From Listeria ivanovii subsp. ivanovii (GTDB lineage Bacteria; Bacillota; Bacilli; Lactobacillales; Listeriaceae): DNA of 64,000 bases. The notes under the pieces are model-generated. The model was not told where the DNA came from. It searched no databases and saw nothing but the letters and a program-made list of their open reading frames with translations. Shown one piece after another: positions 1 to 64,000 of this stretch. The translations under genes and the position numbers were made by a program. Location of the stretch: contig NZ_LT906478.1 in the NCBI RefSeq assembly GCF_900187025.1, positions 914,001-978,000 of the forward strand, given 5' to 3'. The stretch's first letter is position 1. Every line of letters begins with the position of its first letter.

Positions 1-132
1 TTTTTAGTGTTCGGTCCGATGCTGGATATTAAAAATTTAATGATGATGTTAGGATCATTTAAAGCAAAATTTGTGCTATTAATTGTTACTAGCGTTACGA
101 TTGTTGTCTTTTTATATGCTTTGGTCATTTAA
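1..132 (+). CDS. UPF0718/YraQ-family permease, C-terminal end only
   Basis: Only the last 43 codons are present, in frame 1, ending at TAA 130-132. The residues contain GPMLDIKNLMMMLGSF followed by one hydrophobic helix, as at the C-terminus of UPF0718 (ArsP/YraQ-like) membrane permeases. The DUF1980 partner gene begins 18 bases downstream behind a good ribosome binding site, which is the usual pairing for this family, so the two are probably one operon. The substrate is unknown. The family assignment rests on a short tail and on the neighbour. Confidence 0.7.
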   Translation, partial: FLVFGPMLDIKNLMMMLGSFKAKFVLLIVTSVTIVVFLYALVI

Positions 133-150
133 ACGAAGGAAGGTGAACAA

Positions 151-990
151 ATGTTTCGTGTATTTATTCTATTTGGATTTGGCTTTTATTTGATGCAGCT
201 CCATATTTCAGGTGATATAAGTAAATATATCAATATGAAGTATTCTTATTTATCATTCTCTGCAATGATTGCTGCTTTTTTACTTGCGCTTGTTCAGCTT
301 ATTATGGTTTTCCGAGATGAAGATCTTGGTGCAAAAACGGAGCACCTAGGACATACTCATGAAGGTGAAAATACGTTTTGGAAAAAAATTCTAGTTTACG
401 GATTACTTTCCTATGCTTTAATTGCTGGATTTATGTTTCCAGTGGCAACACTTGATTCGACAATCGTTTCCGCGAAAGGATTCCACTTTCCGAAAAATAA
501 TGAAGCAGGGGATGATCCCTATGCCGCGAACCAATTTTTACGTCCAGATACAAGTGGCTATTTTGGTAAAACCGATTATGAAAAAATGATGGAAAAAGAA
601 AAAGCAACGATTATTGATCAAAATCCTATCAAAGTAACTGATAGTAATTACTTGATGACGATGGAGATTTTATATAATTATCCTGGTGAATTTGCAGGAA
701 AACAAATTGAATTTACTGGTTTTGTTTATAATGATAATGTGACGAAAGATAATAATCTATTTTTATTCCGCTTTGGTATCATTCATTGTGTGGCAGATTC
801 TGGTGTGTTCGGAATGCTCGTTCAAATGCCTGAGAAAACCAGCTATTCAAATGATACATGGCTTTCTGTGAAAGGAACAATTGCCCAAGAATATTACGCC
901 CCTTTCAAAATGACGATTCCCTCTGTCAAAGTGGATTCATATAAAGAAATAGGGAAACCAAAATCAGTTTATGTCTATCGTAAATATTAA
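151..990 (+). CDS. TIGR03943/DUF1980 (YcgQ-like) membrane protein
   Basis: 279 residues. Two N-terminal membrane helices (about 4-20 and 30-54) precede a histidine-rich loop (HLGHTHEGE, about 65-73), a third helix (about 79-101) and a long extracytoplasmic C-terminal domain. That layout matches the TIGR03943 family (YcgQ in B. subtilis), which is normally encoded beside a UPF0718 permease, as here. The histidine cluster may bind a metal; that is inference. The start is ATG after GAAGGAAGGTG. The function of the pair is not established. Confidence 0.8.
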   Translation: MFRVFILFGFGFYLMQLHISGDISKYINMKYSYLSFSAMIAAFLLALVQLIMVFRDEDLGAKTEHLGHTHEGENTFWKKILVYGLLSYALIAGFMFPVATLDSTIVSAKGFHFPKNNEAGDDPYAANQFLRPDTSGYFGKTDYEKMMEKEKATIIDQNPIKVTDSNYLMTMEILYNYPGEFAGKQIEFTGFVYNDNVTKDNNLFLFRFGIIHCVADSGVFGMLVQMPEKTSYSNDTWLSVKGTIAQEYYAPFKMTIPSVKVDSYKEIGKPKSVYVYRKY

Positions 991-1080
991 AATCGTTACT
1001 TGCAGATTTAATCAGCTTGCGTTATCCTTATATAAAGCTGTTTACGTTTTCACGAATGAATAAAAGGATGGAACAATCAA

Positions 1081-2001
1081 ATGAATGATTATAATCACTA
1101 CTTCCATTTCCAAAGAGAAGAATGGCGCAAGCTGGAAGTGAGTAAAGACCAAATTTTAACTGCAGAGGAATTGGAAGAAATTCGTGGTTTAAACGACCGG
1201 ATTTCACTGCAAGATATCTCGGAAATTTATTTACCGTTAATTAAATTAATTGCGATTCAATATCATGAAGCAATTTTTATTCACGGTGAAAAAATGGAAT
1301 ACTTAAAGAAAAAAGAATCACGCGCACCATTTATTATCGCACTAGCAGGAAGTGTTGCAGTCGGTAAAAGTACAACGGCACGTGTTTTTAAGCTAATGCT
1401 AGATCGCTGGTTCTCTAAAACAAGACAAGTAGAGCTAGTAACAACAGACGGTTTTTTATATCCAAATAAAATTTTAGAAGAACAAGGAATCATGAACAAA
1501 AAAGGATTCCCAGAAAGCTATGACCGCGAACGCTTTGCCAAGTTTTTGACGGATCTAAAAGCGAATAAAGAAGATGTAGAAGTACCACTTTACTCACATT
1601 TTACCTATGATGTGTTAGAAGAGGCTAGGACAATGCATAATCCTGATATTGTCATTATTGAAGGGATTAATGTCTTACAAGCTGATCAACACGAGAGCTT
1701 ATTTCCAAGTGACTTTTTTGATTTCTCGGTTTATATGGATGCAGATGAAGACAATATCAAGAAATGGTATTTAGAACGTTTCTTTATGCTTCGTGAAACA
1801 GCCTTTCAAGACGAAAGCTCTTATTTCCACCCTTATACAAAAATTAGCAAACAAGAAGCCGAAGATTTTGCGCTAGACGTATGGGATACAATTAACGGCG
1901 TCAACTTAAAAGAAAATATTGAAAAAACAAAGTATCGAGCGGATCTAGTCCTTCATAAAGGCACTGATCACCTTATTTCCGATATATATTTACGAAAATA
2001 A
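1081..2001 (+). CDS. coaA: Pantothenate kinase type I (CoaA)
   Basis: 306 residues, the usual length for the prokaryotic type I enzyme. It phosphorylates pantothenate with ATP, the first and normally feedback-controlled step of coenzyme A synthesis in the cytoplasm. A P-loop lies at residues 90-98 (GSVAVGKST), followed by the family's VELVTTDGFLYPN and RKGFPESYD-like stretches (here KKGFPESYDRERF) and YxHFTYDV. It appears monocistronic: about 90 bases of non-coding DNA precede it and an imperfect hairpin with a T tract follows. Confidence 0.96.
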   Translation: MNDYNHYFHFQREEWRKLEVSKDQILTAEELEEIRGLNDRISLQDISEIYLPLIKLIAIQYHEAIFIHGEKMEYLKKKESRAPFIIALAGSVAVGKSTTARVFKLMLDRWFSKTRQVELVTTDGFLYPNKILEEQGIMNKKGFPESYDRERFAKFLTDLKANKEDVEVPLYSHFTYDVLEEARTMHNPDIVIIEGINVLQADQHESLFPSDFFDFSVYMDADEDNIKKWYLERFFMLRETAFQDESSYFHPYTKISKQEAEDFALDVWDTINGVNLKENIEKTKYRADLVLHKGTDHLISDIYLRK

Positions 2002-2046
2002 CCGATTGCCATTAGAGGAGAACTTCTAAAAGCATTCGGTTTTTCC
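2001..2046 (+). terminator. Likely rho-independent terminator of coaA
   Basis: An imperfect hairpin starts at the coaA stop codon. ACCGA-TGC on the left (2001-2009) pairs with GCA-TCGGT on the right (2032-2040), with an inner TAGAG/CTTCTA helix, followed by TTTTTCCTTT. Confidence 0.6.
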
Positions 2047-2077
2047 TTTACTTTTACATAAAAATGCGTACAATTAG

Positions 2078-2097
2078 AAGTGAGTAATCACTCATTT
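2078..2097. promoter_or_regulatory. Inverted repeat, probable TetR-family operator
   Basis: TGAGT-AATC-ACTCA at 2081-2094, extendable to a near-perfect AGTGAGT/ACTCATT. It lies just upstream of the ribosome binding site of an ABC exporter operon that ends in a TetR gene, so autoregulation by that repressor is the simple reading. Nearly the same repeat occurs at 39822-39835. The repeat is seen; the operator role is inferred. Confidence 0.5.
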
Positions 2098-2112
2098 AAA
2101 AGGAGGGGAATA

Positions 2113-2835
2113 ATGACAGAAATAGCAATTAAAGTGACCAATCTAGATGTTCAAATTGGCAAAAAACAAATTTTGTCTAATATGTCACTCGAAATCAAAA
2201 AAGGAGAAATTTTTGGCTTAATTGGACCATCTGGAGCAGGGAAAACAACGCTTGTAAAAACGATTATTGGTATGGAAAAAGCAACGACAGGACAAACAGA
2301 AGTACTAAACAAAGTGCTGCCAAGTCTTCCTGTCATTAGTAAAATTGGTTATATGGCTCAGTCTGATGCACTTTATACAGACTTAACAGCGAAAGAAAAC
2401 CTCGATTTTTTTGCTTCACTTTATTCCATCAAAGGCAACACCAAGAAAGAACGAATGAATTATGCCGCCGATTTAGTTAACTTACAAGCTGATTTAACGA
2501 AGAAGGTGAGCAATTATTCCGGTGGTATGAAGCGTCGACTTTCACTTGCTATTTCTGTCCTAGCTAATCCTGATGTCCTAATTTTAGATGAGCCGACAGT
2601 TGGAATTGATCCAGAATTACGTAAAAGTATCTGGGATGAACTTGGAGAACTTAAGACGAATGGCAAATGCATCCTTGTAACGACGCACGTGATGGATGAG
2701 GCCGAAAAATGCGACCGGCTTGCGATGATTAGAAATGGAAAAATAATCGCTGTTGGGACGCCTCAGGAGCTCTCAAGCAAAACGTCCTCGGGAAAACTTG
2801 AAGATGCCTTTTTAGAGTTTGGAGGAGAGCGTTGA
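2113..2835 (+). CDS. ABC-2 type exporter, ATP-binding protein
   Basis: 240 residues from ATG 2113, which follows AAAGGAGGGGAATA. An upstream GTG at 2080 would put the coding region across the operator repeat and is rejected. Walker A is GPSGAGKTT, the signature YSGGMKRRLS and Walker B LILDEPTVGIDP, with a downstream VTTHVMDEAEKC H-loop. This is the DrrA/CcmA-like ATPase of drug or lipid exporters. The stop codon overlaps the permease start by one base, so the two are translationally coupled. The substrate is unknown. Confidence 0.9.
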   Translation: MTEIAIKVTNLDVQIGKKQILSNMSLEIKKGEIFGLIGPSGAGKTTLVKTIIGMEKATTGQTEVLNKVLPSLPVISKIGYMAQSDALYTDLTAKENLDFFASLYSIKGNTKKERMNYAADLVNLQADLTKKVSNYSGGMKRRLSLAISVLANPDVLILDEPTVGIDPELRKSIWDELGELKTNGKCILVTTHVMDEAEKCDRLAMIRNGKIIAVGTPQELSSKTSSGKLEDAFLEFGGER

Positions 2836-3950
2836 TGCGGATTTTTGCTATTGTTAAACGAATCATTAACCAATTTAGACGTGATAAACGCACACTTGCC
2901 TTAATGTTTATTGCGCCACTGCTGTTGATTACATTATTAACCTATTTATTTGAAGGGGACACTGTGAAACCGGTTGTTGGCATTAGTGGTATTTCCGACT
3001 CTATGGTAAAAGAATTAAAAGATAACGATTTAACCATTAAAAGCTATCCAGAAAATACTAACATTAGCGATAAAATAAAAGATGCCGATTTAGACGCCTT
3101 TTTTCAACAAGATGGCGATAAAATAGCAGTAACTTACGAAAATAGCGAACCATCTATTAGTAAAGAAATTGGCTTAAAACTACAAAAAGCGTTAATGCAA
3201 GAGCAACAAAAACAAGTGAAAAGTCAGGCGGAAACAACTGGAGAGGCGCTTGCAAAGGCTGGGATAGACCCAAGCACCATTCCCTCACTTTCCACTAGAC
3301 CTGAAAAGTTAACCATCTCAACCGATTATGTATATGGCGATAAAGATACTAACTTTTTTGATACAATAAGTCCGATTTTCATTGGCTTTTTTGTCTTCTT
3401 CTTTGTCTTTCTAATTGCCGGTATATCTTTCCTAAGAGAGCGAACAACCGGGACATTAGAACGTTTAATGGCGACACCAATCAAAAGAATCGAATTAGAG
3501 CTAGGCTATTTAATTGGCTTTGGAATTTTCGCCTTGCTTCAATCGATTCTTGTTGCAGTATTCTCGATTCAAGTATTAGATATGATGCAAAATGGTTCCT
3601 TGTTCCATGTCTTGTTGATTACGCTAACCCTAGGGCTCGTCTCGCTCGCACTGGGAATCCTGCTTTCGACATTTGCGAATAATGAATTCCAAATTGTTCA
3701 ATTTATTCCAATTGTCATCGTTCCTCAAATCTTGTTCTGTGGCATTTTCCCACTAGATGGGATGGCGGATTGGCTCGTATGGATTGCTCATATTATGCCA
3801 CTTTATTACGGAGCAGATGCTTTAACAACTATTATGGTAAAAGGAGAAGGGTTTGCATCATTTGCAACAGATTTTTATATTTTACTTGGATTTGTTCTCG
3901 TTTTCGTTGTATTAAATATTTTTGCTTTAAAAAAATATCGGAAAGTCTAA
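2835..3950 (+). CDS. ABC-2 type exporter, membrane subunit
   Basis: 371 residues from ATG 2835 (a TTG at 2832 is also possible); GGAGGAGAGC lies just upstream. One N-terminal helix (about 22-40) is followed by a large extracytoplasmic domain (about 45-175) and five further helices, the topology of ABC2_membrane_3 (YhgE/YhaP-like) permeases. A typical cytoplasmic motif RERTTGTLERLMATPIKR follows the second helix. It partners the ATPase upstream and the TetR gene downstream; the system may export toxic amphiphiles, but the substrate cannot be read from the sequence. Confidence 0.88.
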   Translation: MRIFAIVKRIINQFRRDKRTLALMFIAPLLLITLLTYLFEGDTVKPVVGISGISDSMVKELKDNDLTIKSYPENTNISDKIKDADLDAFFQQDGDKIAVTYENSEPSISKEIGLKLQKALMQEQQKQVKSQAETTGEALAKAGIDPSTIPSLSTRPEKLTISTDYVYGDKDTNFFDTISPIFIGFFVFFFVFLIAGISFLRERTTGTLERLMATPIKRIELELGYLIGFGIFALLQSILVAVFSIQVLDMMQNGSLFHVLLITLTLGLVSLALGILLSTFANNEFQIVQFIPIVIVPQILFCGIFPLDGMADWLVWIAHIMPLYYGADALTTIMVKGEGFASFATDFYILLGFVLVFVVLNIFALKKYRKV

Positions 3951-3970
3951 TCAGAAGGGAGAGATAGAAC

Positions 3971-4627
3971 GTGGATGCAGAAGGAGATATCTTGCGCCAA
4001 ATGCTTGATTTAACAGAAAAAGAAACAAAAATGAGTGATAAACAACGTCGGATTGTAGCTGCTTCCATCGAATTATTTGCAGAGAAAGGTTATGCCGGAA
4101 CATCAACAAACGAAATCGCCAAGAAAGCAGGGGTCGCTGAAGGAACCATTTTCAGGCATTATAAAACCAAAAAAGATTTACTTATGGCGATTACAATGCC
4201 GACTTTGATTGGTGGCGTTATTCCTTTCTTAGCGCAAAGCTTTGTCAAAGAAGTTTTTGAAAGCGAGTATCCGGATTTCCAATCATTTATTCGAGAAATC
4301 ATCGTGAATCGATTTGATTTTGCTAAAGAAAATGGGAAAGTCATCAAAATTTACTTCATGGAATTGTTTTATCATGATGAGCTTCGGGTGCAGTTTTCCG
4401 AAATTTTTATGACCCATGTGAAGGGCCAGTTTGATCAAATGATTGATTACTACAAAGAACGCGGCGAAATTGTTGATATGCCAAACAGTACCATTATGCG
4501 GGCTTTAATAACGAATATCGTTGGTTTTATGCTAACAAGGTTTGTTGTGATGCCAGAAGCTAATTGGGATGATCCAAAAGAAATTGATGATACGGTGTTG
4601 TATATTATGCGTGGATTAGGTAAGTAA
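3971..4627 (+). CDS. TetR/AcrR-family regulator
   Basis: 218 residues. A helix-turn-helix lies at about residues 28-70 (IVAASIELFAEKGYAGTS, then AKKAGVAEGTIFRHY), followed by a helical ligand-binding domain. GTG 3971 is chosen because AGAAGGGAGA lies upstream; ATG 4031 is a possible later start but has no ribosome binding site. It is the third gene of the ABC exporter operon and probably represses it through the inverted repeat at 2081-2094. The ligand is unknown. Confidence 0.88.
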   Translation: MDAEGDILRQMLDLTEKETKMSDKQRRIVAASIELFAEKGYAGTSTNEIAKKAGVAEGTIFRHYKTKKDLLMAITMPTLIGGVIPFLAQSFVKEVFESEYPDFQSFIREIIVNRFDFAKENGKVIKIYFMELFYHDELRVQFSEIFMTHVKGQFDQMIDYYKERGEIVDMPNSTIMRALITNIVGFMLTRFVVMPEANWDDPKEIDDTVLYIMRGLGK

Positions 4628-4723
4628 ACGAGCAAGGTAGCAATTAGAGATAACACAAAAGTACTTAAACATTAAAATTCTCTCTTTGCATGAATTAATA
4701 ATAATGAAAGAGGGTGTTAGTCA

Positions 4724-5143
4724 GTGAAACAATCAATTGTTCATATTGCCTTAGTTGTTAAAGATTATGATGAGGCTATTCGATTTTACACGGAAAAATT
4801 AAATTTTGAATTAGTAGAAGATACCTATCAACCAGAACAAGATAAAAGATGGGTAGTAGTGGCTCCACCTAATTCCAAAGGGACAACGATTTTACTTGCA
4901 AGAGCCTCCGAACCAATACAAACTGATTTTATTGGTAACCAAGCAGGAGGAAGAGTCTTTTTGTTTCTAGGAACGGATGACTTTTACCGAGATTATAATA
5001 ATATGATAGAAAAAGGAATAGAGTTTGTAAGAGAACCAAAGACGACGGATTACGGGGAAGTTGCAGTGTTTAAAGATTTGTATGGCAATTTATGGGATTT
5101 GGTTCAATTTTCGGAAGATCATTTAATGAAAAGACGACTCTAA
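4724..5143 (+). CDS. VOC (glyoxalase/bleomycin-resistance) superfamily protein
   Basis: 139 residues from GTG 4724 after AAAGAGGGTG. The N-terminus (VHIALVVKDYDEAIRFYTEKL) and C-terminus (VAVFKDLYGNLWDLVQF) form the paired beta-alpha-beta-beta-beta units of a one-domain VOC protein. His7 and a Glu/Asp-rich end could form the metal site, but no residue pins down a reaction. It stands alone between the TetR gene and a bidirectional terminator. The substrate is unknown. Confidence 0.85.
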   Translation: MKQSIVHIALVVKDYDEAIRFYTEKLNFELVEDTYQPEQDKRWVVVAPPNSKGTTILLARASEPIQTDFIGNQAGGRVFLFLGTDDFYRDYNNMIEKGIEFVREPKTTDYGEVAVFKDLYGNLWDLVQFSEDHLMKRRL

Positions 5144-5155
5144 TGGCTAGTAAAT

Positions 5156-5200
5156 AAAAAGAAGCGAGCCCCCGATAAAGGGAAACTCGCTTCTTTTTAT
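5156..5200. terminator. Bidirectional terminator between the VOC gene and ltaS
   Basis: GAAGCGAG at 5161-5168 pairs with CTCGCTTC at 5186-5193, with A5 to the left and T5 to the right, so it can serve both converging genes. The ltaS stop codon lies at the right edge. Confidence 0.88.
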
Positions 5201-7158
5201 TTATCTTCTGAATCTGTTGTTTTTTTCTTGTTGTAATTATATTTACTTGGATCTACTTTTTCAAAACCATCAGGAGCATAGAAACGTAACAAGTCGCCTT
5301 GTAAGACCGAATCAGAAAGTTCTAGCTCTTTCGCTACTTTTTCTTTCGTGTCTTTCATTTCTTTTGTTTCTGTCGCAATTGATTCACCCGTTTTTTGGTT
5401 GTATAGATTGCCACCGATCATGGAATAATCAGGAGTAATGTAATCTCCATTTCGGAATGGAACTAATTGCTTATGATCTTTTGAAAGTAAGTCTGTACCA
5501 AATTGCAAGTATTCTTTGTTATCGATACCAAGTAAGTGAAGTAACGTTGGTAGAAGGTCCACTTGACCACCATATTGTTCTTGAACGCCACCTTCCACGC
5601 CAGGAACATGAATCATTAAAGGAACACGTTGCGCTTGAGCATTTTCAAAAGAGTTGTATTCTTTACCAAGAATTTTTGTCATGGCTTCTTCATGGTTATC
5701 AGAAATACCATAGTGATCACCATACATAATAATCACGGAATTATCGTAAATTCCGGATTTCTTCAAGTAATCAATAAAGCTTTTCACGGATTCATCTAGA
5801 TAACGCGCTGTTTGGAAGTACGTATCAACGGATGAATCGCCAGTTGTCGCTGGAGCAATCGTCGCATCCTTTTCATCAATTGGATAGGGGAAGTGATTGG
5901 TTAGCGTAATGAATTTTGTATAGAATGGTTGCGGTAGGGAAGATAGATATTCTTCAGACTCTTGGAAGAACGGCTTATCCTTTAATCCATAGTTAGAAAC
6001 ATCCGCTTCATTCATATCATAGTAACTAGCGTCAAAGAAGTGATCGTAACCAAATTGTTTATAAATTTCGTCGCGATTCCAGAAGCTCTTATAGTTACCG
6101 TGGAATACAGCACTTGTATAACCTTGTTGACCTAAAATAGCTGATGCGGATTCGTAAGTGTTTTGACCTTTTGTTGTAAAGGCAGAACCTTGAGCTAATC
6201 CGTAAAGCGAATTCTCCAGTAACATCTCAGAATCAGCTGTTTTACCTTGGCCGGTTTGGTGGAAGAAGTTTGTAAAGCTTAGTGTATTTTGATCTTTAAA
6301 GAAAGAGTTAATAAACGGCGTTACTTCTTCTCCATTTAGTTTATAGTTCACTAAGAATTGTTGGAAACTTTCTAAATGAATATAAATAACGTTTTTGCCT
6401 TTCGCTTTCCCAAAGTATTCTGGGTTTGGCGCGGCATATTTTGATTTAGTGTAATTCAGTACTTCTGTTACATCACTACTGTCAGCAAGAGCTCGCTGCG
6501 TGGAGGATTCTGTGCTTTTTACTGCATCATAAATTTGATAGTTAGTCATACCAAGATATTTTACAATATAATTTCTATCAAATGTTCTTGTTAATAATTG
6601 CGGACGATCAATTTCAGCAAGTCCTAAATTAGCAAAAAACATGGCGATACCAAGCGTAAGAACACCGACAACCTTTCTGGCACGAATACGAGCAGTTTTG
6701 TCAGGTTTTACAAAACGGAAAGCAAGCAGTGCAATTAAAAGAACGATGTCGATAAAATAAATAATATCATGCCAGCTAAGTAATGCTGTGATACTGCTAC
6801 CCATGTCACCCATGTTCTGCATTTGTTTTGGATTTAGATTCGGAAGTGTAATAAAATCACTGAAGAATCGATAGTACACAATATTTGCGTAAAGGATAAA
6901 AGTCATTAGAAAATCAATAACGATAATCCAAATAAATGAGCGACGTCCTTTAGCAAAAAGCGCAAGACCTATGAAAAAAATAGCCCCACTTAATGGATTA
7001 ATGAACAGCAATATTTGCTGCATAAGATTTTCAATACCTAGTTTAAATTCTGTTTGATATGCAATATACGTTTTTAGCCAATAAAGAATGACGGCTAGAA
7101 CAAAAAATCCATAATTCTTGCTTAAAAACGTTTGGATTTTTATTTTCCAATCCTTCAT
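5197..7158 (-). CDS. ltaS: Lipoteichoic acid synthase LtaS
   Basis: 653 residues. Five N-terminal membrane helices span about residues 14-180, then a linker and an extracellular sulfatase-like domain (about 250-610). The domain carries the nucleophile Thr307 in QGKTADSE, metal ligand Glu263 in HLES, and the YGDHYG metal motif. LtaS moves glycerol phosphate from phosphatidylglycerol onto the LTA chain on the outer face of the membrane. ALA at about 223-225 fits the signal peptidase site known from other LtaS proteins. Listeria usually has a separate LTA primase elsewhere. The ribosome binding site is AGGAGAGGTG. Confidence 0.95.
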   Translation of the reverse strand: MKDWKIKIQTFLSKNYGFFVLAVILYWLKTYIAYQTEFKLGIENLMQQILLFINPLSGAIFFIGLALFAKGRRSFIWIIVIDFLMTFILYANIVYYRFFSDFITLPNLNPKQMQNMGDMGSSITALLSWHDIIYFIDIVLLIALLAFRFVKPDKTARIRARKVVGVLTLGIAMFFANLGLAEIDRPQLLTRTFDRNYIVKYLGMTNYQIYDAVKSTESSTQRALADSSDVTEVLNYTKSKYAAPNPEYFGKAKGKNVIYIHLESFQQFLVNYKLNGEEVTPFINSFFKDQNTLSFTNFFHQTGQGKTADSEMLLENSLYGLAQGSAFTTKGQNTYESASAILGQQGYTSAVFHGNYKSFWNRDEIYKQFGYDHFFDASYYDMNEADVSNYGLKDKPFFQESEEYLSSLPQPFYTKFITLTNHFPYPIDEKDATIAPATTGDSSVDTYFQTARYLDESVKSFIDYLKKSGIYDNSVIIMYGDHYGISDNHEEAMTKILGKEYNSFENAQAQRVPLMIHVPGVEGGVQEQYGGQVDLLPTLLHLLGIDNKEYLQFGTDLLSKDHKQLVPFRNGDYITPDYSMIGGNLYNQKTGESIATETKEMKDTKEKVAKELELSDSVLQGDLLRFYAPDGFEKVDPSKYNYNKKKTTDSEDK

Positions 7159-7415
7159 GAAACACCTCTCCTACACACTATTTAATCGATTTATTTGTTT
7201 TTTTGAAATGAAAAAAAGAAGCTGTATTTATGTAAAAAAATAATACCATACAGCACCCACTTTAACATAATTCTAACACAAGATTAATAAAAGGCAAGTT
7301 ATAACATATGCGACTCAAGTCTGATTTTGACTGAAATAGGCGGATGTTACTACTTCAAAAACAACCATTTTTATACTGATTTCTGCTAAAATAGAAGAAA
7401 ACGCCGAGGTGAATT

Positions 7416-8039
7416 ATGAATCCAATTATCTCTAAAGATTTTTTTGAAAAAAAAACGACGGTAGAAATAGCAAGAGACATCCTTGGTATGCGTCTAGTTC
7501 ATCAGACTGATAAAGGGAAGATGTCTGGGTACATTGTGGAAACAGAAGCATATTTAGGCGCAACCGATATGGCAGCCCATAGCTTTAGAAACCTTAAAAC
7601 AAAGCGAACAAACATTATGTTTCAACCAGCAGGAACTATTTATATGTACCAAATGCATCGCCAAGTATTGCTTAACTTCATTACGATGAAGGCAGGAATT
7701 CCGGAAGCCGTGCTAATTCGTGCTATTGAGCCAGAAGAATCATGTGAAAAGGAAATGGAACAAAACAGAAACGGAAAAACAGGAATCGAATTAACAAATG
7801 GTCCAGGAAAAACAACACAAGCTTTAGGATTAAGTATGAAAGATTACGGGAAAACTCTCTTTGATAGTAATATTTGGTTGGAAGAAGCGAAAATCCCGCA
7901 TTTAATAGAAGCAACTAATCGAATTGGCGTACCGAACAAAGGTGTAGCAACCCATTATCCGCTAAGATTCACTGTCAAAGGAAGCCCCTATATTTCAGCT
8001 CAGCGAAAAGGACTAATTTCCACTAATATTTGGCAATAA
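7416..8039 (+). CDS. DNA-3-methyladenine glycosylase (Mpg/AAG family)
   Basis: 207 residues, the normal length of bacterial AAG-type glycosylases. It removes alkylated purines to start base excision repair. Diagnostic stretches are [17 protein letters not shown], with the catalytic Glu of VETEAY, then [12 protein letters not shown] and [16 protein letters not shown] 7416 follows GCCGAGGTG. It is not obviously co-transcribed with srtA, whose own promoter lies in the gap after it. Confidence 0.92.
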
Positions 8040-8094
8040 ATTTACAAAGTTGTCACAGATAAGGCATATTCTTTGAATTCCATATCAATATTCT

Positions 8095-8123
8095 TTGCGT
8101 CAAAAGGATGGCTACTATATAAT
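8095..8123 (+). promoter_or_regulatory. Sigma-A promoter of srtA
   Basis: TTGCGT (8095-8100), 17-base spacer, TATAAT (8118-8123), 24 bases before the srtA start. Confidence 0.7.
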
Positions 8124-8147
8124 AAAATAGTTACAAGGAGGAATTAT

Positions 8148-8813
8148 ATGTTAAAGAAAACAATCGCAATAATTATTTTAGTCATCGGTTTACTGTTGAT
8201 TTTTTCCCCATTCATTAAAAATGGGATCGTAAAGTATTTAAGTAGCCACGAAACTATCGAGCAATATCAACCAGAAGATATTAAGAAAAACAATGAAAAA
8301 GAAGCAACTTTTGATTTCGAAAGTGTGCAACTTCCATCGATGACTTCTGTTGTCAAAGGTGCAGCAAACTATGATAAAGATGCTGTAGTTGGTTCTATTG
8401 CGGTTCCTTCTGTAGATATTAATTTACTTGTTTTTAAAGGAACAAATACAGCTAATTTACTTGCTGGAGCGACAACTATGCGCCCTGATCAAGTAATGGG
8501 GAAAGGTAATTATCCACTCGCAGGACACCATATGCGTGATGAATCCATGCTGTTTGGCCCAGTTATGAAAATCAAAGAAGGCGACAAAATTTACATGACT
8601 GATCTAGAAAATTTATACGAATATGAAGTAACAGAAACAAAAACAATTGATGAGACTGAAGTTAGTGTTATTGATGAAACAAAAGATGCAAGAATTACAC
8701 TAATTACATGTGATAAACCAACTGAAACAACGAAACGTTTTGTGGCAGTGGGTGAATTAGAAAAAACAGAAAAACTAACAAAAGAACTTGAAAATAAATA
8801 TTTCCCTAAATAA
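8148..8813 (+). CDS. srtA: Sortase A (class A)
   Basis: 221 residues from ATG 8148 behind ACAAGGAGGAATTAT; earlier in-frame starts lack a ribosome binding site. An N-terminal anchor (about 4-22) precedes the sortase barrel. The catalytic triad is visible: His127 in AGHHM, Cys188 in LITCDKP and Arg197 in TTKRFV. It cleaves LPXTG sorting signals between Thr and Gly and attaches proteins to peptidoglycan; in Listeria this includes internalins. It is the housekeeping type, with no substrate gene beside it. The MucBP protein at 34019 carries a sorting-signal-like segment. Confidence 0.95.
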   Translation: MLKKTIAIIILVIGLLLIFSPFIKNGIVKYLSSHETIEQYQPEDIKKNNEKEATFDFESVQLPSMTSVVKGAANYDKDAVVGSIAVPSVDINLLVFKGTNTANLLAGATTMRPDQVMGKGNYPLAGHHMRDESMLFGPVMKIKEGDKIYMTDLENLYEYEVTETKTIDETEVSVIDETKDARITLITCDKPTETTKRFVAVGELEKTEKLTKELENKYFPK

Positions 8814-8817
8814 AAAG

Positions 8818-8856
8818 CAAAGACAGCCAATTTTTAAAGCTGTCTTTGTTTTTTTC
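8818..8856 (+). terminator. Terminator of srtA
   Basis: CAAAGACAGC (8818-8827) pairs perfectly with GCTGTCTTTG (8839-8848), followed by T7. Confidence 0.92.
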
Positions 8857-8929
8857 TGGATAATTTCTCCTTTTATTCCAAATGTTGTATCATATAAGAG
8901 AGGTTTATATTGAGAAAGGAAGTGCAATG

Positions 8930-9661
8930 ATGAAACTAACCGTTTTTGGACATTGGGGTGGCTATCCAGCTGCAAATGAAGGGACATCCAGCTATTTGCT
9001 AGAAGAAGATGGCTTTAAACTGTTAATCGATGTTGGTGCAAGTGCCGTTTCTATTATGCAAAATTATATCGACCCAGATGAAATTGATGCGGCGATAATT
9101 TCTCATTACCATCCAGACCATGTAGCAGATGTAGGGATTTTGCAGCATATTCGACTATTATCACCAAAAAAGGAAAAACCGCCCATATTACCAATCTATG
9201 GACATAACGAAGATGAACGCGGTTACTCTTATTTAGAAATGCCAAATGTCACCAAAGGAATAGCATATAAAGCAGATGAAACTTTAGAAATTGGCCCATT
9301 TAAAGTTATTTTTTTAAAAACTATTCATCCAGTTGTTTGTTATGCAATGCGGATAGAAGCAGCAGGGAAAGTGTTTGTATACACCGCAGATAGTGCTTAC
9401 CAAGATAGCTTTATTCCTTTTTCGGAAGAAGCAGACTTACTTGTTGCTGATACAAATTTTTTCCATGACCTAGCTGGGAAAACAAAAGTGCACATGGCAA
9501 GCGTAGAAGTGGCAAAAATTGCGAAAGAAGCAAACGTGAAATCGTTGTTACTTAGCCATTTGCCAGAAGTTGGAGATTTAGAAGTGCTGAAACAAGAAGT
9601 AGCAGCGATTTATAAAGGAGAAATAGCACTTGCGTCAAAAGGATTCACAAAAACATTTTAA
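8930..9661 (+). CDS. Metallo-beta-lactamase-fold hydrolase (RNase Z-like)
   Basis: 243 residues from ATG 8930 (an ATG at 8927 is also possible) after AAAGGAAG. The metal motif HYHPDHVAD fits HxHxDH with an atypical first part, and later ligands are visible at HPVVCYAM, YTADSAY and LLSHLPE. The overall pattern is that of the YhfI/RNase Z-like group rather than true beta-lactamases. The substrate is unknown. It sits 22 bases before lplA1 and is likely transcribed with it, as yhfI and lplJ are neighbours in B. subtilis. Confidence 0.85.
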   Translation: MKLTVFGHWGGYPAANEGTSSYLLEEDGFKLLIDVGASAVSIMQNYIDPDEIDAAIISHYHPDHVADVGILQHIRLLSPKKEKPPILPIYGHNEDERGYSYLEMPNVTKGIAYKADETLEIGPFKVIFLKTIHPVVCYAMRIEAAGKVFVYTADSAYQDSFIPFSEEADLLVADTNFFHDLAGKTKVHMASVEVAKIAKEANVKSLLLSHLPEVGDLEVLKQEVAAIYKGEIALASKGFTKTF

Positions 9662-9683
9662 GATAGAAGGAGTAGGTAGGGGT

Positions 9684-10679
9684 ATGTACTTTGTAGATAA
9701 TAATAATGAAAAGGACCCACGTATCAATTTAGCAGTGGAGGAATTTATTTTAACGGAATTACAATTAGATGAGCCAGTGTTGTTATTTTATATCAATAAA
9801 CCATCGATTATTATTGGACGGAATCAAAATACAATAGAAGAAATCGATACAGAATATGTGGAAAAAAATGATGTGATTGTCGTTCGTAGACTTTCAGGTG
9901 GTGGCGCAGTTTATCATGACGAAGGAAATTTGAATTTTAGCTTTATTACTGAAGATGATGGTGAATCGTTCCATAATTTTGCGAAGTTTACCCAACCGAT
10001 TGTAGAAGCATTGAAGCGACTTGGTGTAAATGCGGAATTAAAAGGCCGAAATGATTTACTTATTGATGGTTTTAAAGTCTCTGGAAATGCCCAGTTTGCT
10101 ACAAAAGGAAAGATGTTCTCGCATGGAACATTAATGTACAACTTGAACATCGATAATGTCGTGGCCTCGTTAAAACCGCGGAAAGACAAAATTGAGTCAA
10201 AAGGAATCAAATCTGTTCGAAGTCGTGTTGCAAATATTTCTGATTTTATGAAACAAGAAATGACAACCGAAGAATTCCGGGACTTGTTATTACTTTATAT
10301 TTTCGGCGTGGATAAAGTGGAAGAGGTCAAAGAATATAAATTAACTGAAAAAGACTGGGAAAAAATCCGAGAAATATCTGCAAAACGTTACGGTAATTGG
10401 GATTGGAATTACGGGAAATCACCAAAATTTGACTTAGACCGGACAAAACGTTTTCCAGTTGGATCTGTGGATGTTCGTTTAAATGTCAAAAAAGGAATTA
10501 TCACGGATATTAAAATTTTTGGCGACTTCTTTGGGGTGAAAAATGTAGCGGACATCGAACAAAAACTACTAAATGTCACTTATAAACGAGATGCTCTGGC
10601 TGAAGCTCTAGCCGATATCGAAGTAAAAGAGTATTTTGGAAACATTACAAAAGAAGAATTTTTAGACTTACTTTATTAA
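9684..10679 (+). CDS. lplA1: Lipoate-protein ligase A (LplA1)
   Basis: 331 residues from ATG 9684, the length known for Listeria LplA1. It activates free lipoate with ATP and attaches it to lysines of 2-oxoacid dehydrogenase E2 subunits and GcvH. The catalytic core shows RRLSGGGAVYHD (68-79) and GRNDLLIDGFKVSGNAQ with the conserved Lys131; a C-terminal accessory domain follows residue 250. In L. monocytogenes LplA1 supports growth in host cytosol by scavenging lipoyl groups. A TTG 54 bases upstream is an unlikely start. Confidence 0.93.
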   Translation: MYFVDNNNEKDPRINLAVEEFILTELQLDEPVLLFYINKPSIIIGRNQNTIEEIDTEYVEKNDVIVVRRLSGGGAVYHDEGNLNFSFITEDDGESFHNFAKFTQPIVEALKRLGVNAELKGRNDLLIDGFKVSGNAQFATKGKMFSHGTLMYNLNIDNVVASLKPRKDKIESKGIKSVRSRVANISDFMKQEMTTEEFRDLLLLYIFGVDKVEEVKEYKLTEKDWEKIREISAKRYGNWDWNYGKSPKFDLDRTKRFPVGSVDVRLNVKKGIITDIKIFGDFFGVKNVADIEQKLLNVTYKRDALAEALADIEVKEYFGNITKEEFLDLLY

Positions 10680-10680
10680 A

Positions 10681-10725
10681 AAAAAACGGAAAGTACGCTT
10701 GGTTGATGTACTTTCCGTTTTATTT
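10681..10725. terminator. Bidirectional terminator between lplA1 and the VTT-domain gene
   Basis: AACGGAAAGTAC (10685-10696) pairs perfectly with GTACTTTCCGTT (10708-10719), with A tract left and T tract right. The converging gene stops at 10720. Confidence 0.92.
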
Positions 10726-11325
10726 TAGATTTTTTCCGGACATCCAATGTTCCAGTCGTTTTCCGATAAACCAAAGAATTACCACACAAACGATGAGAAT
10801 AGTTAGCTTGAATGGCTCGTGAATCAAATCAACAAAATCATAACCAATATAACTAATAGCAAAAACTTTGACAATTTTCCCGCCTATAAGGGCAAGCAAG
10901 AATTGATAGACTTTTATTTTCGAAAGTCCTGCAACAATGTTAACTGCAGAGGAAGGAGTAAAAGGCATAACGAGTAGAATGAATATCGGACTAAAACCAT
11001 GTCTATCGATCCATTCCATGACTCGTTTAATTTGCTTATGACCAGAAATAAATCGTAAAAAGCGAGTTTGTCCAAGTTTTCGCGCAAGAAGAAAGACACA
11101 AAGACTGCCAGCAATTGCAGCAGTAACAGAAATGATAAATCCACCAAGTAATCCGTAAGCATTCACATTCACGACAACAAATAAAATAAACGGTAAAAAA
11201 GGTAAAAATGCTTCAATGAAAGGTAAGAGAAAAGCTAAAAGAGGTCCTAAACTCCGATACTCACTTAGCCAGTACATCAAATTATCATAAGAAAAGAAGT
11301 TCATCATATCCTGCCACAAATTCAT
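10720..11325 (-). CDS. VTT/DedA-like membrane protein (YdjX type)
   Basis: 201 residues from ATG at 11325, behind TGGAGGC; a TTG further upstream overlaps this ribosome binding site. Several membrane helices surround the conserved FLPFIEAFLPFLPFILFVVVN and FTPSSAVNIVAG stretches of the VTT (SNARE-associated, DedA-like) domain. Members of this superfamily include undecaprenyl-phosphate and phospholipid flippases, so a role in lipid-carrier recycling is conceivable next to glycosyltransferases that use such carriers. That role is inference. The gene is downstream of the GT2 gene on the same strand. Confidence 0.82.
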   Translation of the reverse strand: MNLWQDMMNFFSYDNLMYWLSEYRSLGPLLAFLLPFIEAFLPFLPFILFVVVNVNAYGLLGGFIISVTAAIAGSLCVFLLARKLGQTRFLRFISGHKQIKRVMEWIDRHGFSPIFILLVMPFTPSSAVNIVAGLSKIKVYQFLLALIGGKIVKVFAISYIGYDFVDLIHEPFKLTILIVCVVILWFIGKRLEHWMSGKNLK

Positions 11326-11389
11326 AAAGAAGCCTCCAGTAGTCGACAAATAACATGCTTTATTTTCTCATATAAAACGGATAAAGAGG

Positions 11390-11413
11390 AAATCCTAGCA
11401 TTAGCCAGGATTT
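11390..11413 (-). terminator. Hairpin after the GT2 gene
   Basis: AAATCCTAGC (11390-11399) pairs with GCCAGGATTT (11404-11413) with one mismatch. On the minus strand it is followed only by CCTCTTTA, so termination is probably partial, letting some transcription reach the VTT-domain gene. Confidence 0.45.
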
Positions 11414-11418
11414 TATTT

Positions 11419-12360
11419 TTATTTAGAAAAACCATTTTCTTCTTCTACTATATAAAGTGGACGGTCTTTTACTTCATCGTAAATTCGACCAATATATTCA
11501 CCGATTAAACCAAGTATGAAAAGAATAGTCCCTCCAAATACGAGTTGCAAGATAATTATCGAAGTCCAACCGGTTAATGTTGTATCTGTAAAGAACCTTT
11601 GGAAGAGAACAATAATTAAATAAACAAAGCCGATGAATGCTGTAAGAACTCCTAAATAACTTGCTAATTTTAATGGACGGTAAGAAAAAGAAGTAATACC
11701 GTCAATGGATAATTTAATCATTTTTTTTAGTGGATATTTTGTCTCACCAGCAGCTCGTTCGTCTCGTTCATAATGAATGGCTGTTTGTTTAAAACCGAGC
11801 CAACTTACTTGCCCACGTACAAATGGATTTTTCTCATGTAGGCTAGCTAGTTCGCGGCACACTTGCGCATCCATTAGGCGGAAATCACCAGTATCTACCG
11901 GGATATTAATATCGGTCAACTTACTTAAAATGCGGTAAAAAAGAGAAGCACTTTGTTTTTTGAAGAAGCTTTCTCCTTTCCGTTTTAGGCGCTTTGCATA
12001 AACGACTTGATAGCCTTCTTTCCATTTTTTCACCATTTGAACAATCAATTCTGGTGGATCTTGTAAGTCTGCATCAATTACAATCACCGCTTTACCACTT
12101 GCATAATTCGCACCAGCAGTAATCGCAATTTGATGACCAAAGTTTCTCGAAAAATGAAGTGCTTTAACGCAATTATCTTCTGTACTTAATTTCTGTAATA
12201 TACTTCTTGTTAAATCTTTACTTCCATCATTCACAAAAATAATTTCATAAGTTCCGTCAAGCGACTGCATCACGTCTGTAAGCCTTTGGTAGGTTTTTAC
12301 TAATACTTCCTCTTCATTAAAAACTGGGACTATACATGAATAATCCATCTCTTTATTCAT
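11419..12360 (-). CDS. GT2 polyisoprenyl-phosphate glycosyltransferase (CsbB/YkcC/GtlA type)
   Basis: 313 residues from ATG at 12360 after AAGGA; another ATG lies 9 bases upstream. The GT-A domain has SCIVPVFNEEEVL at the start, DADLQDPPE as the DXD region, and TGDFRLMDAQV before RGQVSWLGFKQT. Two C-terminal membrane helices (about 230-250, 262-285) fit the GtrB/CsbB group, which makes an undecaprenyl-phosphate sugar in the cytoplasm. From memory, the Listeria protein at this position (lmo0933, GtlA) is needed for galactose on lipoteichoic acid. It ends an operon begun by a GT39 protein 13 bases upstream. Confidence 0.88.
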   Translation of the reverse strand: MNKEMDYSCIVPVFNEEEVLVKTYQRLTDVMQSLDGTYEIIFVNDGSKDLTRSILQKLSTEDNCVKALHFSRNFGHQIAITAGANYASGKAVIVIDADLQDPPELIVQMVKKWKEGYQVVYAKRLKRKGESFFKKQSASLFYRILSKLTDINIPVDTGDFRLMDAQVCRELASLHEKNPFVRGQVSWLGFKQTAIHYERDERAAGETKYPLKKMIKLSIDGITSFSYRPLKLASYLGVLTAFIGFVYLIIVLFQRFFTDTTLTGWTSIIILQLVFGGTILFILGLIGEYIGRIYDEVKDRPLYIVEEENGFSK

Positions 12361-12373
12361 CACACACACATCC

Positions 12374-14422
12374 TTATTTCAATTGATAAAGTGTTCCGTT
12401 TTCAGTGCCATTCATTCCCGGCATAGCACTTTCTGAATTCTGTGATGTGTTTTCGATAGTAGAAGTGGAGCTACTCCATTCTGTACTATCGATTTCTGTT
12501 CCGTTTTCTTCTACCCATTTTACCACATCTGAGTCCGAAGCTTTAGTATTTGTTGGAAGATAAAAATATTTAATTTCGCCATCTTTCATCATTTTCTTCA
12601 ACTGCTTGACAGTAATAGTTGGATCTGTACCATTAAAACCACCAAGTGCCATGACTGCTTTTTTGGTTTGGATAATATATGGACCTGCTGTGGTTGCATC
12701 AGTTGTTCCAAATAAATAGGTTTCTGAAGTATTGTTTTTTTCTAGATAGCTAATCAACCTATCATCCACAGAAGCGTCCGCAAAACCGCCGTGGCTAGAT
12801 TTTTTTAATTGTGGTCCAGCTTCTGGTAATGAACTATTGCTACCATACAAAATGGGGGTTAATGACCAATAAAGTGGGGCAACTAATAAAATCGCTAATG
12901 CTAATGCAGTCATTTTTGACGCTAACTTTGTATGTTGCTGAATAGCAATTAAAATTATCGAAACGCTTATAGAGGTGAGACCGACAACAATAGCAAGTAA
13001 AGGTAAATAGGAGAAAATAAAGAATGTTTGCAATGCTCCCGTCAGCATTATAGATATTGGAAGTAGAAATCTTTGCCAATTTGATTTTTCTCGGTATAAG
13101 TGGAATAACGAAACAAAGCCGACACCACTAAGAACTGCTATTGGAGGAGCTAGCATGATTAAATAGTAATGATGGAAAAAGCCAGCAATACTGAAAAATC
13201 CTGCAACTGGAATGAGCCATGCAGCCCAGAAAACCATCTCTTTTTGCTTTGAATTCAGTTGATAGATTCGTTTATTTTCATTTCGATACGCTAAGAATAT
13301 CGCTAACATTCCGATAATTACAAGGGGGAAGAACCAACTTATTTGGTCACCTAGTGCAGTTTGGAATAGGCGAAGTGGTCCTGCTGTTCCTGTTCCAAAC
13401 ATACCTGTCCCACCAGTCATTTTGGAACCAGTATTACCACCACCATTAACACCTGGACCGCCGCCATTAGAAGGAGTTCCACCACCATCAGCAGTACTAA
13501 TTTGTGGCGCCGAACCGTGGTCCATACCACCACTAGGAGGTTGCCTTGGTATGGATGACTCATTGGAGCTAGCCACATTTCCGCCAGGCTGGGTCATTTC
13601 TGAATTACTACTAGTTCCCGTACTCATTCCAGTTTCTTGCCCAAGTAGTCGTTCTACACCATTGTACCCAAATGCAAGTTCAAGTACGGAGTTTGTTTGG
13701 CTACTACCAACATACGGCCTTTCAGAAGCAGATGTTTGGTCAACGATGACTGCCCATGAAACCGAAACACCAAACATCAAAACAAGTGCTACGAAAAGTT
13801 GAATAGCTTTTTTCTTCCATTTCAATTTGACAGCAATAAAGTAAAATAATACAAAAGCGGGAACAACCATAAAGGCTTGAAGCATTTTGACATTAAAACC
13901 TACCCCAATAAGTGCGAATGCAAGTAAAAGCCAGCGAAATTTCGCTTTGTAAACAGCTTTAAATAGAAAATAAGTTGCCAGTAATAAAACAAAAACAAGA
14001 ATCGCATCCATATTATTCGTTCGTGTAACTGCAACTGTGATAGGTGTTAGTGCCATAATTAGCGCTGTAATCCGTGCAGCCCATTTGCCGAATTTAGGCT
14101 TCACTAATACGTAAAGTAAAATAACCGAACCAACTCCTGCTAATGCCTGAGGTAGAATAACACTCCAACCGTGAATACCAAATATCAAGGCACTAATTGC
14201 TTGAAGCCAAAGTGCAACGGGTGGTTTATCTACAGTAATAAAGCCAGCAGGATCAAACGCCGCATAGAAAAAATTATGGGAGTTTTGCACCATACTTGTC
14301 ACTGCTGCTGTATAATAAGGATTTACCGTATCATCATTCCAAATACCATAAAAATAAAAAAAGATAGCAAGCATAATAATACCGATAAAGTAAAAATCCC
14401 AAGTTCTCATCCATTTTTTCAT
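12374..14422 (-). CDS. GT39/ArnT-like membrane glycosyltransferase (YkcB type)
   Basis: 682 residues from ATG at 14422; a GTG nine bases upstream has a ribosome site too close. About a dozen membrane helices carry family marks: an acidic first loop (WNDDTVNPYYTAAVTS) and VDKPPVALWLQA. These GT-C enzymes take sugar from a polyprenyl-phosphate carrier outside the membrane. A Gly/Ser/Pro-rich, low-complexity stretch of about 90 residues (about 262-350) sits in an extracytoplasmic loop. A soluble C-terminal domain follows the last helix. It is first in an operon with the GT2 gene, as ykcB-ykcC in B. subtilis. Its acceptor is unknown. Confidence 0.85.
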   Translation of the reverse strand: MKKWMRTWDFYFIGIIMLAIFFYFYGIWNDDTVNPYYTAAVTSMVQNSHNFFYAAFDPAGFITVDKPPVALWLQAISALIFGIHGWSVILPQALAGVGSVILLYVLVKPKFGKWAARITALIMALTPITVAVTRTNNMDAILVFVLLLATYFLFKAVYKAKFRWLLLAFALIGVGFNVKMLQAFMVVPAFVLFYFIAVKLKWKKKAIQLFVALVLMFGVSVSWAVIVDQTSASERPYVGSSQTNSVLELAFGYNGVERLLGQETGMSTGTSSNSEMTQPGGNVASSNESSIPRQPPSGGMDHGSAPQISTADGGGTPSNGGGPGVNGGGNTGSKMTGGTGMFGTGTAGPLRLFQTALGDQISWFFPLVIIGMLAIFLAYRNENKRIYQLNSKQKEMVFWAAWLIPVAGFFSIAGFFHHYYLIMLAPPIAVLSGVGFVSLFHLYREKSNWQRFLLPISIMLTGALQTFFIFSYLPLLAIVVGLTSISVSIILIAIQQHTKLASKMTALALAILLVAPLYWSLTPILYGSNSSLPEAGPQLKKSSHGGFADASVDDRLISYLEKNNTSETYLFGTTDATTAGPYIIQTKKAVMALGGFNGTDPTITVKQLKKMMKDGEIKYFYLPTNTKASDSDVVKWVEENGTEIDSTEWSSSTSTIENTSQNSESAMPGMNGTENGTLYQLK

Positions 14423-14544
14423 CGTCTTCACTTCTTTCCATAAGATAATAAGTCTTATTCTAGAGGGGAAATATGAAAAAAACGTGAATAAACATAGAAA
14501 TAAAGTAGATATTTTAATTTTAAAAAGAAATTATCGAAAAAGTC

Positions 14545-14573
14545 TTGTCAAAACTCGCGTGGAATGGTATTAT
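14545..14573 (+). promoter_or_regulatory. Sigma-A promoter of tRNA-Gly
   Basis: TTGTCA (14545-14550), 17-base spacer, TATTAT (14568-14573), 36 bases before the mature tRNA. Confidence 0.75.
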
Positions 14574-14609
14574 ATAAAAGTTGTTAAAACACTAAGTACT
14601 ACTTACTTT

Positions 14610-14680
14610 GCGGGTGTAGTTTAGTGGTAAAACTACAGCCTTCCAAGCTGTTGTCGTGGGTTCGATTCCCATCACCCGCT
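14610..14680 (+). tRNA. tRNA-Gly, anticodon TCC
   Basis: 71 bases. Acceptor arms GCGGGTG (14610-14616) and CACCCGC (14673-14679) pair perfectly with T as discriminator. The anticodon loop is CTTCCAA, giving anticodon TCC, which reads GGA/GGG-type glycine codons. The T arm contains GGGTTCGATTCCC. CCA is not encoded and must be added after transcription. The gene is single, with its own promoter and terminator. Confidence 0.97.
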
Positions 14681-14704
14681 TCATATTTAAAAAATCCTGT
14701 TATC

Positions 14705-14753
14705 AACGCAGTGTTTCGACCTTTTTAAGCGAAGCATTGCGTTTATTTTATTG
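14705..14753 (+). terminator. Terminator of tRNA-Gly
   Basis: AACGCAGTG (14705-14713) pairs with CATTGCGTT (14735-14743), extended inside by TTTCG/CGAAG with wobble pairs, followed by TTATTTTATT. Confidence 0.8.
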
Positions 14754-14773
14754 CTCGAAAACAAGGAGAGGGG

Positions 14774-15919
14774 GTGCTTAGAAGCATGGATACAGAACCA
14801 AATTATAGTAAACTAAAAAAAGAATTAATTGCTTATGCACACGAAATTGGTATTCAAAAAATCGGCTTCACAACAGCTGACCCATTTTTGTTTTTGAAAG
14901 AGCGATTATTAGAATCAGAAGCATTAGATTTGTTTACCGGTTTTGAACATCCTATTATTGATGAAAGGGTGTATCCAGAACTCATCTTCCAAGAACCGCA
15001 GTCGATTATTGCGATTGCACTTGCCTACCCATCCAAATTAAAAGAAGCACCAATAAGTAAAAAAGAAGGAAGACGCGGCGTATTTGCTAGAGCTTCTTGG
15101 GGAATTGATTATCACACCATTTTACGAGAAAAATTAGCCCTACTAGAAACTTTTTTGGCTGAACGATTACCAGATGTTCGGATGAAATCAATGGTTGATA
15201 CAGGAGAACTTTCTGATGTAGCAGTTGCGGAACGAGCAGGTATTGGTTGGCGCGGAAAAAACACTCTACTGATAACCCCAGAATACGGCTCGTGGGTCTA
15301 TTTAGGTGAAATGATAACTAATATTCCTTTTGAACCAGATCAACCCGCGAGTGACCTCTGTGCGAGTTGTAATCAATGCGTTAAAGCTTGTCCAACAGGT
15401 TCACTTCTTGGTGAGGGCAAAATGAATCCTAAAATATGTTTAAGCTATCTTACGCAAACAAAAGACTTCTTAGATGAAAAATATCGCGAAGTGTTGCATA
15501 ATCGTTTGTATGGCTGTGATACTTGCCAAGTTGTTTGTCCATACAACAGAGGACATGATTTTCATTTTCATGAAGAAATGGAACCAAATCCGGAACTTGT
15601 TCGTCCAGAATTAAAGCCGTTACTTAAAATATCTAATCGCGCTTTTAAAGAGCAGTTCGGTGATATGGCTGGATCATGGCGTGGGAAAAAGCCTATTCAG
15701 CGCAATGCTATTATTATTTTAGCGCGTTATAAAGATAAAACAGCTGTCCCAGATTTAATAGAGTGTTTACAAAACGATCCACGACCAGTTATCCGAGGAA
15801 CTGCTGGCTGGGCATTACGCAAAATTGGCGGAGATGAGGCAGAAAAAGCCATCGAAAAAGCTCTCCAAATTGAACAAGACGAGCAAGTACTCCAAGAATT
15901 AGCAGCTATGCCAAATTAA
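14774..15919 (+). CDS. queG: Epoxyqueuosine reductase QueG
   Basis: 381 residues from GTG 14774, chosen for AAGGAG five bases upstream; ATG 14786 is a possible start but lies far from it. QueG reduces epoxyqueuosine to queuosine in tRNA, using cobalamin and two [4Fe-4S] clusters. Both cluster motifs are seen: CASCNQCVKACP at about 196-207 and CDTCQVVCPYN at about 248-258. A HEAT-like tail (DLIECLQNDPRPVIRGTAGWALR) ends the protein. It is followed 20 bases later by trmL, so this is a tRNA modification pair. Confidence 0.93.
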   Translation: MLRSMDTEPNYSKLKKELIAYAHEIGIQKIGFTTADPFLFLKERLLESEALDLFTGFEHPIIDERVYPELIFQEPQSIIAIALAYPSKLKEAPISKKEGRRGVFARASWGIDYHTILREKLALLETFLAERLPDVRMKSMVDTGELSDVAVAERAGIGWRGKNTLLITPEYGSWVYLGEMITNIPFEPDQPASDLCASCNQCVKACPTGSLLGEGKMNPKICLSYLTQTKDFLDEKYREVLHNRLYGCDTCQVVCPYNRGHDFHFHEEMEPNPELVRPELKPLLKISNRAFKEQFGDMAGSWRGKKPIQRNAIIILARYKDKTAVPDLIECLQNDPRPVIRGTAGWALRKIGGDEAEKAIEKALQIEQDEQVLQELAAMPN

Positions 15920-15939
15920 TAGAAACCAGGTGAAAAGAA

Positions 15940-16449
15940 ATGCCAAACCATATTGTACTTTATCAACCAGAAATCCCTGCAAATACAGGGAATATCTCTA
16001 GAACTTGTGCCGGAACCGATACTTATTTACACTTAATTCGTCCACTTGGTTTTTCCACAGATGACAAAATGTTAAAACGTGCAGGGCTTGATTACTGGGA
16101 TAATGTAAAACTTACTTATTATGATTCTATCGATGAGTTTTTTGAGAAGAATCAAGGCGGAGAATTCTACTATATTACTAAATTCGGTCGTCATGTTTAT
16201 AGTGATATTGATTATAGCGATACAACGAAAAACTATTTTTTCATTTTTGGTAAAGAAACGACCGGATTACCAGATGCACTTTTACAAGAAAATGAAGAAA
16301 ATTGTTTACGGATTCCGATGACAGACCATATCCGCTCACTTAATTTATCCAACACAGCGGCGGTTTTAGCCTATGAAGCACTTCGTCAACAGAATTTTGG
16401 GGCGCTTTTACAAGAACCCAATTATGATAGAAAGATTTTTAAAGATTAA
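15940..16449 (+). CDS. trmL: tRNA (cytidine/uridine-2'-O)-methyltransferase TrmL
   Basis: 169 residues, SPOUT superfamily, of the length usual for TrmL/CspR. It methylates the ribose of the wobble base of tRNA-Leu. Start MPNHIVLYQPEIPANTGNISRTC, core IFGKETTGLP and C-terminal IPMTDHIRSLNLSNTAAVLAYEALRQ are the family motifs around the trefoil knot that binds SAM. It lies downstream of queG with a short gap and a ribosome binding site CCAGGTG, in one operon. Confidence 0.95.
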   Translation: MPNHIVLYQPEIPANTGNISRTCAGTDTYLHLIRPLGFSTDDKMLKRAGLDYWDNVKLTYYDSIDEFFEKNQGGEFYYITKFGRHVYSDIDYSDTTKNYFFIFGKETTGLPDALLQENEENCLRIPMTDHIRSLNLSNTAAVLAYEALRQQNFGALLQEPNYDRKIFKD

Positions 16450-16471
16450 GTTGATTTTGGGGGGGATTAGG

Positions 16472-17212
16472 GTGAATCAAGCAATCGACACGATACTAGG
16501 ACATTATTCAGTTCGGAAATTTGAAGATACAGCACTAACAAAAGAAGAACTAGCGATACTTATAAAAAGCGCACAGGCTGCTTCGACATCTAGTTTTGTT
16601 CAGGGCTATTCGATTATCGGTATAGCGGATAAACAAATTCGTGAAAAAATTTCCGCAATCGCTGGAAATCAACCATATACAGTTCAAACGGGGCAACTAT
16701 TTATATTTGTCGCGGATTTAGCAAGACATTATGCTATTTTAGAAAGCGAAGAACTAGACACAGAAGCACTATCAACTTCGGAAAAATGGCTTGTCGCAGT
16801 GATTGATGCCGCTCTTGCAGCACAAAATATGGCTATAGCAGCTGAATCGCTTGGCTTAGGCATTTGTTATATCGGTGGAATTAGAAATAATGTTGGAAAA
16901 ATAGCAGAAATTTTAGAATTACCACCATATACCATGCCGTTATTTGGTCTGACAGTCGGACATCCGGTAACAAATCAAGAAGCGACAAAACCAAGATTAC
17001 CTCAAGAGTTGATTTATCACCAAAATACCTATCAAAAAATGAATCCAGCAATTTTAGCAGACTATGATGAAAAAATAAAACAGTATTATGATGATAGAAC
17101 CGCTGGAAAACGTGTCGAAAGCTGGTCTGAACAAATCGCGAGTGGCTTAAGTAGGAAAAGTAGGCTAGATTTAAAAGCGTTCTTAGAAAAACAACATTTA
17201 AGTCAAAAATAA
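16472..17212 (+). CDS. NADPH-dependent nitro/flavin reductase (NfrA/NfsA family)
   Basis: 246 residues from GTG 16472, after a G-rich ribosome site; an upstream ATG at 16373 overlaps trmL and adds unrelated residues. The N-terminus IDTILGHYSVRKFEDTAL and the internal AAQNMAIAAESLGLGICYIGGIRNN are typical of FMN-binding nitroreductases of the FRP/NfsA type. The C-terminal KQYYDDRTAGKRVESWSEQ is the extension that completes the FMN pocket in this subgroup. It reduces FMN, quinones or nitro compounds in the cytoplasm. It probably ends the queG-trmL operon, and a strong hairpin follows. Confidence 0.92.
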   Translation: MNQAIDTILGHYSVRKFEDTALTKEELAILIKSAQAASTSSFVQGYSIIGIADKQIREKISAIAGNQPYTVQTGQLFIFVADLARHYAILESEELDTEALSTSEKWLVAVIDAALAAQNMAIAAESLGLGICYIGGIRNNVGKIAEILELPPYTMPLFGLTVGHPVTNQEATKPRLPQELIYHQNTYQKMNPAILADYDEKIKQYYDDRTAGKRVESWSEQIASGLSRKSRLDLKAFLEKQHLSQK

Positions 17213-17256
17213 AAAGAGAACACCCGCCGTCGAAACAGCGAGTGTTCTCTTTTGCT
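17213..17256. terminator. Bidirectional terminator after the nitroreductase gene
   Basis: AGAGAACAC (17215-17223) pairs perfectly with GTGTTCTCT (17242-17250), flanked by A5 and T4. The converging small gene stops at 17257. Confidence 0.85.
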
Positions 17257-17418
17257 TTATTTGCGTTTGTTTCTAGCCATTTGAATTAAATTCCAAATAA
17301 CAAGTATTAAAACAATAACGAGCAAGATATTAATTAATCCACCCGCAATATGGAAAATAATTCCAATTAACCATACAACTAACAAAATAACAATAATTCC
17401 CCAAATAAGTCCTAACAT
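17257..17418 (-). CDS. Small membrane protein, sigma-B associated (lmo0937-like)
   Basis: 53 residues from ATG at 17418 after GAAAGAGG; an upstream in-frame start would run through the promoter. The chain is almost wholly hydrophobic, with two helices (about 3-24 and 28-46), and ends in ARNKRK. Domain knowledge gives no activity; similar short proteins of the lmo0937 family are recognised only as stress-induced. A good sigma-B promoter sits 45 bases before the start. It appears monocistronic, so its role is likely in general stress at the membrane. Confidence 0.85.
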   Translation of the reverse strand: MLGLIWGIIVILLVVWLIGIIFHIAGGLINILLVIVLILVIWNLIQMARNKRK

Positions 17419-17462
17419 TAAAAAACCTCTTTCTACATAAACATTTGATTGTACTGTTATAT

Positions 17463-17487
17463 ATTCCCGTGAGGTCATTCTTTAAAC
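17463..17487 (-). promoter_or_regulatory. Sigma-B promoter of the 53-residue membrane protein
   Basis: Read on the minus strand: GTTTAA (17487-17482), 13-base spacer, GGGAAT (17468-17463), close to the sigma-B consensus GTTTAA/GGGTAT. Confidence 0.8.
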
Positions 17488-17502
17488 ATAGAAAGATGAA
17501 AA

Positions 17503-17967
17503 CTAGTTAATTTGTTTCGTAATATATGCTAGTAGCGCGTTCACACCAGCTGTTATCATTTGTTCTGTTTCATCAAAATCTCCAGTATAGTAAGGATCAG
17601 GAATATCTTTTTCTTCTTGACCAGGAACAAAAGACATCAACGAGCGAATAGTCGCAGCAGAATTAGTTGCAAGTGCCTCTAAATCACTTAAATTCTGTTG
17701 GTCCATTCCAATAATAAAATCTGCTTCCGCAAAATCAGCAGCAGAAATTTTTCTCGCTTTCATCGACTGATAATCGATATGATGTTTTTTCAAAATCGCT
17801 TTTGTTCCTCGGTGGGGTGGTTTTCCTAAATTCCATGTACCAGTCGCAGCGGAATCAATCGCAATTTTATCCGTCAGCCCAGCTTTCTCTACTTCAGCTC
17901 GGAAAAGTCCCTCCGCCATAGGAGAACGGCAAATATTTCCTAAACATACAAATACTACTTTTATCAA
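17503..17967 (-). CDS. Low-molecular-weight protein-tyrosine phosphatase
   Basis: 154 residues. The P-loop CLGNICRS (Cys8, Arg14) is at the N-terminus and the general acid loop DIPDPYYTGD near residue 120, which together define the LMW-PTP family (YfkJ-like). It removes phosphate from phosphotyrosine or small aryl phosphates in the cytoplasm. Start ATG 17967 follows an AGGAGG-type site. It is 18 bases downstream of the SMI1-like gene on the same strand, so they may be co-transcribed. Confidence 0.95.
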   Translation of the reverse strand: MIKVVFVCLGNICRSPMAEGLFRAEVEKAGLTDKIAIDSAATGTWNLGKPPHRGTKAILKKHHIDYQSMKARKISAADFAEADFIIGMDQQNLSDLEALATNSAATIRSLMSFVPGQEEKDIPDPYYTGDFDETEQMITAGVNALLAYITKQIN

Positions 17968-17985
17968 TGTTATTCCTCCTTTTTA

Positions 17986-18738
17986 TCAGTCGTGCCATTC
18001 TTTTTTTAATAACTCTAATGCGACCCAATCTATTCCTGCACTTTTTGAAAGTAATAAGAAAATCGTTTCTACTAAATCAGCATCTAGTTTGCGCCGGAAA
18101 TATAGCAATTGATTTTCAAATAAACTATAGGCAAGCAAACTATACGGAATTTCTTGCTTTTCGAGTAGGGTTATTAAAGTTTGCAAATACCAGTTTTTAT
18201 TTGAATAATCCTCTAACGCTTCCATTAATTGCTTTGTTTTCTGGACATTAGTTGCCGCAAGAATTTGATCTAATTTGATACGTGGAAAACGTTCCGCCAT
18301 ATCGATAGGAAAGGGGCTGAAATATAGCTGTTCTAAAAAATCCGCCATATTATCAGCAATAATAAGCGTTTGTAAAGTTTCAAAGTCAACATAGATGATA
18401 CTTGGTGTCTGATGCTCCTCTGTATACGAAAAGCCAATATAGCGAGATTTATCCTGATGGAAAAAAACTTGTTTGCCAGCAAGTTCCACATCTTTTTGTT
18501 CCGGAATAAAAGGTAACAATTCATCTAATCCAGCCAAGTAATAAATTTCACCAAAATCAAGCCCGTAAGATGTAGGTTCGCATGTTTTAAACTGATTCTT
18601 TCTAATGAGTCCACCATTTTGTTTTTGTATTAACTGTTTATATTCAGCAGGTAAAGAAACACCTAGCTCGGTTTCTTTCGCACGAATAGTATTTTCTGTT
18701 ACTCCTATACTACCGTTATCTATCCAAATACTCATCAT
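17986..18738 (-). CDS. SMI1/KNR4 (SUKH) domain protein
   Basis: 250 residues from ATG at 18738 behind GGGAGGAG. The N-terminal half (about 15-125) holds the SUKH motif pattern: ETELGVSLPAEYKQLIQKQNGG, then FGEIYYLAGLDEL and IGFSY. The C-terminal half is helical and not recognised. SUKH proteins often act as immunity proteins to polymorphic toxins or as general adaptors, but no toxin gene lies beside it and the position between core genes argues for a housekeeping use. Function unknown. Confidence 0.8.
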   Translation of the reverse strand: MMSIWIDNGSIGVTENTIRAKETELGVSLPAEYKQLIQKQNGGLIRKNQFKTCEPTSYGLDFGEIYYLAGLDELLPFIPEQKDVELAGKQVFFHQDKSRYIGFSYTEEHQTPSIIYVDFETLQTLIIADNMADFLEQLYFSPFPIDMAERFPRIKLDQILAATNVQKTKQLMEALEDYSNKNWYLQTLITLLEKQEIPYSLLAYSLFENQLLYFRRKLDADLVETIFLLLSKSAGIDWVALELLKKEWHD

Positions 18739-18784
18739 CCTCAACTCCTCCCTGTATTATCCTAAAAAAATAGAGGAAGCGCAA

Positions 18785-18836
18785 ATAAAAAACATAGTCA
18801 GGAAAAGCCGATTATTACGGTTTTTCCTGACTATAT
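18785..18836 (-). terminator. Terminator of the TPR/htpG operon
   Basis: ATAGTCAGGAAAA-GCCG (from 18794) pairs with CGG-TTTTTCCTGACTAT (to 18834); on the minus strand it is followed by GTTTTTTATTT. Confidence 0.88.
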
Positions 18837-18846
18837 TTAGTAAGAG

Positions 18847-19809
18847 TTATTTTAGACCATCACTATAGTAATTATTTTCATTGCGAGCATCAAATTTAGC
18901 TGTAAGTGTCTCCGTTTGTTCTACTAATTCTACCTCTTTTTCTGTATCAAAAAGGGGATAGGCAGCTTGGAGAAATAAAAGCCGGTCTAAGCCACTCTCT
19001 GATTGAAGTGCTGTTTCTTTGTTTGTATCAAACACTTCTCGTGCTTTTTCAAGTTGGTTCGAGCGAACTAAATAATGAAGTAGGTTCGCAAGTGGCGGGA
19101 CTAATGCTCCTTGATTTTTCACAAGCGGATACCCTTTATCGAAACATTCCTGTGCCATTTCAGTGTCACCTAGTTCTAAATAAGCAAGTGCCATAGTACC
19201 GTAAGTTAAATGAGGGACTTCTGCGCAGCGCTGTTTACCAGTAATAATTGGTTTAGCAACTTTTTTTGCTGTTTGATAATCTTTAGCAAAACAATAATAA
19301 TGAACTTGATCATTGGTTTCGCAAGCAGGACAATCGTTTAAGTAATCTGCTTTGGTTGAATACCACTTTTCAAAGTATTGTTTCGCTTTTTCGCTGTCAC
19401 CCATCCGTATCGCTGCAAGGGTAGTAACTTTATAGTAGGGGCGGAGCGAATAATTCTGCTGTTCAAATTTGGTTTTCATATCTAGCAAAAGACCATCTAC
19501 TTGCGCCTTAGAAACCTCGTCAAATGTTGGAATGTGTTCGCTAATCCATTTGTATTTCCAAAGTAAATCATAAGCATCGATAATTGATTCGTCATCTTCC
19601 CATTTCTTCACTAACCAACTAAAAGCTTTCAATTGTTTTTTCGGAAAGCCAGCAGTTAGGCAAGTATCGATGAGCATATCACGAGCTTCTACCGCATTTT
19701 CCAAATCATTATACATATCAGCGCTAGTAATTGCCCGTTCTAATACTTTCACCTTCTCTGCATTATCTTCCATTTGCCATGTCATTTCTAAATCTTCTAA
19801 ATAACTCAT
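18847..19809 (-). CDS. Tetratricopeptide-like protein encoded with htpG
   Basis: 320 residues. Alpha-helical, with repeating two-helix units such as AIRMGDSEKAKQYFEKWY and LAYLELGDTEMAQECFDKGYPL, consistent with TPR-like repeats. A CPACETNDQVHYYC stretch (about 160) might bind metal, but is otherwise unassigned. It begins 11 bases after the htpG stop, so the two are one operon; a co-chaperone or client-handling role is a reasonable guess from position only. No named family is recognised. Confidence 0.75.
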   Translation of the reverse strand: MSYLEDLEMTWQMEDNAEKVKVLERAITSADMYNDLENAVEARDMLIDTCLTAGFPKKQLKAFSWLVKKWEDDESIIDAYDLLWKYKWISEHIPTFDEVSKAQVDGLLLDMKTKFEQQNYSLRPYYKVTTLAAIRMGDSEKAKQYFEKWYSTKADYLNDCPACETNDQVHYYCFAKDYQTAKKVAKPIITGKQRCAEVPHLTYGTMALAYLELGDTEMAQECFDKGYPLVKNQGALVPPLANLLHYLVRSNQLEKAREVFDTNKETALQSESGLDRLLFLQAAYPLFDTEKEVELVEQTETLTAKFDARNENNYYSDGLK

Positions 19810-19820
19810 TTATGTGCCTC

Positions 19821-21623
19821 CTATAGCATGTCTAATATACGTATCATATTTTGATTCATTAATTCCATTTCTTTTCGTTTAAGCGGGTAATGGCCAAGTA
19901 GTAATGCTTGAATATATAGCACATTCACAATAACACTTAGTTCATCGACTGATTTTCCAGATGTAAATAGTCGTTTAATTAACTCGTTATCTAAATTTAA
20001 ATATAAATGAGCGAGCGGGGCAGGTGCTTGTTCTTTTTGAATGCTCTCCAGAATGTCACTAAAAACAGAACTAGATTCTTCCACTGCACGCTCCATTTCG
20101 CGAGTCGCTTGTGTAGCAGTAGAATGAATGAAGATAATGGGTAAGTTTTTTGGTTCAAAATGCTTAATTGCCACATCTGCATCAAATTCTGCCATCATTG
20201 CATTCATTTCCATTAAAATTGGTTGATAGGTAGTTTCTTCTTCTAATGTCATTGGTAAAAGTTTATCCGTCATTTCTTCGGGCTGAATTAAAACAAACTT
20301 TGTATTATCAAGTAAATGATTTAACTGTCCTAAAATCGGCGTATCATAAGAGTAGCCACCATTTATTAAGGTCATTCCGCTAGAACGAGCAATATCCGCC
20401 ATTTGTCTGAAATCATCCACAGAAAACGTGTAATAAATGGTTGTTTCCGTTTTCAAAATATCTGCTAACTTTTCCTCCCCATTTAAAGTTTTAAAAGTTA
20501 AATAAGGATAAATCAGTTTTAAAAATGGCGCATCTTCACTTGCTAGTGCTTTAAAACCAAGATAATGCGTCATTAGTAATTTCGTTAGCGCTTTTTCTGG
20601 TAATGTTTCGATACCCATTTTTAACGCTGCTCCAAGTTCAGCAGCCACGGTTGTTAAACGCTCATTTTTATAAAATGATTCCCGAGAAGCCACAGGTTGA
20701 AGTTCATCTGTCCAAAGCACACATTCAGCGAAAAACGCCCAATCTGGCAGAACATTATTCGCCTCACTAGTAACAAACATATTATTTAAAAATACGGTTT
20801 GTTTTCGAACGGCATTCATTTGCACAGTATATGGAATCATATAAGCAATTCCAAAAGTCCGGCCAGAATCATTTTCTATTAAAAAGTAATCTTCAAAACG
20901 TATTCCAAGGATATGCTCTCCGTAATGAATAATTTGCTCTCTAGAAAGATTGTGTAAAGTCTCTTTATTAGCAAACTGTTTTGTCCATTCATTTATTCTT
21001 TCTTCATAACCGTCTTTTTCTATTAATATAGTACTTTCTAAAGAGGAACCGTATTTTTTAAGAGTGTTCATTAAGTATTCAGTTTCCTCACATTCAGGAT
21101 GTTCTTCTAGACCAGCTCGGAGGCGCAAATATACTTGCGTTCCAGGCTCACGTGTTTCCGTGTCTAATTTTCGAACAGAATAAGTTCCATCCGCTTTTCC
21201 GCGCCATTCGGTCGTTTCATTATTTTTTTTTGAAGTGGAAATCATCACAATTTCATCACTCACAATAAAACAAGAAAGTAAGCCAATTCCAAATCGTCCA
21301 ATAAAATCATTTGCTTCCTGTCCATCAAATGTCTTTTCTCCTTTGGATGAGTTAGCGATAGTTGCAAAGAAAGCGTGAACTTCTTCTTCCGTTAATCCAA
21401 TACCGTTATCTTCTAAAATCAATGTTTTTTCAGCCGGTTTACCAGACAAAGAAACATGGATTTCTCCTTCTATTTCTGGTTCTAATTTTTTCCTAGCTCT
21501 AATCGCATCGGTAGCATTTTGCAATAATTCCCGAATATACACATCTTTTTCATCATATAAGTGATTAGAGAGGATATCAATCATACCAGCTAAATTCACT
21601 TGAAAGCGGTGAGTATAATCCAT
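19821..21623 (-). CDS. htpG: Molecular chaperone HtpG (Hsp90 family)
   Basis: 600 residues from ATG at 21623, eight bases from AGGAGG. The N-terminal GHKL ATPase domain shows YIRELLQNATDAI, LEDNGIGLT and GRFGIGLLSCF. Middle and C-terminal domains follow with divergent sequence, so it belongs to the shorter, diverged Gram-positive HSP90-like group rather than the E. coli type. It folds or holds client proteins in the cytoplasm using ATP. First gene of an operon with the TPR-like gene. No CtsR or CIRCE site is seen upstream; only a sigma-A promoter. Confidence 0.9.
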   Translation of the reverse strand: MDYTHRFQVNLAGMIDILSNHLYDEKDVYIRELLQNATDAIRARKKLEPEIEGEIHVSLSGKPAEKTLILEDNGIGLTEEEVHAFFATIANSSKGEKTFDGQEANDFIGRFGIGLLSCFIVSDEIVMISTSKKNNETTEWRGKADGTYSVRKLDTETREPGTQVYLRLRAGLEEHPECEETEYLMNTLKKYGSSLESTILIEKDGYEERINEWTKQFANKETLHNLSREQIIHYGEHILGIRFEDYFLIENDSGRTFGIAYMIPYTVQMNAVRKQTVFLNNMFVTSEANNVLPDWAFFAECVLWTDELQPVASRESFYKNERLTTVAAELGAALKMGIETLPEKALTKLLMTHYLGFKALASEDAPFLKLIYPYLTFKTLNGEEKLADILKTETTIYYTFSVDDFRQMADIARSSGMTLINGGYSYDTPILGQLNHLLDNTKFVLIQPEEMTDKLLPMTLEEETTYQPILMEMNAMMAEFDADVAIKHFEPKNLPIIFIHSTATQATREMERAVEESSSVFSDILESIQKEQAPAPLAHLYLNLDNELIKRLFTSGKSVDELSVIVNVLYIQALLLGHYPLKRKEMELMNQNMIRILDML

Positions 21624-21663
21624 AAACATGTCCTCCTAGTTGAATAATTCTAGCTTTTATTCT

Positions 21664-21692
21664 ATCATAAAAGAGTAGGTAAAAGCTGTGAA
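21664..21692 (-). promoter_or_regulatory. Sigma-A promoter of htpG
   Basis: Minus strand TTCACA (21692-21687), 17-base spacer, TATGAT (21669-21664), 41 bases before the start. Confidence 0.6.
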
Positions 21693-21743
21693 CATTTTAA
21701 GAAATGTTTAATAAAAAAAATCAGTGGTAAATACTTTGTGATG

Positions 21744-21767
21744 GTTTCCACACTGGACATGGGGAAC
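21744..21767 (+). promoter_or_regulatory. Probable sigma-B promoter of fri
   Basis: GTTT (21744-21747), 14-base spacer, GGGAAC (21762-21767). A sigma-B-dependent start is known for Listeria fri. It overlaps the sigma-A promoter. Confidence 0.55.
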
Positions 21768-21782
21768 GAAATAGATTATACT
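21754..21782 (+). promoter_or_regulatory. Sigma-A promoter of fri
   Basis: TGGACA (21754-21759), 17-base spacer, TATACT (21777-21782). Confidence 0.65.
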
Positions 21783-21792
21783 TATTATTAAG

Positions 21793-21807
21793 TGATAATC
21801 ATTATAA
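21793..21807 (+). promoter_or_regulatory. PerR-type (Per/Fur) box before fri
   Basis: TGATAATCATTATAA matches the PerR box TTATAATNATTATAA at 14 of 15 positions. It sits just downstream of the sigma-A -10, where repressor binding would block transcription. Fur boxes share this core, so dual control is possible; PerR control of fri is known in Listeria. Confidence 0.8.
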
Positions 21808-21824
21808 ATAGGAGGAAGATAAAT

Positions 21825-22295
21825 ATGAAAACAATCAATTCAGTAGACACAAAGGAATTTTTGAATCATCAAGTAGCGAACTTAAACGTATTCACGGTAA
21901 AAATTCATCAAATCCACTGGTATATGAGAGGGCACAACTTCTTCACTTTACATGAAAAAATGGACGATTTATATAGTGAATTCGGTGAACAAATGGATGA
22001 AGTAGCAGAACGTTTGCTAGCGATTGGTGGCAGTCCGTTTTCCACTTTAAAAGAGTTCTTAGAAAATGCAAGCGTGGAAGAAGCTCCATATACTAAACCA
22101 AAAACAATGGATCAATTAATGGAAGATTTAGTTGGTACACTGGAATTACTTAGAGACGAATATCAACAAGGTATTGAACTAACTGACAAAGAAGGCGACA
22201 ATGTAACAAACGATATGTTAATTGCCTTCAAAGCAAGCATTGATAAACATATCTGGATGTTCAAAGCTTTCTTAGGGAAAGCACCATTAGAATAA
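21825..22295 (+). CDS. fri: Dps-like ferritin Fri (Flp)
   Basis: 156 residues from ATG 21825 after ATAGGAGGAAG, the known length of Listeria Fri. It is a Dps-family dodecameric ferritin that oxidises and stores iron with hydrogen peroxide, protecting against oxidative stress, cold and starvation. The inter-subunit ferroxidase residues lie in FTVKIHQIHWYMRGHNFFTLHEKMDDLYSEF (His/Asp/Glu set) near residue 30-60. It does not have a DNA-binding lysine-rich tail. It is monocistronic, with sigma-A and sigma-B promoters and a PerR box upstream. Confidence 0.96.
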   Translation: MKTINSVDTKEFLNHQVANLNVFTVKIHQIHWYMRGHNFFTLHEKMDDLYSEFGEQMDEVAERLLAIGGSPFSTLKEFLENASVEEAPYTKPKTMDQLMEDLVGTLELLRDEYQQGIELTDKEGDNVTNDMLIAFKASIDKHIWMFKAFLGKAPLE

Positions 22296-22302
22296 ATTAT
22301 GT

Positions 22303-22340
22303 AAAACTGTGTGGAGATTTTATTTCCACACAGTTTTTGG
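22303..22340 (+). terminator. Terminator of fri
   Basis: AAAACTGTGTGGA (22303-22315) pairs perfectly with TCCACACAGTTTT (22325-22337), ending in T5. Confidence 0.93.
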
Positions 22341-22531
22341 TATGTCCTGTTATAGTACAATAATATCATTTTTAAATTGTTTTAATACAACTTGGTTTGA
22401 AAAATCATAGAAAGAGGTATATTAACTTCATAACAAAAAGCAGAAAAAGTGAATTCAAACGAAAAATCTGCTATTCTTGAGTAACATAGAACGGAATTTC
22501 CGTACAAAAATTTGGAACGAGGAGTGATCGC

Positions 22532-22828
22532 ATGAATATCGAGGTAACGGACCAAGCAAATAAATGGTTCCATGATGAATTTAATGTAGCAAATGGCAAT
22601 GGAATCCGACTTTTCGCCAAGTATGGTGGTTCAAATAGCTCCTTACACCCTGGTTTCTCCATTGGTTTAACCGCCGAAAAGCCGCAAGAAGCAGCAGTTT
22701 CAGAGAAAAAGGAAGATTTAGTTTTCTTCATTGAAGACCATGATTATTGGTACTTTAAAGATCATGATTGGAAAATTGACTATGAACCAAAAACCGAAGA
22801 AGTCTCATTTTCTTTTAAAGAAAAGTAA
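22532..22828 (+). CDS. YneR-like HesB/IscA-fold protein without cysteines
   Basis: 98 residues from ATG 22532 behind ACGAGGAGTG. The pattern MNIEVTDQANKWFHDEF, RLFAKYGG and HPGFSIGL, ending DHDWKIDYEPKTEEVSFSF, resembles B. subtilis YneR of the HesB/YadR/YfhF family. IscA/HesB proteins usually carry iron-sulfur clusters on three cysteines, but this protein has none, so it cannot be a conventional cluster carrier. It stands alone between two terminators. Its job is unknown. Confidence 0.85.
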   Translation: MNIEVTDQANKWFHDEFNVANGNGIRLFAKYGGSNSSLHPGFSIGLTAEKPQEAAVSEKKEDLVFFIEDHDYWYFKDHDWKIDYEPKTEEVSFSFKEK

Positions 22829-22844
22829 AATGAGACTAACATAA

Positions 22845-22886
22845 ATTACCGTATGTAATCCATTTGATTTCATACGGTTTTTGTTT
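22845..22886 (+). terminator. Terminator of the YneR-like gene
   Basis: ACCGTATG (22848-22855) pairs with CATACGGT (22871-22878) followed by TTTTTGTTTT. Confidence 0.85.
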
Positions 22887-22948
22887 TAAAAAAGCCTTTA
22901 CTGTTTTCTTGCTGTTTGCTATTCTACTAAGAGAGCAGGAGGAATAGT

Positions 22949-24079
22949 ATGACAAAGAAATTAGTAATATGTATCAGTATAATCGCGTTATTTTTAGGCG
23001 GTTGCAGTTTTTCAGATCAATCAGAAAATACGTCTAATGTGACAGAAAAAACATTAACAGGAGCAGAATTCCAGTTTTTTGATGTTGGACAGGGTGATAG
23101 TACACTTATTCAGTCAGAAGATGGAACTACTATCCTGATTGATACAGGCAGACAAGATGATGACCGAATTTTAACCTATTTAAAAGAAGCGAAAGTGGAG
23201 AAGATAGACTTATTGTTGCTGACACACCCACATGCAGACCATATTGGCAATGCAGATAAAGTAATTGCTACATATAAACCAAAAGAAATCTGGATGGACG
23301 GACTGACTTTTTCCAGTAGTATTTACGAAAAGGTCATTGACGCGGCACTTGCTTCTGATGCGACTTATAAAGAACCAAGACGCGGTGATAAAGCTTCATT
23401 TGGCCCATTTGATTTGACAGTCCTCAGTCCGGACAAATTAGAAAATGATGCTAACAATGATTCGATAGCGGTGAAAATATCTTATAAAGACATTTCAGCT
23501 ATTTTCACTGGAGATGCGGAAAAAGGGCGTGAAAAAGAAATGGCCGAGAGTGGTGCTAATTTGGAAGCCGATATTTTGGATTTAGGGCATCATGGTTCCT
23601 CTACATCTAATCAGCCTTTTTTCTTAGATAAAGTAAATCCGCAAGTGGCTGTTTATTCTGCAGAACTTGCGAACAGTTATGGTCACCCACACATAGAGGT
23701 ACTAGAATGGCTAAAAGATCGTGATATCCAAACATATGGAACCGATGTAAATGGCACTGTTACAATCGAAACAGATGGTGAAAAGATCCATGTGCAAACT
23801 GAAAAAGATGGGACACCCAAACCTGGGAGTAGCTACAACAAAGAAAATAGTACGCAAAAAACTGAAGACGCAACTTCCGAAGAATTACCAGAAACAATCA
23901 ATATTAATACGGCCTCTAGCGAAGAACTGGAACTATTACCACTTATTGGCCCTGCACTTGCAGAGAAAATTATCGCGGAACGCCCCTATCAATCAATTGA
24001 GGACTTGAAAAAAATTAACGGCATTGGCGATGGAATCGTGCGACAAATAAAAGAACAAGGCATTGCCGTCACAAAGTAG
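22949..24079 (+). CDS. Lipoprotein with ComEC-like metallo-hydrolase and ComEA-like HhH domains
   Basis: 376 residues. A lipobox (LFLGGC, Cys19) predicts a membrane-anchored extracellular lipoprotein. An MBL domain of the ComEC C-terminal kind (about 38-275) carries THPHADHIGN and LGHHGSSTSN. A linker rich in Thr, Ser and Lys follows, then a helix-hairpin-helix domain (about 318-376: INTASSEELELLPLIGPALAEKI), as in ComEA. The parts suggest DNA or nucleotide handling outside the membrane, but this is not a competence channel since ComEC membrane parts are absent. The DUF3006 gene follows directly. Confidence 0.88.
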   Translation: MTKKLVICISIIALFLGGCSFSDQSENTSNVTEKTLTGAEFQFFDVGQGDSTLIQSEDGTTILIDTGRQDDDRILTYLKEAKVEKIDLLLLTHPHADHIGNADKVIATYKPKEIWMDGLTFSSSIYEKVIDAALASDATYKEPRRGDKASFGPFDLTVLSPDKLENDANNDSIAVKISYKDISAIFTGDAEKGREKEMAESGANLEADILDLGHHGSSTSNQPFFLDKVNPQVAVYSAELANSYGHPHIEVLEWLKDRDIQTYGTDVNGTVTIETDGEKIHVQTEKDGTPKPGSSYNKENSTQKTEDATSEELPETININTASSEELELLPLIGPALAEKIIAERPYQSIEDLKKINGIGDGIVRQIKEQGIAVTK

Positions 24080-24088
24080 GTGATTAGT

Positions 24089-24316
24089 TTGAAAAAAGCG
24101 ATTTTAGATAGAATTGAGGAGGGGAGAGCAGTTTTTCTGCTAGAGCCAGATAATACGGAATGGGTAGTAGAACAAACAAGTCTGGATGAGGCAATAAAAG
24201 AAGGGGATGTAGTCATTATTTCCGGTACAAATGAAATAACAAAACAACCCCAAGAAACAGAAGCTATGAAAAAACGTATTGCTGAAAAACTAGAAAAACT
24301 CCGTGGGAAAAACTGA
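24089..24316 (+). CDS. DUF3006 protein
   Basis: 75 residues from TTG 24089, preceded by TAGGTGAT; GTG 24080, right after the upstream stop, is the alternative and would add three residues. The start LKKAILDRIEEGRAVFLLEPDNTEWVV fits DUF3006, small proteins very often encoded after a ComEC-like MBL hydrolase, as here. The rest is a charged helix. It is presumably cytoplasmic while its partner is secreted, so how they cooperate is unclear. Confidence 0.78.
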   Translation: MKKAILDRIEEGRAVFLLEPDNTEWVVEQTSLDEAIKEGDVVIISGTNEITKQPQETEAMKKRIAEKLEKLRGKN

Positions 24317-24464
24317 GAAAAACTTTGTTGAACTCTCATGAAATTATCATGTGCCTTTCAGCGCATTCTTTTTTAGAAAAGTTATTATATGTATAAGCTA
24401 ACAACAAGCAAAACATTTTCATTTCTTTCCCTTTTTAGAATGAAAATCCCAAACTCCCTTTTAG

Positions 24465-24504
24465 CTAGTGCGGTTTACTCCCTTTTTCCGCACTAGTTTT
24501 TTTT
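24465..24504. terminator. Strong terminator after the DUF3006 operon
   Basis: CTAGTGCGG (24465-24473) pairs perfectly with CCGCACTAG (24488-24496), then T8. It lies 150 bases after the DUF3006 stop and just before the end of the converging MFS gene. Confidence 0.88.
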
Positions 24505-24514
24505 ATGCGTAAAA

Positions 24515-25732
24515 TTATTTTTTCTTGGAGAATAAGAATTTATTTCGACCAGCATCTAGGCCGCAATACAGCATTAATAGGGAAATACCGATTAGCACAA
24601 ATAAGGTTGGTTGCCAGCTACCTAGTAAATCGTGCAAAATTCCGAACAGAATCGGACCGGAAGCAGCAAATAAATAACCAATCGATTGTGCCATTCCTGA
24701 CAAATCTGCTGATTCAGTAGCGCTTGTTGTTCGCAAATTGAAGAACATCATCGAAAGACTGAATGACATCCCCGAACCAATACCATATAAAATAATAACT
24801 AGCGACAAAATAAATAAGTTCCCATTCGCAAACATAATCCCCAAAATCCCAATGAGAAATAGGGAAATAGAAATTCCGACAAGTAACTGTTGATTTTTCA
24901 TTCGTCCAGCAATAATCGGAATAATGAAAGTAACAGGCATGACAGCAAATTGCATCAACGACAACATTAATCCACTAGAAGTACTTGATAAACCTTGTTC
25001 TGCTAAAATATTAGGCAACCAAGCAATCGAAATATAATAAATCGCTGACTGAGAACCCATAAACAGCGAAATTTTCCATGCGAGTGGTGCTTTCCAGACA
25101 GAAGTTGTCACTAAATGAGCTGCTATTTTTACCGTATTTTTCTGATTATATTTCAATTGAGGCAGCCAAATAATGAATGCCAAAACGCCTAAAAATGCCC
25201 AGAAAATCATACTTCCTCTCCAACTAAATGGATTATTCATTGCAATCGGCACCGTTAATCCAGCCGCAATCGCCGAACACAAATTCATCGAAATCGAATA
25301 AACCCCGGTCATTAGTCCCAATTTAAATGGAAATTCTTTTTTTATTAAACTAGGTAAAAGTACATTCCCAACCGCAATCGCTAGTCCGATTAAAAAAGTA
25401 CCCACAAATAAGTTTCCCATTCCTCCAAAGGGACGAAGAAAACTGCCGATAACTAGTGTTAAAAGGGCAATAAAAAGCAATACTTCGATTCCTAAAGAGC
25501 GACTAAGTTTAGAAACAAACGGTGATAAACCAGCAAATGCCAGAAGTGGGATAGTTGTAAGCAGTCCGGCCATCGCATTAGTCAAATGTAAATCAGATTG
25601 AATCATTCCCATTAGTGGGCCAACAGAGGTAATAGGTGTTCGTAAATTTGCAGCAATTAAAATAATCCCAATAATAAGCATTACCTTACTTGGACGAGTA
25701 AGGATTTTTTCTTTCGTTAAATCTACATTCAT
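24515..25732 (-). CDS. MFS transporter, CynX/NimT (YycB) family
   Basis: 405 residues with 12 predicted helices. The opening ANLRTPITSVGPLMGMI and the later NVLLPSLIKKEFP are hallmarks of the CynX/NimT cyanate/nitroimidazole transporter family (B. subtilis YycB). Its true substrate is unknown. The start codon overlaps the stop of the upstream GntR gene by four bases (ATGA), so the regulator and transporter are translationally coupled and the regulator probably controls its own operon. Confidence 0.88.
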   Translation of the reverse strand: MNVDLTKEKILTRPSKVMLIIGIILIAANLRTPITSVGPLMGMIQSDLHLTNAMAGLLTTIPLLAFAGLSPFVSKLSRSLGIEVLLFIALLTLVIGSFLRPFGGMGNLFVGTFLIGLAIAVGNVLLPSLIKKEFPFKLGLMTGVYSISMNLCSAIAAGLTVPIAMNNPFSWRGSMIFWAFLGVLAFIIWLPQLKYNQKNTVKIAAHLVTTSVWKAPLAWKISLFMGSQSAIYYISIAWLPNILAEQGLSSTSSGLMLSLMQFAVMPVTFIIPIIAGRMKNQQLLVGISISLFLIGILGIMFANGNLFILSLVIILYGIGSGMSFSLSMMFFNLRTTSATESADLSGMAQSIGYLFAASGPILFGILHDLLGSWQPTLFVLIGISLLMLYCGLDAGRNKFLFSKKK

Positions 25733-26418
25733 TTTTTTGCTCCATTCTTTGTAGCAACTTGTTGGAAGTAGGTAATATATTCCGTTACTTCATGTGCTGC
25801 ACTTTCCTTATTTCGTTCTGTTATAGCTGCTATAAGTGCCGTATGACCATGATGTTTATTTTCGCTCGGATTAATCTCTGTAGTACTCGTAATCGAAAAC
25901 TGGATATCTTCCAAAATATTTGCATACATATCAAGTAGTAATTTATTATGAGCTGCTTTTACAATCGCTAAATGTAAAGAAGCATCAGCTGTTACAAACA
26001 TAGAGAGATCTTTTTTAGTGCTTGCATCTAGGCAGAGTTGCATAAATTTGTTCATCTCTTGTAAATCGTGTTCTGTACGACGTGTGCAGGCTAAAATAAC
26101 AGCCTCTCGATCAAGCGCATGCCTGATTTCCAGTATTTCTTGCACAGAAGATTCCTGCATACGTTTTTGCAAAATGGCCTTAAGTTCACTATCATTCCTG
26201 ACGAAAGTGCCATCGCCTTGTTTGGTTTCCAGTAGTCCAATATGAGCAAGGGCGCGAATAGCTTCACGAAGCGTATTTCGACTAACACCAAATTGAGACA
26301 TTAAATCAGCTTCTTTAGGAATACGTTCGCCAATTTCCCATGTCCCATTGGTAATTTCGCCTTTAATTTGCTCATAAACTTGTTCAGCAAGCGATTTTCG
26401 TTCTAATTTTTCTACCAT
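25729..26418 (-). CDS. GntR-family regulator, FadR/VanR subgroup
   Basis: 229 residues from ATG at 26418, ten bases after AAGGG; longer in-frame versions run through the promoter. The winged helix is at about 10-75 (GERIPKEADLMSQFGVSRNTLREAIRALAHIGLLETKQGDGTFV). The C-terminal all-helical FCD domain has DREAVILACTRRTEHDL and metal-ligand-like DASLHLAIVKAAHN and HTALIAAI with conserved Asp/His. Likely senses a carboxylate through a bound metal. It is upstream of the MFS gene and next to the palindrome at 26459-26483. Confidence 0.9.
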   Translation of the reverse strand: MVEKLERKSLAEQVYEQIKGEITNGTWEIGERIPKEADLMSQFGVSRNTLREAIRALAHIGLLETKQGDGTFVRNDSELKAILQKRMQESSVQEILEIRHALDREAVILACTRRTEHDLQEMNKFMQLCLDASTKKDLSMFVTADASLHLAIVKAAHNKLLLDMYANILEDIQFSITSTTEINPSENKHHGHTALIAAITERNKESAAHEVTEYITYFQQVATKNGAKK

Positions 26419-26458
26419 ATTTTCCATTCCCTTCAAAGGTAGGATGATTGGTTTTATT

Positions 26459-26483
26459 TTACAAACAATTAGTGTTTTTGTAA
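26459..26483. promoter_or_regulatory. Inverted repeat in the GntR/AI-2E divergent region
   Basis: TTACAAA (26459-26465), 11 bases, TTTGTAA (26477-26483). It is placed between the GntR start and the divergent AI-2E gene, whose -35 (TTTGTA region) and -10 TATGAT follow. A GntR operator serving both directions is plausible; FCD-GntR sites usually have shorter spacing, so this is tentative. Confidence 0.4.
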
Positions 26484-26536
26484 ACCTTATTTTTTGAATT
26501 ATGATAGAATAGAGAAAGAAAAGGGCTGGTGAGAAG

Positions 26537-27583
26537 ATGAATTGGTTAGAAAGATTAAAAGAGAATAACACGGCAAGGCGGGTGTTAGTGTTTGTCCTGA
26601 TTGGGATTGTGCTCTATTTACTAAGAAGCATGATTGATTTAATATTGTTAACATTTATTTTTGCTTTTTTAGTTACTCGATTAGAGAATGTTATTTTAAA
26701 AAGAGTTCGAATACCGAGAAAGTTAATCGTGATTGTCTTGTACACACTAGTCGCGGTATTTTTATATATCGCTATCGTGCATTTTTTACCAATACTAATA
26801 GACCAAATCTCTCAGTTAGTGAATTCATTAGTAAAAATCTATAATAACCCAAGTGATAATACAGTTGTAAAATGGGTTGTTGGATTTTTGAAAGAATCCA
26901 ATATTCAAAAGTACTTACAAACTGGAGTTGATTTTATCATTGCCTCGCTTTCGGGGATTGGTTCCGTTGGCTTATCTTTCTTTTTAGCACTAATTCTTAG
27001 TTTGTTTTTCTCACTCGAAAAAGAACGGGTTACTTCTTTTACAGGTCAATTTTTAACGAGTAAAGTTGGATTTATTTTCAAAGAAGCTGCTTTTTTTGGA
27101 AAGAAATTTGTTGCAACTTTTGGTGTTGTACTAGAGGCTCAATTGATGATTGCCCTCGTAAATACGATTATTACAACGATTGCGTTATATTTAATGGATT
27201 TCCCGCAATTACTTAGTTTGTCGATAATGGTCTTTGTGTTAGGGTTGATTCCAGTAGCAGGGGTAATTATTTCCTGTGTGCCCCTTGTACTCATTGCATA
27301 TACAGTTGGCGGATTCCAAGATGTATTTTATATTCTTCTAACAGTCGTTATTGTCCATGCAATCGAAACGTATATTTTAAATCCAAAGTTAATGTCATCA
27401 AAAACAAACCTGCCTGTTTTCTATACCTTTATTGTTTTGATTTTTTCGGAAACATTTTTCGGTGTATGGGGACTGATTGTTGGGATTCCAGTATTTGTAT
27501 TCTTACTAGATATTTTGGATGTGAGAAATGCAGAAGATAAAGAAAAACGAACGATATTTGGACGTAAGAAAAAAGTAGATTAA
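26537..27583 (+). CDS. AI-2E family (YtvI/PerM) permease
   Basis: 348 residues with about eight membrane helices. The central LVNTIITTIALYLMDFPQLLSLSIMVFVLGLIPVAGVI and VVIVHAIETYILNPKLMSSKTNLPVFYTF are diagnostic for this family. Family members are linked variously to sodium/proton exchange and signal export; the transport role is not known here. ATG 26537 follows AAAGGGCTGGTG. It is divergent from the GntR/MFS pair and separated from the downstream lipase by a terminator covering both stop codons. Confidence 0.88.
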   Translation: MNWLERLKENNTARRVLVFVLIGIVLYLLRSMIDLILLTFIFAFLVTRLENVILKRVRIPRKLIVIVLYTLVAVFLYIAIVHFLPILIDQISQLVNSLVKIYNNPSDNTVVKWVVGFLKESNIQKYLQTGVDFIIASLSGIGSVGLSFFLALILSLFFSLEKERVTSFTGQFLTSKVGFIFKEAAFFGKKFVATFGVVLEAQLMIALVNTIITTIALYLMDFPQLLSLSIMVFVLGLIPVAGVIISCVPLVLIAYTVGGFQDVFYILLTVVIVHAIETYILNPKLMSSKTNLPVFYTFIVLIFSETFFGVWGLIVGIPVFVFLLDILDVRNAEDKEKRTIFGRKKKVD

Positions 27584-27605
27584 GCGCATGCTTAGTCTAC
27601 TTTTT
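27574..27605. terminator. Bidirectional terminator overlapping two stop codons
   Basis: AGTAGA-TTAAGC (27574-27585) pairs with GCTTA-G-TCTACT (27590-27601), A4 left and T5 right. The converging genes end at 27583 and 27592, inside the hairpin. Confidence 0.8.
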
Positions 27606-28503
27606 CTGTTTCCCATAAAAAATTTGCTACTTTTGTATCGACATCATTATTTTCATGGAGCTTGCTATGTGCAGCATTTTTACCAGTAAAAATTTTTTCC
27701 TCGTAACTTGCTACTTGGTTTTCAAAAATAAATTTACCTGAAAGGGCGCTAGCAACAGAAACACTTCCATCACTTTTAGTACCATCCAATGTGTCGCCAG
27801 CTATATTTAATACTTGTAAATTAGAAGGGATATTTTGTTTGTTTTTCATGAATTCACTGTAGCGTTCAGAAGATTGTTTTGGTCCATCATCCGTTAAGTC
27901 ATAAGCTGTAACACCGTCGTCACCAATAACCAGGCCATTAAGTGGTGCACCGATTAAAACTAATTTTTCAAGAACTGGGTAAGTTTTGTCATTACCTATT
28001 TTTTCAATATAGTTTGTTAAGCTAACGCCACCCATGGAATGACCGAGCGCATTCACTTTTTCAATGTGATAATTATTTTTAAGTTCTTTCATAACATTTT
28101 CTATCCATAAAGTTTGGTTGACCATGGAACTTTTATTATCTTCAAAAATGACTTGAATGGTCGGATTATGGCTGAATTTATCATAAGTCCCAGTTGTAGA
28201 TACTTTACCATCAGCAGCCACAGTCATAACAAGTGATTTTGTTACGGAACCATCACTTGCAAAACGATCAATCATTCCTCCAAGTGAATTCGCTGTTCCT
28301 GAATACCCGTGAACAAAAAGCGTTGGAACTGCTATTTCTGATACAGGTTTCGTTTCTTTAGCAGTCGTATCTTTTTTCTTTGCTTCAGCAGTTCTTGTAT
28401 CGGTATTTATAGTTTTTTTAGTCGGTTCGAAGTGAAGGAAAATCACACCGAATCCTGTAATAATAACGGTAAGCAGCATAATGCTGATAATAAATTTTTT
28501 CAT
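27592..28503 (-). CDS. DUF915 alpha/beta hydrolase, membrane anchored (first of two paralogues)
   Basis: 303 residues from ATG at 28503 after AAGGAAG; ATG 28506 is also possible. An N-terminal helix (about 4-24) directs it outside or anchors it. The hydrolase core has PTLFVHGYSGTANS (oxyanion region), the nucleophile elbow NALGHSMGGVS, and late Asp and His (LDGTKSDGSV, AAHSKLHENNDV). DUF915 members are annotated as cell-surface lipases or esterases. It is adjacent to a close paralogue upstream at 28523, with 19 bases between them. Confidence 0.85.
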   Translation of the reverse strand: MKKFIISIMLLTVIITGFGVIFLHFEPTKKTINTDTRTAEAKKKDTTAKETKPVSEIAVPTLFVHGYSGTANSLGGMIDRFASDGSVTKSLVMTVAADGKVSTTGTYDKFSHNPTIQVIFEDNKSSMVNQTLWIENVMKELKNNYHIEKVNALGHSMGGVSLTNYIEKIGNDKTYPVLEKLVLIGAPLNGLVIGDDGVTAYDLTDDGPKQSSERYSEFMKNKQNIPSNLQVLNIAGDTLDGTKSDGSVSVASALSGKFIFENQVASYEEKIFTGKNAAHSKLHENNDVDTKVANFLWETEKVD

Positions 28504-28522
28504 CATAAACTTCCTTTAACTT

Positions 28523-29344
28523 TTATTTCTGTCCCCATAAAAAATCGCCTACATATTTATCTACAACCGTTGATTCATGCATGCTACTGTGGGTTGCTTG
28601 GGGACCTTTAATCACATGAGTAATCACTTTTTGGTGGGTAAATAATTTTTGCCCATATAACACACTGTCTAATTTTACTTCACCGTCACTATTCGAACCA
28701 TCTTCCAAGTTACCGCCAATAATCATAATTTCCGTATTTGTTGGTAAAACTTTGGCCATTTTTTCAGCGAATTTTGCATGAACATTATTAGCATTTTTAA
28801 TATCTACTTGTTGATCACCGTTAACATACTCTTCTGGATAAAATGGTACGGCTAGAAAAACAATTTTATTTACTTGCGGATAGGATTTATTTTTCTCATA
28901 ACTTGCTAAGTAGGCAACCCAAGCACCACCGCCCATTGAGTGCCCGACTGCATTAAACTTTTTGATCCCGTAGTTTTGTTGTAAATAGGACATGACTTTT
29001 TTTGTCCACATCGATTGTTGAGGCAAAGTGGCACGATTATCCTCAAAGACAATATTTATAAGCGGGTTTTTAGCTGATTTATCATAAGTTCCTGTAGTAG
29101 AAATATTGCCATCTGGACTCACATTTACCGTTAATGTTTCAGTGCCCCAGTCATATTTTTGATCTAAGCGCCGTATCATTCCGTGAAGTGAGCGGTCTGT
29201 TCCTCGGTAACCATGAATAAAAATGGTTGGAATGGAATCATTCGCTGCTTTTGGATAAGAAGTATTGATAGTGAGTAGTATGAATATTGCTCCAACTAAA
29301 CAGCCTAATGGTAAGATAATGGAGAAGAACACACGCTTTAGCAT
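28523..29344 (-). CDS. DUF915 alpha/beta hydrolase, membrane anchored (second paralogue)
   Basis: 273 residues. Built like its neighbour but with a shorter linker after the N-terminal helix (about 7-26). Motifs are PTIFIHGYRGTDRS, the nucleophile elbow NAVGHSMGGGA and the His loop ATHSSMHESTVV. The shared segments TGTYDKSAKNPLINIVFEDNR against TGTYDKFSHNPTIQVIFEDNK show they arose by tandem duplication. Probable extracytoplasmic esterase or lipase; the substrate is unknown. It is first in the two-gene operon. Confidence 0.85.
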   Translation of the reverse strand: MLKRVFFSIILPLGCLVGAIFILLTINTSYPKAANDSIPTIFIHGYRGTDRSLHGMIRRLDQKYDWGTETLTVNVSPDGNISTTGTYDKSAKNPLINIVFEDNRATLPQQSMWTKKVMSYLQQNYGIKKFNAVGHSMGGGAWVAYLASYEKNKSYPQVNKIVFLAVPFYPEEYVNGDQQVDIKNANNVHAKFAEKMAKVLPTNTEIMIIGGNLEDGSNSDGEVKLDSVLYGQKLFTHQKVITHVIKGPQATHSSMHESTVVDKYVGDFLWGQK

Positions 29345-29500
29345 TATTTTACGCTCCTTTATATTTCGTTATGAACAAATTATACATTTTTTTGGTTGAA
29401 AACGCACGACTGGTCTTCTTTATCAAGGAAATTAAAGGTTTATTCTCATGAAAACATATAGTATACTGGAAAAATAAGTAAAGAAACGGGGGTATATAAA

Positions 29501-29959
29501 ATGATTAAACGAACAGGTGAAATAGTACTCGCTATTATCGGTCTTGTTTTTAGTGTATTAATGCAAGCAGCTATTGCTACTATAGGTTTTTTAATGGTAA
29601 ATGGTTCTAACGCCAAAGATGGATTAACTACGTATTATAATAATTACTACCAAACAATGACAGAATGGGAAATCCCCAAAAATGATATTCCCGATGCTGA
29701 CCGGGTTTTGGATTTTGTACATACATTGTCTTGGGTAGCTTTGTCAGGTGGGATAATTACTTTAGCACTTGGTATTGCTGGCATTTTCTACATTATTAAT
29801 AATAAAAAACCAGTATTTTCTGGATTTGCATTTTTAGCAGCGGGAATTGTAACATTGGTCTCAACCATATTGATTGGTTTTTTCCCAGCACTGCTATTGG
29901 TGATTGCCGCAATGCTTTGTTTTATCCGTAAACCAAAGAATAGCTTTTCGGGATTTTAA
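29501..29959 (+). CDS. DUF4064 membrane protein
   Basis: 152 residues, four helices (about 8-31, 74-97, 103-122, 125-145) with an extracytoplasmic loop after the first (YYNNYYQTMTEWEI). The start IKRTGEIVLAIIGLVFS and the end PKNSFSGF fit DUF4064. The ribosome site is ACGGGGG. No function is known for this family. It is monocistronic, closed by a terminator that overlaps the sigma-B promoter of the next gene. Confidence 0.8.
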   Translation: MIKRTGEIVLAIIGLVFSVLMQAAIATIGFLMVNGSNAKDGLTTYYNNYYQTMTEWEIPKNDIPDADRVLDFVHTLSWVALSGGIITLALGIAGIFYIINNKKPVFSGFAFLAAGIVTLVSTILIGFFPALLLVIAAMLCFIRKPKNSFSGF

Positions 29960-29963
29960 ATGG

Positions 29964-29995
29964 AAAGGAGTTTGGGTTGTTCAAGCTCCTTTTTG
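29964..29995 (+). terminator. Terminator of the DUF4064 gene
   Basis: AAAGGAG (29964-29970) pairs with CTCCTTT (29986-29992), followed by T-rich TTGTTTT. Confidence 0.7.
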
Positions 29996-30020
29996 TTTTA
30001 TCTTCCTTTTTTTAGGGAAT
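29995..30020 (+). promoter_or_regulatory. Sigma-B promoter before the 74-residue protein
   Basis: GTTTTA (29995-30000), 14-base spacer, GGGAAT (30015-30020), 32 bases before the GTG start. A strong match to the sigma-B consensus. Confidence 0.78.
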
Positions 30021-30052
30021 AAAATAGTGGATTTCAAGAGGAGGTTGATAGT

Positions 30053-30277
30053 GTGAAAAATAAAGTTGGTATTATTGCTGGAACAATTGCTGGTGTCGTA
30101 ACTTGCGTAGCGATTTATGTGGTGAAAAAACAACAGCCACCTACTCCCTTTGATGAGGTAAATGATATTCGAACACGTTACGATGATGCAAATGCTTCGG
30201 AAACAGAATTAGAAGAAGCTAATATGGTTTCAGAAGGCGCGGTTTCGTCCATCCAATACGAAGAAAAGATTAAATAG
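30053..30277 (+). CDS. Small membrane-anchored stress protein (lmo0953-like)
   Basis: 74 residues from GTG 30053 after AAGAGGAGG. One N-terminal helix (about 4-22) is followed by KKQQPPTPFDEVNDIRTRYDDANASETELEEANM, an acidic, probably disordered tail. The layout recalls YtxH-like stress proteins but the family is not recognised. The sigma-B promoter upstream argues for a general stress role. A terminator follows, so it is separate from the LiaI/LiaH-like genes. Confidence 0.75.
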   Translation: MKNKVGIIAGTIAGVVTCVAIYVVKKQQPPTPFDEVNDIRTRYDDANASETELEEANMVSEGAVSSIQYEEKIK

Positions 30278-30282
30278 GTCTT

Positions 30283-30328
30283 AAAGCAGTTTATTTCTTA
30301 GCTTTTGCGAGAAACAAACTGCTTTTTC
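30283..30328 (+). terminator. Terminator of the 74-residue protein gene
   Basis: AAAGCAGTTT (30283-30292) pairs perfectly with AAACTGCTTT (30316-30325), then TT. Confidence 0.85.
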
Positions 30329-30428
30329 CTTGGAATTCTTCCTTATTTTAGGCAAAATATGTTATCCTTTAGTTAGATAATAGGACTCAAGTTGTAGGTG
30401 AATTTCCTTCTACGGTGGGTTCTTCAAG

Positions 30429-30457
30429 TTGATACATAGGGTTATGATAGGTACAGT
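30429..30457 (+). promoter_or_regulatory. Candidate promoter of the LiaI/LiaH-like genes
   Basis: TTGATA (30429-30434), 17-base spacer, TACAGT (30452-30457). The -10 is weak, as expected for an activated promoter. Upstream, ACTCAAGT at 30385-30392 resembles the ACTNNAGT core bound by LiaR/VraR regulators. Confidence 0.4.
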
Positions 30458-30507
30458 AATAAAAGAATAATAAATTAGCTACACATGGAAGTAAGGAGGT
30501 AGACGTA

Positions 30508-30822
30508 TTGAGAGCAATATTGATTGGCGTATTAATAGTTTTACTGATTGGATTGATACTTACCGTACTATGGCCAGCAATTATGGCTGCTATTGGTGCA
30601 GTACTTGGCTTTTGGTCTTTGAAGAAACTTCTCGAAGCAAGATCTTTAGGAGAAAAAATTATTTACGGTATTTTAATTGGCGTTGGTGCCTTAATCATTC
30701 TAGCTAACTTAAAAGGAATTTTAGTTGTCGCAATCATTGGAGCAATTATTTACTTCCTAACTAGAAATAAAAATAAACCTAGAAAAAATGATGATGTATT
30801 TGATTACCCATACAATAAATAA
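30508..30822 (+). CDS. LiaI-like small membrane protein
   Basis: 104 residues from TTG 30508 after AAGGAGG. Three hydrophobic segments (about 3-40, 52-67, 71-86) end in a charged tail (RNKNKPRKNDDVFDY). With a PspA/LiaH-like coiled-coil gene 15 bases downstream, this is the arrangement of B. subtilis liaI-liaH, in which LiaI anchors LiaH to the membrane during envelope stress. Similarity is in layout more than in sequence. LiaR-controlled in Listeria, from memory. Confidence 0.7.
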   Translation: MRAILIGVLIVLLIGLILTVLWPAIMAAIGAVLGFWSLKKLLEARSLGEKIIYGILIGVGALIILANLKGILVVAIIGAIIYFLTRNKNKPRKNDDVFDYPYNK

Positions 30823-30837
30823 TTGGAGGAGAAAAAA

Positions 30838-31686
30838 ATGGCAAACCTTTTTGAAAAAATGAAACAATGGAATAAAGAAGTCAGTGAAAAAATTGAGAAA
30901 CGTGAAGAAAAACGTCGTAATTCAGTAAGTTACTATATGGATAAAACCAAACAAGAAATGAAAGATGCAGAACGTATGGTGGAAAAACAACGTGAATTAA
31001 AATCTCTTTTCTATAAAGAATATAAAGAAATGGAAGTTTATGTTGAAAAACGCCGTCACCAAGCTAACATTGCGAAAGAAGCTGGTGAAACAAAACTTGC
31101 TGATTTTGCTTTAGAAGAAGTGGCGCAATATGAAGAACAACTACAAGCAACCAAAGCTCACTACGAACAAGCATCTGAACAACTTGAAAAACTAGAACTT
31201 CGTATGCACGAAATGAGATTAAAATGGAAAAATCTTAAAACACAACATTTAGCTGAAATGGCTGAAAAGAATGCCACTGAAACTTCCGAAAAAATGGATA
31301 AAGTTATCCATGATATGAGCTGGGGTAGTGTGAGTGATTACCATGAAGCACAAAAACAACGCGACTTAGCAGAAGAGGCCGAGAAAAAAGCAGACATGAG
31401 TAAAGAACTCTCCCAATCATTTGACGATTTAATGGATGAATTAGAAAAGAAAACGAAGAAAAGTAAAGAAGTTATCAAAGATAAAGCGCAAAACTTTACT
31501 ACAATGGTAGATGAAATTATTGAACGTGAAAAACAAAATTTCAAAAAAACAGAAAGAGCCTCTATGGAAGATCAATTGAATGAACTTGAAAAAGAAGCAG
31601 CAAAAGAAGAACCTAAAAAAGAAGAAAAAGAAGTGCTTATCCCAGAATTAGAAAAGAAAGACGAAACGAAAGAAGACGATAAGTAA
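30838..31686 (+). CDS. PspA/LiaH-like coiled-coil protein
   Basis: 282 residues from ATG 30838, eight bases after TTGGAGG; the upstream TTG overlaps that site. Nearly all the chain is a charged coiled coil (LFEKMKQWNKEVSEKIEKREEKRR at the start, long heptads to about residue 240), with a Lys/Glu-rich tail. It resembles the PspA/IM30 proteins that coat and protect a damaged membrane. Membrane contact would be through LiaI encoded just upstream. A longer acidic C-terminus than B. subtilis LiaH is notable. Confidence 0.75.
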   Translation: MANLFEKMKQWNKEVSEKIEKREEKRRNSVSYYMDKTKQEMKDAERMVEKQRELKSLFYKEYKEMEVYVEKRRHQANIAKEAGETKLADFALEEVAQYEEQLQATKAHYEQASEQLEKLELRMHEMRLKWKNLKTQHLAEMAEKNATETSEKMDKVIHDMSWGSVSDYHEAQKQRDLAEEAEKKADMSKELSQSFDDLMDELEKKTKKSKEVIKDKAQNFTTMVDEIIEREKQNFKKTERASMEDQLNELEKEAAKEEPKKEEKEVLIPELEKKDETKEDDK

Positions 31687-31714
31687 AAAAGGCACAGAAC
31701 GAAAGCTCTGTACC
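31685..31714 (-). terminator. Minus-strand terminator after the HxlR gene
   Basis: GGCACAGA (31691-31698) pairs with TCTGTACC (31707-31714); on the minus strand it is followed by T6. It serves the HxlR gene ending at 31758. Confidence 0.7.
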
Positions 31715-31721
31715 TCGGACT

Positions 31722-31759
31722 GTAAGTGAAATGAGAAATCATTTTGCTTACATTTTTTT
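31722..31759 (+). terminator. Plus-strand terminator after the LiaH-like gene
   Basis: GTAAGTGAAATGA (31722-31734) pairs with TCATTTTGCTTAC (31739-31751) with two mismatches, GAAA loop, then ATTTTTTTA. Confidence 0.8.
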
Positions 31760-32096
31760 ATTCTGCTGTAGCTTTATTTTTGCGCATGGTATGATTTGTT
31801 CCCCAATCATGCATTGCAGTTAGAATTGGTTCCAAGCTTTTACCGTATTCTGAAATAGAATATTCCACTTTTGGAGGAACTTCTGGATAGACTTTGCGAA
31901 TGATTATATCCTCTTTTTCCAGTTCGCGTAATTGATTGGTTAACATTTTTTGCGTAATACCAGGAACACGACGTTTTAATTCACTAAATCGCTTCGTTCC
32001 GTCTTGTAGTAAAATGAGTAAAATAATCGGTTTCCATTTACCCACAATGATTCCAAGTGCATCATCCACACGGCATAATTCTGGTTTTAATTCCAA
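31758..32096 (-). CDS. HxlR-family transcription regulator with N-terminal cysteine
   Basis: 112 residues. A winged helix (about 15-95) carries IIVGKWKPIILLILLQDGTKRFSELKRRVPGITQKMLTNQLRELE, the HxlR signature. Its only cysteine is Cys8, in ELCRVDDALG, the position of the redox-sensing Cys in YodB, CatR and HypR. Those repressors respond to quinones or diamide by cysteine modification. It is divergent from a luciferase-like monooxygenase and flavin reductase and probably represses them. Cysteine sensing is inferred from position. Confidence 0.9.
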   Translation of the reverse strand: MELKPELCRVDDALGIIVGKWKPIILLILLQDGTKRFSELKRRVPGITQKMLTNQLRELEKEDIIIRKVYPEVPPKVEYSISEYGKSLEPILTAMHDWGTNHTMRKNKATAE

Positions 32097-32120
32097 TCTT
32101 ATCCCTCCATGGTATCTTTT

Positions 32121-32151
32121 AGTATACTATACCACTATTAAGTAAGTACTT
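32121..32151. promoter_or_regulatory. Two short palindromes, probable HxlR operator
   Basis: AGTATACT (32121-32128) and AAGTACTT (32144-32151) are perfect 8-base palindromes 23 bases apart centre to centre, in the gap between the divergent hxlR and monooxygenase genes. HxlR proteins bind sites of AGTA/TACT type as dimers. Confidence 0.5.
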
Positions 32152-32209
32152 CCAATAAGAACTGTTTCGATTTATACTTAGAACAACAAGTACGAAAGGG
32201 TGGATGACA

Positions 32210-33265
32210 ATGAATAATTATCGTATAAATGATAAAAATGGCATGGAATTTGGTTTGTATACTCTTGGCGATCATATGCCAAACCCGCAGACAGGAGAAA
32301 GAATTTCGGCACAGCAACGTTTAAAAGAAATTATCGAAACCGCAACTTTGGCAGAACAAGCAGGAATTGATTTTTATAGCGTTGGGGAAAGCCATCAAGA
32401 ATATTTCGTAACGCAAGCTCATGCAGTTGTTCTGGCAGCAATCGCACAAGCAACAGAAAAAATAAAAGTGGCTAGTTCCGCCACTATCCTTAGCACATCA
32501 GATCCAGTACGTGTTTTTGAAAACTTCGCCACACTAGATTTAATTTCCAATGGACGGGCGGAATTGATTGCAGGGCGTGCATCTCGAATTGGTTTGTTTG
32601 ATTTACTGGGTTATGACTTGCAAGATTATGAAGCACTTTTTGAAGAAAAATTTGATTTATTACTACAAATCAGTAGACAAGAACGAGTTAATTGGCATGG
32701 GAAGTTTCGTGCGCCGCTTAATGATGCGCAAATTTTACCTCGTCCATTAAATAGTTCTATGCCAATTTGGCGGGCTGTTGGTGGACCGCCAGCGAGCGCT
32801 ATTAAGGCTGGTATTGCAGGTGTTCCAATGTCAATCGCTACCCTTGGTGGCCCAGCAAGTATTTTTAAACGCTCAATTGATGCTTACCGAGAGGCAGCGA
32901 ATCGAAGTGGTTATGATGCAAGTGAGCTTCCAGTTGCAGTTACAGGTTTATTCTATGTGGCTGAAACAACTCAGCTTGCACAACGAGAAGTTTATCCTCA
33001 TATTAATGAAGGCATGAAACTAAGCAATGGTTCTGGGTTTCCAAAGCAAACCTTCGCACAAGGAGCTAGTGTGAAAGATGTCTTAAACGTTGGGAGTCCG
33101 CAACAAATCATTGAAAAAATTCTTTATCAACATGAACTTTTCGGACATCAACGTTATATGGCTCAACTTGATTTTGGTGGCGTTCCTTTTCATAAAATAA
33201 TGGAAAATATCGAACTAATAGGAAATGAAATTCTTCCTGCAGTAAAAAAATATACAGCTAAATAA
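32210..33265 (+). CDS. LLM-class flavin-dependent monooxygenase
   Basis: 351 residues from ATG 32210, nine bases after AAAGGG; ATG 32204 is also possible. Bacterial luciferase-like TIM barrel: MEFGLYTLGDHMPNP start, AGIDFYSVGESHQEYFVTQAHAVVLAAIAQ, ASSATILSTSDPVRVFENFATLDLISNGRAELIAGRAS, and PIWRAVGGPPASA. The enzyme would use reduced FMN and oxygen on an unknown organic substrate. The FMN reductase 15 bases downstream likely supplies the flavin. HxlR control suggests electrophile or aldehyde/quinone detoxification. Confidence 0.9.
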   Translation: MNNYRINDKNGMEFGLYTLGDHMPNPQTGERISAQQRLKEIIETATLAEQAGIDFYSVGESHQEYFVTQAHAVVLAAIAQATEKIKVASSATILSTSDPVRVFENFATLDLISNGRAELIAGRASRIGLFDLLGYDLQDYEALFEEKFDLLLQISRQERVNWHGKFRAPLNDAQILPRPLNSSMPIWRAVGGPPASAIKAGIAGVPMSIATLGGPASIFKRSIDAYREAANRSGYDASELPVAVTGLFYVAETTQLAQREVYPHINEGMKLSNGSGFPKQTFAQGASVKDVLNVGSPQQIIEKILYQHELFGHQRYMAQLDFGGVPFHKIMENIELIGNEILPAVKKYTAK

Positions 33266-33280
33266 TAGGAGGGCTAACTC

Positions 33281-33847
33281 ATGAAATTAGTAGCATTATC
33301 AGGGTCTAACGTAGGTTCTAAAACAAGAACAGCGATGAATTATACCGTTGCAGAACTCAAAACAAAATACCCAGATATGGAAGTCATATTAATTGATCTT
33401 GCTGATTATAAAATAGATTTTAGTGATGGAAGAAATTATTTAGAATATCAAGGTGACACTGGTTTTGTAACCAAAAAGCTGATGGAGGCAGATGCGATTA
33501 TCATTGGAACCCCAATTTTTCAAGCTTCCATTCCAGGTTCACTCAAAAATATATTTGACCTGCTTCCAGTAAATGCATTTCGGAATAAAGTGGTGAGTAT
33601 GCTTGTGACAGCAGGATCCGCGAAACATTACCTTATTGCTGAATATGGATTAAAGCCCATTTTAGCATATATGAAGGCTCAAATTGTTCCGACGTATGTC
33701 TTCATTGAGGAAAAAGACTTTGTGAGAAAAGAAATTGTAGAAGATGATGTGCTATTTCGAATCGAGCGCTTAGTAGAAGATACCGTTCTTTTGACAAGTA
33801 CTTATACGCAATTAAGATTAGAACAAGAAGCTAAATATGATTTTTAG
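33281..33847 (+). CDS. NAD(P)H-dependent FMN reductase (SsuE-like)
   Basis: 188 residues. Flavodoxin-like fold with the FMN phosphate loop GSNVGSKTRTA at the start, ADAIIIGTPIFQASIPGSLKNIFDLLP (FMN ring) and a SsuE/MsuE-like C-terminus. It supplies reduced flavin to its partner monooxygenase, as SsuE does for SsuD. ATG 33281 follows ATAGGAGGGC. It is second in a two-gene operon with the monooxygenase. No other operon member is seen before the MucBP gene. Confidence 0.9.
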   Translation: MKLVALSGSNVGSKTRTAMNYTVAELKTKYPDMEVILIDLADYKIDFSDGRNYLEYQGDTGFVTKKLMEADAIIIGTPIFQASIPGSLKNIFDLLPVNAFRNKVVSMLVTAGSAKHYLIAEYGLKPILAYMKAQIVPTYVFIEEKDFVRKEIVEDDVLFRIERLVEDTVLLTSTYTQLRLEQEAKYDF

Positions 33848-34018
33848 TCTATTAAAGTAGTTTGGCGGGTAAGTGCTGAATTCCTTTGTTTTTTACAAAA
33901 AATTAGTTAAAAGTAAGAAGTTTAACACTTCGCAAAGTCAGGTATTATATTAATAGGCAAAAATTTACCAGTATAAATTTGATAGAGAAGGAACAATTTA
34001 AGAAAGGAGGGTAACCAT

Positions 34019-35479
34019 ATGAAAAAAAGAATTTTTCGTTACGTGTTTGTAAGTATGTTATTATTTACGGGTTTATTAGTGGGAAGTTCATCTGTTCATG
34101 CTGCTGAAATGGACTCTAGCACCATTGCGTATGATTATGTCGATGTGAATACATTAACCAAGGAACAAAAGGATAGTATTATAAAAGGGACTCCGAACGA
34201 AATACATAAAAATGATTACGAAACCTATCAATTTGTTTATCAAAAAAATTCTTCACAAGCAGCTACTAATTCAGTGGATAATCCATCTGGGAATAATCAA
34301 TTATTGAAAACAGGTGATTCAGGAACTAATATTTTTTTAATTATTCTTGGGCTTCTGCTCGTTGGAGGTGGCATTAGTCTGTTTGCTTGGAAAAGGGGGC
34401 GTGGCAAACAGTTTTTATTATTCTTGGTGGTGTTTGGGGGGAGTAGCATACTTGCTGGCTCAATTGTTCAAGCCGCAGAATCTAGTAGCTTAAAACCAGA
34501 AGAAAAAGTAGTTTCATCAAAAGGAGTCAAAGAAACAAAAAAACCAGAAAGTATCCCTGGCTACACTTATGTTGGATATCTTCATACAGTGAAAAATGAT
34601 AATCTACCTGCACCTATTCAAAAAGGAAAAGTTATCGTGAATTATCAAGATGAAAAAGGGACTTCTATAGCACCAAGTGAAACACTAGAAGGCGATATCG
34701 GTCAACCCTATCAAATTTTAGCAAAAGAAATTACTGGTTATGAAGAAAAAGAAGTGGAAGGAAATACTACTGGAACGTATATGAAAGAGACACAAACAGT
34801 AGTTTGCATTTATGAAAAACTGCCAATTGCAGCTGCTAATGTAATGGTCAATTATTTGGATGAAGACGGAAAGAAAATACATGATTCCCAAACAATTAGC
34901 GGTAATATAGGGGATAGTTATGATGCCTCCACACCTAGTTATCAATTAGAAATTGCTGGCTATACATTAGATAATGATAGGCTACCTAACAATGAAAAAG
35001 GCACGCTATCTGAGCAAACGCAAGAAGTGAATTATGTATACAGGAAAGAGTTGCAAGAGGTTACAATTACGATTAGGTTTGTTGATCGCGATGATAATCC
35101 GTTTGTACTAGATGATTTAACTACCTATAAAGATGGTTCGCTAGTTCCGCTTTATCCAAACTTAGATCAGTACCACATGTTGTTAGATTATAATCAGCAA
35201 GTATACAATCAAGGCGAGCAAGTACCTGATATTGTATTGGATAGCAAAGAAGGAGAAACGTATTCCTTACCAGAAAAAATGACATTTAGTATTTTAGATA
35301 ATCAAGGAAATCCAGTGGATTATGTGGCTTCACCAAATGCAAATAATAGTGTCAGTGGAATTAGGTATTGGCAAAACTATCGCAGTACTCCAGCTAATCG
35401 TGAAGGAACTCTAACTTCTGAGGATATAGTGGTTACTTATCAAATTCTTAGATATGGTATTCTTATTCCCGCACCATAA
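34019..35479 (+). CDS. Secreted MucBP-domain protein with an internal sorting-signal-like segment
   Basis: 486 residues from ATG 34019 after AGAAAGGAGGG. A signal peptide (1-29, SSVHAAE) starts a short N-terminal domain (30-94). Then LLKTGD (95-100), a hydrophobic stretch (104-124) and KRGRGK (125-130) copy the form of an LPXTG anchor. A second hydrophobic stretch (131-151) ends in VQAAE, like another signal peptide. Two MucBP repeats follow (about 203-266 and 272-341) and a beta-rich domain to the end, which has no sorting signal. It looks like two secreted proteins fused in one frame. MucBP domains often bind mucin or other glycans. Confidence 0.85.
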   Translation: MKKRIFRYVFVSMLLFTGLLVGSSSVHAAEMDSSTIAYDYVDVNTLTKEQKDSIIKGTPNEIHKNDYETYQFVYQKNSSQAATNSVDNPSGNNQLLKTGDSGTNIFLIILGLLLVGGGISLFAWKRGRGKQFLLFLVVFGGSSILAGSIVQAAESSSLKPEEKVVSSKGVKETKKPESIPGYTYVGYLHTVKNDNLPAPIQKGKVIVNYQDEKGTSIAPSETLEGDIGQPYQILAKEITGYEEKEVEGNTTGTYMKETQTVVCIYEKLPIAAANVMVNYLDEDGKKIHDSQTISGNIGDSYDASTPSYQLEIAGYTLDNDRLPNNEKGTLSEQTQEVNYVYRKELQEVTITIRFVDRDDNPFVLDDLTTYKDGSLVPLYPNLDQYHMLLDYNQQVYNQGEQVPDIVLDSKEGETYSLPEKMTFSILDNQGNPVDYVASPNANNSVSGIRYWQNYRSTPANREGTLTSEDIVVTYQILRYGILIPAP

Positions 35480-35572
35480 GGCGATTTAGAAGATACTAAA
35501 ATGTAAGGCAATTGCAAGTGCAAACTGATGTTTTGTATTGTGACCTTCTATATAATCATGAATAGGAGGTCA

Positions 35573-35768
35573 ATGTTATGGAAAATAACAACTTGGAAAA
35601 CAAATTTTGCAACTCTTGTCATCGTTTTAACCCTATTAGCATTGGTTTTAGTAATCTGGATAGAAAGTATTTTTGTATCATATGTTTTTTTTAATTTTAC
35701 TGACAAGCGGTTTTATTACTAGTGCTATTGGTATTTTTAGTAAGAAAGAGAAAAATCTATTAGACTAA
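35573..35768 (+). pseudogene. Small two-helix membrane protein gene with a poly-T frameshift
   Basis: From ATG 35573 the frame reads MLWKITTWKTNFATL, a strong helix and IESIFVSY, then leaves frame at T8 (35685-35692) and stops at 35720-35722. With one T fewer the reading continues as VFLILLTSGFITSAIGIF and SKKEKNLLD to TAA 35766-35768, a coherent second helix and charged tail, about 64 residues. AGGAGG is close to this start; an ATG at 35578 in another frame is better spaced but gives an unlikely peptide. No family is recognised. It could be decayed, phase-variable or a read error. Confidence 0.5.
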
Positions 35769-35843
35769 TAGTGATTTTTATTATTTTTGGTTTAACAGCG
35801 GAAGGTATTTAGAATTTAACGGATATTATGATAATTAAAAAGC

Positions 35844-35872
35844 AGGAGCCCTAACAGGTTCCTATTTTTTTG
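35844..35872 (+). terminator. Terminator after the small membrane gene
   Basis: AGGAGCC (35844-35850) pairs with GGTTCCT (35857-35863) with one wobble, followed by ATTTTTTT. Confidence 0.72.
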
Positions 35873-35911
35873 CTTATTTTTATCTTTTCGGGGTAAATAG
35901 GAAAAGATAAG

Positions 35912-35955
35912 TTGCATTTTAATAGATACATGCTATAATAATTGGTATAGACCGA
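35912..35955 (+). promoter_or_regulatory. nagAB-nagR promoter with dre-like NagR operator
   Basis: TTGCAT (35912-35917), 16-base spacer, TATAAT (35934-35939). TTGGTATAGACCGA at 35942-35955 matches the NagR/DasR dre motif (TGGTATAGACCA type), placed at the transcription start. NagR, encoded in the same operon, would repress here until amino-sugar phosphates accumulate. Confidence 0.78.
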
Positions 35956-35977
35956 TTTAACGAGGAGGCAAAATGTA

Positions 35978-37111
35978 ATGGCTAATAAGGTAATTACAAA
36001 CGCTACAATTTATACTGGTAAAGGGATTCTCGAAAACGCTTTTGTAAGATTTGACAAACAGATTCTAGAAGTTGGCTCTATGGCTAATTTTCAAGCAGAT
36101 AAAACAGAAGAAGTTGTGGATGTGAAAGGACAAAAATTAGTTCCTGGATTTATAGATGTTCATTCTCATGGGGGCTATAGTTTTGACGCGATGGATGCAG
36201 ATCCAGAAGCACTTAGAAAGCAAGTGAATGGCATGTTGAACGAAGGGATTACCACGTACTTCCCAACAACAATGACACAATCACATGAAAATATTGAAAA
36301 AGCATTGAAAGTAATCAATGAAGTAGCTCAAACCGAGCCTGTCATTGGTGGGATTCATTTAGAAGGACCATTTGTTTCGAAAGTTTTCAAAGGGGCGCAA
36401 CCAGAAGAATACATCCAAGCGCCGGATTTGGAGCTTTTCAAAAAATGGTTTGCTATTTCTGGTGGCCTAATTAAATTAGTAACGTATGCTCCAGAACATG
36501 AAACTTCTGCTGATTTTGAAAATTTGTGTTTTGAACTAGGTGTTGTTCCAAGTATTGGACACTCTAATGATGTTCGTGAACACTTGAAAACTAGTAAAGC
36601 AACCCATGCAACTCATTTATATAATGCATGTCACCGAATGACACACCGCGAACCAGGTGTTCCAGGGCACGTTTTACTAGAACAAGGCATCAACGCTGAA
36701 CTGATTGTTGACGGTATCCACGTGCACCCAGATATGGTGAAATTAGCTTATGAAATGAAAGGCGCAGAACATCTTTGCATCATTACTGATTCGATGCGCG
36801 CAAAAGGTATGCCAGAAGGAAAGTCTGAACTTGGTGGACAAACAGTTATTGTAAAAGATAAACAAGCGCGCTTAGAAGACGGAACACTTGCTGGTAGTGT
36901 ACTAACTTATGACGATGGCTTCCGTAACATGATTAAATTTACCGGCTGTACGATAGAAGAAGCAGTTCTTATGTCTTCTGGAAATCAAGCACGTGAATTT
37001 AACCTAACACAAAAAGGTGCTATCCAAGCGGGTAAAGACGCTGATTTCAACATTTTAAACGATGATTTACAAATAACAGCAACCTATTCATTCGGAAAAA
37101 AACATTCTTGA
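35978..37111 (+). CDS. nagA: N-acetylglucosamine-6-phosphate deacetylase NagA
   Basis: 377 residues. Amidohydrolase-fold enzyme that removes acetate from GlcNAc-6-phosphate, giving GlcN-6-phosphate for NagB. Visible are GFIDVHSHGGYSFDAMD (metal site), GGIHLEGPFVSK, the HSND and HLYNACHRMTHREPGVPG stretches, and ITDSMRAKG with the catalytic Asp. ATG 35978 follows CGAGGAGGC. First gene of nagA-nagB-nagR with 15-base gaps. It recycles amino sugars from cell wall and environment. Confidence 0.96.
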   Translation: MANKVITNATIYTGKGILENAFVRFDKQILEVGSMANFQADKTEEVVDVKGQKLVPGFIDVHSHGGYSFDAMDADPEALRKQVNGMLNEGITTYFPTTMTQSHENIEKALKVINEVAQTEPVIGGIHLEGPFVSKVFKGAQPEEYIQAPDLELFKKWFAISGGLIKLVTYAPEHETSADFENLCFELGVVPSIGHSNDVREHLKTSKATHATHLYNACHRMTHREPGVPGHVLLEQGINAELIVDGIHVHPDMVKLAYEMKGAEHLCIITDSMRAKGMPEGKSELGGQTVIVKDKQARLEDGTLAGSVLTYDDGFRNMIKFTGCTIEEAVLMSSGNQAREFNLTQKGAIQAGKDADFNILNDDLQITATYSFGKKHS

Positions 37112-37126
37112 GAGGAAGATATTATT

Positions 37127-37831
37127 ATGCAACTTATCACAACAGAAAATAAATTAGCAGGTTCTAAAAAAGCATTAGAAATTATTGAAAAAGGAATTAC
37201 ATCTGGTGAAGTGAAAACACTAGGTCTTGCAACAGGTAGCACTCCAGAAACACTATACGCTGAATTTGTAAAAAGCGATGTAGACACGAAAAATGTAACA
37301 ACAACTAATTTAGATGAATATGTAGGTCTTGCAGCGAGCGACCCAAACAGTTATCATTATTATATGAACGAGTTATTATTCTCTAAAAAAGCATTTAAAG
37401 AAAGTTTCTTACCAAATGGAGAAGCTACAGATGCAGAAGCGGAATGTTCCCGTTACGAAAACATTTTGTCAGAGCATCCAGTAGACATTCAAGTATTAGG
37501 TATCGGAACAAATGGCCATATTGGTTTTAATGAACCTGGAACTTCTTTTGATTCATTAACACACAAAGTCGTTTTAACTGATTCTACTCGTGAAGCAAAC
37601 AAACGCTTTTTCGAAAGAGAAGAAGATGTACCAACCCATGCTTATTCGATGGGAATTAAATCTATCATGAATGCGAAAAAAATTATCCTACTTGCTTTTG
37701 GTGAAAACAAAGCACAAGCAATCAAAGAAACTATTAAAGGACCTGTAGATGTGAATTGTCCTGCTTCAGTACTTCAAAATCATCCAGATGTTACTGTGAT
37801 TCTTGATAATGAGGCGGCGTCACTTCTATAA
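37127..37831 (+). CDS. nagB: Glucosamine-6-phosphate deaminase NagB
   Basis: 234 residues, the short Firmicute form without the allosteric C-terminus of the E. coli enzyme. It converts GlcN-6-phosphate to fructose-6-phosphate and ammonia. Key stretches: GLATGSTPETLY, TNLDEYVGLA, GIGTNGHIGFNEPGTSF (catalytic loop) and AYSMGIKSIMNAKKI. It lies between nagA and nagR in the operon and completes the link from amino sugar to glycolysis. Confidence 0.96.
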   Translation: MQLITTENKLAGSKKALEIIEKGITSGEVKTLGLATGSTPETLYAEFVKSDVDTKNVTTTNLDEYVGLAASDPNSYHYYMNELLFSKKAFKESFLPNGEATDAEAECSRYENILSEHPVDIQVLGIGTNGHIGFNEPGTSFDSLTHKVVLTDSTREANKRFFEREEDVPTHAYSMGIKSIMNAKKIILLAFGENKAQAIKETIKGPVDVNCPASVLQNHPDVTVILDNEAASLL

Positions 37832-37846
37832 GAAGAGGGCGGGGAA

Positions 37847-38569
37847 ATGATCGATAAACAATCAGGAATACCGATTTACATTCAGATTCAAAGTGAAATT
37901 AAAAAGAAAATGGAAGATGGCGTCTGGAAAGTAGGGACTTCTATTCCTGCTGAGCGTCAACTTGCAGAAATGTTTCATGTTAGTCGAATGACAGTTAGGC
38001 AAGCAATCCAAGGCCTAGTGGATGATAATATTTTGCAAAGACGCGTCGGTGCAGGAACTTTCATTGCGGAAAAGAAATTAACAGAGCGATTAGAAGCTGT
38101 TACAAGTTTTACTAATCTGATGTTACAAGAAGGGAAAGTCCCATCGACACGAATTGTATCGTACGGGATTCGTCCTGCAAGTACGCAAGAGCAAGAAGCA
38201 CTGCAACTCCCAGAAAACAGCAATGTCATGAAAATTGAACGGATTCGTTACGGCGATCGTGTGCCGATTCTTTATGAAGTTGCTGCCATTCCAGAAAAAA
38301 TCGCTTCACTGCTTACAAAGGAAGACATCATGGATTCCCTTTATAAAGCAATTGAATTAAAGCTTGGTCAACCAATTGGTGAAGCAGAACAAATTATGGA
38401 AGCTTCTCTAGTTTCAGAAAAAATTGCGCCATATCTTGATGTAAAACTCGGCTCACCGGTGATGAAACTTCGACAAATTACAATTTTAGAAGATGGTCGA
38501 CCATTTGAATTTACGCGTTCCCAGTATGTTGGTAGTAGATTTCAATTTGTAGCTAGGATTAAACAATAA
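37847..38569 (+). CDS. nagR: GntR/HutC-family repressor NagR (YvoA/DasR type)
   Basis: 240 residues. An N-terminal winged helix (about 8-72: SIPAERQLAEMFHVSRMTVRQAIQGLVDDNILQRRVGAGTFI) joins a UTRA effector domain (about 90-235). HutC subfamily members of this kind bind GlcN-6-P or GlcNAc-6-P and leave dre sites. It is in the operon with nagA and nagB, and a matching dre-like site covers the operon's start point, so negative autoregulation is likely. Confidence 0.93.
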   Translation: MIDKQSGIPIYIQIQSEIKKKMEDGVWKVGTSIPAERQLAEMFHVSRMTVRQAIQGLVDDNILQRRVGAGTFIAEKKLTERLEAVTSFTNLMLQEGKVPSTRIVSYGIRPASTQEQEALQLPENSNVMKIERIRYGDRVPILYEVAAIPEKIASLLTKEDIMDSLYKAIELKLGQPIGEAEQIMEASLVSEKIAPYLDVKLGSPVMKLRQITILEDGRPFEFTRSQYVGSRFQFVARIKQ

Positions 38570-38573
38570 ATGG

Positions 38574-38613
38574 AAAGCTTGAGGCGAATGTAACTCGTTT
38601 CAAGCTTTTTTTG
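38574..38613 (+). terminator. Terminator of the nag operon
   Basis: AAAGCTTGA (38574-38582) pairs with TTCAAGCTTT (38599-38608), then TTTT. Confidence 0.88.
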
Positions 38614-38717
38614 GCGAAATAACTTATCAGTGGGTAGGCCAATAATGATTTTCGTTGTCTTTTTGCAAATAAAAAAGTATAATGAGATGAATAAAAAATT
38701 TGCGGGGAGGACTAGCC

Positions 38718-39773
38718 ATGAGTTGGACGATTATATTAATTTGTTTTGGCGTGTCCATGTTACTTACACCGCTGATTCGAAAAATAGCCCTTTATTTTGA
38801 TATTACGGATAAACCTGATCAACGACGAATTAATATTAAGCCGATCCCGAGTTTGGGTGGTTTAGCGATATTTATTAGTTTTGTGATAGGGTTGCTCCTG
38901 CTTCCAATTGAAAATGAGTTTTTATGGCCACTTTTAATTGCGGCATTTGTGATGGCTTTAACTGGATTTTTAGATGATATTTTAGAATTAAAAGCAAGAT
39001 ATAAATTAATTGGTCAAGTGTTAGCTGCTTTTATCATTGTAGCTTGGGGCAATATTAGTATCGACTTCATTAATTTACCATTTGGTGGCGAGATTCACTT
39101 TGGGGTATTAAGTATTCCCCTAACAATTATTTGGATTGTTGCCATTACCAATGCGATCAACTTAATTGATGGCCTTGACGGGCTTGCTGCTGGAGTTTCC
39201 ACGATTGCGTTGCTGACTATTTTAGGAATGGCGTTTATCATGGGAGATACACTAGTTATCATGATAGCAAGTATATTAATTGCTGGGACTCTTGGATTCT
39301 TACCATATAACTTTAATCCAGCAAAAATATTTATGGGGGATACAGGAGCACTGTTTTTAGGCTTTATTATCTCCGTTTTATCTGTCATGGGTTTCAAAAA
39401 TGTTACTTTCATCTCGTTAATCGTTCCAATTTTAATTTTAGGTGTGCCAATTTCTGACACTGTTTTTGCAATCGTTCGAAGGTTGGTTACGAAACAACCA
39501 ATTGCGATGGCGGATAAGTCTCATTTGCATCATTGTTTGCTACGACTTGGCTTCACGCATAGACAAACAGTTATTTTAATCTACGCAATTGCAGCATTAT
39601 TTTCTTTATTCGCCTTCATCTTTACGATGTCAACGTTATGGGGTTCGATGCTCCTAATCGGTGTGTTGTTGCTTTTAATTGAAATAATGATTGAAACACT
39701 TGGATTAGTAGGAAGTGCATATCGTCCTTTACTAAAACTATTAAAAATATCCAAAGAAGATAAAATAGATTAG
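38718..39773 (+). CDS. Undecaprenyl-phosphate GlcNAc-1-phosphate transferase (TagO/WecA family)
   Basis: 351 residues from ATG 38718 after GGGGAGGAC. Ten or eleven membrane helices. The MraY/WecA motifs are visible: DKPDQRRINIKPIPSLGG, TGFLDDILELKARYKLIGQ (DD motif), AINLIDGLDGLAAG, ANPAKIFMGDTGALFLG-like (FNPAKIFMGDTGALFLG) and DKSHLHHCLLRLG. It transfers GlcNAc-1-phosphate from UDP-GlcNAc to undecaprenyl phosphate, the first step of wall teichoic acid linkage synthesis. Listeria may have a second copy elsewhere. Stands alone between terminators, next to the nag operon. Confidence 0.93.
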   Translation: MSWTIILICFGVSMLLTPLIRKIALYFDITDKPDQRRINIKPIPSLGGLAIFISFVIGLLLLPIENEFLWPLLIAAFVMALTGFLDDILELKARYKLIGQVLAAFIIVAWGNISIDFINLPFGGEIHFGVLSIPLTIIWIVAITNAINLIDGLDGLAAGVSTIALLTILGMAFIMGDTLVIMIASILIAGTLGFLPYNFNPAKIFMGDTGALFLGFIISVLSVMGFKNVTFISLIVPILILGVPISDTVFAIVRRLVTKQPIAMADKSHLHHCLLRLGFTHRQTVILIYAIAALFSLFAFIFTMSTLWGSMLLIGVLLLLIEIMIETLGLVGSAYRPLLKLLKISKEDKID

Positions 39774-39803
39774 AGACTAGAAACGTGTACTAGTCTCTTT
39801 TTT
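39772..39803 (+). terminator. Terminator of the TagO-like gene
   Basis: AGAGACTAG (39772-39780) pairs perfectly with CTAGTCTCT (39790-39798), then T5. Confidence 0.92.
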
Positions 39804-39821
39804 CTATGCCAAAATTCTTAT

Positions 39822-39835
39822 TGAGTAAGCACTCA
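39822..39835. promoter_or_regulatory. Second TGAGT-N4-ACTCA inverted repeat
   Basis: TGAGTAAGCACTCA, differing from the repeat at 2081-2094 only in the spacer. It lies 52 bases before the first U32-family gene, near where a promoter is expected. Confidence 0.4.
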
Positions 39836-39886
39836 TCTTGTGATACATTTATCAGGTAACGTTTTTTTAGAAATGAGGAGAAAAAC

Positions 39887-40795
39887 ATGGAAATCATTGC
39901 GACAGCAGATTCAATTAGTCAAGCTGAAAAATTGCTTCGCGCGGGGGTAGACAGATTATATGTAGGGAACAGCCAATTTGGCTTGAGGTTGCCTCATTCA
40001 TTTTCTGTTGAAGAATTACGTGAAATAGTTCGTTTAGCGCATCAAGAAGGTAAGAAAGTAACGGTTGCTGTTAATTCACTTATGCACAATGAGCATATGA
40101 AGTTATTACCCGAATTTTTGGAGCAGCTTGCAGAAATGGATGTGGACACAGTAGCATGTGGTGATCCTGGAGCGATTATGCTTTTAACAGAGATGAAAAA
40201 GCCACTACCATTTATTTATGATGCCCAAACATTTGTGACTAGCGCAGAACAAATTTCGTTTTGGGAAAAACAAGGAGCCGTTGGTGCTGTACTTGCAAGA
40301 GAATTAACAGAAAGCGAAATAAAAGCTATTGTGAAAAAACTTTCTATTCCGGTGGAAGTGCTGGTTTATGGACCAACCTGTATTCACCAATCAAAGCGCA
40401 AGTTAGTGACTAATTATCAGCGAATTGTAGAAATGGAAGATGATACTTCCAAAGATCGCGGGCTTTATTTACGTGAACCCAACGATGAAACAAGTCAGCT
40501 GCCAATTTATGAAGATGAATCGGGCACACATATTTTTGCTTCAGAAGATATTTCACTTGTGCCGTATTTGGCTGATTTATATGCATCAGGTTGTAGAACA
40601 TGGAAACTAGACGGTGTTCTCGCTGAATCAGATAACTTTGTTGAAATTACGACTCTTTTTGTTGAAGCCAAAGAAGCGATTACCTGCGACCGTTTTGTTG
40701 CAGAGTATTTTGTGAATAAATTAACGGAACTTCAACCAAAAACAAGGAAATTAGATGCTGGATTCTATTTGAAAAATCCGGATGATGTGAAATAG
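39887..40795 (+). CDS. trhP1: U32 peptidase-family protein, TrhP1 (YrrN)-like
   Basis: 302 residues after GAGGAG. A TIM-barrel-like U32 domain: EIIATADSISQAEKLLRAGVDRLYVGN, then AVNSLMHN and VLVYGPTCIHQSKRKLVTNY. TrhP1 and TrhP2 together hydroxylate tRNA U34 to 5-hydroxyuridine in B. subtilis (yrrN-yrrO). The cluster cysteines found in its partner are mostly missing here, as expected for the short TrhP1 subunit. The partner starts 13 bases downstream, in one operon. Confidence 0.85.
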   Translation: MEIIATADSISQAEKLLRAGVDRLYVGNSQFGLRLPHSFSVEELREIVRLAHQEGKKVTVAVNSLMHNEHMKLLPEFLEQLAEMDVDTVACGDPGAIMLLTEMKKPLPFIYDAQTFVTSAEQISFWEKQGAVGAVLARELTESEIKAIVKKLSIPVEVLVYGPTCIHQSKRKLVTNYQRIVEMEDDTSKDRGLYLREPNDETSQLPIYEDESGTHIFASEDISLVPYLADLYASGCRTWKLDGVLAESDNFVEITTLFVEAKEAITCDRFVAEYFVNKLTELQPKTRKLDAGFYLKNPDDVK

Positions 40796-40807
40796 GGGGA
40801 TAGCATA

Positions 40808-42034
40808 ATGACTAAAATTGTGAAAAAACCAGAAGTGCTGGCTCCGGCTGGTAACTTAGAAAAATTAAAAATTGCCATTCGTTACGGAGCGGATGCGGTA
40901 TATATTGGTGGTCAAGCTTTTGGGCTCAGGTCACGTGCAGGAAATTTTACTTTTGAAGAAATGGAGCAAGGAGTTGCTTTTGCCCATGCGAGAAATGCCA
41001 AAGTTTATGTGGCAGCTAATATGGTAGCACATACAGGGGATACAGAAGGAGCAGGTGAGTTTTTCCGGACCCTTCGAGATATTGGTATTGATGCAGTAAT
41101 TGTATCGGATCCAGCACTAATTAGTATATGTTTTGCGGATGCACCAGGTTTACCAGTTCATTTATCGACACAAGCTTCGGCGACCAACTATAAGACGCTC
41201 GAGTTTTGGAAAAAGCAAGGCCTAGAACGTGTCGTGCTTGCTCGGGAAGTAAGTATGCAAGAAATTCAAGAAATTGGTGAAAAAACGGATGTGGAAATGG
41301 AAGCTTTCATTCACGGCGCCATGTGTATTTCTTATTCAGGTCGTTGTACATTGTCCAATCATATGGCGAACCGAGATGCGAACCGCGGCGGTTGTGCACA
41401 AAGTTGTCGTTGGAAATATGATTTATTTGAAATCGATAATGGTGTTGCAAAGAACTTAGTAGATGCAGATGAAGAACCATTTTCCATGAGTGCAGTAGAT
41501 TTATCCATGATTAAGTACATTCCTGATATGGTAGATGCAGGGGTGGATAGTTTGAAAATTGAAGGGCGTATGAAGTCGATTCATTATGTTTCCACCGTCG
41601 CAAGTGTTTATCGCCGTGCAGTAGATGCTTATTGTGCTGACCCAGAAAACTATGTATTTGATCCTGCTTGGGAAGAGGAATTATGGAAAGTGGCTCAGCG
41701 TGAACTTTCCACCGGTTTCTTTTATAAAGAGCCTACTGAAGACGAACAATTATTTGGGAAAACGCGCAAAATTCCACAATATGCTTTTGCAGCTCAAGTA
41801 TTAGATTATGATGAAGAAACAAAAATCGCCACTTTACAACAACGAAATAATTTTGGTGTTGGGGAAGAAATCGAGTTTTATGGTCCAGGAGATACAGGCT
41901 TTAAACAAGTGGTAGAAGTGCTTTGGAATGAGGACGGAGAAGAAATTGATCGTGCTCCAAATGCGATGATGACTATCAAAATGCCAGTAGATAAACCAGT
42001 GAAGCCATTTTATTTTATGCGGAAAAAGAAATAA
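40808..42034 (+). CDS. trhP2: U32 peptidase-family tRNA hydroxylation protein, TrhP2 (YrrO)-like
   Basis: 408 residues. U32 domain KPEVLAPAGNLEKLKIAIRYGADAVYIGG, then HGAMCISYSGRCTLSNHMANRDANRGGCAQSCRWKY with four cysteines that fit an iron-sulfur site, and SLKIEGRMKS. A C-terminal beta domain follows residue 330. It is the catalytic partner for prephenate-dependent 5-hydroxyuridine formation at tRNA position 34; the older label is collagenase-like protease. It ends the operon. Confidence 0.88.
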   Translation: MTKIVKKPEVLAPAGNLEKLKIAIRYGADAVYIGGQAFGLRSRAGNFTFEEMEQGVAFAHARNAKVYVAANMVAHTGDTEGAGEFFRTLRDIGIDAVIVSDPALISICFADAPGLPVHLSTQASATNYKTLEFWKKQGLERVVLAREVSMQEIQEIGEKTDVEMEAFIHGAMCISYSGRCTLSNHMANRDANRGGCAQSCRWKYDLFEIDNGVAKNLVDADEEPFSMSAVDLSMIKYIPDMVDAGVDSLKIEGRMKSIHYVSTVASVYRRAVDAYCADPENYVFDPAWEEELWKVAQRELSTGFFYKEPTEDEQLFGKTRKIPQYAFAAQVLDYDEETKIATLQQRNNFGVGEEIEFYGPGDTGFKQVVEVLWNEDGEEIDRAPNAMMTIKMPVDKPVKPFYFMRKKK

Positions 42035-42052
42035 ACTCATTCTGCAGTATGA

Positions 42053-42082
42053 TTGTCGCGTACTCCCAAAGTAAGGTATAAT
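42053..42082 (+). promoter_or_regulatory. Candidate sigma-A promoter of lemA-htpX
   Basis: TTGTCG (42053-42058), 18-base spacer, TATAAT (42077-42082), 30 bases before lemA. Confidence 0.6.
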
Positions 42083-42112
42083 GAAGGGAGTACATATAAG
42101 GAGGAGATTGAT

Positions 42113-42670
42113 ATGATAGGATGGATTATTGCCATTGCTGTTGTTGTCGTTTTAGTTTTAATTTACTTCGGACTATACAACAGCCTTGTAAAATACCGTA
42201 ACCGCGTAGACGAAACTTGGGCACAAATTGACGTGCAATTAAAACGGAGATTTGATTTAATTCCTAATTTAGTAGAAACAGTGAAAGGCTATGCAAAACA
42301 TGAAAAAGAAACATTAACACAAGTAATTGAAGCTCGTAACAAAATGATGGAGGTTCCTTCTGATAATCGTCAAGGTCAAATCGAAGCAGATAATATGTTA
42401 AGTGGAGCATTAAAATCTATTTTTGCATTAGGAGAGGCTTATCCTGACCTAAAAGCAAATACTTCATTCATTGAACTACAACATGAATTAACTACTACTG
42501 AAAATAAAGTAGCTTATTCACGTCAATTGTACAATACAACCGTAATGAACTATAATACAAAAGTTCAATCAGTACCAACAAACATCATTGCAAAACTGCA
42601 TAACTTTACTGAACGTGAAATGCTTTCTATTCCAGAAGTAGAACGTGTTGCTCCAAAAGTAGAGTTTTAA
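42113..42670 (+). CDS. lemA: LemA family protein
   Basis: 185 residues from ATG 42113 after AAGGAGGAG; an upstream start at 42053 runs through the promoter. One N-terminal helix (about 2-21) is followed by YNSLVKYRNRVDETWAQIDVQLKRRFDLIPNLVETVKGYAKHE, the LemA signature, and a helical body. LemA was first known in Listeria as the source of a peptide shown to T cells by H2-M3. The function is unclear; it is encoded just before the protease HtpX, a common pairing. Confidence 0.93.
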   Translation: MIGWIIAIAVVVVLVLIYFGLYNSLVKYRNRVDETWAQIDVQLKRRFDLIPNLVETVKGYAKHEKETLTQVIEARNKMMEVPSDNRQGQIEADNMLSGALKSIFALGEAYPDLKANTSFIELQHELTTTENKVAYSRQLYNTTVMNYNTKVQSVPTNIIAKLHNFTEREMLSIPEVERVAPKVEF

Positions 42671-42692
42671 GCCATAAAGGGGAGCGAAAATC

Positions 42693-43607
42693 ATGCTATT
42701 TGAACAAATCGCAGCAAATAAGCGAAAAACTATCTTTATTATCATTGGCTTTTTCATTTTCGTTCTTATGGTGGGTGCTGCTATAGGTATTATTGTGTGG
42801 AATAATTATCTAAATGGTCTTATACTAGCAGCAGTTATTGGTGTGTTTTATATTTTGATTATGGTTATGAGTAGTTCGTCTGTTGTTATGGCGATGAATC
42901 GTGCCAAAGAAATAAAATCAAAAGATGAGGCGCCAGTTTTGTGGGATACCGTCGAAAGTATGGCGATGGTTGCTGGTATTCCGATGCCAAAAGTGTATAT
43001 TATTGAAGATGATAGTCCCAATGCTTTTGCTACAGGTATTTCCCCTGAAAAAGGAGCAGTAGCGGTTACTCGAGGTCTATTAAATAAGTTAGAACGTTAT
43101 GAACTTGAAGGCGTTATTGCTCATGAAGTTTCCCACATTCGTAATTATGATATTCGTTTATCTACCATTGCGATTGCGCTTGTTGCAGTCATTGCTATTC
43201 TTAGTGACTTAGCAATGCGGATGATTTTCTGGGGAAGCTTAACAGGTAGTAGAAATAGTCGTAAAAGTGATAATAACAATAATGGTGGAGCGCAAGTAGT
43301 TATTTATGTGATTGCACTTATTTTCGTTATTTTAGCCCCGATTATTGCTACCGCTATTCAGTTCGCACTTTCAAGAAACCGAGAATATTTGGCAGATGCT
43401 AGTGCAGTTGAGCTAACCCGTAATCCAGATGGACTGATTGAAGCTTTAAAAAAAATAAGTGGAGACACCAAAAAAATGGAAGAGGTTAGTGCATCTAGTG
43501 AGTCGATTTATTTTTCATCACCATTGAAATCTAAAAAAGACAAACCAGGTTTATTCGATACTCATCCACCAATTAGTTCGCGAATTGAACGTTTGCAAAA
43601 TATGTAA
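42693..43607 (+). CDS. htpX: Membrane zinc protease HtpX
   Basis: 304 residues. Four membrane helices and an M48 protease domain with the zinc motif HEVSH (about 150) in GVIAHEVSHIRNYD and the third ligand Glu in REYLADASAVELT. A loop rich in Asn/Gly (SDNNNNGGA) precedes the third helix. HtpX degrades damaged membrane proteins. ATG 42693 follows AAGGGGAGCG, 22 bases from lemA, forming an operon. Confidence 0.93.
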   Translation: MLFEQIAANKRKTIFIIIGFFIFVLMVGAAIGIIVWNNYLNGLILAAVIGVFYILIMVMSSSSVVMAMNRAKEIKSKDEAPVLWDTVESMAMVAGIPMPKVYIIEDDSPNAFATGISPEKGAVAVTRGLLNKLERYELEGVIAHEVSHIRNYDIRLSTIAIALVAVIAILSDLAMRMIFWGSLTGSRNSRKSDNNNNGGAQVVIYVIALIFVILAPIIATAIQFALSRNREYLADASAVELTRNPDGLIEALKKISGDTKKMEEVSASSESIYFSSPLKSKKDKPGLFDTHPPISSRIERLQNM

Positions 43608-43610
43608 TAG

Positions 43611-43640
43611 AAAACAGCCTAGTAATAGGTTGTTTTTTGT
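43611..43640 (+). terminator. Terminator of lemA-htpX
   Basis: AAAACAGCCT (43611-43620) pairs with AGGTTGTTTT (43627-43636) with one wobble, continuing into T6. Confidence 0.65.
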
Positions 43641-43729
43641 GTAATCAATGTCGCTTTTTTGTAACAAAGCGATGGGCTTTTTATTTTCTATCAGCTAATC
43701 TTAAATAGTAAGAATTTTTAAAAGGGAGT

Positions 43730-43937
43730 GAAGTGGAAGCGATGGTTCTGACATTACTTGGGGGCTGTATTGGTATTGGTCTGGGACTGACAATGCAGTA
43801 GGCTATCCATATATAGTTTCCATTCCAGCGATACTTGGTGGCTTAAGTTTTTCTATTTTAATTGGGGTAATATTTGGTCTTGTACCAGCTATCAAGGCTT
43901 CCAAATTAGATCCAATTGAAGCTTTAAGATACGAATA

Positions 43938-43938
<1 letters not shown>
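43730..43938 (+). pseudogene. Remnant of an FtsX/MacB-type ABC permease
   Basis: Two pieces in different frames read as the C-terminal end of a macrolide-exporter-like permease. The first, EAMVLTLLGGCIGIGLGLTMQ, reaches a TAG at 43799-43801. The second, from about 43798, reads IVSIPAILGGLSFSILIGVI, FGLVPAIKASKLDPIEALRYE and a stop at 43936-43938. The last is the classic FtsX tail. The N-terminal part, its ATPase and any membrane fusion protein are absent. It is a decayed relic of a lost ABC system. Confidence 0.82.
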
Positions 43939-44802
<864 letters not shown>

Positions 44803-45045
44803 TTATCACCTGATTTTCAAATTCTAAATATCTTTATGCAGATATTGATTTTAATGTACCAGTGTGAAAAAAACAATTCACGGCTAAGTAAAAGCTGATA
44901 CAAAATTTAGTATTGTAACTTACATATCTATTTTATCAGCGTAACGTAAATTTAACAAATAATTGTCATTGACTTAATATAGATTTTTATTATTTTTCAA
45001 TAATTTATGGCATTTATTAATTTAAAAGTAAAATTTTATACTTGA

Positions 45046-45630
45046 TTAACCATTATTACGATAGACATGATTGTAAAAACGAGCAACCTTATTTTCCGCA
45101 GGTTGATCTGTTATTTGATAATCTTTTAATAATTTAGTGAAAATTTCTTTACCTTTGTCATAATCGGCCACTTCATATTCTAAATCAAAGTCGGAAATGG
45201 TGCCGTAAAAGTTTTTATCAAGCACAAGTAATCCTTTTTTATAGTCTTTTTCCGCACGGATAGTTTTTAGGGAGCCGAAAAGCTTTAGATCTTCGTGATT
45301 GATGCCAATTTCTTTAAGCGTATCTCGAACTGGACCTACCGGAATATTGGCGCCATATAAAATTGCTGTAGCTTGATCTGCTCCTAAAATTTGGGTCGTT
45401 TCCATAAGACCTCTAGCTTCGGGCGTTTTTAATGTCAATTGATACTGTGTTTCTAATTTGCGGATGCGAAGGGCAGATTGGCGTTCTTTTAGGCCGAATT
45501 CTGCTGTATCTAAGTAATAATTGGTTTGTTCAAAGTAGTCGTCTTCTTTTATATGAAAGGCGTCGATGAGTCTAGTATATTCCTCTTGTGTTAAAAGGTT
45601 ACGGAATTCGATTTCTAATTCTTTTACCAT
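45046..45630 (-). CDS. CYTH domain protein (YjbK-like)
   Basis: 194 residues. Starts VKELEIEFRNLL, the ELEIE-type motif of the CYTH/triphosphate tunnel superfamily, with further charged strands LRIRKLETQYQLTLK, RAEKDYKKGLLVLDKN and FDLEYEV. These proteins hydrolyse triphosphates such as tripolyphosphate or bind nucleotides with metal. In B. subtilis yjbK lies beside the relQ gene yjbM; here relQ is divergent across the TPR gene. Second of a two-gene operon. Confidence 0.9.
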   Translation of the reverse strand: MVKELEIEFRNLLTQEEYTRLIDAFHIKEDDYFEQTNYYLDTAEFGLKERQSALRIRKLETQYQLTLKTPEARGLMETTQILGADQATAILYGANIPVGPVRDTLKEIGINHEDLKLFGSLKTIRAEKDYKKGLLVLDKNFYGTISDFDLEYEVADYDKGKEIFTKLLKDYQITDQPAENKVARFYNHVYRNNG

Positions 45631-45645
45631 TTGGTTCAGCTCCTT

Positions 45646-46113
45646 TTAATGAAATGTTGCACCTAAATCTTGTGCATAAAATTGAATGGCTTTTTTGTAG
45701 CTTATAATATCTTTGTCTTCCGTTGTTTCTGTGAGTAAAATTAAGGCGTCTTCTAAAGCTTCTTGACCGCATCCCTGGCTAAACTTGGTCATGATTGAAA
45801 AAGTTCGTAGCGCGTTGTTATTAGGGAATTCTTGTAATGCTTTTTGAAAGAGGACAGCAGCCTTTTCTGGGGCGCCTGTGATGCGATAAGTGCTACCAAG
45901 TCCAATATAAGCTTCTTTACGATCTTCATCAGGAAGGCCGTTTTGTAAGGCTTTTTCATAAAAGGGAATGGCTTCGTCTTCTTTTCCAAGAGCATCGTGC
46001 GACCATGCAGCAAAATAATTTAGTTTCGCATTTTCTGGATCTGTTTTTAGTTCTAGCAGGGATTTTGTACGCGCTGTCTCATAGTCGCCGTTTTGAAGTA
46101 ATGTAAGAATCAT
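45646..46113 (-). CDS. Tetratricopeptide protein (Lmo0966-like)
   Basis: 155 residues built of helical repeats: NYFAAWSHDALGKEDEAIPFYEKALQNGL, YIGLGSTYRITGAPEKAAVLFQKALQEFP, typical TPR units with alanine, glycine and aromatic marks. TPRs mediate protein contacts; no partner is known. First gene of the operon with the CYTH gene, 15 bases apart, and divergent from relQ. No enzymatic motif is present. Confidence 0.85.
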   Translation of the reverse strand: MILTLLQNGDYETARTKSLLELKTDPENAKLNYFAAWSHDALGKEDEAIPFYEKALQNGLPDEDRKEAYIGLGSTYRITGAPEKAAVLFQKALQEFPNNNALRTFSIMTKFSQGCGQEALEDALILLTETTEDKDIISYKKAIQFYAQDLGATFH

Positions 46114-46270
46114 TTTAGCACCATCCTTTTTATTGTTTTAGCGCTTCGGTTTTATTTTAACACGGGAATGAAAAAAAGGTTACTTTTAGCAAGGTGGATT
46201 GGATGCTTTTGTGTTAAAATATAACTGATGTTGCATTATTTTAATCATGACTATACTTGAGGTGAGCGAT

Positions 46271-46939
46271 TTGAACCATTGGGAAGATTTTTTAGCACCG
46301 TATAAACAAGCTGTCGAAGAACTTAAAATTAAACTTAAAGGAATGCGTTCACAATTTGAGCTTGAAAATAATCACTCGCCAATTGAATTTGTTACTGGAC
46401 GAGTGAAGCCTGTTGCGAGCATATTAGACAAAGCAAATCAAAAAAGTATTGCACTAGATCATTTAGTAGAAGAAATGCAAGATATTGCTGGACTCCGGAT
46501 GATGTGCCAATTTGTGGATGACATTGAAGTAGTAGTTCGCCTTTTACGGCAACGAAATGATTTTCGGATTGTCGAAGAACGCGATTATATTACCAATAAG
46601 AAACCCAGTGGATATCGGTCATATCATGTGGTAATTGAATATCCAGTAGAAACGATTCAAGGCGAAAAGAAAATTCTAGCAGAAATCCAAATTAGGACAC
46701 TGGCAATGAATTTTTGGGCAACAATTGAACATTCGGTAAACTATAAATATCAAGGTGAATTTCCAGAAGCAATCAACACTAGATTAAAACGCGCTGCTGA
46801 AGCGGCTTTTCAACTAGATGAGGAAATGTCCCAAATTAGAGAAGAAGTGCAAGAAGCGCAAGTCTATTTTTCACAAAATAAAGATGTAGCAAAGGATAAA
46901 AAATCAGCACATCAAGTAATGCCAAAGAAAGATAAGTAA
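46271..46939 (+). CDS. relQ: Small (p)ppGpp synthetase RelQ (YjbM)
   Basis: 222 residues from TTG 46271, eight bases after GAGG; GTG 46262 and ATG 46247 are other in-frame starts. The synthetase domain carries RVKPVASILDKANQK, AGLRMMCQFVDDIEVV, NKKPSGYRSYHVVIEYP and AEIQIRTLAMNFWATIEHSVNYK. No hydrolase domain is present, so it only makes alarmone. It answers starvation and cell-wall stress. In operon with nadK and the pseudouridine synthase (spacing about 30 and 18 bases). Confidence 0.9.
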   Translation: MNHWEDFLAPYKQAVEELKIKLKGMRSQFELENNHSPIEFVTGRVKPVASILDKANQKSIALDHLVEEMQDIAGLRMMCQFVDDIEVVVRLLRQRNDFRIVEERDYITNKKPSGYRSYHVVIEYPVETIQGEKKILAEIQIRTLAMNFWATIEHSVNYKYQGEFPEAINTRLKRAAEAAFQLDEEMSQIREEVQEAQVYFSQNKDVAKDKKSAHQVMPKKDK

Positions 46940-46969
46940 AAGGTGTAAGAATAGGGGCGAATAGAAATA

Positions 46970-47764
46970 ATGAAATATATGATTACTTCCAAAGGAGACG
47001 AAAAGTCTGACCTACTTAGATTAAATATGATTGCAGGTTTTGGGGAACACAATATGGAATATGATGAAGATGAGCCTGAAATTGTTATTTCTATTGGGGG
47101 AGATGGGACCTTTTTATCGGCCTTTCATCAGTATGAAGAAAGACTAGATGAAATTGCATTTATTGGAATTCATACGGGGCATCTTGGTTTTTATGCAGAT
47201 TGGCGTCCAGCTGAAGCGGAAAAGCTAGTTAAACTTTTAGCAAAAGGTGAATATCAGAAAGTATCTTATCCGCTTCTAAAAACCACGGTGAAGTACGGTA
47301 TTGGTAAAAAAGAAGCTGAATACTTAGCGCTGAATGAATCAACTGTAAAGAGTTCTGGTGGACCATTTGTCGTTGATGTCGTTATGAATGATATCCATTT
47401 TGAACGTTTTCGTGGAGATGGGCTTTGTATGTCGACACCAAGCGGAACAACAGCTTACAATAAGTCACTAGGTGGTGCTTTGATGCATCCGTCTATTGAA
47501 GCGATGCAACTTACGGAAATGGCTTCTATTAATAATCGTGTTTATCGCACAATTGGAAGCCCGCTTGTTTTTCCAAAGCATCATATTGTTAGTCTGCAGC
47601 CAGTAAACGATAAAGATTTCCAGATTTCTGTGGATCATTTAAGTATCTTACATCGGGATGTACAAGAAATTCGTTATGAAGTATCGGCGAAAAAAATTCA
47701 TTTTGCAAGGTTTAGATCATTTCCGTTTTGGCGCCGTGTACATGATTCATTTATTGAAGATTAA
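46970..47764 (+). CDS. nadK: NAD kinase (NadK)
   Basis: 264 residues. The ATP-NAD kinase motif ISIGGDGTFLSAF (about 43-55) and the second stretch GDGLCMSTPSGTTAYNKSLGGALMHP are present. It phosphorylates NAD to NADP. The L. monocytogenes enzyme has been much studied structurally. ATG 46970 is preceded by GGGGCG. It follows relQ in the same operon, as in B. subtilis yjbM-yjbN. Confidence 0.96.
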   Translation: MKYMITSKGDEKSDLLRLNMIAGFGEHNMEYDEDEPEIVISIGGDGTFLSAFHQYEERLDEIAFIGIHTGHLGFYADWRPAEAEKLVKLLAKGEYQKVSYPLLKTTVKYGIGKKEAEYLALNESTVKSSGGPFVVDVVMNDIHFERFRGDGLCMSTPSGTTAYNKSLGGALMHPSIEAMQLTEMASINNRVYRTIGSPLVFPKHHIVSLQPVNDKDFQISVDHLSILHRDVQEIRYEVSAKKIHFARFRSFPFWRRVHDSFIED

Positions 47765-47782
47765 GCTAGCAGGAGGAAGCAT

Positions 47783-48673
47783 GTGTTTTTAAAATGGCAA
47801 GTAGAAGAGAAAGATAATGGCTTACTTCTTAGGACTTTTCTTAGAAATAAGCATATTTCCAAACAATTATTAACGGCAGTGAAGTTTAGCGATGATGGTA
47901 AAATCGAAGTAAATGGAACAGAACAAAATGTCCTTTATCAAGTGAAAGTAGGCGATGAAGTGTGCCTTACTTTTCCAAGAGAACAACAAAATGAGCGTTT
48001 ACTAGCAGAATATACAGCGTTAGAAATTATTTTTGAAGATGAATTTTTGCTAATTATTAATAAACCTGCTGGGATGGCATCTATTCCATCTCAGTACCAT
48101 CCGAGCGGTTCTGTAGCAAATTTTGTTAAAGGGCATTATGAGAAACAAGGATTAACAAGTGCCATTCATATTGTGACGAGGCTTGACAGAGAAACGTCGG
48201 GTTTGATGTTAATTGCTAAAAATCGCTTTGCTCATGCAAGACTGAGTACTTTTTTGCAACAAGGTTTACTAAAAAGGAGTTATCAGGCATTTACGTCAGG
48301 AGCTTTAAATAATCGAAGCGGCTCCATTGAAGCGCCTATTGGACGTAAAACAGTGAGTATTATGGAGCGTTTTGTTACACCAGAAGGAAAGTATGCTAAA
48401 ACGAATTATGAAGTACTCAAGCGCTACGAGGCGTTCGATCATGTGGCGATTCAACTTGAGACTGGAAGGACACACCAGATTCGGGTTCATTTTTCGTATA
48501 TTGGTCATCCGCTGATTGGTGATGATATGTATGGTGGTGAGACAACCTTGTTAAGAAGACAAGCGTTGCATTCTTGTCATCTACATTTAATTCATCCACT
48601 TACAGAAGAATACCTGACATTTGATTTACCGTTACCTAAAGACATGGAAGAGATTATTCCAAAATCGAAGTAA
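47783..48673 (+). CDS. RluA/RluD-family pseudouridine synthase
   Basis: 296 residues from GTG 47783, six bases after AGGAGG. An S4-like N-terminal domain is followed by HIVTRLDRETSGLMLIAKN with the catalytic Asp in RLDRETSG, LKRSYQAF and LETGRTHQIRVHFSYIGHPLIGDDMYGG. It converts uridine to pseudouridine in rRNA or tRNA (YjbO-like); the exact position is unknown. Third and last gene of the relQ-nadK operon. Confidence 0.92.
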   Translation: MFLKWQVEEKDNGLLLRTFLRNKHISKQLLTAVKFSDDGKIEVNGTEQNVLYQVKVGDEVCLTFPREQQNERLLAEYTALEIIFEDEFLLIINKPAGMASIPSQYHPSGSVANFVKGHYEKQGLTSAIHIVTRLDRETSGLMLIAKNRFAHARLSTFLQQGLLKRSYQAFTSGALNNRSGSIEAPIGRKTVSIMERFVTPEGKYAKTNYEVLKRYEAFDHVAIQLETGRTHQIRVHFSYIGHPLIGDDMYGGETTLLRRQALHSCHLHLIHPLTEEYLTFDLPLPKDMEEIIPKSK

Positions 48674-48750
48674 TAAGAGTTTGAAAAAGTTATTAGGTCA
48701 TGTAAAATAAAAGAAGCGAATCAAATCGCATCAATTTTAGGAGGAATAAC

Positions 48751-49539
48751 ATGAATTTATCATTAGAGGGAAAAACATATGTAGTTATGGGAGTTGCAAA
48801 TAAACGTAGTATTGCTTGGGCTATAGCTCGCTCATTAAACGAAGCGGGAGCGAAATTAGTATTTACATACGCAGATGATCGTGCGAAAAAAAGCATTACG
48901 GAACTTGTACCATCTTTAAATGAAGTAAACCAAGAACCACTGATCTTAGCTTGTGACGTAACTAGTGAGGAAGCTATCACAGAAACTTTTGAAACAATTA
49001 AAAATAAAGTTGGAAAATTAAGTGGCTTAGCTCATTGTATTGCTTTCGCTAATAAAGATTTCTTAACTGGAGATTATTTGGAAGTGGATCGTAAAAGCTT
49101 TTTACAAGCGCACGAAATTAGTGCTTATTCGTTTACAGCAGTTGCTCGTGCTTTAAAACATTTAGAAATGCTTACAGAAGATGCAAGTCTATTAACACTA
49201 ACTTACTTAGGTGGGGAACGTGTTGTGGAAAATTATAATATCATGGGTGTAGCAAAAGCTTCTCTTGATGCGAGCGTTAGATACTTAGCAATGGACTTAG
49301 GCGCAATTGGCGTACGTGTAAATGCTATCTCAGCTGGCCCAATCAGAACTGTTTCCGCTCGTGGTGTTAGCGGCTTCTCTGATTCTATTTCGCTAGTAGA
49401 ACAAAGAGCGCCACTAAAAAGAGCAACACAAGCAGAAGAAGTTGGCGACACCGCTTATTATTTGTTTAGTAATTTATCTCGTGGTGTGACGGGTGAAGTG
49501 ATACACGTGGATAGTGGTTATCATATTATTGGATTCTAA
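48751..49539 (+). CDS. fabI: Enoyl-acyl carrier protein reductase FabI
   Basis: 262 residues after TTAGGAGG. Short-chain dehydrogenase of the FabI type: GVANKRSIAWAIARSLNEAGAKL (NADH site), AHCIAF, and YNIMGVAK with Tyr-x6-Lys, then GPIRTVSARGV. It reduces enoyl-ACP, the last step of each fatty acid elongation round. Single gene with a strong terminator. In Firmicutes it is often under FapR; I see no clear FapR palindrome upstream. Confidence 0.96.
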   Translation: MNLSLEGKTYVVMGVANKRSIAWAIARSLNEAGAKLVFTYADDRAKKSITELVPSLNEVNQEPLILACDVTSEEAITETFETIKNKVGKLSGLAHCIAFANKDFLTGDYLEVDRKSFLQAHEISAYSFTAVARALKHLEMLTEDASLLTLTYLGGERVVENYNIMGVAKASLDASVRYLAMDLGAIGVRVNAISAGPIRTVSARGVSGFSDSISLVEQRAPLKRATQAEEVGDTAYYLFSNLSRGVTGEVIHVDSGYHIIGF

Positions 49540-49544
49540 AATGC

Positions 49545-49590
49545 AAAAAATCCAGAAGTAGTAAAATAACTACTTCTGGATTTTTTTTTG
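49545..49590. terminator. Bidirectional terminator between fabI and dltD
   Basis: TCCAGAAGTAG (49551-49561) pairs perfectly with CTACTTCTGGA (49570-49580), A6 left and T9 right. The dltD stop codon lies within. Confidence 0.93.
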
Positions 49591-50847
49591 CCCAGGATCG
49601 GGATGATGGTTCTTATAAAAATCGTCTGCTGTTGGAGTATAGTTTGTTTGGATAGGATCTTTAACAAAGTCAGCGAGAACTTGATCAATTTTTACCCAAC
49701 CACGCCAGCTTAAATGGATTGGATCTTCCAAATAGTAAGGTTTATTTTGATATTCTTCTAAGGAGTAATAACGGAAACCTTGACTTTCAATTTGTTGTTT
49801 CGTTTTTGCATAGTAGTTTTCCAAGCCTTGTTCATTTAATCCGATATAATCTACCCATTTTCCGTTGATAGGAGGGTTGATAAAGATGACATCGGCACCA
49901 GCTTTTTTTAAGGAATCCATAAGTAGTTGTAAGTCTCCATACTCTGGAGAATCTAGATCATAACGTAATTTCGTTCGACTATTTTTAAGTTCTCCTTCGA
50001 TTGGTTGAATTTTCTTTTTGTAGTAGTCTTCTTTCACTTGAAATGGATTGGGGCCAGTTCCTTTTTCACCGGCTTCTTTTGCTAACTGATCCAGCTGGTT
50101 ATAGTCTAGTTTTTCAGGAAGGGCTTTTAATCCTTTATCGACGCGTTCTTGTTTGGAACCAGCGATGACTTTGGATTCTAAGTCATCTTTACGTTTAAGA
50201 ATTTTAAGTTCGATATTACCGGCTATTTTAGTTAGTTTTCTGTCATGTGGTTTTTTAGGCCCTTTGGCAACTATATTTTCTAATAAGTTTTTTAAAGTAG
50301 AATCGCTTTGTACTACTTGGAAACTTAATAATCTTTTGGCAGCATATCTTCGCTCGGGCGTATTTTTTGTGTCTTCTAATGCAAATTTATATGCATGAAG
50401 AGGAGAGAAATTGGCCCCGAAAGATGGATCTGAAACACCTTTTGGTCCAAACCATTGTGGCGATAAGATAACGGCGACTTTCTTGCCTTTAAGATCATTA
50501 CCGAGTGCATTTACATCTAGAAAATGACTTAGACTTTGTGTTCCAGGGCGCCCTAGTAGAAATGGCGTGTAACCTTGATCGTATTTTTGGGAAACAACAC
50601 TTGGATGAAATGGGTCTATACGAGAAAGTTCAGATGAACCGAAAATTGGCAAATAACTTCCTTCTCGCAATGCTTCTTTTTGAATGTCTAGGCCCTGGAT
50701 GACGGATTCGTTCATGGACGTAGCGCTTTTTTTCACGGCATTAGGAGAAACGTAGGAAAATAAGCTACTAGGTCCAAAAAGAACGAAAAGGAAAACCGCG
50801 AATGCGACCAATAACGGTCCAAATGTCATCCACAGCTTTTTTTTCAT
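49570..50847 (-). CDS. dltD: D-alanyl-lipoteichoic acid biosynthesis protein DltD
   Basis: 425 residues. An N-terminal membrane helix (about 5-27) precedes an SGNH-like extracellular domain with IFGSSELSRIDPFHPS (Gly-Ser-Ser nucleophile), VILSPQWF and the late DPIHLSWRGWVKID (Asp-x2-His). DltD acts outside the membrane in passing D-alanine on to teichoic acids. Last gene of dltX-A-B-C-D; its start overlaps the dltC stop by one base. Confidence 0.95.
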   Translation of the reverse strand: MKKKLWMTFGPLLVAFAVFLFVLFGPSSLFSYVSPNAVKKSATSMNESVIQGLDIQKEALREGSYLPIFGSSELSRIDPFHPSVVSQKYDQGYTPFLLGRPGTQSLSHFLDVNALGNDLKGKKVAVILSPQWFGPKGVSDPSFGANFSPLHAYKFALEDTKNTPERRYAAKRLLSFQVVQSDSTLKNLLENIVAKGPKKPHDRKLTKIAGNIELKILKRKDDLESKVIAGSKQERVDKGLKALPEKLDYNQLDQLAKEAGEKGTGPNPFQVKEDYYKKKIQPIEGELKNSRTKLRYDLDSPEYGDLQLLMDSLKKAGADVIFINPPINGKWVDYIGLNEQGLENYYAKTKQQIESQGFRYYSLEEYQNKPYYLEDPIHLSWRGWVKIDQVLADFVKDPIQTNYTPTADDFYKNHHPDPGQKKIQK

Positions 50848-51083
50848 TATTTAAGCGCCTCTAGTTGTGTAATAATCATTTCAGGTGTTGCCCATTCGTC
50901 GCGGTCGAATTCAGAAACGGGAACTGTAATATCTAATTTTTCTTCTATTTCAATTAAGAGTTGGACGGTCGCCATCGAGTCAAGCAAACCTTCATCAAAC
51001 AATTTGATATTTGGATTTTGAACTACTTCTTCTGTTTCTGTAATTTCTTCTAAGATTTCTAATACATTTTCACGAAAAGCCAT
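50847..51083 (-). CDS. dltC: D-alanyl carrier protein DltC
   Basis: 78 residues, acyl-carrier fold. The phosphopantetheine site is Ser36 in [12 protein letters not shown]. DltA loads it with D-alanine and DltB passes the residue across the membrane. Short acidic protein of the standard length. It lies between dltB (24-base gap) and dltD (one-base overlap). Confidence 0.96.
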
Positions 51084-51107
51084 TTAAATTACCACCTTTA
51101 GTTAGTT

Positions 51108-52292
51108 TTAAAAATTAATTTTATCTAAAATACCTGAGAATATCAGGAATCCGAAACAAACAAAATGGAATGTAATGATGACACTAATTACATAAGTCAC
51201 CTTGTTTTTTGGATAAATTTTATGTTTCTTATTGAATCTTTCGAAAAGGTCAAATCCAACAATAAGAGTTGCTTGATAAAGACCGTAAACGATGTAATAC
51301 CAGTGAAGGCCGTGCCATACACCCATGATGAAAAAGTTAACAAAATAGGCTAAGTAGGCGATAGTAAATTTACTTTTAAACCATTTCTTTTTAGTTATCC
51401 AAAAGACAAAACGCATGAATACATAATCTCGGAACCAGAAAGAAAGCGTCATATGCCAACGATTCCAAAATTCTTTAATATTTCGTGCTGCAAATGGTTT
51501 GTTAAAGTTCATGGGGGGTTGAATACCTAACAAGTAACTAACACCGACTGCAAAGGCACTATAACCAGCAAAGTCAAAAAATAGATACATACTATAGGCA
51601 TACATATAACCGAATAAACTTAAATTTGTATCAACATGATGCGTAATCGAAAAATCTAGTGGAACAACGAAATGTTTATTCACTAAGTATGCAATGATGA
51701 ATTTATAGAGAAACCCAAGAAAAATAAGGAATATTCCTCGGTTAAGTAAATCTAAATAAGCTTCTTTACTAGGTGGATTATCGACATCTTTTTTGAAGCG
51801 ACGGAAACGATCAATTGGACCGGATGAAATAGTTGGGAAGAATAGTAAGAAATGAACAAAATCCCATGCGTTGTACTGCTTAATTAAGTTATCGCGTATT
51901 TCAATAATCATTTGAGCTGCTTTAAAAGTTAAGTACGATATCCCTAGGAAACCAACCATTGTAACATGATCTCCTAAAATTGGTACGACTTTAGATACAA
52001 TTAACGGAAGAATCGAGAGGATCACAGCGATAACGAATACGCCGCCGTGATTCTTCTTTCGTTCTTGCCGATAATGAAAGTAAAGTCGAACAAGTGCAAG
52101 TTGCCAAAAGACGAAGAAAATGAATGTAATAGCTTGGATGGTACTTGCTGAGAATAAAAAGTATAAAAATAAGAGTGTGACAAAAGCATTATAAATCGGT
52201 AATCTCTTTCCTAACAAACCAGCTATAATGATAGGAAGTAAAAAGAGGATAAGTACACCAAAATAAAGAATTGTACCGTACGGTGTGCTCAC
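51108..52292 (-). CDS. dltB: D-alanyl transfer protein DltB (MBOAT family)
   Basis: 394 residues from GTG at 52292, overlapping the dltA stop by four bases (GTGA). About eleven membrane helices surround the MBOAT tunnel with FWNRWHMTLSFWFRDYV and the catalytic His in VNFFIMGVWHGLHWYYIVYG. DltB takes D-alanine from DltC in the cytoplasm to the outside, where DltX and DltD continue the relay to lipoteichoic acid. Confidence 0.96.
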   Translation of the reverse strand: MSTPYGTILYFGVLILFLLPIIIAGLLGKRLPIYNAFVTLLFLYFLFSASTIQAITFIFFVFWQLALVRLYFHYRQERKKNHGGVFVIAVILSILPLIVSKVVPILGDHVTMVGFLGISYLTFKAAQMIIEIRDNLIKQYNAWDFVHFLLFFPTISSGPIDRFRRFKKDVDNPPSKEAYLDLLNRGIFLIFLGFLYKFIIAYLVNKHFVVPLDFSITHHVDTNLSLFGYMYAYSMYLFFDFAGYSAFAVGVSYLLGIQPPMNFNKPFAARNIKEFWNRWHMTLSFWFRDYVFMRFVFWITKKKWFKSKFTIAYLAYFVNFFIMGVWHGLHWYYIVYGLYQATLIVGFDLFERFNKKHKIYPKNKVTYVISVIITFHFVCFGFLIFSGILDKINF

Positions 52293-53821
52293 TTGTTAAC
52301 CTCGTTATGCAGCATTTTACGATCAATTTTGCCATTCATTGTAAGTGGAAATTCTGTCTTGTAAATCCATTTCCTTGGAATCATATATGCTGGCATAAAT
52401 TCTTTTAGTTCATTTTTGATTGCTGCACTTAGCTGGTATTCTTTTTCGAAATTGTTAGGAGAAGGGATGACCTGAGCGACCAACATTTCTACTTTATCGT
52501 CTTTCATTTTAGGAATAATCGCGCAGTTATTAATTAAACTAACCTTCTTTAGATTGTTTTCAATATCTTCCAGTTCAATTCGATAACCATGTAGCTTAAT
52601 TTGGAAATCAAGGCGTCCTTGGAAAAAGAGATAACCGTCTTTGATTAAGCCTGAATCGCCTGTGTGATAAGCTTGGTAACCGTTATAATCAAAGAATACT
52701 TGGTCCGTTTTTTCTGGTTCATTTAAATACCCCTTAGAAACACTTGCGCCGATAAGGATGATTTCCCCTTTTTGACCATCTGGAACTAATTCACCAGTTT
52801 CTTGATCTACAATGTGAAGTCTCATATCAGGTTTAATGATACCAAGTGGTAGGCTCGGATAAGCGTCTAAAAGTTCACGTGTGATTTTTACTTGTGTCAC
52901 AGCAACAGTTGCTTCTGTAGGTCCATACGTGTTGTAAATCGCTGCATCTGGAAAGCGGTCTAGAAGTTCATAGGCAGTTTTCTTTGCAAGAACTTCACCA
53001 CAGAATAAAAAGCGGCTTAAATTTGGATTATTTTCTTGATTGAAATTTGGGTCTAACAAGCATAAATCTGCAAACGAAGGCGTAGAAACCCATACGTCAA
53101 AGTTTTGTGCCGAAATTTCATGATATAAGTCTTTCATATTAGAAGTGATATTTTTATCTAGTGGTACAAGTGTTCCTCCTGAAAGTAGACACGGATATAA
53201 ATCCATCACTGACAAATCAAACGAAAATGGTGCTTGATTTAAAAAGCGAAGTCCTTGCTTTAAAGAAAAATCTTGTAATATCCAGTTGCTGAAACTAACT
53301 AGATTATTTTGACTAATTTGAACGCCTTTTGGATTACCAGTGCTTCCAGAAGTATAAATAATATAGTAATTATCATCATTTTTTACACATGCCTCTGAGT
53401 TTGGTACTTCATCTAAGTGATTTTGTAAGGAATCCACTAATTTTTCGGTACTTAAAACTGGGCAATCTGTAATGCTCAAGCTACTTGGTAATTTTTCTGT
53501 GCAAATAAATAGTGCTGGATTTGACGCTTTTTTGATTTGTTCGATTCGTTCAACAGGCATCGAAACATCAACAGGTACATAAGCTCTACCTGATTTGATA
53601 GCACCTAAAAATGAGATAATCATTAGTGGCGACATATGTCCGTAAACGATAACCGGTTTTTCTTTATCCGTTGTTACATTTTTTAGTAAAAAGGAAGCAA
53701 GTGCATCCGATTGGCGCTTCAATTCTTTATAGGAAAGACGTGTTCCAGCGTATTCATAGCAAGGGAAATCTGGTGTCTTTTCTGCCCATGCATCAATTCT
53801 CTCTATAATACTTGTGGTCAT
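52289..53821 (-). CDS. dltA: D-alanine-D-alanyl carrier protein ligase DltA
   Basis: 510 residues from ATG at 53821, the established length; an ATG 15 bases earlier would add five residues. Adenylation domain enzyme with YYIIYTSGSTGNPKGVQIS (P-loop), YNTYGPTEATVAV, YHTGDSGL and the C-terminal MNGKIDRK with its lysine. It activates D-alanine with ATP and loads it on DltC. In Listeria the dlt operon is activated by VirR, from literature memory; I did not resolve a VirR site in the upstream gap. Confidence 0.96.
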   Translation of the reverse strand: MTTSIIERIDAWAEKTPDFPCYEYAGTRLSYKELKRQSDALASFLLKNVTTDKEKPVIVYGHMSPLMIISFLGAIKSGRAYVPVDVSMPVERIEQIKKASNPALFICTEKLPSSLSITDCPVLSTEKLVDSLQNHLDEVPNSEACVKNDDNYYIIYTSGSTGNPKGVQISQNNLVSFSNWILQDFSLKQGLRFLNQAPFSFDLSVMDLYPCLLSGGTLVPLDKNITSNMKDLYHEISAQNFDVWVSTPSFADLCLLDPNFNQENNPNLSRFLFCGEVLAKKTAYELLDRFPDAAIYNTYGPTEATVAVTQVKITRELLDAYPSLPLGIIKPDMRLHIVDQETGELVPDGQKGEIILIGASVSKGYLNEPEKTDQVFFDYNGYQAYHTGDSGLIKDGYLFFQGRLDFQIKLHGYRIELEDIENNLKKVSLINNCAIIPKMKDDKVEMLVAQVIPSPNNFEKEYQLSAAIKNELKEFMPAYMIPRKWIYKTEFPLTMNGKIDRKMLHNEVNK

Positions 53822-53857
53822 TATTGATATTCCCATTCTTAAACAGTCCTTTCTTTT

Positions 53858-54004
53858 TTAAAATTCATTGTAAATAAATTTTGCGCCTTCAGGGTTTTTG
53901 AAGCCATAAAACCACAGTAATCCAAGCAATATTGCAAAATAGAAACAAGTCTTTAAAGTAAAAATAGTTGCTGGATGATGCAGAAATAGTTTTATTTTAT
54001 TCAT
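53858..54004 (-). CDS. dltX: DltX, small membrane protein of the dlt operon
   Basis: 48 residues from ATG at 54004 after GAGGTGG. MNKIKLFLHHPATIFTLK is followed by one helix (about 19-34) and a C-terminal end FIYNEF. This matches the DltX family, required for D-alanylation, whose C-terminal Tyr motif contacts DltB/DltD and has been proposed to carry the D-alanyl group. It is the first dlt gene, 36 bases before dltA. Missed easily because of its length. Confidence 0.93.
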   Translation of the reverse strand: MNKIKLFLHHPATIFTLKTCFYFAILLGLLWFYGFKNPEGAKFIYNEF

Positions 54005-54210
54005 AAATCCACCTCATTATTATTTCATTTCTGTAACAAATATTAAAAATAAGTCCTTAATACTTAGTTTACTGTAATACATTTGACTCGAAATGTCTAA
54101 TTACAATTTTGTAAGGTTGAAATAATTTACTTGTTTTGAGTTTAAAAAAAGTAAGTGTATAATAAAAACATAGATAATTGAGTGCTTTTCGGAAAGAATG
54201 GAGGTGGAAA

Positions 54211-54885
54211 ATGGTGAATCAGAAAAAAATTGCTGGAGAAAAAGCCTGTGAATGGATTAAACCTGGAATGGTGGTTGGACTTGGGACCGGAAGTACGGTT
54301 TATTATACGATTGAGAAATTAGGCGAAATGGTACAAGCTGGTTTAAATATTATTGGTGTTGCTACCTCTGAACAAACAGCGGAGCAAGCTAGAAAATCGG
54401 GAATTCCTTTGAAATCGTTAAATGATGTACTGGAAATAGATGTAACGATTGATGGGGCAGATGAAGTAGATAGGGAATTTCAAGGGATAAAAGGTGGAGG
54501 CGGTGCGCTTTTACGTGAAAAAATGGTCGCAGAAGCTAGTTTGTTGAATATCTGGGTAGTTGGTGAAGATAAGCTAGTTCCAACGCTTGGGAAGTTTCCG
54601 TTGCCTCTAGAAGTAATTCCATTTGGGTGGAAACAAGTCAAACGAACCCTTGAAAAAGAAGGAGTTCAAACTAAGTTGCGTAAACAAAACGATGATGAGA
54701 TTTATCAAACTAATAACGGTAATTATATTTTAGATATTATCAACCAAACCTTTTCTAACCCTATAAAGTGGCAAGAAAAATTAACGCAAATTCCAGGTGT
54801 TGTGGAGCAGGGGTTATTTTTAAATTATGTAGATATTGTTATTTGTGGAAGAGAAAACGGTGAGATAGAAGTTATAAAAAAATAG
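54211..54885 (+). CDS. rpiA: Ribose-5-phosphate isomerase A
   Basis: 224 residues from ATG 54211 behind GGAGGTGG; an earlier start at 54178 has no ribosome site. It interconverts ribose-5-phosphate and ribulose-5-phosphate in the pentose phosphate pathway. Family motifs: GLGTGSTVYYTIEKL, DVTIDGADEVD (active Asp pair), GGGGALLREKMVA with the catalytic Glu region, and PLEVIPFGW. Single gene, divergent from dlt. Confidence 0.96.
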   Translation: MVNQKKIAGEKACEWIKPGMVVGLGTGSTVYYTIEKLGEMVQAGLNIIGVATSEQTAEQARKSGIPLKSLNDVLEIDVTIDGADEVDREFQGIKGGGGALLREKMVAEASLLNIWVVGEDKLVPTLGKFPLPLEVIPFGWKQVKRTLEKEGVQTKLRKQNDDEIYQTNNGNYILDIINQTFSNPIKWQEKLTQIPGVVEQGLFLNYVDIVICGRENGEIEVIKK

Positions 54886-54920
54886 TTATTTCTTCCATTA
54901 TAGAAGAAATAACTATTTTT
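54883..54920. terminator. Bidirectional terminator after rpiA
   Basis: TAGTTATTTCTTC (54883-54895) pairs perfectly with GAAGAAATAACTA (54903-54915), A tract left and T6 right. The GNAT gene stops at its right edge. Confidence 0.92.
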
Positions 54921-55354
54921 TATGATAATATTTTTTTCATTTCTTTGTGTTCGATATCTGCATCTAGGAAAACATCAGAACAAGTTTCGTAGCCAAGTTT
55001 TTCGTAAAAGGGGATGGCGGTTAACTGGGCGCCGAGTTTTAGCTTTGTTAAGCCACGATCTCTTGCTTCCAGTTCGATAGCTTCCATAATTCTGCGGCCA
55101 CTCCCTGTACCACGAGCGATTTTTTGTGTACAAATACGCTCGACTTTACCGTAGCCATCTTGCTCGCGAAATCTACCTGTTGCAAGTGGAATACCATCGT
55201 CTGAATAATCAACAAACATAACAACCGAGTCCATTTCATCAAATTCGTCCCATTCTAGCGCTGGATCCACCTGTTGCTCAACAACAAAAACATCATTTCT
55301 AATTTTTAAGGCGGCTTGTTTACCGATTTGATCTGTTACTTTCTTTACTGTCAA
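54920..55354 (-). CDS. GNAT acetyltransferase (YjcF/ElaA-like)
   Basis: 144 residues from TTG at 55354, nine bases after AAAGGA; a GTG at 55378 overlaps the upstream stop. GNAT fold with KIRNDVFVVEQQVDPALEWDE at the start, VERICTQKIARGTGSGRRIME (acetyl-CoA loop RGTGSGR) and LGAQLTAIPFYEKLGYE. It resembles B. subtilis YjcF. The substrate is unknown. It follows the esterase gene, as yjcF and yjcH are neighbours in B. subtilis; yjcG, found between them there, is missing here. Confidence 0.88.
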   Translation of the reverse strand: MTVKKVTDQIGKQAALKIRNDVFVVEQQVDPALEWDEFDEMDSVVMFVDYSDDGIPLATGRFREQDGYGKVERICTQKIARGTGSGRRIMEAIELEARDRGLTKLKLGAQLTAIPFYEKLGYETCSDVFLDADIEHKEMKKILS

Positions 55355-55370
55355 TTTGTTTCGTCCTTTC

Positions 55371-56123
55371 TTATGCACGCATGCTTTCTAAGTCAAATGT
55401 ATTCACTGGAAGCATAAATTGAAGTGATTCTTTGATGAAAGGCTGCCAGTATTTCCAGCGATGATCGCCATTAAATATATGGAAATAATAATCAAACCCT
55501 CGTGAAGTTAAAATTTGCTCTAATGATTTATTTGGTGAAAGAAAATCAAGCACTTCATTGCCAGTTGTTTCGACAGCGGTTTCTTGGTCACCAATAATAT
55601 GATAAATTTTTACTTTAGAAGAATCTGCTTTTTCTGCTAGCGTTAGCATTGCCTCATCTACATAAGGAGAATGTAAAATAACATTGCCGAATGTGAAAGG
55701 GAATAGTAGTGCTGCTTTTAATGAGACAGATGCTCCTAGGGAATCACCCATTAGGAATCTACTTGTTGGCATTTGGAAAGAAGGAAAGCGTTCTTCGAGA
55801 TAAGGAACGAGTTCAAATGCTAAGAATCTTATATAGGCATTATTTTGTTTGCCGTCCGGATGATATTTTTCACGGCGATCCATTACGTTTTTGTAAGGAA
55901 TACCAATGAAAATGGCCTTTTGAATTTGTTCTGTAAGCGCGAGTTCTTCGGATTGTCGAGCTAATTTACCGAATTGAAAATAATCTTTGCCATCTTGAAC
56001 GATAAAGAGCGGGTATTTGTATAATGGAGAAAAATCTGGTGGTAAGCAAATAATTAAGTCCAATTCCTCTCCTAGCGTTTTACTATAAAATTTCTCATCG
56101 AACATTTTGTGAGCTGTCATTTT
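55371..56123 (-). CDS. Esterase, D-family/YjcH-like
   Basis: 250 residues from ATG at 56123, eight bases after AAAGGAG. Alpha/beta hydrolase of the putative esterase (PF00756) family: KYPLFIVQDGKDYFQFGKLARQ at the start, the nucleophile elbow FLMGDSLGASVSLKAAL (Ser in GDSLG), and a catalytic His late in FNGDHRWKYW. Cytoplasmic; the substrate is unknown, YjcH-like. It is upstream of the GNAT gene in a two-gene operon. Confidence 0.88.
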   Translation of the reverse strand, partial: KMTAHKMFDEKFYSKTLGEELDLIICLPPDFSPLYKYPLFIVQDGKDYFQFGKLARQSEELALTEQIQKAIFIGIPYKNVMDRREKYHPDGKQNNAYIRFLAFELVPYLEERFPSFQMPTSRFLMGDSLGASVSLKAALLFPFTFGNVILHSPYVDEAMLTLAEKADSSKVKIYHIIGDQETAVETTGNEVLDFLSPNKSLEQILTSRGFDYYFHIFNGDHRWKYWQPFIKESLQFMLPVNTFDLESMRA

Positions 56124-56338
56124 CATTCTCTCCTTTCTTGAAATCATTCCTTCTAAGATGATTGTTTTTTGAAAAGTTACTCTATTTTAGCATGAATCTG
56201 ATAAAAAGAAAGAACATTTTGCCTATTTATGGAAAAAAACTTTTCTTTTATTATATCATCACTGCAATATTACTGTTTAATATGCTATACTGGAACGTAC
56301 AATAATTCAGTTTTAACGATAGAAAGTGGGGATTTTGA

Positions 56339-57358
56339 ATGAGTAAAGATATTGACTGGAGCAATTTAGGATTTAGTTATATTAAGACGGACAAACGTTA
56401 CATTTCTTATTGGAAGGACGGAGAATGGGACGAAGGTACGTTAACGGAAGATAATACACTACATATTAGTGAAGGTTCGACAGCGCTTCATTACGGACAA
56501 CAATGTTTTGAAGGTTTAAAAGCTTATCGTTGCAAGGATGGTTCGATTAATCTTTTCCGCCCAGATCGTAATGCTGCTCGAATTCAAAAAAGCTGTGAGC
56601 GTTTATTAATGCCATATATCCCAACAGAAAAATTTATTGATGCTTGTATGCAAGTAGTTCGGGCAAATGAAGAGTTCGTACCACCTTATGGTTCAGGCGC
56701 AACACTTTATTTACGTCCTTTTGTTATCGGTGTGGGAGATAATATTGGAGTTCATGCGGCACCGGAATATATTTTCTCGATTTTTTGTTCACCAGTAGGA
56801 CCCTATTTCAAAGGTGGCATGGCTCCGACGAACTTTATTGTTTCTGATTATGACCGTGCCGCTCCAAATGGAACAGGTGCAGCAAAAGTTGGTGGCAACT
56901 ATGCCGCTAGTTTATTGCCAGGAAAAAATGCACAAGCTCGTAATTTTGGTGATTGTATTTATCTTGATCCAGCAACACATACGAAAATTGAAGAAGTAGG
57001 GGCAGCAAATTTCTTTGGTATTACAAAAGAGGATAAATTTGTCACACCATATTCTCCTTCGATTCTACCAAGTATTACAAAATATTCGTTGCTTTATCTT
57101 GCAGAGCACCGGTTAGGGCTTGAAGTAGAAGAAGGCGATGTATTTATTGATAAACTAGATGACTTCAAAGAGGCTGGAGCATGCGGGACAGCTGCTGTTA
57201 TTACACCAATTGGCGGGATTCAAACGAAAGATGATTTCCACGTTTTCTACAGTGAAACAGAAGTAGGCCCGATAACTAAAAGACTATTTGATGAACTTTC
57301 CGGAATTCAATTTGGAGATATAGAAGCTCCGGAAAATTGGATTTATAAAGTAAAATAA
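56339..57358 (+). CDS. ilvE: Branched-chain amino acid aminotransferase IlvE
   Basis: 339 residues, fold-type IV PLP enzyme. The catalytic lysine is in [16 protein letters not shown], with [19 protein letters not shown] at the start and [15 protein letters not shown] late. It moves amino groups between glutamate and the keto acids of Leu, Ile and Val; in Listeria this also feeds branched-chain fatty acid synthesis. ATG 56339 follows AAAGTGGGG. Single gene with TATACT at 56286-56291. Control by CodY is likely but no clear site is seen. Confidence 0.95.
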
Positions 57359-57365
57359 CAAGAAA

Positions 57366-57402
57366 CAGGGTTGACTCAAAATGATGAGCCAACCCTGCTT
57401 TT
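57366..57402. terminator. Terminator between ilvE and the DHA2 exporter gene
   Basis: CAGGGTTGACTCA (57366-57378) pairs with TGAGCCAACCCTG (57385-57397) with one mismatch, then CTTTTAATTTT. Confidence 0.82.
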
Positions 57403-58876
57403 AATTTTCACCAGATATATGTTTTTTTGGTAAGATGAAATGTAAAATATAACTAACAATACAACAAGCGAACATTACCCAGAAAACCATATGAAGTCCA
57501 TTATATAAAATGTCTCGAAGTGGTCCAATTATGTCAGCACTAACATTACCAGAAGTTTGTGGGCTAATTAGTTGGTTTAAATTGCTACGATTCACTTCAC
57601 TACCAGCAGTTTCGCGGAATTGGCTTGTCAGTACAGAATTAAAAATTGTTCCGAATACTGCTACACCGATCGTTTGTCCAACTGTTCTAAAAAGTGTATT
57701 CGATGCAGTGGCAATCCCAGTTTGAAATCTTGGAACTGCATCTTGCACAGTAACCGTTGTTGTTGTAAAAATAATTCCAAAGCCAAATCCCATAAATGCG
57801 CTATTTAAATAGAAGAAGATATCATTAGTTGTAGCCGGGAATAGGGCGAGTATCAGTCCACTCATAGCGGTAATCAATACACCAATACCTACAGTGTGGC
57901 GATTTCCAAGTGTCATTAATAGTTTTCCACCGATGAAAGAACCTATAATCCAGGTAACTGATAGTGGTGCAAGCATAAAGCCAGCAATGGTTGCGCCATG
58001 TCCAAGCATTCCTTGTGCCCACATCGGAATATAAACATTAATTCCAATCAAGAAGGCACTAATTAAGAACCCGATTAAGTTACCAATTAAAACGACTGGA
58101 TTCTTAAATAAAACAAATGGCATAATCGGATCTTTGGCCCGCTTTTCGACAAAATAAAAAGCAATAAATAATAAAATAGAAACAACAAACAAGATGATAA
58201 CGAGCGGTTCTGTCCAGTTGAGTGATTCACCAGCTCGCTGTAAGGCAAATAATAATCCGAGTAACGCCACCGTAAATAGTGAAGCTCCGAGATAATCAAT
58301 CGGTAGTTTCACATGCTCGACACTTTCACGTAAGTATAGTAAAACGAGTACGATAGTCAAAAGTCCAATAGGTACATTGATAAAGAATATCCAGTGCCAA
58401 GAGAGTTGATCAACTAAAAAGCCACCAACTAGTGGTCCGAATACACCTGCTATACCCCAAGCAGAACCCATGAATCCAAGTACTTTGGCTCGTTTTTCAA
58501 ATGGATATACGTCCGCAATAATCGTCATTGTTGAAGGCAAGATCCCTCCTGCACCAATACCTTGAATTGCGCGAAAAATAATTAATTGTTCCATATTTTG
58601 TGCAAATCCACAAAGCGATGAACCAATGATAAAAATAATTGTCGCAATCACAAAAATATTTTTTCGTCCATATAAATCAGACAGTTTTCCGTAAATCGGA
58701 ACCGTCACTGCCGATGTTAGCAAATAAACAGAAAAAATCCAGTTCATTAACTCTATGCCGTCCAACTGACTTACAATCGTTGGCATCGCGGTGCTCACGA
58801 TGGTACCTTCAATAGCTGCCATAAATGTGGCTACAAATACGGCGATGGTAACGGCTTTCACTTTTGTTTGTTCCAA
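57401..58876 (-). CDS. MFS multidrug exporter, DHA2 family (14 helices)
   Basis: 491 residues from TTG at 58876 after GGGAGGGAA. Fourteen predicted helices. Motifs are FMAAIEGTIVSTAMPTIV (motif D1), LSDLYGRKN (motif A), AIQGIGAGGILPSTMTII (motif B) and GSAWGIAGVFGPLVGGFLVD (motif C of antiporters). It exports drugs or antiseptics with protons, in the EmrB/QacA style. No TetR or MarR gene is adjacent. The true substrate is unknown. Confidence 0.9.
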   Translation of the reverse strand: MEQTKVKAVTIAVFVATFMAAIEGTIVSTAMPTIVSQLDGIELMNWIFSVYLLTSAVTVPIYGKLSDLYGRKNIFVIATIIFIIGSSLCGFAQNMEQLIIFRAIQGIGAGGILPSTMTIIADVYPFEKRAKVLGFMGSAWGIAGVFGPLVGGFLVDQLSWHWIFFINVPIGLLTIVLVLLYLRESVEHVKLPIDYLGASLFTVALLGLLFALQRAGESLNWTEPLVIILFVVSILLFIAFYFVEKRAKDPIMPFVLFKNPVVLIGNLIGFLISAFLIGINVYIPMWAQGMLGHGATIAGFMLAPLSVTWIIGSFIGGKLLMTLGNRHTVGIGVLITAMSGLILALFPATTNDIFFYLNSAFMGFGFGIIFTTTTVTVQDAVPRFQTGIATASNTLFRTVGQTIGVAVFGTIFNSVLTSQFRETAGSEVNRSNLNQLISPQTSGNVSADIIGPLRDILYNGLHMVFWVMFACCIVSYILHFILPKKHISGEN

Positions 58877-59017
58877 AAAATTCCCTCCCTTTTCGTCTAC
58901 CGAATTATAGCATAGAAAAGAAGTAAATTGGAAAAAAACTTAATCCTAAGAAATGCACTTCAAACAGATAAGCGCTATAATATAATAGATAAAAGTGAAC
59001 TAAAAGGAGGAGTTTTT

Positions 59018-60070
59018 TTGAGTTACGAACCAAATACAAATAAAACAATGCAAAAAATCAAACAATTAACAGCTATCCCAAGCCCAACTGGAAATACAGG
59101 AAAAATTATCGAAATGATAGCAAGCGAGTTAGATACATCTAACATTACGTATAAATTAAATAATAAGGGTGGTTTGATCGTCACCCTTCCAGGTAAAGAC
59201 ACTACAAAACATCGAATGTTAACCGCTCATGTTGATACGCTTGGTGCAATGGTGAAAGAAATCAAAGCGGATGGTAGACTCCTTTTAAGTTTAATTGGCG
59301 GGTACCGTTTTAATGCTATTGAAGGTGAATATTGTACGATTGAAACAAGTAATGGAGAGTTCTTCAGCGGAACGATTTTGATGCATCAAACTTCTGTTCA
59401 TGTTTATAAAGATGCAGGAACAGCGGAGCGTAATGATAAGAACATGGAAGTTCGCTTAGACGCGCGTGCTTTGGATTCGAATAGTGTTCGTGCACTTGGA
59501 ATAGAAGTAGGTGATTTTGTTTCTTTTGATCCGCGCACACAAATTATTAACGATGAATATATTAAATCTCGCCATTTAGACGACAAAGCGAGTGTCGCCA
59601 TTTTATTACAACTAATTCACTTTATTAATGATAATAATTTAGAATTACCACATACAACCCATTTTTTAATATCTAATAATGAAGAAATCGGTTATGGCGG
59701 AAACTCTAATATTCCAGAAGAAACAGTGGAATATTTGGCGGTAGATATGGGAGCGCTTGGAGACGGTCAAACGTCAGACGAATATACCGTATCCATTTGT
59801 GCAAAAGATGGTAGTGGTCCGTATCACTTAGGTCTAAGAAAACACTTAGTAGAACTTGCTAAAACGAATAATATTGATTATAAGTTGGATATATATCCGT
59901 ATTATGCTTCTGATGCAAGTGCGGCTATAAATGCTGGAAATGATATTATTCATGGCTTAATTGGTCCTGGAGTTGATGCAAGTCACGCATGCGAACGCAC
60001 ACATCGTGATTCGCTTTATCATACAGAAAAGTTAGTCTACGCATATTTATTCTCGAATATATTAAAATAG
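59018..60070 (+). CDS. M42-family aminopeptidase (FrvX/YsdC-like)
   Basis: 350 residues from TTG 59018, seven bases after AAAAGGAGG; the ORF upstream has no ribosome site. Metal-binding motifs: TAHVDTLGAMVKEI, SRHLDDKASVAILL (bridging Asp), ISNNEEIGYGG with the catalytic Glu pair, VDMGALGD and HACERTHRDSLYHTEKL. Co-catalytic metallopeptidase that trims peptides, or a cellulase-like M42 relative. It leads the glutathione peroxidase gene by 12 bases, so the two are one operon. Confidence 0.92.
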   Translation: MSYEPNTNKTMQKIKQLTAIPSPTGNTGKIIEMIASELDTSNITYKLNNKGGLIVTLPGKDTTKHRMLTAHVDTLGAMVKEIKADGRLLLSLIGGYRFNAIEGEYCTIETSNGEFFSGTILMHQTSVHVYKDAGTAERNDKNMEVRLDARALDSNSVRALGIEVGDFVSFDPRTQIINDEYIKSRHLDDKASVAILLQLIHFINDNNLELPHTTHFLISNNEEIGYGGNSNIPEETVEYLAVDMGALGDGQTSDEYTVSICAKDGSGPYHLGLRKHLVELAKTNNIDYKLDIYPYYASDASAAINAGNDIIHGLIGPGVDASHACERTHRDSLYHTEKLVYAYLFSNILK

Positions 60071-60082
60071 GAGGAATTAATC

Positions 60083-60559
60083 ATGAATGTTCACGATTTT
60101 TCTGAAAAAGCGATGAATGGCAAAGATATTTCGCTTAAAGATTATAAAGGAAAAGTGCTATTAATTGTCAACACTGCTAGTAAATGTGGTTTAACACCGC
60201 AGCTAGAAGGACTCGAAGCGATGTACAAAAAACTTGGTGGCGAACATTTTGAGATCCTTGGTTTTCCCTGTAATCAATTTTTGCGTCAAGACCCTGGCAG
60301 CGATGAAGCTATTTTGGAATTTTGCCAAATGAATTATGGTGTAACCTTCCAAATGTTTTCAAAAATAAAAGTAAAAGGGAAGGATGCTACTCCACTCTAC
60401 CAATATTTAACAGAACAAACTGGTGGAAAGAAAGTGGAATGGAATTTTGCTAAATTTTTAATTGATGAAAACGGGGATGTGGTTGAACGTTTCCCTTCAA
60501 AAATGAAACCAGAAGATTTTGAGGATAAAGTTGAGGCACTGGTTGCAAGTGTAAAATAA
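60083..60559 (+). CDS. Glutathione peroxidase family protein (BsaA-like)
   Basis: 158 residues. Thiol peroxidase with the peroxidatic Cys35 in NTASKCGLTPQLEGLEAMY, then GFPCNQFLRQDPG and the Trp of KKVEWNFAKFLID. Bacterial members usually use thioredoxin rather than glutathione to reduce peroxides. ATG 60083 follows AGGAGG. Second gene after the M42 peptidase, closed by a terminator. Confidence 0.94.
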   Translation: MNVHDFSEKAMNGKDISLKDYKGKVLLIVNTASKCGLTPQLEGLEAMYKKLGGEHFEILGFPCNQFLRQDPGSDEAILEFCQMNYGVTFQMFSKIKVKGKDATPLYQYLTEQTGGKKVEWNFAKFLIDENGDVVERFPSKMKPEDFEDKVEALVASVK

Positions 60560-60567
60560 TAAATAGT

Positions 60568-60603
60568 AAAAACTCGGTAGTCACACTATACCGAGTTTTT
60601 TTG
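60568..60603 (+). terminator. Terminator after the glutathione peroxidase gene
   Basis: ACTCGGTA (60572-60579) pairs perfectly with TACCGAGT (60589-60596), A tract before and T7 after. Confidence 0.9.
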
Positions 60604-60642
60604 CATCTTAACGAGGATAAAATGCAAGTTACCAAAATAAGC

Positions 60643-60670
60643 TTGTAGTTTTACTTGGACTATTTATAAT
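60643..60670 (+). promoter_or_regulatory. Candidate promoter of the LytTR-ABC operon
   Basis: TTGTAG (60643-60648), 16-base spacer, TATAAT (60665-60670). AAGTTA (60626) and TAGTTT (60646) are half-site-like repeats about 20 bases apart, the spacing of LytTR target sites. Confidence 0.45.
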
Positions 60671-60693
60671 GAAATAGAGAGGGCGGTGGCTAA

Positions 60694-61140
60694 ATGAGAT
60701 TTCGAGTGAAGCAAGATAGTAGTGCTGTGGTTGGTGAAGTTGAGCTATATTGCCACCCAAATGATGTCGATAAAGTAACGAATATTATTTTAAATTTAGA
60801 AGAAAAAATCTCTGTAAAAAAAGACGCGGAAACCTATTTACTCGAACCAAAAGTTATTTTGTATTTTGAAGCTGTCGAAAATAAAATTTTTGTTTACACA
60901 GAAAAAGAGGTTTATGAAACTAATTGGAAATTGTATGAATTAGAGGAACGATTTAACGAGAGCTCTTTTTTTAGATGTTCCAAGTCAATGATTTTAAATA
61001 TTAAATGGATTGAAAAAGTTGCTCCTGGATTTAATGGTAGGTTTGAAGCTCGCCTGTGGAACAATGAAAAAGTCATTATTTCTAGACAATATGCTAAAGT
61101 TTTAAAACAAAAATTGCAGATTGGAGGAGGAAATAAATGA
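60694..61140 (+). CDS. LytTR-family DNA-binding regulator (no receiver domain)
   Basis: 148 residues. The C-terminal LytTR domain (about 50-145) has ILYFEAVENKIFVYTEKEVYETNWKLYELEERF and FFRCSKSMILNIKWIEKVAPGFNGRFEARLWNNEKVIISRQYAKVLKQKL. A receiver domain is lacking, so it is not a classical response regulator. Paired with a DUF3021 membrane protein, it fits the LytTR regulatory systems in which the membrane protein holds the regulator inactive. Start of a four-gene operon that includes an ABC exporter. Confidence 0.9.
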   Translation: MRFRVKQDSSAVVGEVELYCHPNDVDKVTNIILNLEEKISVKKDAETYLLEPKVILYFEAVENKIFVYTEKEVYETNWKLYELEERFNESSFFRCSKSMILNIKWIEKVAPGFNGRFEARLWNNEKVIISRQYAKVLKQKLQIGGGNK

Positions 61141-61565
61141 GGGATAAACTAATTGACTACATTCAAACCTTTAGCGTCATTTTCACAGCTTCCATTTTAA
61201 CTACAACCTTTTCATATATATCTTCTGGTCATGGAGAAGATCTCTCCATTCGAGACATTATTGCTATACTAATATTTAGTTTAGTTGTGATTATTTTTCA
61301 ACAGATACTTTTTAATCAATCAATAGGGGGGAAACGAGCTTTTACTTTTCGGATAATCATTCATTTCTTTTTTATTGAAATAGCTATTTTAGGAATTGGT
61401 TGGATGCTTAATTGGTATGATTCAATCACAGGTTTTCTAAGCATTTTCGTATTTGTAGGCATCACATTTTTCCTCATGTATCTTTTTTTTCATATGCAAG
61501 ATAGGAAAGTAAGTAATGAAATCAATCAAAAACTAGCAGAAATGCGAGAAAAGGAGACAAAATGA
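61137..61565 (+). CDS. DUF3021 membrane protein
   Basis: 142 residues. Four helices (about 12-30, 42-60, 74-96, 100-122) and a charged cytoplasmic tail. The start overlaps the LytTR stop by four bases (ATGA), and the ABC ATPase start overlaps its own stop by four. DUF3021 proteins are repeatedly encoded next to LytTR regulators and are thought to antagonise them, as BrsM and HdrM do in streptococci. The signal sensed is unknown. Confidence 0.85.
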   Translation: MRDKLIDYIQTFSVIFTASILTTTFSYISSGHGEDLSIRDIIAILIFSLVVIIFQQILFNQSIGGKRAFTFRIIIHFFFIEIAILGIGWMLNWYDSITGFLSIFVFVGITFFLMYLFFHMQDRKVSNEINQKLAEMREKETK

Positions 61566-62473
61566 TAAAACTAGTCAATGTAGTTAAAAACTATGGAAAA
61601 GTGGCAGCGGTTAAAGGAATTAATTTAGAAGTCGAAAAAGGAGAATTATTTGCTTTTCTCGGTGAAAATGGTGCTGGAAAATCAACGACGATTAGTATGA
61701 TTTGTACAGAAAGTGAACCGACATCTGGAGAGATTTTTATTGATGATGAAAAATTAATGTTTAAAACTAGAACGGCTTTTCGGCAAAAATTAGGTGTTGT
61801 CTTTCAGAATAATGTTTTGGATGACTTATTGACTGTCAAAGAAAATTTGTACAATCGGGCAAGCTTATATGGGAAGACTAAAGCAGAAATTACTGAACGC
61901 CTTAAACTGGTTTCTTCTATTATGGAGATTGATGATATACTAGACCGTCGCTTTGAGAAATTATCTGGTGGACAAAAACGTCGGGCGGAAATTGCTAGGG
62001 CGATTATGCATGATCCGGAAATTTTACTGTTGGATGAGCCGACAACTGGTCTTGATCCGAAAACTAGGGTGAGTGTTTGGAAGATCATTGATTATTTACG
62101 GGAGCAATTGGGGATGACGGTTTTCTTGACGACCCATTATTTAGAAGAAGCGAGAGATGCCGACCAATTGGCTGTTATTAACAAAGGGAAAATCATTGCA
62201 CAAGGCACGCCAGCTGATATTAGAAGTCGCTTTTCTATGGATAAAATTTTCTTTTATGAGGCAAATGTGCAGGAACTTGAGCCGATAATTGAAAAAGCCG
62301 ATTTACCATTTCAACTAGCGAAAGGAAATATGCGAGTAGATATGACGGATAAAGGAGTCGGAATTTTGGATCTATTAAATCGTACTGCTGGATTATACAG
62401 CTCTTTTGAGGTAATTAAAGGGAACTTGGATGATGCTTTTATCTCAATGATAAAGGAGGAATCCAATGATTAG
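61562..62473 (+). CDS. ABC transporter ATP-binding protein
   Basis: 303 residues. Walker A FLGENGAGKSTTI, signature KLSGGQKRRAEIA, Walker B ILLLDEPTTGLDP and the H-loop TTHYLEEARDAD are complete. A C-terminal extension of about 80 residues follows the ABC domain, as in DrrA-type ATPases. It would power the frameshifted permease downstream, with which it overlaps by eight bases. Part of the LytTR-controlled operon; the exported substrate is unknown. Confidence 0.92.
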   Translation: MIKLVNVVKNYGKVAAVKGINLEVEKGELFAFLGENGAGKSTTISMICTESEPTSGEIFIDDEKLMFKTRTAFRQKLGVVFQNNVLDDLLTVKENLYNRASLYGKTKAEITERLKLVSSIMEIDDILDRRFEKLSGGQKRRAEIARAIMHDPEILLLDEPTTGLDPKTRVSVWKIIDYLREQLGMTVFLTTHYLEEARDADQLAVINKGKIIAQGTPADIRSRFSMDKIFFYEANVQELEPIIEKADLPFQLAKGNMRVDMTDKGVGILDLLNRTAGLYSSFEVIKGNLDDAFISMIKEESND

Positions 62474-63321
62474 TCGGAATTTAAAACTATATTTTCGTGA
62501 TAGAACTTCTGTTTTTATGTCATTACTTACGATTTTAATTATTATTGGCTTATATGCGATTTTTTTAGGAAATAATATGGAACAAATGTTTAAAGAAGCA
62601 TCCGAGAAAACAACAGGGATTGCAGAATTAGTTAATACTTGGGTAATTGCTGGGATTTTATCGATTACGCCTGTGACTGTATCATTAGCTGTGTTTTCGT
62701 TGAAGGTTCACGATGAAGAATTAAGTATCGCTCGAAGTTTTGCGATTTCTCCTGCATCAAGATGGCGAATTGTTTTAAGTTATATTGCTAGTGGACTGAT
62801 TGCTTCTTTTTTGCTTTCGTTAGTGACTTTATTCGTTGGAGAAATGTATATTTGGTTGACGGGGGGGAGCAATTTTACCACCTGAAAGTTGGCTGAGTTT
62901 AATTAGTATTATGTTAATTAATGTAATTTGTTGTAGTAGTATCATGTTTTTTGTCACTAGTTTGGTAAAAAAAGCGAGTGCATTTAGTTCTGTTTCCACC
63001 ATTGTTGGAACAGTTATCGGTTTTATTGCGGGGATATATTTACCGATTGGTTCGCTTCCAGACACCGTGCAAACAATGATGAAATGCTTTCCGTTTACAT
63101 ACGGGGCATCCGCTATTCGTGAAATTATGACGAAAGAGCCATTACAACAAGTTTTTTCAAGTAATACGGAAGCACTTAAAACGACGAAAGAAATGATTGG
63201 TGTGACGATTTATTGGGGGGATAATAATGTAACAATGGCGATAAGTTTGCTTATTTTAGTAGGGTTTGCACTCATTTTTGGTATATTATCCGTGATTCTA
63301 ATGAAACGACAAACAAAATAA
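62466..63321 (+). pseudogene. ABC-2 permease split by a G-tract frameshift
   Basis: The first frame (62466-62885) ends in IWLTGGSNFTT after G7 at 62861-62867. With one G removed, it reads on as TGGAILPPESWLSLISIMLINVICC and joins the second frame to a stop at 63321, giving 284 residues with six helices, normal for an ABC-2 permease (NodJ/DrrB-like). The downstream half has FAIGIYLPIG-like and GASAIREIMTKEPL motifs. As it stands the exporter is inactive or is made only after slippage. A read error in a G run is possible. Confidence 0.85.
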
Positions 63322-63401
63322 TTTTTGGATAAAAAAACGCCGAAATACTCCTAGTTATGCTATACTTATGAAATGTGAATGAATCTAGGAGGAAAATAAC
63401 A

Positions 63402-64000
63402 ATGAGTCAAGATTTGCAAAAAGAAGTTGCTTCACGCAAAACGTTTGCGATTATTTCTCACCCGGATGCTGGGAAAACGACTATTACAGAGCAACTATTA
63501 CTGTTTGGTGGCGTTATTCGTTCAGCTGGGACGGTAAAGGGAAAGAAATCTGGCAAGTTTGCGACAAGTGATTGGATGGAAATAGAAAAGCAACGTGGAA
63601 TTTCGGTGACGAGTTCTGTGATGCAATTTGATTATAATGGTTCGAGAATTAATATTTTAGACACACCAGGGCACTCTGACTTCAGTGAAGATACGTACCG
63701 GACTTTAATGGCCGTGGATAGTGCAGTAATGGTCATTGATGCCGCAAAAGGTATTGAAGCACAAACGTTAAAACTATTCAAAGTTTGTCGGATGCGTGGA
63801 ATTCCTATTTTTACGTTTATTAATAAAATGGACCGTCAAGGAAAAATGCCACTTGAATTACTTGCAGAGTTAGAAGAAGTTCTTGGAATTGAATCTTATC
63901 CAATGAACTGGCCAATCGGTATGGGGAAAGAGCTTGCTGGCCTTTATGACCGCTATCATCGGGTGATTGAGCAATATCGTTCAGAAGAAGAGGAACGTTT
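63402..64000 (+). CDS. prfC: Peptide chain release factor 3 (PrfC), N-terminal part
   Basis: The first 199 codons are in the window and the gene runs off the edge. It is a translational GTPase that recycles RF1/RF2 from the ribosome. G motifs are HPDAGKTT (G1), the G2 [25 protein letters not shown] (G3) and INKMDR (G4). ATG 63402 follows CTAGGAGGAAAA. The spelling [12 protein letters not shown] and [12 protein letters not shown] point to RF3 rather than EF-G. Confidence 0.96.

What the first reader, a model, noticed from the sequence alone, without database searches (positions are those of the whole stretch)
34019..35479. MucBP protein with a sorting-signal-like anchor and a second signal peptide in the middle of the chain
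Residues 95-130 follow the plan of a sortase signal: LLKTGD, a 20-residue hydrophobic stretch and KRGRGK. Directly after comes another hydrophobic stretch ending VQAAE, like a signal peptide, and then two MucBP repeats and a C-terminal domain with no anchor. One frame thus looks like an anchored small protein fused to a secreted adhesin. It might be a hairpin membrane protein with both halves outside, or be cut by sortase or signal peptidase into two products, so that one gene gives an anchored and a released part.
Basis: partly seen in the sequence, partly recalled or inferred. Interest (0 to 1): 0.72.

Follow-up and report, generated by a model that had tools for sequence, protein, structure and literature searches.

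The report
Split surface adhesin with internal cut
A Listeria gene makes a mucin-binding-type surface protein whose front end carries a worn-out wall-anchor signal followed by a second, probably cut, export signal, a plan shared with streptococcal IgA1 proteases, which suggests that one chain becomes two pieces, one of which may hold the other at the cell surface.

Summary
ORF 34019-35479 (486 aa) runs SP - short ectodomain - LLKTGD/TM1/KRGRGK - second hydrophobic stretch ending VQA|A - MucBP repeats. It is no frame accident: 16 of 25 genomes of the genus (Listeria) match the first half, 13 over its whole length in one open frame. The plan is the N-terminal LPXTG module of streptococcal IgA1/Zmp metalloproteases; here and in Enterococcus the payload is MucBP. 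In 86 of 86 distinct modules the second stretch ends in a signal-peptidase-type x-A site; in the four streptococcal copies that I numbered it predicts mature residue 154, the start that the literature uses for mature S. pneumoniae IgA1 protease. An internal signal peptide, cut by signal peptidase, is therefore likely. The sortase half has decayed here: of 37 signals in the genome this alone lacks the motif's proline and alone is internal. The only three positions found invariant in 86 of 86 flank the hairpin; both flanks fold with moderate-to-good AlphaFold confidence and resemble parts of a MucBP fold, suggesting one domain split by the hairpin that could hold the cut payload on the stub. That latch is inference; a coevolution test was inconclusive. 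New variant of a known kind.

The parts
34005..34010 (+). ribosome binding site AGGAGG, 8 bases before the ATG
   Evidence: sequence
34019..34105 (+). first signal peptide, residues 1-29
   Evidence: sequence; V26, A28, A29 invariant in the 11 rows of A2
34106..34246 (+). ectodomain 1 ('stub'), residues 30-76; predicted strands 33-42 and 67-76, helix 48-52; Y74 86/86 and P59 85/86
34301..34318 (+). degenerate sorting motif LLKTGD, residues 95-100
34319..34390 (+). TM1, residues about 101-124 (out to in, inferred)
34391..34408 (+). basic loop KRGRGK, residues 125-130, taken as cytoplasmic
34409..34474 (+). TM2 / internal signal peptide, residues 131-152, predicted signal-peptidase cut after VQA152
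34475..34597 (+). segment after the predicted cut, residues 153-193, with PxxIxGYxYVGY (G186, Y187 86/86); matches the middle of MucBP by hhalign
34628..34816 (+). MucBP domain 1
34838..35044 (+). MucBP domain 2
35051..35476 (+). C-terminal domain, residues 345-486, weak third MucBP-like match, no anchor
8397..8759 (+). sortase domain (PF04203), one of two in the genome; not typed as SrtA or SrtB here

Best explanation
The gene encodes one chain with an N-terminal surface-retention module of the streptococcal IgA1/Zmp protease type and a MucBP payload. Sec exports it as a hairpin with both ends outside (topology inferred). Signal peptidase I removes the first signal peptide and also cuts after the second hydrophobic stretch, at VQA152|A153, freeing the MucBP part from its membrane hairpin (strongly inferred). 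In relatives with LPXTG, sortase can link the short stub to the wall (inferred from literature on IgA1 protease). In this Listeria clade the motif has lost its proline, so the stub most likely stays in the membrane on TM1 instead (inferred). The payload is probably kept at the surface by non-covalent contact: residues 31-80 of the stub and 157-191 of the payload look like parts of one MucBP-like domain interrupted by the hairpin (model-based inference).
Confidence: 0.7

Rival explanations
1. A stable two-pass membrane protein: TM1 and TM2 stay as a hairpin, nothing is cut, and the MucBP part is displayed from the membrane.
For: Both hydrophobic stretches are long; the published L. monocytogenes homologue is described as having two predicted transmembrane segments (passage, PMC11414675).
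Against: A signal-peptidase-type site at the end of TM2 in 86 of 86 modules is not needed by a stable hairpin; for a homologue, S. pneumoniae IgA1 protease, the mature form is said to start at 154.
Confidence: 0.15
2. Sortase still cuts LLKT|G here and links the stub to the wall, as is thought for relatives with LPXTG.
For: K97, G99 and D100 are invariant in the 11 rows of A2 and L95 in at least 90%; TIGR01167 is just over its cut-off.
Against: Pro is lost in 15 of 15 distinct close Listeria copies and in one copy of the G522 genus, Thr also in 7 of the 15, while 36 of 36 other signals in the genome keep Pro.
Confidence: 0.15
3. The payload is cut and simply released; nothing holds it at the surface.
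For: A ZmpB is listed in a table of secretome proteins of S. gordonii (table passage, PMC4297671); no C-terminal anchor here.
Against: The three invariant positions flank the hairpin on both sides of the cut, and IgA1 protease is described as cell-wall associated and released in late stationary phase (passage, PMC7939560).
Confidence: 0.25
4. Accidental fusion, frame error or assembly error of two genes.
For: None found.
Against: One open frame in many independent genomes.
Confidence: 0.01

Closest known systems
Streptococcal IgA1 protease / ZmpA-D (M26) N-terminal LPXTG domain
   Same: Order SP - short ectodomain - LPXTG - TM1 - basic loop - TM2 - AxA - PxxIxGYxYVGY; profile match over the module; the predicted cut coincides in number with the published mature start
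   Different: Payload is MucBP, not G5/M26; no YSIRK match; the motif has lost its Pro
lmo0576 / LMON_0576 of L. monocytogenes
   Same: Almost certainly the same family: the published peptide VTYNYINI is in the G016 copy, a few genes from an ORF that I take for p60 (name recalled)
   Different: Other chromosomal locus; LLKAGD instead of LLKTGD in G016; uncharacterised, by the passages seen, apart from a T-cell epitope and expression
EF2685/EF0750 small LPXTG proteins (NF053819)
   Same: Small secreted protein with a sorting signal; 33.5 bits
   Different: Below cut-off 47; members over the cut-off here are small stand-alone ORFs beside other exported-protein genes
Other MucBP proteins of this genome (lmo0835/InlJ type, names recalled)
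   Same: MucBP repeats
   Different: Several frames with MucBP, such as those of 679, 453, 535, 533 and 428 aa, end in an ordinary C-terminal LPXTG-type signal
Bacterial polyproteins cut at an internal signal peptide, such as FbcH of Bradyrhizobium (recalled, no call)
   Same: Internal signal peptide cut by signal peptidase
   Different: Unrelated proteins

Membership tests
N-terminal LPXTG module of streptococcal IgA1/Zmp proteases | Same order of parts and sequence homology across the module | tested here: met
N-terminal LPXTG module of streptococcal IgA1/Zmp proteases | LPXTG near the N-terminus | tested here: not met
   LLKTGD: Pro missing; met in remote Listeria G004 and G009. The claim is therefore 'derived relative of the module', not 'N-terminal LPXTG protein'
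N-terminal LPXTG module of streptococcal IgA1/Zmp proteases | Signal-peptidase-type site at the end of TM2 | tested here: met
IgA1/Zmp protease (M26) | M26 peptidase domain | tested here: not met
   no M26 match in Pfam; MucBP only over cut-off
MucBP surface proteins | PF06458 over cut-off | tested here: met
Sortase A substrate | Motif recognised and cut by sortase | not testable with these tools
   sequence degenerate; enzyme assay needed
EF2685/EF0750 family NF053819 | Score over 47 bits | tested here: not met
   33.5 bits on the whole protein, 35.2 on the first half
Mucin-binding adhesin | Binds mucin | not testable with these tools
   binding assay needed

The most novel reading that the evidence does not exclude
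The module is a self-assembling surface latch: one MucBP-like domain whose strands lie on both sides of a cleavable membrane hairpin. Signal peptidase (and, where LPXTG is intact, sortase) removes the hairpin, and the two halves stay together non-covalently, so a wall- or membrane-bound stub displays an exchangeable payload (MucBP adhesin, Rib repeats, G5/M26 protease). This would explain how IgA1 protease can need an N-terminal LPXTG although the enzyme lies on the wrong side of the sortase cut; the Listeria clade would have converted it from a wall to a membrane latch.
Probability: 0.4. Interest if true: 0.82.

Novelty: new variant of a known kind. Interest (0 to 1): 0.62.

Why it matters
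A sortase signal N-terminal to its cargo is a puzzle: sortase links what lies before the cut, so an enzyme behind it cannot be attached that way, yet one paper says that the mature enzyme is linked by sortase (passage) and another credits sortase recognition with a cut 56 residues further on (passage). A conserved internal signal peptide with a possible split domain gives a simple, testable answer, valid for streptococcal proteases and for Listeria and Enterococcus adhesins alike. The Listeria copies, with a worn sortase motif but an intact cut site, are a natural experiment that separates the two steps. The L. monocytogenes copy is also the source of a published T-cell epitope, which lies in the stub.

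Tried and rejected
Two separate genes: none seen. The small LPXTG proteins that matched the first half were EF0750-type ORFs beside other exported-protein genes, or truncated copies. A dedicated family model: no Pfam or NCBIfam family over its cut-off covers the stub, residues 30-76. Direct coupling analysis on 153 modules (Neff 56) did not favour stub-payload pairs (3 of the top 30, 9 of the top 60, 16 of the top 100; 0.49-0.78 of expectation); stub-stub pairs were not enriched either (0.37-1.01), so I call it inconclusive. That set was what remained of 204 matches after a GYxYVGY pattern, a length filter and removal of duplicates, so I quote the invariance of G186 and Y187 only from the 86. 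Foldseek on the module alone gave nothing at E<=0.001; families absent from the VIA list are not excluded. The promoter-like scan was at chance (11 found, 10.1 expected). In the listings and passages of seven paper searches (listings capped) I saw no description of a split domain or a signal-peptidase step in N-terminal LPXTG proteins, for internal signal peptides, gave nothing of use. Bender and Weiser 2006 and Poulsen 1996 are not held, so I cannot say that the idea is unpublished.

Rows: 83 distinct modules had a standard motif; five sequences (three distinct: FPKTGE, LPKTNE, LPKTAS) had not, and the three were added by hand, giving 86. Identical stretches were counted once. In one search the cut site was searched within 2 residues of the aligned column; at the column itself Ala is 75 of 86. 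Only 8 sequences were numbered, 4 of them streptococcal. The 'strep only' rows were picked by locus number and include some of other families of the order.

Full report
What is there. The ORF at 34019-35479 (+) encodes 486 residues. After a first signal peptide (1-29) comes a short ectodomain (30-94), then LLKTGD (95-100), a hydrophobic stretch, KRGRGK (125-130), a second hydrophobic stretch that ends in VQA152|A153, a linker, two MucBP domains and a C-terminal domain that matches MucBP only weakly. I see no C-terminal anchor. The genus is Listeria: three related loci are named L. cossartiae, L. farberi and L. marthii, and the contig lengths of the first two equal those of G002 and G005.

It is not an accident. 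Of 25 genomes of the genus 16 match the first half at E<=0.001; in 13 one match covers it from residue 1 or 2 to 152, and the open frame has 491-518 codons (proteins). G005 has one longer copy with more MucBP repeats and G024 has three copies, two in tandem. G004 has a remote copy (28% identity) with LPKTGD. G009 has a copy whose first part lies in another frame. The gene lies at one locus in G000, G014 and G020 and at another in G016, G018, G005 and the tandem pair of G024. By a simple Nei-Gojobori count dN is below dS in the stub (residues 30-76) in 8 of 8 pairs and in TM1 in 8 of 8; in the loop plus TM2 it is also lower in 8 of 8, though nearly equal in the closest pair (0.09 and 0.10). This suggests that the first half is under selection too; it is no formal test.

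It is a known module with another payload. A profile of the Listeria N-terminal regions finds named Enterococcus and Streptococcus sanguinis proteins and matches in 129 of 395 genomes of the order, many of the weaker listed ones to the sorting signal only. A profile with streptococcal rows matches at E<=1e-8 in 159 of 247 genomes of the genus of G321, which is Streptococcus (contig 1 of G701 has the length of a named S. sanguinis record), and in 14 of 105 genomes of the family of G522. The S. sanguinis protein L113 carries YSIRK, LPXTG anchor, G5 and M26 N-terminal domains: an IgA1/Zmp-type protease. Of 26 proteins scanned, many cut at the end of the stretch, 12 had MucBP, 8 G5 (one with M26, one with FIVAR), 1 M26 only, 1 Rib and 4 nothing recognised behind the anchor. 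A review describes the N-terminal LPXTG of these proteases (passages, PMC7939560), and one paper draws three transmembrane segments in that region (figure legend passage, PMC2225412).

The second stretch looks like a cut signal peptide. In 86 distinct modules (36 clusters at 60% identity) a [AVSITLG]-x-A triplet lies within two residues of the aligned end of TM2 in 86 of 86; the same search at 14 other offsets gave 0 to 35 of 86. In the four streptococcal copies that I numbered from the first Met of the frame (S. sanguinis L113; L158, L161, L178, unnamed) it predicts a mature start at residue 154. A structural paper gives the mature S. pneumoniae enzyme as 154-1963 (figure legend passage, PMC7695701); S. 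pneumoniae's own sequence I did not examine. Another paper says that the enzyme is cut 56 residues downstream of LPXTG, through recognition by sortase (passage, PMC9637739); by my count the predicted cut lies 53 residues after the G of the motif in these copies. The first paper says that sortase links the mature enzyme to the surface. But sortase cuts between T and G and links the part before the cut (passage on sortase A, PMC4010754), so an enzyme lying behind the motif cannot be linked that way. A signal-peptidase cut at the end of TM2 fits the sequence better. How 154 was determined I could not read.

The sortase half has worn out here. In 86 modules Pro is present in 70; the 16 without it are 15 distinct Listeria copies, that is all but the remote G004 and G009, and one copy from G522, whose genus holds named Enterococcus records. 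Seven of the 15, among them G016, which has the published lmo0576 peptide, have also lost Thr (LLKAGD, LVKAGD). In the window's genome 37 matches exceed the LPXTG_anchor cut-off: the other 36 all have Pro and are all followed by a stop codon; this one has neither. The genome has two sortase matches, one at 8397-8759 of this window.

Verdict. Real and conserved; new variant of a known kind.

Noticed in passing
L074 (G020) 5720-5792 and 7342-7629: The copy in G020 is preceded by a near-copy of the start of the small membrane gene that follows it, as if the gene had been inserted there with a duplication.
   Followed up: no
window 33281-35479; L076, L078, L069, L073: The gene sits behind an FMN-reductase-like ORF and before a nagA-like ORF in G000, G014 and G020, but behind a GntR-like and a GH1-like ORF in G016, G018, G005 and G024 (names recalled); the FMN-reductase-like protein has only a 35% match over 91 residues in G016 and none in G024.
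   Followed up: partly
L073 (G024) 4986-9104: Two tandem copies of the gene, with a third elsewhere in the same genome (L077).
   Followed up: partly
L209, L210 (Streptococcus): Stand-alone first halves (140 and 112 aa as called) ending just after the basic loop: remnants or working small anchored proteins.
   Followed up: partly
L072 (G009), L207 (G352): Copies interrupted in the first ectodomain (change of frame; stop codon). Described only.
   Followed up: no
L179 (G376): Same module with Rib repeats as payload.
   Followed up: no
window 34106-34246 (equivalent region of L076): The published T-cell epitope VTYNYINI of the L. monocytogenes homologue lies in the first strand of the stub in the G016 copy, in the part that would stay with the cell.
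   Followed up: yes
literature, PMC7695701: The text says that the mature IgA1 protease is covalently linked by sortase A, which does not fit an enzyme lying C-terminal of the motif.
   Followed up: partly
window 8397-8759: One of the two sortase matches of the genome lies in this window, about 25 kb away.
   Followed up: no
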